Shown here piece after piece: positions 1-64,000 of a DNA stretch of 64,000 nucleotides (position 1 is the stretch's first letter; each line of letters starts with the position of its first letter). The position numbers and the translations under genes are program-made. The notes beneath the pieces were generated by a model that worked only from the letters and a program-made list of their open reading frames with translations, made no database searches and was not told the origin of the DNA. Origin of the DNA: Seriola aureovittata (taxonomy: Eukaryota > Chordata > Actinopteri > Carangiformes > Carangidae); NCBI RefSeq assembly GCF_021018895.1, contig NC_079375.1, positions 14,407,492 through 14,471,491 on the forward strand. Reading direction: 5' to 3'.

Positions 1-578
1 TAATTCTTTCAGCCGATGCCATCGATGGTGCTGAGGGCTTAAATCAGCAGTCTTACCCGCTATTTAGCTCAGCCATCCTCCACCCCCAGAAGACAGCATA
101 ATGTCTCAATAAACACTGGGGGAAAATGGTATGTTTGTGCTTGGGTATGTCTTCAGTTATATGTGTGTGCCTGCAGGGTTGCAGCCAGCTCCAGCGCCTT
201 GATTAGCAACGGAACAAGTTTCATACTGCTTTGGAGAGGAATCCAGCTTGAACTATAATGAGGCAAATATTCGTTAATACAGTGCTTAAGGCAGGTGTTG
301 ACTGAGACTATATTAGCCTGTAAGTGTTATTGAGTGGGAAGCTGTGTTTCTATCTGGATTAGGTCATGCTGTGAAAAGAGCCACAAGTGGGTTCGGCATA
401 AGGGCTCATACTGTACATAGTAGAATGTGAGATGCAGCGTCTGAGGAAAAATGTTCCCAGCTTTGCACTACAGGAAATTAAAATTTAGGTGTGAGTCAAT
501 GGGAGCAATACACATGACCATTTACATTACACGTGATACACATTAACGATAGCCACTGGTCTGAATTTCTCTGTCCAG
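1..578 (+). other. dpp6 intron sequence
   Basis: No exon, RNA gene or repeat is recognised. It is the 3' end of the intron before the first visible dpp6 exon. Confidence 0.6.
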
Positions 579-12116
<11,538 letters not shown>

Positions 12117-13310
12117 GCCTGCTCCTGTGAGCAGCCACCCCTCCACCCACCCCACCTCCTCGGCCAGCTACTACAGCACAATATGCAACAGATCTTTCAA
12201 CCCAATCAATCCACGACCCCTGCACCTGTCCAACCTGATTTTAGCTCTACTCTGAAGCGCAGCACCTGCATGTGCAAAAGGGGCCTCGGTCTATTTTCCC
12301 TCTCCTCACCTCGTGCGGACCAGGAAACCAGTCAGAAAGATGTTGAATAAATCTCAGATGTGGACAGTCATATCTCTCTGCAATTGGAATAAGTGGACTA
12401 GTACTCCCTCTGGTGGACAAATAGAGGATCAACATAATTTACATTCAGAAGTGTCTCCATTCCAAACCAGGTACATTAACAGAGCGCTTTGCAGCACAAA
12501 TTATCCCCCCGTGAAGATCAGTTCATTATGTTGAGATTTAACTTTTGGGCTGCCACTCTCTGATAACCTTTGCCAACTGACTTACTGATTATTGTATTCA
12601 TGAGTATGATTACTGCTACTTGTTTCTCAGAAATTTCTCTGTTCAGTGTCTTACAATAGTACTGTGTCTATGAGTGGATGTCTGGCTGCATCAGTCCTTA
12701 GTTGCTTTACAAAACAAGGGCACAATGTTTAACTTTGTGTTGTACTCCAGAAAAAAAGGTGTCTATACAAAAATGGTATTTTCCCTCGTCATATATCTGG
12801 ATTGACCTCTTCTTTTAGTCACTGTGCCTTACTGTGGGTGAAATGTTCATGTTAGGAGCCCACATGATGCTGAAAATGAGTAAATATGGGTAGGCCTTGT
12901 CTGAACTGTGCATTCCGTTGATAACTCGAACACAGATCATGATTTCATTTTCCTGAAAGGATAAAGTTTAAAAAAAAAAGGAGGTATGGCACATTGATCT
13001 CGGAACAGGGAAAGAACTGAATACAAAATAAGGTGGCATTATACTGATGAAAATGTAAAGAATATATAGTTTGCAAATACAGTTCTTGATATTTACCTTC
13101 CATACTGGTGAGTTAACTATGCTGATTTTTTTTCATTATTTTGTGAATTTCTTTGACTTGTGTTCTAAATGGCTTGACTCTCTCCCCATGTCACTTCTGT
13201 TAGTATTGTCAGTGGTTTCTAGTCAGCTGATGTACAAAGTGTATAAATCTTATATTGTTTAAGTCTTCATGTTGTATGTGCAACTTGTATATAAAGCATT
13301 TTGAAATGTA
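12117..13310 (+). other. dpp6: dpp6 3' untranslated region
   Basis: This is non-coding sequence after the stop. An AATAAA hexamer at 12346-12351 could give a short 3'UTR. A weaker TATAAA at about 13290 could give a longer one ending near 13,310, just before the inverted-repeat block. The 3' end is inferred; no transcript evidence is available. Confidence 0.55.
12346..12351 (+). terminator. Candidate poly(A) signal of dpp6 (proximal)
   Basis: A canonical AATAAA lies 230 bp after the dpp6 stop codon. Use is unproven. Confidence 0.4.
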
Positions 13311-13348
13311 TCATTTGTTGGCTTTGTCACTTTACATCACTTAAGTGT

Positions 13349-14187
13349 GTATACTATGGAGGTAGATTTGTTTCAATATTATGAATGAACAGCGTGAACA
13401 GATCAACAATCCGGGTGTAATTGTATAATCTATAAATATAAAACACCTTCCACAAATACAAAAAGTACATTTGCAAATTCACAAAAATATTTTAAAAATA
13501 TAAAACGGATTTTTTGAATTCCACAAATAAAAAAAATATCTCAATACATCCAATTTATTTACAAATAAATGAAAAACATTTGTGAATCAATTTTCTATTT
13601 GTCAAGCGAAAAGGCGTTTGTCGATCTGAATTCTACGCTTCGTTTGTGGCTTTCACGTACCGAGTTTTGAAACTTTCTGACTGACTGAGCAAAATCGATC
13701 TGAGTAACTAGGCCACTATCTTAAAACACGTGATCACCTGCTGATGATACCATTTCCGCTTTTAAAAAATAAGAGCACTTAGTCTTCTATGTGTAGTTTT
13801 ATTTTCCATAAATGATCGGCGACAAGTAACGTGCACTACGTTAACGGTTGTAAGATATGAAGTAACAGGACTCGGTTAAGGTCTTTGATAGTATGGGTGT
13901 TGGTGTTGATATTTGTTTTGTTAAGAAATGACGTATTACAATTTTATTGTTCATCTATAATATGTGGTCTACCGTTAACTACTAAACCGGCACCTGTTCC
14001 TATGGCGACAGTAAACATGCATGTTGCGGACTGAGGGAATGGAAGCAGTGTACTGGATTATTTTACACTGTGATGATGATGACGATATAATGTAAATAGA
14101 CCACATTTCATACCCACCCAACCTGTAAAGAGATAACTGGTGTCATTTGTTTACCATTGAGTTTATTGTAATCATTCAGTCCATTTC
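13349..14187 (+). repeat. Left terminal inverted repeat
   Basis: It pairs with 33264-34047 in reverse complement. Shared blocks from tip to inside are gtatactatggaggtagatt, aaaacaccttccacaaatac, cgacaagtaacgtgca, acgttaacggttgtaagata and cctgtaaagagataactggt. The subterminal 200 bp is AT-rich with several cacaaata-type words. The arms differ by substitutions and indels, and the left arm has about 55 bp more. Confidence 0.88.
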
Positions 14188-14340
14188 CTAGGCCTATTTA
14201 CAGCATAATAGGTATTTTCTACATGTAGGCTATAATCAGTTGGCAATTATCGTCAAAGTCCTGTGCAGTCAGTGGACCTGCCAACTCATCTCTTACAAGT
14301 GGTAATAGCAAGGCCGGCACAAGGCTTAAGCGAAATAAGC
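14188..14340. other. Unique segment inside the left inverted repeat
   Basis: About 150 bp with no match to the right arm or the array. It contains caaggccggcacaaggctta and then a short aagcgaaataagcg repeat where the array begins. No coding frame is recognised. Confidence 0.5.
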
Positions 14341-17300
14341 GACCATACTATATTATAACTTTTATGACCTTACCATACTATGATGCTTTTATGCCTTACA
14401 ATACTATAATGTTATCATGCCTTACTATAGATAGACTTTGTGATGAGACGAGACAGTCGTTCAGTGATTAGAACTGTTGCTTTACACTGAGAATTCTTAG
14501 GATTCGAACCCCGGGCCTAGAGCGTTTCTGTGTGAAGTTTGCATGTTGACCCTATACCTGCATGGGTTCCATCCGGGTAATCCGACTTACTCACTTACTA
14601 CATTTTTATGACTTATTATACTACGTCGGTTTTTTGACGCATTTATGCTTTATTATACTATGACGTTTTGAGAATTTTTTATGCCTTACTACACTATGAC
14701 ATTTTTAATGGTCAACTATACTATGACGTTTTATGCCTTACTTTACAGTTACTTTTTTATGACGTTTTTAAGCCTTATTACACTATTACGTTTTTATCAC
14801 TTTTAATCCCTTAATATACTAACTCGTTTTATCACTTTTTATGCCGATGAAGTTTTTATGACTTTTTATGTCTTACTATACTATGAGGTTTTTATGACTA
14901 TTTATGCATTACTATAGTATGACGTTTTTATGACATCTTATGCCTTACTATACTATGACATTTTTATGACTTTTTATGCCTTACTGTAGTATGACTTTTT
15001 ATGCCTGATTATACGATGTCTTTTTTATGACTTTTTATGACTTACTATACTATGACGTTTTTATGCCTTACTATACTATGATGCTTTTATGCCTTAATAT
15101 ACTATGACGTATTTATGACTTTGTATACCTAACTATAGTATGACGTTTTTATGACATCTCATGCCTTACTATCCTATGTCGTTTTTATGACTTTTTATGC
15201 CTTGCTATACTATAACGTTTTTATGACTTTCCATGCTTTACTATACTATGATGTATTTAAACCTTACTATACTATAACTTTTTATCACTATAAATGCCTT
15301 ATTATACTACGTCGTCCTAATGAAGTTCTTATGCCTTACAATACTATGACTTTTTATCACTTTAAATGCCTTACTATACTATGACGTTTTTATGACTATT
15401 TATGCCTAACTGTACTGTGACTTTTTATGCCTTTTTATGCCTTACTATACTATGACTTTTTATGACTTTTTATGCCTTACTATACTATGACTTTTCATGC
15501 CTTACTATACTATAACATTTTTATGCCTTACTATACTATGTTGTTTTTATGAATTTTTTTGCCTTACTGTACTATGAATTTTTATGCCTGATTATACTAT
15601 GTTGTTATTATGACTTTTTATGCCTTACTATACTATGACATTTTTATGCCTTACTATATTATGACTTTTTATACCTAATTATACTATGTTGTTATTATGA
15701 CTTTTTATGCCTTACTATACTATGACTTTTTATGACTTTTTATGCCTTACTATACAATGATGTTTTTATGCCTTACTATACTATGATGTATTTATGACTT
15801 TTTATGCCTTACTGTACTATGATGTTTTTATGACTATTTATGCCTTACTATAATATGACGTTTTTATTACATCTCATGCCTTACTATACTATGACGTTTT
15901 TATGCCTGATTATACTATGACTTTTTATGACTTTTATGCCTTACTATACGATGATGTTTTTATGTCTTTTTATGCCTAACTATACTATGGCGTTTTTATG
16001 ATTTTCATGCTTTACTATACTATGATGTTTCAAGCCTTACTTTAGTATGACGTTTTTATGACATTTTATGCCTTACTATACTATGACGTTTTTATGCCTG
16101 ATTATGCTATAACGTTTTTATGACTTTTCATGCCTTACTATGCTATGACGTTTTTATGACTCTTTATGCCTTACTATACTGTGACTTTTATGCCTTACTA
16201 TACTATGACCTTTTTATGACTATTTATGCCTTACTATAATATGACGTTTTTATGACTTTTTATACCTTACTATACGATGACTTTTTTATGTCTTTTTATT
16301 CCTAACTATACTATGGCGTTTTTATGATTTTTATGCTTTACTATACTATGATGTTTCAAGCCTTACTTTACTATGACGTTTTTATGACATTTTATGCCTT
16401 ACTATACTATGACGTTTTTATGCCTGATTATGCTATGACGTTTTTATGACTTTTCATGCCTTACTATACTATGACGTTTTTATGACTCTTTATGCCTTAC
16501 TATACTGTGACTTTTATGCCTTACTATACTATGATGTTTTTATGACTATTTATGTCTTACTATAATATGACGTTTTTATTACATCTCATGCCTTACTATA
16601 CTATGACATTTTTATGCCTGATTATACTATGACTTTTTATGATTTTTATGCCTTACTATACGATGATGTTTTTATGTCTTTTTATGCCTAACTATACTAT
16701 GGCGTTTTTATGATTTTCATGCTTTACTATACTATGATGTTTCAAGCCTTACTTTACTATGACATTTTTATGACTTTTTATGACATTTTATGCCTTACTA
16801 TACTATGACGTTTTTATGCCTGATTATGCTATGACATTTTTATGACTTTTCATGCCTTACTATACTATGACGTTTTTATGACTCTTTATGCCTTACTATA
16901 CTGTGACGTTTATGCCTTACTATACTATGACCTTTTTATGACTATTTATTCCTTACTATAATATGACGTTTTTATGACTTTTTATACCTTACTATACGAT
17001 GACTTTTTTATGTCTTTTTATTCCTAACTATACTATGGCGTTTTTATGATTTTCATGCTTTACTATACTATGATGTTTCAAGCCTTACTTTACTATGACG
17101 TTTTTATGACATTTTATGCCTTACTATACTATGACGTTTTTATGCCTGATTATGCTATGACGTTTTTATGACTTTTCATGCCTTACTATACTATGACGTT
17201 TTTATGACTCTTTATGCCTTACTATACTATGACTTTTTATGCCTTACTATACTATGACGTTTTTATGACTATTTATTCCTTACTATAATATGACGTTTTT

Positions 17301-20300
17301 ATTACATCTCATGCCTTACTATACTATGACGATTTTATGCCTGATTATACTATGACGTTTTTATGATTTTTATGCCTTACTATACGATGATGTTTTTATG
17401 TCTTTTTATGCCTAACTATACTATGGCGTTTTTATGATTTTCATGCTTTACTATACTATGAAGTTTTTATGACTTTTTATGCCTTACTATACTATGACTT
17501 TTTATGCCTTACTATACTATGACTTTTTATGCCTTACTATACTATGACTTTTTTATGACTTTTCATGCCTTACTATACTATGTCGTTTTTATGACTTTTT
17601 ATGCCTTACTATACTATGACGTTTATATGACTATTTATGCCTTACTATATTATGACTTTTTATGCTTACTATACTATGACTTTTCATGCCTTACTATAAC
17701 TATGTCGTTTTTATGACTTTTTATGCCTTACTATACTATGATGTTTTTTTGACTATTTATGCTTTACTTTACTGTGACTTTTTATGCCTTACTATACTAT
17801 GACTTTTTATGCCTTACTATACTATGACTTTTTCTGCCTTAATATACTGTCGTTTTTATGACTTTTTATGCCTTACTATACTATGACTTTTTATGCCTTA
17901 CTATACCATGACCTTTTATGACTTTTTATGCCTTACTATACTATGACGTTTTTTTGACTTTTTATGCCTTACTATACTGTGACTTTTTATGCCTTACTAT
18001 ACTATGACTTTTTATGACTTTTCATGCCTTACTATACTATGTCGTTTTTATGACTTTTTATGCCTTACTATACTATGACTTTTTTATGACTTTTTATGCC
18101 TTACTATACTATGACGTTTTTATGACTTTTTATGCCTTACTATACTATGACGTTTTTATGACTTTTTCTGCCTTAATGTACTATGTCGTTTTTATGACTT
18201 TTTATGCCTTACTATACTATGACGTTTTTATGACTCTTTATGCCTTACTATACTATGACTTTTTATGCCTTACTATACTATGACGTTTTTATGACTTTTT
18301 ATGCCTTACTATACTATGACTTTTTATGACTTTTTATGCCTTACTATACTATGACGTTTTTATGACTTTTTATGCCTTACTATACTATGATGTTTTTTTG
18401 ACTATTTATGCCTTACTATACTATGACTTTTTATGACTTTATATGCCTTACTGTACTATGACTTTTTATGACTTTTTATGACTTTTATGCCTTACTTACT
18501 ATGACTTTTTATGCTTACTATACTATGATTTTTATGCCTTACTATACTATGACGTTTTTATGACTTTTTATGCCTTACTATACAATGATGTTTTTATGCC
18601 TTACTATACTATGACTTTTTATGACTTTTATTGCCTTACTATACTATGATGTTTTTATGACTTTTTATGCCTTACTATACTATGACGTTTTTATGACTTT
18701 TCATGCCTTACTATACTATGACGTTTTTATGACTTTTTATGCCTTACTATACTATGACGTTTTTATGACTTTTATGCCTTACTATACTATGACGTTTTTA
18801 TGACTTTTTATGCCTTACTATACTATGACGTTTTTATGACTTTTTATGCCTTACTATACTGTGACTTTTATGCCTTACTATACTATGACGTTTTTATGAC
18901 TTTTTATGCCTTACTGTACTATGACTTTTTATACCTAATTATACTATGTTGTTTTTATGACTTTTTATGCCTTACTATACTATGACTTTTTATACCTTAC
19001 TATACTATGACTTTTTATGCCTTACTATACTATGACTTTTTATGACTTTTATGCCTTACTATACTATGATGTTTTTATGACTTTTTATGCCTTACTATAA
19101 TATGACGTTTTTATGACATTTTATGCCTTACTATACTATGACTTTTTATGCCTGATTATACTATAACTTTTTATGACTTTTATGCCTTAATATACTATGA
19201 TGTTTTTATGACTTTTTATGCCTTACTATACTATGACTTTTTAATGCCTTACTATACCATGACTTTTTATGCCTTACTTTACTATGACTTTTTACGCCTT
19301 ACTATACTATGACGTTTTTATGCCTTACTATACTATGTCGTTTTTATGACTTTTTATGCCTTACTATACTATGACTTTTTATACCTTACTATACTATGAC
19401 TTTTTATGCCTTACTATACCATGACTTTTTATGACTTTTCATGCCTTACTATACTACGTCGTTTTTATGACTTTTTATGCCTTACTATACTATGACGTTT
19501 TTATGACTATTTATGCCTTACTATACTGTGACTTTTTATGACTTTTTATGCCTTACTATACCATGACTTTTTATGACTTTTCATGCCTTAATATACTATG
19601 TCGTTTTTTATGACTTTTTATGCCTTACTATACTATGACTTTTTATGCCTTACTTTACTATGACTTTTTATGACATTTTACGCCTTACTATACTATGACT
19701 TTTCATGCCTTACTATACTATGTCGTTTTTATGAATTTTTATGCCTTACTATACTATGACTTTTTATACCTTACTATACTGTGACTTTTCATGCCTTACT
19801 ATACTATGACTTTTTTATGACTTTTTATGCCTTACTATACTATGACTTTTTTATGACTTTTTATGCCTTACTATACTATGACGTTTTTATGACATTTTAT
19901 GCCTTACTATACTATGACATTTTATGCCTTACTATACGATGATGTTTTTATGTCTTTTTATGCCTAACTATACTATGGCGTTTTTATGATTTTCATGCTT
20001 TACTATACTATGATGTTTCAAGCCTTACTTTACTATGACTTTTTTATGACATTTTACGCCTTACTATACTATGACGTTTTTATGCCTAACTATACTATGT
20101 CGTTTTTATGACTTTTTATGCCTTACTATACTATGACTTTTTATACCTTACTATACTATGACTTTTTATGCCTTACTATACCATGACTTTTTATGACTTT
20201 TCATGCCTTACTATACTATGTCGTTTTTATGACTTTTTATGCCTTACTATACTATGACGTTTATATGACTATTTATGCCTTACTAAACTATGACTTTTCA

Positions 20301-23300
20301 TGCCTTACTATACTATGTCATTTTTATGACTTTTTATGCCTTACTATACTATGATGTTTTTTTGACTATTTATGCTTTACTTTACTGTGACTTTTTATGC
20401 CTTACTATACTATGACTTTTTATGCCTTACTATACCATGACTTTTTATGCCTTACTATACTATGACTTTTTATGCCTTACTATACTATGACTTTTTCTGC
20501 CTTACTATACTATGTCGTTTTTATGACTTTTTATGCCTTACTATACTATGACGTTTTTATGACTATTTATGCCTTACTATACTATGACTTTTTCTGCCTT
20601 AATATACTATGTCGTTTTTATGACTTTTTATGCCATACTATACTATGACGTTTTTATGACTATGTATGCCTTACTATACTATGACTTTTTCTGTCTTAAT
20701 ATACTATGTTGTTTTTATGACTTTTTATGCCTTACTATACTATGACGTTTTTATGACTATTTATGCCTTATATTATGACTTTTTTCTGCCTTACTATACT
20801 ATGTCGTTTTTATGACTTTTTATGCCTTACTATACTATGACTTTTAATGCCATACTAAACTATGTCGTTTTTATGACTTTTTATGCCTTAGTATACTATG
20901 TCGTTTTTATGACTTTTTATGCCTTACTATACTATGACGTTTTTATGACTTTTTATGCCTTACTATACTATGATGTTTTTTTGACTGTTTATGCTTTACT
21001 TTATTGTGACTTTTTATGCCTTACTATACTATGACTTTTTATGCCTTCCTATACTATGACCTTTTATGCCTTACTATACTATGTCGTTTTTATGACTTTT
21101 TATGCCTTAATATACTATGACGTTTTTATGACTATTTATGCCTTACTATACTATGACTTTTTCTGCCTTACTATACCATGACTTTTTATGACTTTTCATG
21201 CCTTACTATACTATGATGTTTTTTGACTATTTATGCTTTACTTTACTGTGACTTTTTATGCCTTACTATACTATGACTTTTTATGCCTTACTATACTATG
21301 TCGTTTTTATGACTTTTTATGCCTTACTATACCATGAATTTTTATGCCTTACTATACTATGACATTTTCTGCCTTAATATACTATGTCGTTTTTATGACT
21401 TTTTGTGCCTTGGTATACCGTGACTTTTTATGCCTTACTATACCATGACGTTTTTATGACTATTTATGCCTTACTATACTATGACTTTTTCTGCCTTAAT
21501 ATACTATGTCGTTTTTATGACTTTTTATGCCTTACTATACTATGACGTTTTTATGACTATTTATGCCTTACTATACTATGACATTTTCTGCCTTAATTTA
21601 CTCTATCGTTTTTATGACTATTTATGCCTTACTAAACTATGACTTTTTATGCCTTACTATACCATGACTTTTTATGACTTTTCATGCCTTACTATACTCT
21701 GTCGTTTTTATGACTTTTTATGCCTTACTATGATGTTTTTTTGACTATTTATGCTTTACTTTACTGTGACTTTTTATGCCTTACTATACTATGACTTTTT
21801 ATGCCTTACTATACCATGAATTTTTATGCCTTATTATACTATGACTTTTTATGACTTTTCATGCCTTACTATACTATGACTTTTTCTGCCTTAATATACT
21901 ATGTCGTTTTTATGAATTTTTATGCCATACTATACTATGACGTTTTTATGACTATTTATGCCTTACTATACTATGACTTTTTCTGCCTTAATATACTATG
22001 TCGTTTTTATGACTTTTTATGCCTTACTATACTATGACGTTTTTATGACTATTTATGCCTTACTATACTATGACTTTTTCTGCCTTAATATACTATGTCG
22101 TTTTTATGACTTTTTATGCCTTACTATACTATGACTTTTTATGCCTTACTATACTATGTCGTTTTTATGACTTTTTATGCCTTACTATACTATGACGTTT
22201 TTATGACTATTTATGCTTTACTTTACTGTGACTTTTTATGCCTTACTATACTATGACTTTTTATGCCTTACTATACCATGAATTTTTATGCCTTATTATA
22301 CTATGACTTTTTATGACTTTTCATGCCTTACTATACTATGTCGTTTTTATGACTTTTTATGCCTTACTTTACCATGACTTTTAATGCCTTACTATACTAT
22401 GTCGTTTTTATGACTTTTTATGCCTTACTATACTATGACGTTTTTATGACTATTTATGCCTTACTATACTATGACTTTTTCTGCCTTAATATACTATGTC
22501 ATTTTTATGACTTTTTATGCCATACTATACTATGACGTTTTTATGGCTATTTATACCTTACTATACTATGACATTTTCTGCCTTAATATACTATGTCGTT
22601 TTTATGACTTTTTATGCCTTACTATATTATGACGTTTTTATGACTATTTATGCCTTACTATACTATGACTTTTTCTGTCTTACTATACTATGTCGTTTTT
22701 ATGACTTTTTATGCCTTACTATACTATGACTTTTTATGACTTTTCATGCCTTACTATAATATGACGTTTTTATGACTATTTATGCCCTACTATACTATGA
22801 CTATTCCTGCCTTAATATACTATGTCGTTTTTATGACTTTTTATGCCTTACTATACGATGAATTTCTATGCCTTACTATACCATGACTTTTTATGACTTT
22901 TCATGCCTTACTATACTATGTCGTTTTTATGACATTTTCTGCCTTAATACATTATGTCCTTTTTATGACTTTTTATGCCTTACTATACTATGTTGTTTTT
23001 ATGACTTTTTATACCTTACTATACTATGACTTTTTATGCCTTACTATACTATGACTTTTTCTGCCTTAATATACTATGTCGTTTTTATGACTTTTTATGC
23101 CTTAACATACTATGACGTTTTTATGACTATTTATGCCTTACTATACTATGACATTTTCTGCCTTACTATACTATGTCATTTTTATGACTTTTTATGCCTT
23201 AGTATACCATGAATTTTTATTCGTTTTTATGACTTTTTATGCCTTACTATACTATGTCGTTTTTATGACTTTTTATGCCTTACTATACTATGACTTTTTA

Positions 23301-26300
23301 TACCTTACTATACTATGACTTTTCATGCCTTACTATACTATGACTTTTTCTGCCTTAATATACTATGTCGTTTTTATGACTTTTTATGCCTTACTATACT
23401 ATGACGTTTTTATGACTATTTATGCCTTACTATACTATGACTTTTTATACCTTACTATACTATGACTTTTTATGCCTTACTATACTATGACTTTTTCTGC
23501 CTTAAAATACTATGTCGTTTTTATGACTTTTTATGCCTTACTATACTATGACGTTTTTATGACTATTTATGTCTTACTATACTATGACATTTTCTGCCTT
23601 ACTATACTATGTCGTTTTTATGACTTTTTATGCCTTACTATACCATGACTTTTTATGCCGTACTATACTATGACTTTTTATGCCTTACTATACTATGTTG
23701 TTTTTATGACTTTTTATGCCTTAGTATACCATGACTTTTTATGCCTTACTATACTATGACTTTTTTTTTACTTTTTATGCCTTACTATACTAGGACGTTT
23801 TTATGACTATTTATGCCTTACTATACTATGACTTTTTCTGCCTTACTATACCATGACTTTTTATGACTTTTCATGCCTTACTATACTATGATGTTTTTTT
23901 GACTATTTATGCTTAACTTTACTGTGACTTTTTATGCCTTACTATAATATGACTTTTTATGCCTTACTATACTATGACTTTTTATGACCTTTCATGCCTT
24001 ACTATACTATGTCGTTTTTATGAGTTTTTATGCCTTATTATACTATGCCGTTTTTATGACTATTTATGCCTTACTAAACTATGAATTTTTATGCCTTACT
24101 ATACTATGACTTTTTATGCCTTACTATACTATGTCGTTTTTATGACTTTTTATGCCTTAGTATACCGTGACTTTTTATGCCTTACTATACTATGTCGTTT
24201 TTATGACTTTTTCTGCCTTAAAATACTATGTCGTTTTTATGACTTTTTATGCCTTACTATACTATGACGTTTTTATGACTATTTATGCCTTACTATACTG
24301 TGACTTTTTCTGCCTTAATATACTATGTCATTTTTATGACTTTTTATGCCTTACTGTAATATGACTTTTCATGCCTTACTATACTATGTCGTTTTTATGA
24401 CTTTTTATGCCTTACTATACCATGACTTTTTATGCCTTACTATACTATGTCGTTTTTATGACTATTTATGCCTTACTATACTATGACTTTTTCTGCCTTA
24501 ATATACTATGTCGTTTTTATGACTTTTTATGCCATACTATACTATGACGTTTTTATGACTATGTATGCCTTACTATACTATGACTTTTTCTGTCTCAATA
24601 TACTATGTCGTTTTTATGACTTTTTATGCCTTACTATACTATGACGTTTTTATGACTATTTATGCCTTACTATATTATGACTTTTTTCTGCCTTACTATA
24701 CTATGTCGTTTTTATGACTTTTTATGCATTACTATACTATGACTTTTTATACCTTACTATACTATGACTTTTTATGCCATACTAAACTATGTCGTTTTTA
24801 TGACTTTTTATGCCTTAGTATACCGTGACTTTTTATGCCTTACTATACTATGTCGTTTTTATGACTTTTTATGCCTTACTATACTATGAAGTTTTTATGA
24901 CTATTTATGCCTTACTTTAGTGTGACTTTTTATGCCTTACTATACTATGACTTTTTATGACTTTTCATGCCTTACTATACTATGACGTTTTTATGACTTT
25001 TTATGACTTTTTATGCCTTACTATACGATGAATTTTTATGCCTTACTATACCATGACTTTTTATGCCTTACTATACTATGACGTTTTTATGACTATTTAT
25101 GCCTTACTATACTATGACATTTTCTGCCTTAATATACTATGTCGTTTTTATGACTTTTTATGCCTTACTATACTATGACTTTTTATGCCTTAATATACTA
25201 TGTCGTTTTTATGACTTTTTATGCCTTACTATACTATGACGTTTTTATGACTATTTATGCTTTACTATACTATGACATTTTCTGCCTTAATATACTATGT
25301 CGTTTTTATGACTTTTTATGCCTTACTATACTATGACGTTTTTTTGACTATTTATGCTTTACTTAACTGTGACTTTTTATGCCTTACTATACTATGTCGT
25401 TTTTATGACTATTTATGCCTTACTATACTATGACTTTTTCTGCCTTAATATACTATGTCGTTTTTATGAATTTTTATTCCTTACTATACTATGACTTTTT
25501 ATACCTTACTATACTATGACTTTTTATGCCTTACTATACTATGTCGTTTTTATGACTTTTTATGCCTTAGTATACCGTGACTTTTTATGCCTTACTATAC
25601 TATGACGTTTTTATGACTATTTATGCCTTACTATACTATGACTTTTTATACCTGACTATACTATGACTTTTTCTGCCTTAATATACTATGTCGTTTTTAT
25701 GACTTTTCATGCCTTATTATACTATGACGTTTTTATGACTATTTATGTCTTACTATACTATGACATTTTCTGCCTTACTATACTATGTCGTTTTTATGAC
25801 TTTTTATGCCTTAGTATACCATGACTTTTTATGCCTTACTATACTATGACTTTTTTTTTACTTTTTATGCCTTACTATACTATGACGTTTTTATGACTAT
25901 GTATGCCTTACTATACTATGACTTTATCTGTCTCAATATACTATGTCATTTTTATGACTTTTTATGCCTTACTATACTATGACGTTTTTTTGACTATTTA
26001 TGCTTTACTTAACTGTGACTTTTTATTCCTTACTATACTATGTCGTTTTTATAATTTACTATACTATGACTTTTTATGCCTTACTATACTATGTCGTTTT
26101 TATGACTTATTATGCCTTAGTATACCGTGACTTTTTATGCCTTATTATACTATGATGTTTTTATGACTATTTATGCCTTACTATACTATGACTTTTTCTG
26201 CCTTAATATACTATGTCGTTTTTATGAATTTTTATGCCTTATTATACTATGTCGTTTTTATAATTTACTATACTATGACTTTTTATGCCTTACTATACTA

Positions 26301-29300
26301 TGTCGTTTTTATGACTTATTATGCCTTAGTATACCGTGACTTTTTATGCCTTATTATACTATGATGTTTTTATGACTATTTATGCCTTACTATACTATGA
26401 CTTTTTCTGCCTTAATATACTATGTCGTTTTTATGAATTTTTATGCCTTATTATACTATGTCGTTTTTATGAATTTTTATGCCTTACTATACTAGGACGT
26501 TTTTATGACTATTTATGCCTTACTATACTATGACTTTTTCTGCCTTACTATACCATGACTTTTTATGCCTTACTATACTATGACTTTTCATGCCTTACTA
26601 TACTATGATGTTTTTTTGACTATTTATGCTTAACTATACTATGACTTTTTATGCCTTACTATACTATGACTTTTTCTGCCTTAATATACTATGTCGTTTT
26701 TATGACTTTTCATGCCTTATTATACTATGACGTTTTTATGACTATTTATGTCTTACTATACTATGACATTTTCTGCCTTACTATACTATGTCGTTTTTAT
26801 GACTTTTTATGCCTTAATATACCATGACTTTTTATGCCTTACTATACTATGTCGTTTTTATGACTTTTTATGCCTTACTATACCATGAATTTTTATGCCT
26901 TATTATACTATGACTTTTTATGACTTTTCATGCCTTACTATACTATGTCGTTTTTATGACTTTTTATGCCTTACTATACTATGACGTTTTTATGACTATT
27001 TATGCCTTACTATACTATGACATTTTCTGCCTTAATATACTATGTCGTTTTTATGACTTTTTATGCTTTACTATACTATGACTTTTTATGCCATACTAAA
27101 CTATGTCGTTTTTATGACTTTTTATGCCTTAGTATACCGTGACTTTTTATGCCTTACTATACTATGACGTTTTTATGACTATTTATGCCTTACTATACTA
27201 TGACTTTTTCTGCCTTAATATACTATGTCGCTTTTATGACTTTTTATGCCTTACTGTACTATGACTTTTTATGACTTTTTATGCCTTACTATACTATGTC
27301 GTTTGTATGACTTTTTATGCCTTACTATACTATGACGTTTTTATGACTATTTATGCCTTACTATACTATGATGTTTTTTTGACTATTTATGCCTTACTTT
27401 ACTGTGACTTTTTATGCCTTACTATACTATGACTTTTTATGACTTTTCATGCCCTACTATACTATGACGTTTTTTTGACTATTTGTGCCTTACTTTACTG
27501 TGACTTTTTATGCCTTACTATACTATGACTTTTTATGACTTTTCATGCCTTACTATACTATGTCGTTTTTATGAGTTTTTATGCCTTACTATACTATGCC
27601 GTTTTTATGACTATTTATGCCTTACTATACTATGACTTTTTCTGCCTTAATATACTATGTCGTTTTTATGAATTTTTATGCCTTACTATACTATGACTTT
27701 TTATACCTTACTATACTATGACTTTTTATGCCTTACTATACTATGTCGTTTTTATGACTTTTTATGCCATAGTATACCGTGACTTTTTATGCCTTACTAT
27801 ACTATGACGTTTTTATGACTATTTATGCCTTACTATACTATGACTTTTTATACCTTACTATACTATGACTTTTTATGCCTTACTATACTATGACTTTTTC
27901 TGTCTTAATATACTATGTCGTTTTTATGATTATTTATGCCTTACTATACTATGACTTTTTATGCCTTACTATACTATGACTTTTTATGCCTTACTATACT
28001 ATGACGTTTTTATGACTATTTATGCCTTACTATACCATGACTTTTTCTGCCTTAATATACTGTCGTTTTTATGACTTTTTATGCCTTACTATACTATGAC
28101 GTTTTTATGACTATTTATGCCTTAGTATACCATGACTTTTTATGCCTTACTATACTATGACTTTTTTTTGACTTTTTATGCCTTACTAAACTATGACTTT
28201 TTATGCCTTACTATACTATGTCGTTTTTATGAATATTTATGCCTTACTATACTATGACTTTTTATACCTTACTATACTATGACTTTTCATGCCTTACTAT
28301 ACTATGACGTTTTTATGACTATTTATGTCTTACTATACTATGACATTTTCTGCCTTACTATACTATGTCGTTTTTATGACTTTTTATGCCTTAGTATACC
28401 ATGACTTTTTATGCCTTACTATACTATGACTTTTTTTTGACTTTTTATGCCTTACTAAACTATGACTTTTTATGCCTTACTATACCATGACATTTTCTGC
28501 CTTACTATACTATGTCGTTTTTATGACTTTTTATGCCTTACTATACTATGACTTTTCCTGTTTTAATATTCTATGTCGTTTTTATGATTTTTTATGCCTT
28601 AGTATACCATGACTTTTTATGCCTTACTATACTATGACTTTTTTTTTACTTTTTATGCCTTACTATACTATGACGTTTTTATGACTATTTATGCCTTACT
28701 ATACTATGACTTTTTCTGCCTTACTATACCATGACTCTTTATGACTTTTTATGCCTTACTATACTATGACGTTTTTTTGACTTTTTATGCCTTACTAAAC
28801 TATGACTTTTTATGCCTTACTATACCATGACATTTTCTGCCTTACTATACTATGTCGTTTTTATGATTTTTTATGCCTTAGTATACCATGACTTTTTATG
28901 CCTTACTATACTATGACTTTTTTTTTACTTTTTATGCCTTACTATACTATGACGTTTTTATGACTATTTATGCCTTAATATACTATGACTTTTTCTGCCT
29001 TACTATACCATGACTCTTTATGACTTTTTATGCCTTACTATACTATGACGTTTTTTTGACTATTTATGCCTTACTTTACTGTGACTTTTTATGCCTTACT
29101 ATACTATGACTTTTTATGACTTTTCATGCCTTACTATACTATGTCGTTTTTATGAGTTTTTATGCCTTACTATACTATGTCGTTTTTATGACTTTTTATG
29201 CCTTAGTATACCGTGACTTTTTATGCCTTACTATACTATGACGTTTTTATGACTATTTATGCCTTACTATACTATGACTTTTTCTGCCTTAATATACTAT

Positions 29301-32300
29301 GTCATTTATATGACTTTTTATGCCTTACTGTAATATGACTTTTCATGCCTTACTATACTATGTCGTTTTTATGACTTTTTATGCCTTACTATACCATGAC
29401 TTTTTATGCCTTATTATACTATGTCGTTTTTATGACTTTTTATGCCTTACTATACTATGTCGTTTTTATGACCATTTATGCCTTACTATACTATGACTTT
29501 TTCTGCCTTAATATACTATGTCGCTTTTATGACTTTTCATGCCTTACTATACTATGTCGTTTTTATGACTTTTTATGCCTTACTATACTATGAAGTTTTT
29601 ATGAGTATTTATGCCTTACTTTACTGTGACTTTTTATGCCTTACTATACTATGACTTTTTATGACTTTTCATGCCTTACTATACTATGTCGTTTTTATGA
29701 CTTTTTATGCCTTACTATACTATGACGTATTTATGACTATTTATGCCTTAGTATACCATGACTTTTTATGCCTTATTATACTATGTCGTTTTTATGACTT
29801 TTTATGCCTTACTATACTATGTCGTTTTTATGACCATTTATGCCTTACTATACTATGACTTTTTCTGCCTTAATATACTATGTCGCTTTTATGACTTTTC
29901 ATGCCTTACTATACTATGTCGTTTTTATGACTTTTTATGCCTTACTATACTATGAAGTTTTTATGAGTATTTATGCCTTACTTTACTGTGACTTTTTATG
30001 CCTTACTATACTATGACTTTTTATGACTTTTCATGCCTTACTATACTATGTCGTTTTTATGACTTTTTATGCCTTACTATACTGTGATGTTTTTTTGACT
30101 GTTTATGCTTTACTTTATTGTGACTTTTTATGCCTTACTATACTATGACTTTTTATGCCTTACTATACTATGTCGTTTTTATGACTTTTTATGCCTTACT
30201 ATACCATGAATTTTTATGCCTTATTATACTATGACTTTTTATGACTATTTATGCCTTACTATAATATGACTTTTTCTGCCTTAATATACTATGTCGTTTT
30301 TATGAATTTTTATGCCTTACTATACTATGACTTTTTATACCTTACTATACTATGACTTTTTCTGCCTTAATATACTATGTCGTTTTTATGACTTTTCATG
30401 CCTTATTATACTATGACGTTTTTATGACTATTTATGTCTTACTATACTATGACATTTTCTGCCTTACTATACTATGTCGTTTTTATGACTTTTTATGCCT
30501 TAGTATACCATGACTTTTTATGCCTTACTATACTATGTCGTTTTTATGACTTTTTATGCCTTACTATACCATGAATTTTTATGCCTTATTATACTATGAC
30601 TTTTTATGACTTTTCATGCCTTACTATACTATGTCGTTTTTATGACTTTTTATGCCTTACTATACTATGACTTTTTATGCCATACTAAACTATGTCGTTT
30701 TTATGACTTTTTATGCCTTACTATACTATGACTTTTTATGCCTTACTATACTATGACGTTTTTATGACTATTTATGCCTTACTATACTATGACTTTTTCT
30801 GCCTTAATATACTATGTCGTTTGTATGACTTTTTATGCCTTACTATACTATGACGTTTTTATGACTATTTATGCCTTACTATACTATGACGTTTTTTTGA
30901 CTATTTATGCCTTACTTTACTGTGACTTTTTATGCCCTACTATACTATGACTTTTTATGACTTTTCATGCCCTACTATACTATGACGTTTTTTTGACTAT
31001 TTGTGCCTTACTTTACTGTGACTTTTTATGCCCTACTATACTATGACTTTTTATGACTTTTCATGCCCTACTATACTATGACGTTTTTTTGACTATTTAT
31101 GCCTTACTTTACTGTGACTTTTTATGCCTTACTATACTATGACTTTTTATGCTTTACTTTATTATGACTTTTCATGCCTTACTATACTATGTCGTTTTTA
31201 TGCCTTACTATACTATGCCGTTTTTATGACTATTTATGCCTTACTAAACTATGAATTTTTATGCCTTACTATACTATGACTTTTTATGCCTTACTATACT
31301 ATGTCGTTTTTATGACTTTTTATGCCTTAGTATACCGTGACTTTTTATGCCTTACTATACTATGACGTTTTTATGACTATTTATGCCTTACTATACTATG
31401 ACTTTTTCTGCCTTAATATACTATGTCATTTATATGACTTTTTATGCCTTACTGTAATATGACTTTTCATGCCTTACTATACTATGTCGTTTTTATGACT
31501 TTTTATGCCTTACTATACCATGACTTTTTATGCCTTATTATACTATGTCGTTTTTATTACTTTTTATGCCTTACTATACTATGTCGTTTTTATGACTATT
31601 TATGCCTTACTATACTATGACTTTTTATGCCTTACTGTACTATGACTTTTTATGCCTTACTATACTATGTCGTTTGTATGACTTTTTATGCCTTACTATA
31701 CTATGACGTTTTTATGACTATTTATGCCTTACTATACTATGACGTTTTTTTGACTATTTATGCCTTACTTTACTGTGACTTTTTATGCCTTACTATACTA
31801 TGACTTTTTATGACTTTTCATGCCCTACTATACTATGTCGTTTTTATGACTTTTTATGCTTTACTATACGATGAATTTTTATGCCTTACTATACCATGAC
31901 TTTTTATGACTTTTCATGCCTTACTATACTATGTCGTTTTTATGAGTTTTTATGCCTTACTATACTATGCCGTTTTTATGACTATTTATGCCTTACTAAA
32001 CTATGACTTTTTATGCCTTACTATACCATGACTTTTTTTGACTTTTCATGCCTTACTATACTATGTCGTTTTTATGACTTTTTATGCCTTACTAAACCAT
32101 GATGTTTTTTTGACTATTTATGCTTTACTTTACCGTGACTTTTTATGCCTAACTATACTATGACTTTTTATGCCTTAGTATACCGTGACTTTTTATGCCT
32201 TACTATACTATGACATTTTTATGACTATTTATGCCTTACTTTACTATGACTTTTTCTGCCTTTATGTACTATGTCGTTTTTATGACTTTTTATGCCTTAC

Positions 32301-32807
32301 TATACTATGACTTTTTATGCCTTACTATACCATGACTTTTTATGACTTTTCATGCCTTACTATACTATGACGTTTTTTGACTTTCCATGCCTTACTATAC
32401 TATGACGTTATTATGCCTTACTATACTATGACATTTTTATGACTATTTATGCCTTACTATACTATGAGTTTTTATGCCTTACTTTACTATGAGTTTTTAT
32501 GCCTTACTATACTATGTCATTTTAATGACTTTTCATGCCTCAGTATATTATGATGTTTCTATGACTTTCCATGCTTTACTATACTATGATGTTTTTATGC
32601 CTTACTTTACTATGACATTTTTATGATCTTTCATGCTTTACTATACTATGTCGTTTTTATGACTTTTTATGTCTTACTATAATATGTATATTTATTTTTT
32701 TAAGCGAAACTTTACTTTCACTTTTATATGCTTTATTATAGAATGTCTCTTTTAATGCCTAATGCTAGTTTGACTTTTCATGCCTTACTATGCTATGACT
32801 TTTATAC
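14341..32807 (+). repeat. AT-rich satellite array, about 18.4 kb, 25/26- and 35/36-bp monomers
   Basis: The core monomer is ATGCCTTACTATACTATGAC followed by a T5 run (25-26 bp with an optional CG). The longer form adds ATGACTTTTT or ATGACTATTT, giving 35-36 bp. All copies lie in the same orientation, probably 500-700 in number. Variant monomers (ttctgccttaatatac, ttagtataccgtgac, tgctttactttactgtgac) recur in fixed order as higher-order units. A 97-bp trimer is clear near 21,491/21,588 and 21,983/22,080. Longer duplications of 209 bp (26,051/26,260), 362 bp (29,469/29,831) and about 330-385 bp (16,024/16,352/16,736/17,072) are also seen. Edge copies (14,341-15,500 and 32,390-32,807) are the most divergent. 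Many copies carry a CpG in TGACG or TGTCG. Confidence 0.97.
14452..14590 (+). mobile_element. Degraded tRNA-like SINE fragment within the satellite edge
   Basis: The segment interrupts the array and reads like a dispersed fish repeat: cagtgattagaactgttgct, a B-box-like ggattcgaacccc at 14500-14512, then tttctgtgtgaagtttgcat and tgcatgggttccatccgggt. It has no intact tRNA cloverleaf, so it is not called a tRNA gene. Confidence 0.55.
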
Positions 32808-32918
32808 TCCGTTAACTCGCTCGACAATATTCAAATACAATAAACAAACAGCAACCCACAGTCCATTTCACTTACATTTACATGTCACTATGCTCTTTTT
32901 GCGTCAAAACTTAAATGA

Positions 32919-33269
32919 AAATGCAATCTGTCAGTCTTTTCATCAAGGCAGGTCATTAGTTCAGATGCCACTTTACATTTGTTGCCTTTCCTGGGCAGAG
33001 GCAGCTGCTTGTTTTACCAGGGCAAAAATGAAACAAAGATCCACTGTGATATGCAATATTCACTGTTATTGGAAATTTTGTGGCTACGAGGACAAGTTCA
33101 ACAGAAATCTTTCACAGCAGTTGAACAGCTTCCCCCCACTCTTTGTGATGTCACTCACTCTAGTTGTGAACATTTGCACATACACACTAATGTTAAAATC
33201 CTGAAATTTCCAGAAATGAATGGGATTTCTATAGAGGTAGAGTTATCTCAATTTTTGTCTCACAAATAG
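32919..33269 (+). pseudogene. Possible coding fossil against the right inverted repeat
   Basis: A frame of 116 codons is open from 32919 to a TAG at 33267-33269, a few bases inside the right inverted repeat. The translation is mixed in composition (for example KIHCDMQYSLLLEILWLRG and LKFPEMNGISIEVELSQFLS) and unlike the repetitive frames of the array. It could be the C-terminal remnant of a protein of the parent element, or of a captured gene. No family is recognised. A second frame is also open across much of it, so coding origin is only a suggestion. Confidence 0.3.
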
Positions 33270-34047
33270 ATTGAATGATTACAATAAATTCAATCGTAAA
33301 GAAATGACACCAGTTATCTCTTTACAGGTTGGATGAGTAAATAAATGCGATCTATTTACAATGTATCTTCATCATCATGACAATTAAAAAAATTCCAGCA
33401 CCTGGCTTTCATTCCCAGTCTGCAACATGAATATTTACTGTACATATTAACAATTAACAATAAAATTGCAATATGTAATTTCTTAAAGCAAATACGAACA
33501 CCAATAGCCATATTAACAAAGATGGTGACCAGGTCCTGTCACTTCATATCTTACAACCGTTAACGTATTGCACGTTACTTGTCGCTGATTATTTAAGGGA
33601 AAAAACAACACATAGAAGACTACGTGCTCTTACTTTGAAAAGCGGAAATGGCGTCACCAGCAGGTGACCCAAGTCGATTTTGGTTCAGACTGGCGGAAAG
33701 TTTGTTTCAAAACTTCATGTGCGTAAAATTGAAATCCACAAGCATACAATTGAGATCCACAAATTCAAACTCTCTGTTTGAAAGTTGTAAATGTTAGGAA
33801 GATATTCACAAATGGTTTTCATTTAATGCTAAATGAATTGAATGTATTTACGGATCATTTTTTATTTGTGGAATTTGTTTGTGTATTTGGAAAATTCGTT
33901 TTATATTTGCAAGGTATTTTTGTGATTTAGCAAATTAGTTTTTTGTATTTGTGGAAGGTGTTTTATATCCAGAGTTTACACATTTACACATGGATTGTCG
34001 ATCTGCTCACACAAACAATACTGAACAAATCTACCTCCATAGTATAC
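33264..34047 (-). repeat. Right terminal inverted repeat
   Basis: It is the reverse complement partner of 13349-14187. Homology runs from gtatac at 34042-34047 inwards to about 33264, where it stops abruptly. Confidence 0.88.
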
Positions 34048-35597
34048 CAACAAAGTACAGTATGTAACTGGTATCTAGTGCTTCAACATTTTTGAGGAAG
34101 TGACAACATACATGAGAATTTGCCATTGACAAAATTTATTTCCAGTGTTTCAGGAGTCTGTGCACACCCCTCTCACAATTAGAGGAACACAGCATTGGTA
34201 CAAATGGTCCAGCTCAATGAAGTGTTTCCTCCTGCAGGGACCTCTCTCCACAGAGAAGTACCCGGCTGCCCACACCCACATAGGCCTCACGAGCAACCTC
34301 ATCTCACAATACTGTACTTAATCCTGCAATCTGATGGAAATGTAAAGCAGCTAAAACATGGCATTTGTATGTACATTTAACTTACTTATTTTACAAGGAA
34401 TATTTAAAATTCAAGTTCTGTTAAAATCAAAAAAATGAAAAACAGGAGGAGAAAAAAAAAAGTATAAAACATGTTAAGACCAGAGTGGAATGCCTAAGGA
34501 ATGGAAGCTCGGCATTTTGTTACATTACCTGTAGAATGACTGAGAGTCGACAATAAAAATGTCATTCACAGTAACATCTTCGTGTATATAAACAAAGACA
34601 ATATGGCACCCTTAACATTTCATTGTGAGGCACTTCCTATTGTGAAGAAACATGATTTTTTTCTGATGTGATTACCCATTTTCTTTTTCTTTCTCTTTGC
34701 CTAACAGATGTGTGAACCACAAACACTAAAACACAGCATAACACTTGCATCAGAGGGATGTTGTTCACTGCTCTTTAAACCACATAGCTGGGATGAATAA
34801 TAACTCTTGGTTTCCATTTGCATAACTCCAGTGTCTCCTTGTCACCCTTGTACCTTTGGAAAGGCCCCTTTGACGGCAGAGCGCTTGTAAGCAGTCCACA
34901 CACAGGCTGTACCAAAAACACAATTCAAGTACACAGAAAAATAGGGATATGTACACTTTAGAATGAAACACAAGCATCTAAAGCTTTTAGTCAGTATTAC
35001 AGCAAGCATGTCTGTACATTCTTCATTTGGTTACTGAGAGACTCACTGACTTTGAACATCATAACTTTCTTTACACAAAAATAATTCCTCTGCAATACTA
35101 AAAATCTTTTTTACTACTTCCTATTCATCCTAGAAGTCAGTTCATCCTTAAAGCCACTTAGCTAAACCTTTATAACAATCTTAACTGTGTTCACACCTTC
35201 TTGCACATACTTCACAGACTCATTGTTTCATGAGCAACAGGTCCTCTCAATCTTCAGCATAACAGGGATTTGTAGGAGGGAGGAAGTCCTCCTGCTGACC
35301 CATCCCAAAGTCATTTGTCATTAAAAAAAAAAGAAAAAAGAATGAAATTAAAAATGGTATAAACAATATTTTGTTCCATGCCTTATATGTGAGCAAGATC
35401 AACGATCCCTGTGTGCAGTAATCTTCTTTTCACAAGCACACACACCACTTACAGACACACACTCCAGACATTTTTTTTTGTGCAACATGCTCATTCACTA
35501 ACATTGGTCACACAACAGACATTACACTGACAGACTCCCACGTAAGTACACATCTCACAGATGAATAACACACACAGTCACACACGTCCAATACTTC
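34048..35597 (-). other. arhgap21: arhgap21 3' untranslated region and short intergenic gap
   Basis: From the stop codon (35598-35600) the minus strand continues as AT-rich non-coding DNA to a canonical AATAAA at 34140-34135, giving a 3'UTR of about 1.5 kb. Only some 65-90 bp then separate it from the inverted-repeat element. No other gene is seen. Confidence 0.6.
34135..34140 (-). terminator. Candidate poly(A) signal of arhgap21
   Basis: AATAAA on the minus strand (TTTATT on plus), about 1,460 bp past the stop codon and about 90 bp from the element edge. Use is unproven. Confidence 0.5.
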
Positions 35598-62878
<27,281 letters not shown>

Positions 62879-64000
62879 CTGCAAGAACAGAAGGGTGGAG
62901 GACAAATTTAAAATGAATTAGTCCTAATTTCACCTTGACACACACAAAGATATCAAATAGATTTTTGCAAAAAAAAAACAAAAAAACATTTAGCTATGAA
63001 ATCCCCCAAATGCTACAATCCAAAAACAATGTTACTAAAAGTACAACTCATTTGAAAGCCATCCCCAGTTTAGACATATCAACAGATTACCTTTTCAGTC
63101 AAGTTACTGCACATTAACACTAAGTGTCAATCAATCATTCATTAAAGTTACACATGGTTTCAAGGAGAATGAGGTTTTGAAAAACATTAGTGGCTGTCCT
63201 GTGTTTACAGTCAAGTTGTCGTATCCCATTTTCACAGCTGGAGTAGAGCATGTCAGGCTTCAGGGCTTTGGACACCCACTCCTGTGTTTACTGACTATTT
63301 ATAGCCTGACACCTTTGTGGTATCATGTGTGCAGCAACACCCTCGCTTTACTCAGATCTCCCCATATCACATTTCCTTGTCCCAGTGCAAATTTCAGGAA
63401 TGCCTCTTTTCAAACAATCTTGTATTTCCACACCGAAAAACGTATTTTTCTGCATCCTGTCTCAAACAAACCCTCCCCCTTCCCCCGAAGCATAGACTTT
63501 CCCCCACAACATGAGGAATTTGATGAGCATGCATTTGCACTATCTCTGCCTGGACAAATATGTTGAGTAAAATTTCAGAAAATCAGAGTGAATTATCTGC
63601 ACAATAACATGAGTAACATAATAACATAAGTATTTATACGAGGTTTGTCTACTTGTGTAGGTAAAAATTCTGCATATCAGAATTGTGTTTTAAACAAAAG
63701 AGAAATAAATAAATCTGAACAGCTTGTTTACTTGGTCCAGCTGTTGAAGGGAGTAGTGAAAGAGCCAAACCATATTTCAAAGAACAAACATAAGCAACAG
63801 TTTGTCCACACCAACTTAAAACCACCACCATCCCATTCAACTGCTTAGAGTATTTCACAGTATGAACATACAGCCTTGTACTCAATGGCTCATTAGAAAT
63901 ATATTGTGTGCCTGGAGGTGTGTACCAAGTCAAAGCATGTTTCACTGTGCTCTTTGTAGAATCTTTTGCCGCTTCTCTGCAACCAAGCTTCTCTGCTTTT
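62879..64000 (-). other. arhgap21 upstream intron sequence
   Basis: No first coding exon or promoter could be recognised. The N-terminal exon(s) are expected beyond the window. Confidence 0.5.

Follow-up and report, generated by a model that had tools for sequence, protein, structure and literature searches.

An 18.4-kb satellite array between the inverted arms of a probable DNA transposon in Seriola aureovittata

Between the convergent dpp6-like and arhgap21b genes of Seriola aureovittata, two inverted arms enclose a long satellite array, and we asked whether this structure is one mobile element with a satellite as its interior or the product of separate events. The window, by which we mean the whole 64,000-nucleotide stretch analysed (C12:14407492-14471491), was compared with its source assembly of 647,093,275 bases in 31 contigs. 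We consider that the structure, which covers 20,687 bp (13355-34041) and is flanked on both sides by GTATAC, is probably a non-autonomous DNA transposon: its inverted arms measure about 0.8 kb, its tips are of the TA..TA form, its target site duplications (TSDs) are 6 bp long, and an 18.4-kb satellite array makes up its interior.

The joined translation of the minus-strand exons downstream matches the Rho GTPase-activating protein 21b of Seriola dumerili, to which a second arhgap21b exon is identical in 520 of 528 residues; the stop of the dpp6-like gene was placed near 12115 by eye. Two poly(A)-like words, also read by eye, lie on either side of the element (TATAAA at 13290-13295, and AATAAA on the minus strand at 34135-34140). 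Were they used, about 150 bp would separate them in the absence of the insertion; their use can only be inferred, because an earlier AATAAA is present near 12348. Elsewhere in the window, a (TG)59.5 run at 5220-5338 adjoins a dpp6-like exon, and 47 consecutive A occupy 58793-58839.

Table 1. Coordinates of the element, its parts and the neighbouring genes in the window.
Feature	Position	Strand	Remark
dpp6-like gene, exons in window	5196..12117	+	upstream neighbour; Pfam and PDB comparisons
Left TSD copy, GTATAC	13349..13354	.	palindromic
Left arm, tip TATGGAGGTAGATTTG at outer end	13355..14187	+	homologous left-type arms elsewhere, most beginning at 13355
Left spacer	14188..14339	+	also in other left-type copies; query used, 14241-14340
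Satellite array of 10/11-bp and 15-bp modules, units of 36 and 25 bp, 61-bp higher-order unit	14340..32810	+	
SINE-like insert with B-box-like word, degenerate left array edge	14436..14600	+	read in sequence
Right spacer	32811..33223	+	matches beside right-type arms at other loci
Fossil inner junction of right arm: GATTTC, then inverted tip copy TATAGAGGTAGA	33224..33256	+	
Right arm	33230..34041	-	
Right TSD copy, GTATAC	34042..34047	.	
arhgap21b 3'-terminal coding exon	35598..37274	-	downstream neighbour; 526/529 residues identical to Seriola dumerili P0001

A blastn comparison aligned the arms (13349-14186 against 34047-33264 on the minus strand) with 70.5% identity over 872 columns (E 6.6e-128 or 2.5e-126 in two runs); identity is 79.6% over 785 ungapped columns, with a K2P distance of 0.24. 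No further copies of either arm were found within the window, where other matches had E values of 0.05 or weaker. The outer word GTATACTATGGAGG is the same at both ends, the identical stretch being 22 bp long. The homology between the arms ends near 14187/33264, and the right arm goes 35 bp further, to an inner end that is an inverted copy of its own tip (33229-33255, 22 of 27 positions matching the left tip). This is the best match to the tip in the 64 kb after the tip itself; its score was equalled by none of 5000 random stretches of the window, and 22 matches were reached by none of 300 shuffled tips. At the inner end of the left arm no such inverted tip was found (p 0.37), and an extension of the homology was not significant there (p 0.17). 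A preliminary description of this DNA had recognized the inverted arms, their common outer word and the array between them, all of which stand, while it described the inner ends only in part; with a fossil tip at the inner end of the right one, the arms are more than long terminal inverted repeats (TIRs) devoid of features. The longest stop-to-stop ORF within an arm has 62 aa, and a protein search with an arm ORF gave no match.

The array is tiled by the modules TATGACTTTT, TATGACGTTTT and TATGCCTTACTATAC with 1320 edits in 18,471 bases, modules of the first two kinds preceding the third, on one strand throughout its 18.4 kb and with periods of 36, 61 and 25 bp. The long module was placed 587 times in the tiling, in a few cases by force on the SINE-like insert at the left edge; in the commonest units both short modules (258/587) or one (217/587) precede the long one. 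Edges are more degenerate than the centre: from 15 to 32 kb the edits per base amount to 3-9%, compared with 11% in the last part and 26% at the left edge, a figure to which the insert adds. Exact repeats of at least 50 bp are spaced by 362, 3686, 2124 and other distances, which suggests recent turnover. As for the insert, which we take to be SINE-like, Rfam gave no match at gathering score (one sub-threshold match, to snR67) and a tRNA scan made no call at 14436-14600.

A protein search with an array ORF returned a single match, P0121, a 125-aa product of a 604-bp contig, which starts with translated satellite and whose remainder is presumably sequencing adapter. Exact-pattern searches of viral and genome contig collections gave nothing useful, and a bacterial promoter scan, a method unsuited to fish DNA, was uninformative. 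The idea that the satellite unit derives from the arms was rejected, no significant similarity being found over the arms (p 0.59 or weaker). The word TATACTATG, common to the tip and the unit, is rare among 20-mers (0.33% of 29,872, one strand); we discounted it because it was noticed post hoc and because its first letters are the target site, which varies between loci.

We then looked at how the parts of the element are distributed in the genome. The 17-base tip TATGGAGGTAGATTTGT was found at 139 places with at most one mismatch (64 forward, 75 reverse), against 12 for a reversed control, and the matches listed (100 of the 139 places) are spread over contigs C1-C22. A simple calculation gives about 0.2 as the number of forward-then-reverse pairs of tips expected within 25 kb by chance. 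Searches with one arm gave at least 63 matches for the left arm (40 of 285 candidates scored) and at least 49 for the right (40 of 292). Arms recur as inverted pairs rather than always singly, and the left spacer adjoins left-type arms while the right spacer adjoins right-type arms, with the array following in several cases of each type. Other loci repeat the order of arm, spacer and array. Three or more copies of one 9-base array word on one strand were present in 26 of 64 loci, some of which overlap. In other left-type copies no array was met within the roughly 1.5 kb read past the arm, and several of these have a common, different interior. Left-type copies with that interior and no array within reach were noted at least at L006, L007, L011, L013, L017, L018, L019, L025 and L027.

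From the fetched loci and the tip list we assembled 15 copies with two inverted tips. Twelve bear the array, so that at least 12 two-tip copies of the family carry the same satellite; they measure 1,480, 2,535 (with a short, degenerate array), 4,585, 6,463, 6,840, 11,391, 12,687, 13,121, 15,973, 19,909, 20,554 and 20,687 bp. The three without an array measure 649, 731 and 8,070 bp. The 8.07-kb copy (L031, 846-8915) has both ends present, and its interior holds stop-to-stop ORFs that by eye resemble a nested LINE reverse transcriptase. For the copies of 12,687, 13,121, 15,973, 19,909 and 20,554 bp we read both ends and, from the interior of each, two samples of 400 bases, and all ten samples were array on one strand, with a tiling cost of 0.11-0.23 against 0.56-0.67 in six control stretches. 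The window copy is the largest of the 15, followed by those of 20.6 and 19.9 kb. An internal array of this length had been expected to be exceptional; in this genome it is not, given the other array-bearing copies of 11.4, 12.7, 13.1, 16.0, 19.9 and 20.6 kb. Inverted termini in dispersed copies are what a cut-and-paste TIR DNA transposon would leave.

Comparison of the flanks pointed the same way. Five of the 15 copies have flanks identical in six of six positions: the window copy (GTATAC), the 6,840-bp copy on C21 (CACACC), the 6,463-bp copy on C20 (GATGGA), the 19,909-bp copy on C9 (CTGAAT) and the array-less 649-bp copy on C18 (L024, GACAGG). Four of these bear the array, three of the four with non-palindromic flanks. 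The 20,554-bp copy matches in five positions; those of 11,391, 8,070, 731, 1,480, 2,535 and 15,973 bp match in four, the 1,480-bp value being that of the tip-fitting one of three end positions tried (1, 4 and 2 matches of 6). The 4,585-bp copy has three matches, and the 12,687- and 13,121-bp copies two each. Shifted controls, available for 9 of the 15 copies, average 1.3-2.1 matches. Since GTATAC is a palindrome, the window's own duplication proves little alone, and the 6-bp length rests on the other four loci. A TSD of constant length, as in cut-and-paste TIR transposons, is seen, in full in 5/15 and with three matches or fewer in 3/15; old duplications are expected to have decayed in part, given that the arms have diverged by about 20%. 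We left out of the 15 the inverted pairs made by the right arm only (L004 2/6, L005 3/6, the window 3/6, L021 3/6 and L029 4/6), because their inner end is a fixed internal junction. Three further inverted pairs (C3:20075497-20076486, C13:5989923-5990762 and C9:897096-897394) also lie outside the set. Taken together, the ordered recurrence of inverted arm pairs, spacers and array and the full direct flanks of five copies support the earlier view of a single foldback or TIR element.

The fossil tip could be read quite differently, as a sign that one small element inserted twice, by chance in opposite orientations, and that the array arose between the resulting arms. An inverted copy of the arm's own tip does form the inner end of the right arm, and the element also occurs in small solo copies, such as the 649-bp copy with its perfect flanks. 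However, the window, L004, L005, L021 and L029 all have an identical junction, ATGAATGGGATTTCT, while their outer flanks differ by locus; a fresh insertion would be expected to lie in a flank of its own. The junction is present at L003 in a diverged form that lacks a clear tip, and at L030 it was not found. In addition, arm, spacer and array recur together and the outer flanks match at other loci. The common junction and these flank matches largely remove two independent insertions, which we hold to be very improbable. As the junction is common to five loci, the inner tip is better seen as a frozen relic inside the family, whose ancestor may have formed when one small copy came to rest inverted beside, or within, another.

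The relation among the arms agrees with a single transposon. In a tree of 19 arms, both window arms fall in one clade with the L002 left arm and the right arms of L004, L005 and L039 (support 0.998), and an array is in reach at all arms of this clade except the L004 right arm, where the right spacer is present and no array was met in the 1.5 kb read. In the 19-arm alignment the two window arms differ by a K2P distance of 0.209, against between-locus values of 0.191 (left-left), 0.219 (right-right) and 0.225 (left-right). Since they are no more divergent than arms of different loci, they can be read as genuine terminal repeats, similar to each other at the time of the group's spread. Assemblies are known to be at risk of error where arrays are enclosed by long inverted repeats, and one could think of an assembly artefact or of a chance inverted duplication; considering that the arms differ by about 20% and that the layout recurs on other contigs, this is scarcely credible.

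Regarding the kind of transposon, the termini TATGGAGG..CCTCCATA with 6-bp flanks match those of IS3EU/GingerRoot DNA transposons, for which TA..TA termini and usually 6-bp TSDs are described (PMC10045372). Tips and flank length suggest that the window family belongs to this superfamily. Unlike in those elements, no transposase with these tips was found here, Pfam having been run on seven window ORFs, one of them within the element; internal satellites are not mentioned in the part of that source dealing with IS3EU/GingerRoot. Tc1/mariner, with its TA duplication, was rejected, as the 6-bp duplications of the C21, C20, C9 and C18 copies contain no TA (GATGGA and CTGAAT hold AT). The 649-bp solo copy with its matching flanks fits a MITE, while the 20.7-kb element is far beyond MITE size.

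Satellites inside transposons are already known, and the window element is a long-array variant of them. The nearest case found is Tetris of Drosophila virilis, a non-autonomous foldback element that, like the window element, has long inverted ends and internal tandem repeats (TIR-220) (PMC4079207). The sections of that report on Tetris place the repeats inside each TIR and give a TSD of 8-10 bp, whereas here one array of a single orientation lies between the arms, with none within the inverted ends, and the TSD is 6 bp. Arrays derived from Tetris reach up to 66 copies, or about 14 kb at 218 bp each by our multiplication, and its authors suggest that large arrays disrupt the element (PMC4079207); in contrast, the 20-kb copies described here keep both ends. 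In Xenopus, miDNA4 and the MITE-related tandem repeats Xstir likewise have an array inside, or derived from, a transposon, and MITE-internal arrays are thought to seed satellite arrays (PMC12628747, PMC9659126), although miDNA4 belongs to another superfamily (Tc1/mariner). The literature searches made found no description of this fish satellite; the one by repeat letters gave a single, unrelated paper.

We asked how the arrays reached their present length. Five of six arrays reuse 0.54-0.82 of their own 24-mers, while sharing between loci is at most 0.43, a comparison to be taken with caution as reuse rises with array size; the short and decayed array of L032 reuses just 0.05. Module mixtures also vary between loci. 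The two longest arrays measured are the most uniform (0.064 and 0.069 edits per base), the other twelve array stretches having 0.13-0.36. Word reuse within loci and locus-specific mixtures were taken as growth and homogenisation in place, and array growth was probably mostly of this kind. Alternatively, the array of the same transposon family could already have been long at transposition, elements of 10-20 kb moving whole and planting long arrays. Big copies do retain direct flanks (6/6 at 20,687 and 19,909 bp, 5/6 at 20,554 bp), and the window array and the C3 array have 0.41-0.43 of their 24-mers in common, more than the window array has with any of the other four compared. Yet each large array has its own module mixture and reuses mainly its own words, and a duplication is proof of movement but says nothing of array length at that time, so that we find this alternative unlikely. 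On the preferred reading of growth in place, a transposase acting in trans, in all likelihood one of the IS3EU/GingerRoot type, would have moved an element with a shorter array. The insertion between the 3' ends of dpp6 and arhgap21b would be old, and the greater part of the present array would have arisen there by unequal exchange or slippage.

Arrays of this satellite are not restricted to two-tip copies. A 361-base array query gave 3311 candidate places genome-wide, 39 of which were scored with at least 204 matches, and the arrays measured reach 18.4, 17.1 and about 10 kb; these are long head-to-tail arrays recurring in the genome, as in satellite DNA. Many large ones lie near no tip among the matches listed, where one-mismatch tips extend to C12 only and older tips would be missed; examples are C16:25361829-25368273, C7:9998764-10010981 and C15:375156-381304. 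The 17.1-kb array on C3 (L034/L065, C3:21991535-22008640) is joined at one end to the right arm and spacer, and the 1.36 kb past its other end contain no left arm. At L061 and L067 the array faces the opposite way relative to the adjoining arm, compared with the window. The orientation at these two loci, the C3 array without its left arm and the many large arrays near no listed tip count against the preferred explanation, as do the three copies with flanks of 3/6, 2/6 and 2/6, the failure to find a transposase and the low reuse in L032. A further, tentative reading, somewhat doubtful to us, is that the satellite travelled as cargo: TIR elements that measure up to 20.7 kb and consist almost wholly of satellite would have moved whole and planted long arrays, some of which later lost their ends and became free arrays.

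How satellites spread and come to lie between genes is an old question, and here a satellite DNA seems to owe part of its spread to a single kind of mobile element. A single genome holds a graded series, from array-less copies of 0.65 kb to the satellite-filled copy of 20.7 kb, several of them with TSDs, so that the passage from transposon to satellite can be followed step by step across loci, with related carangids as a means of dating.
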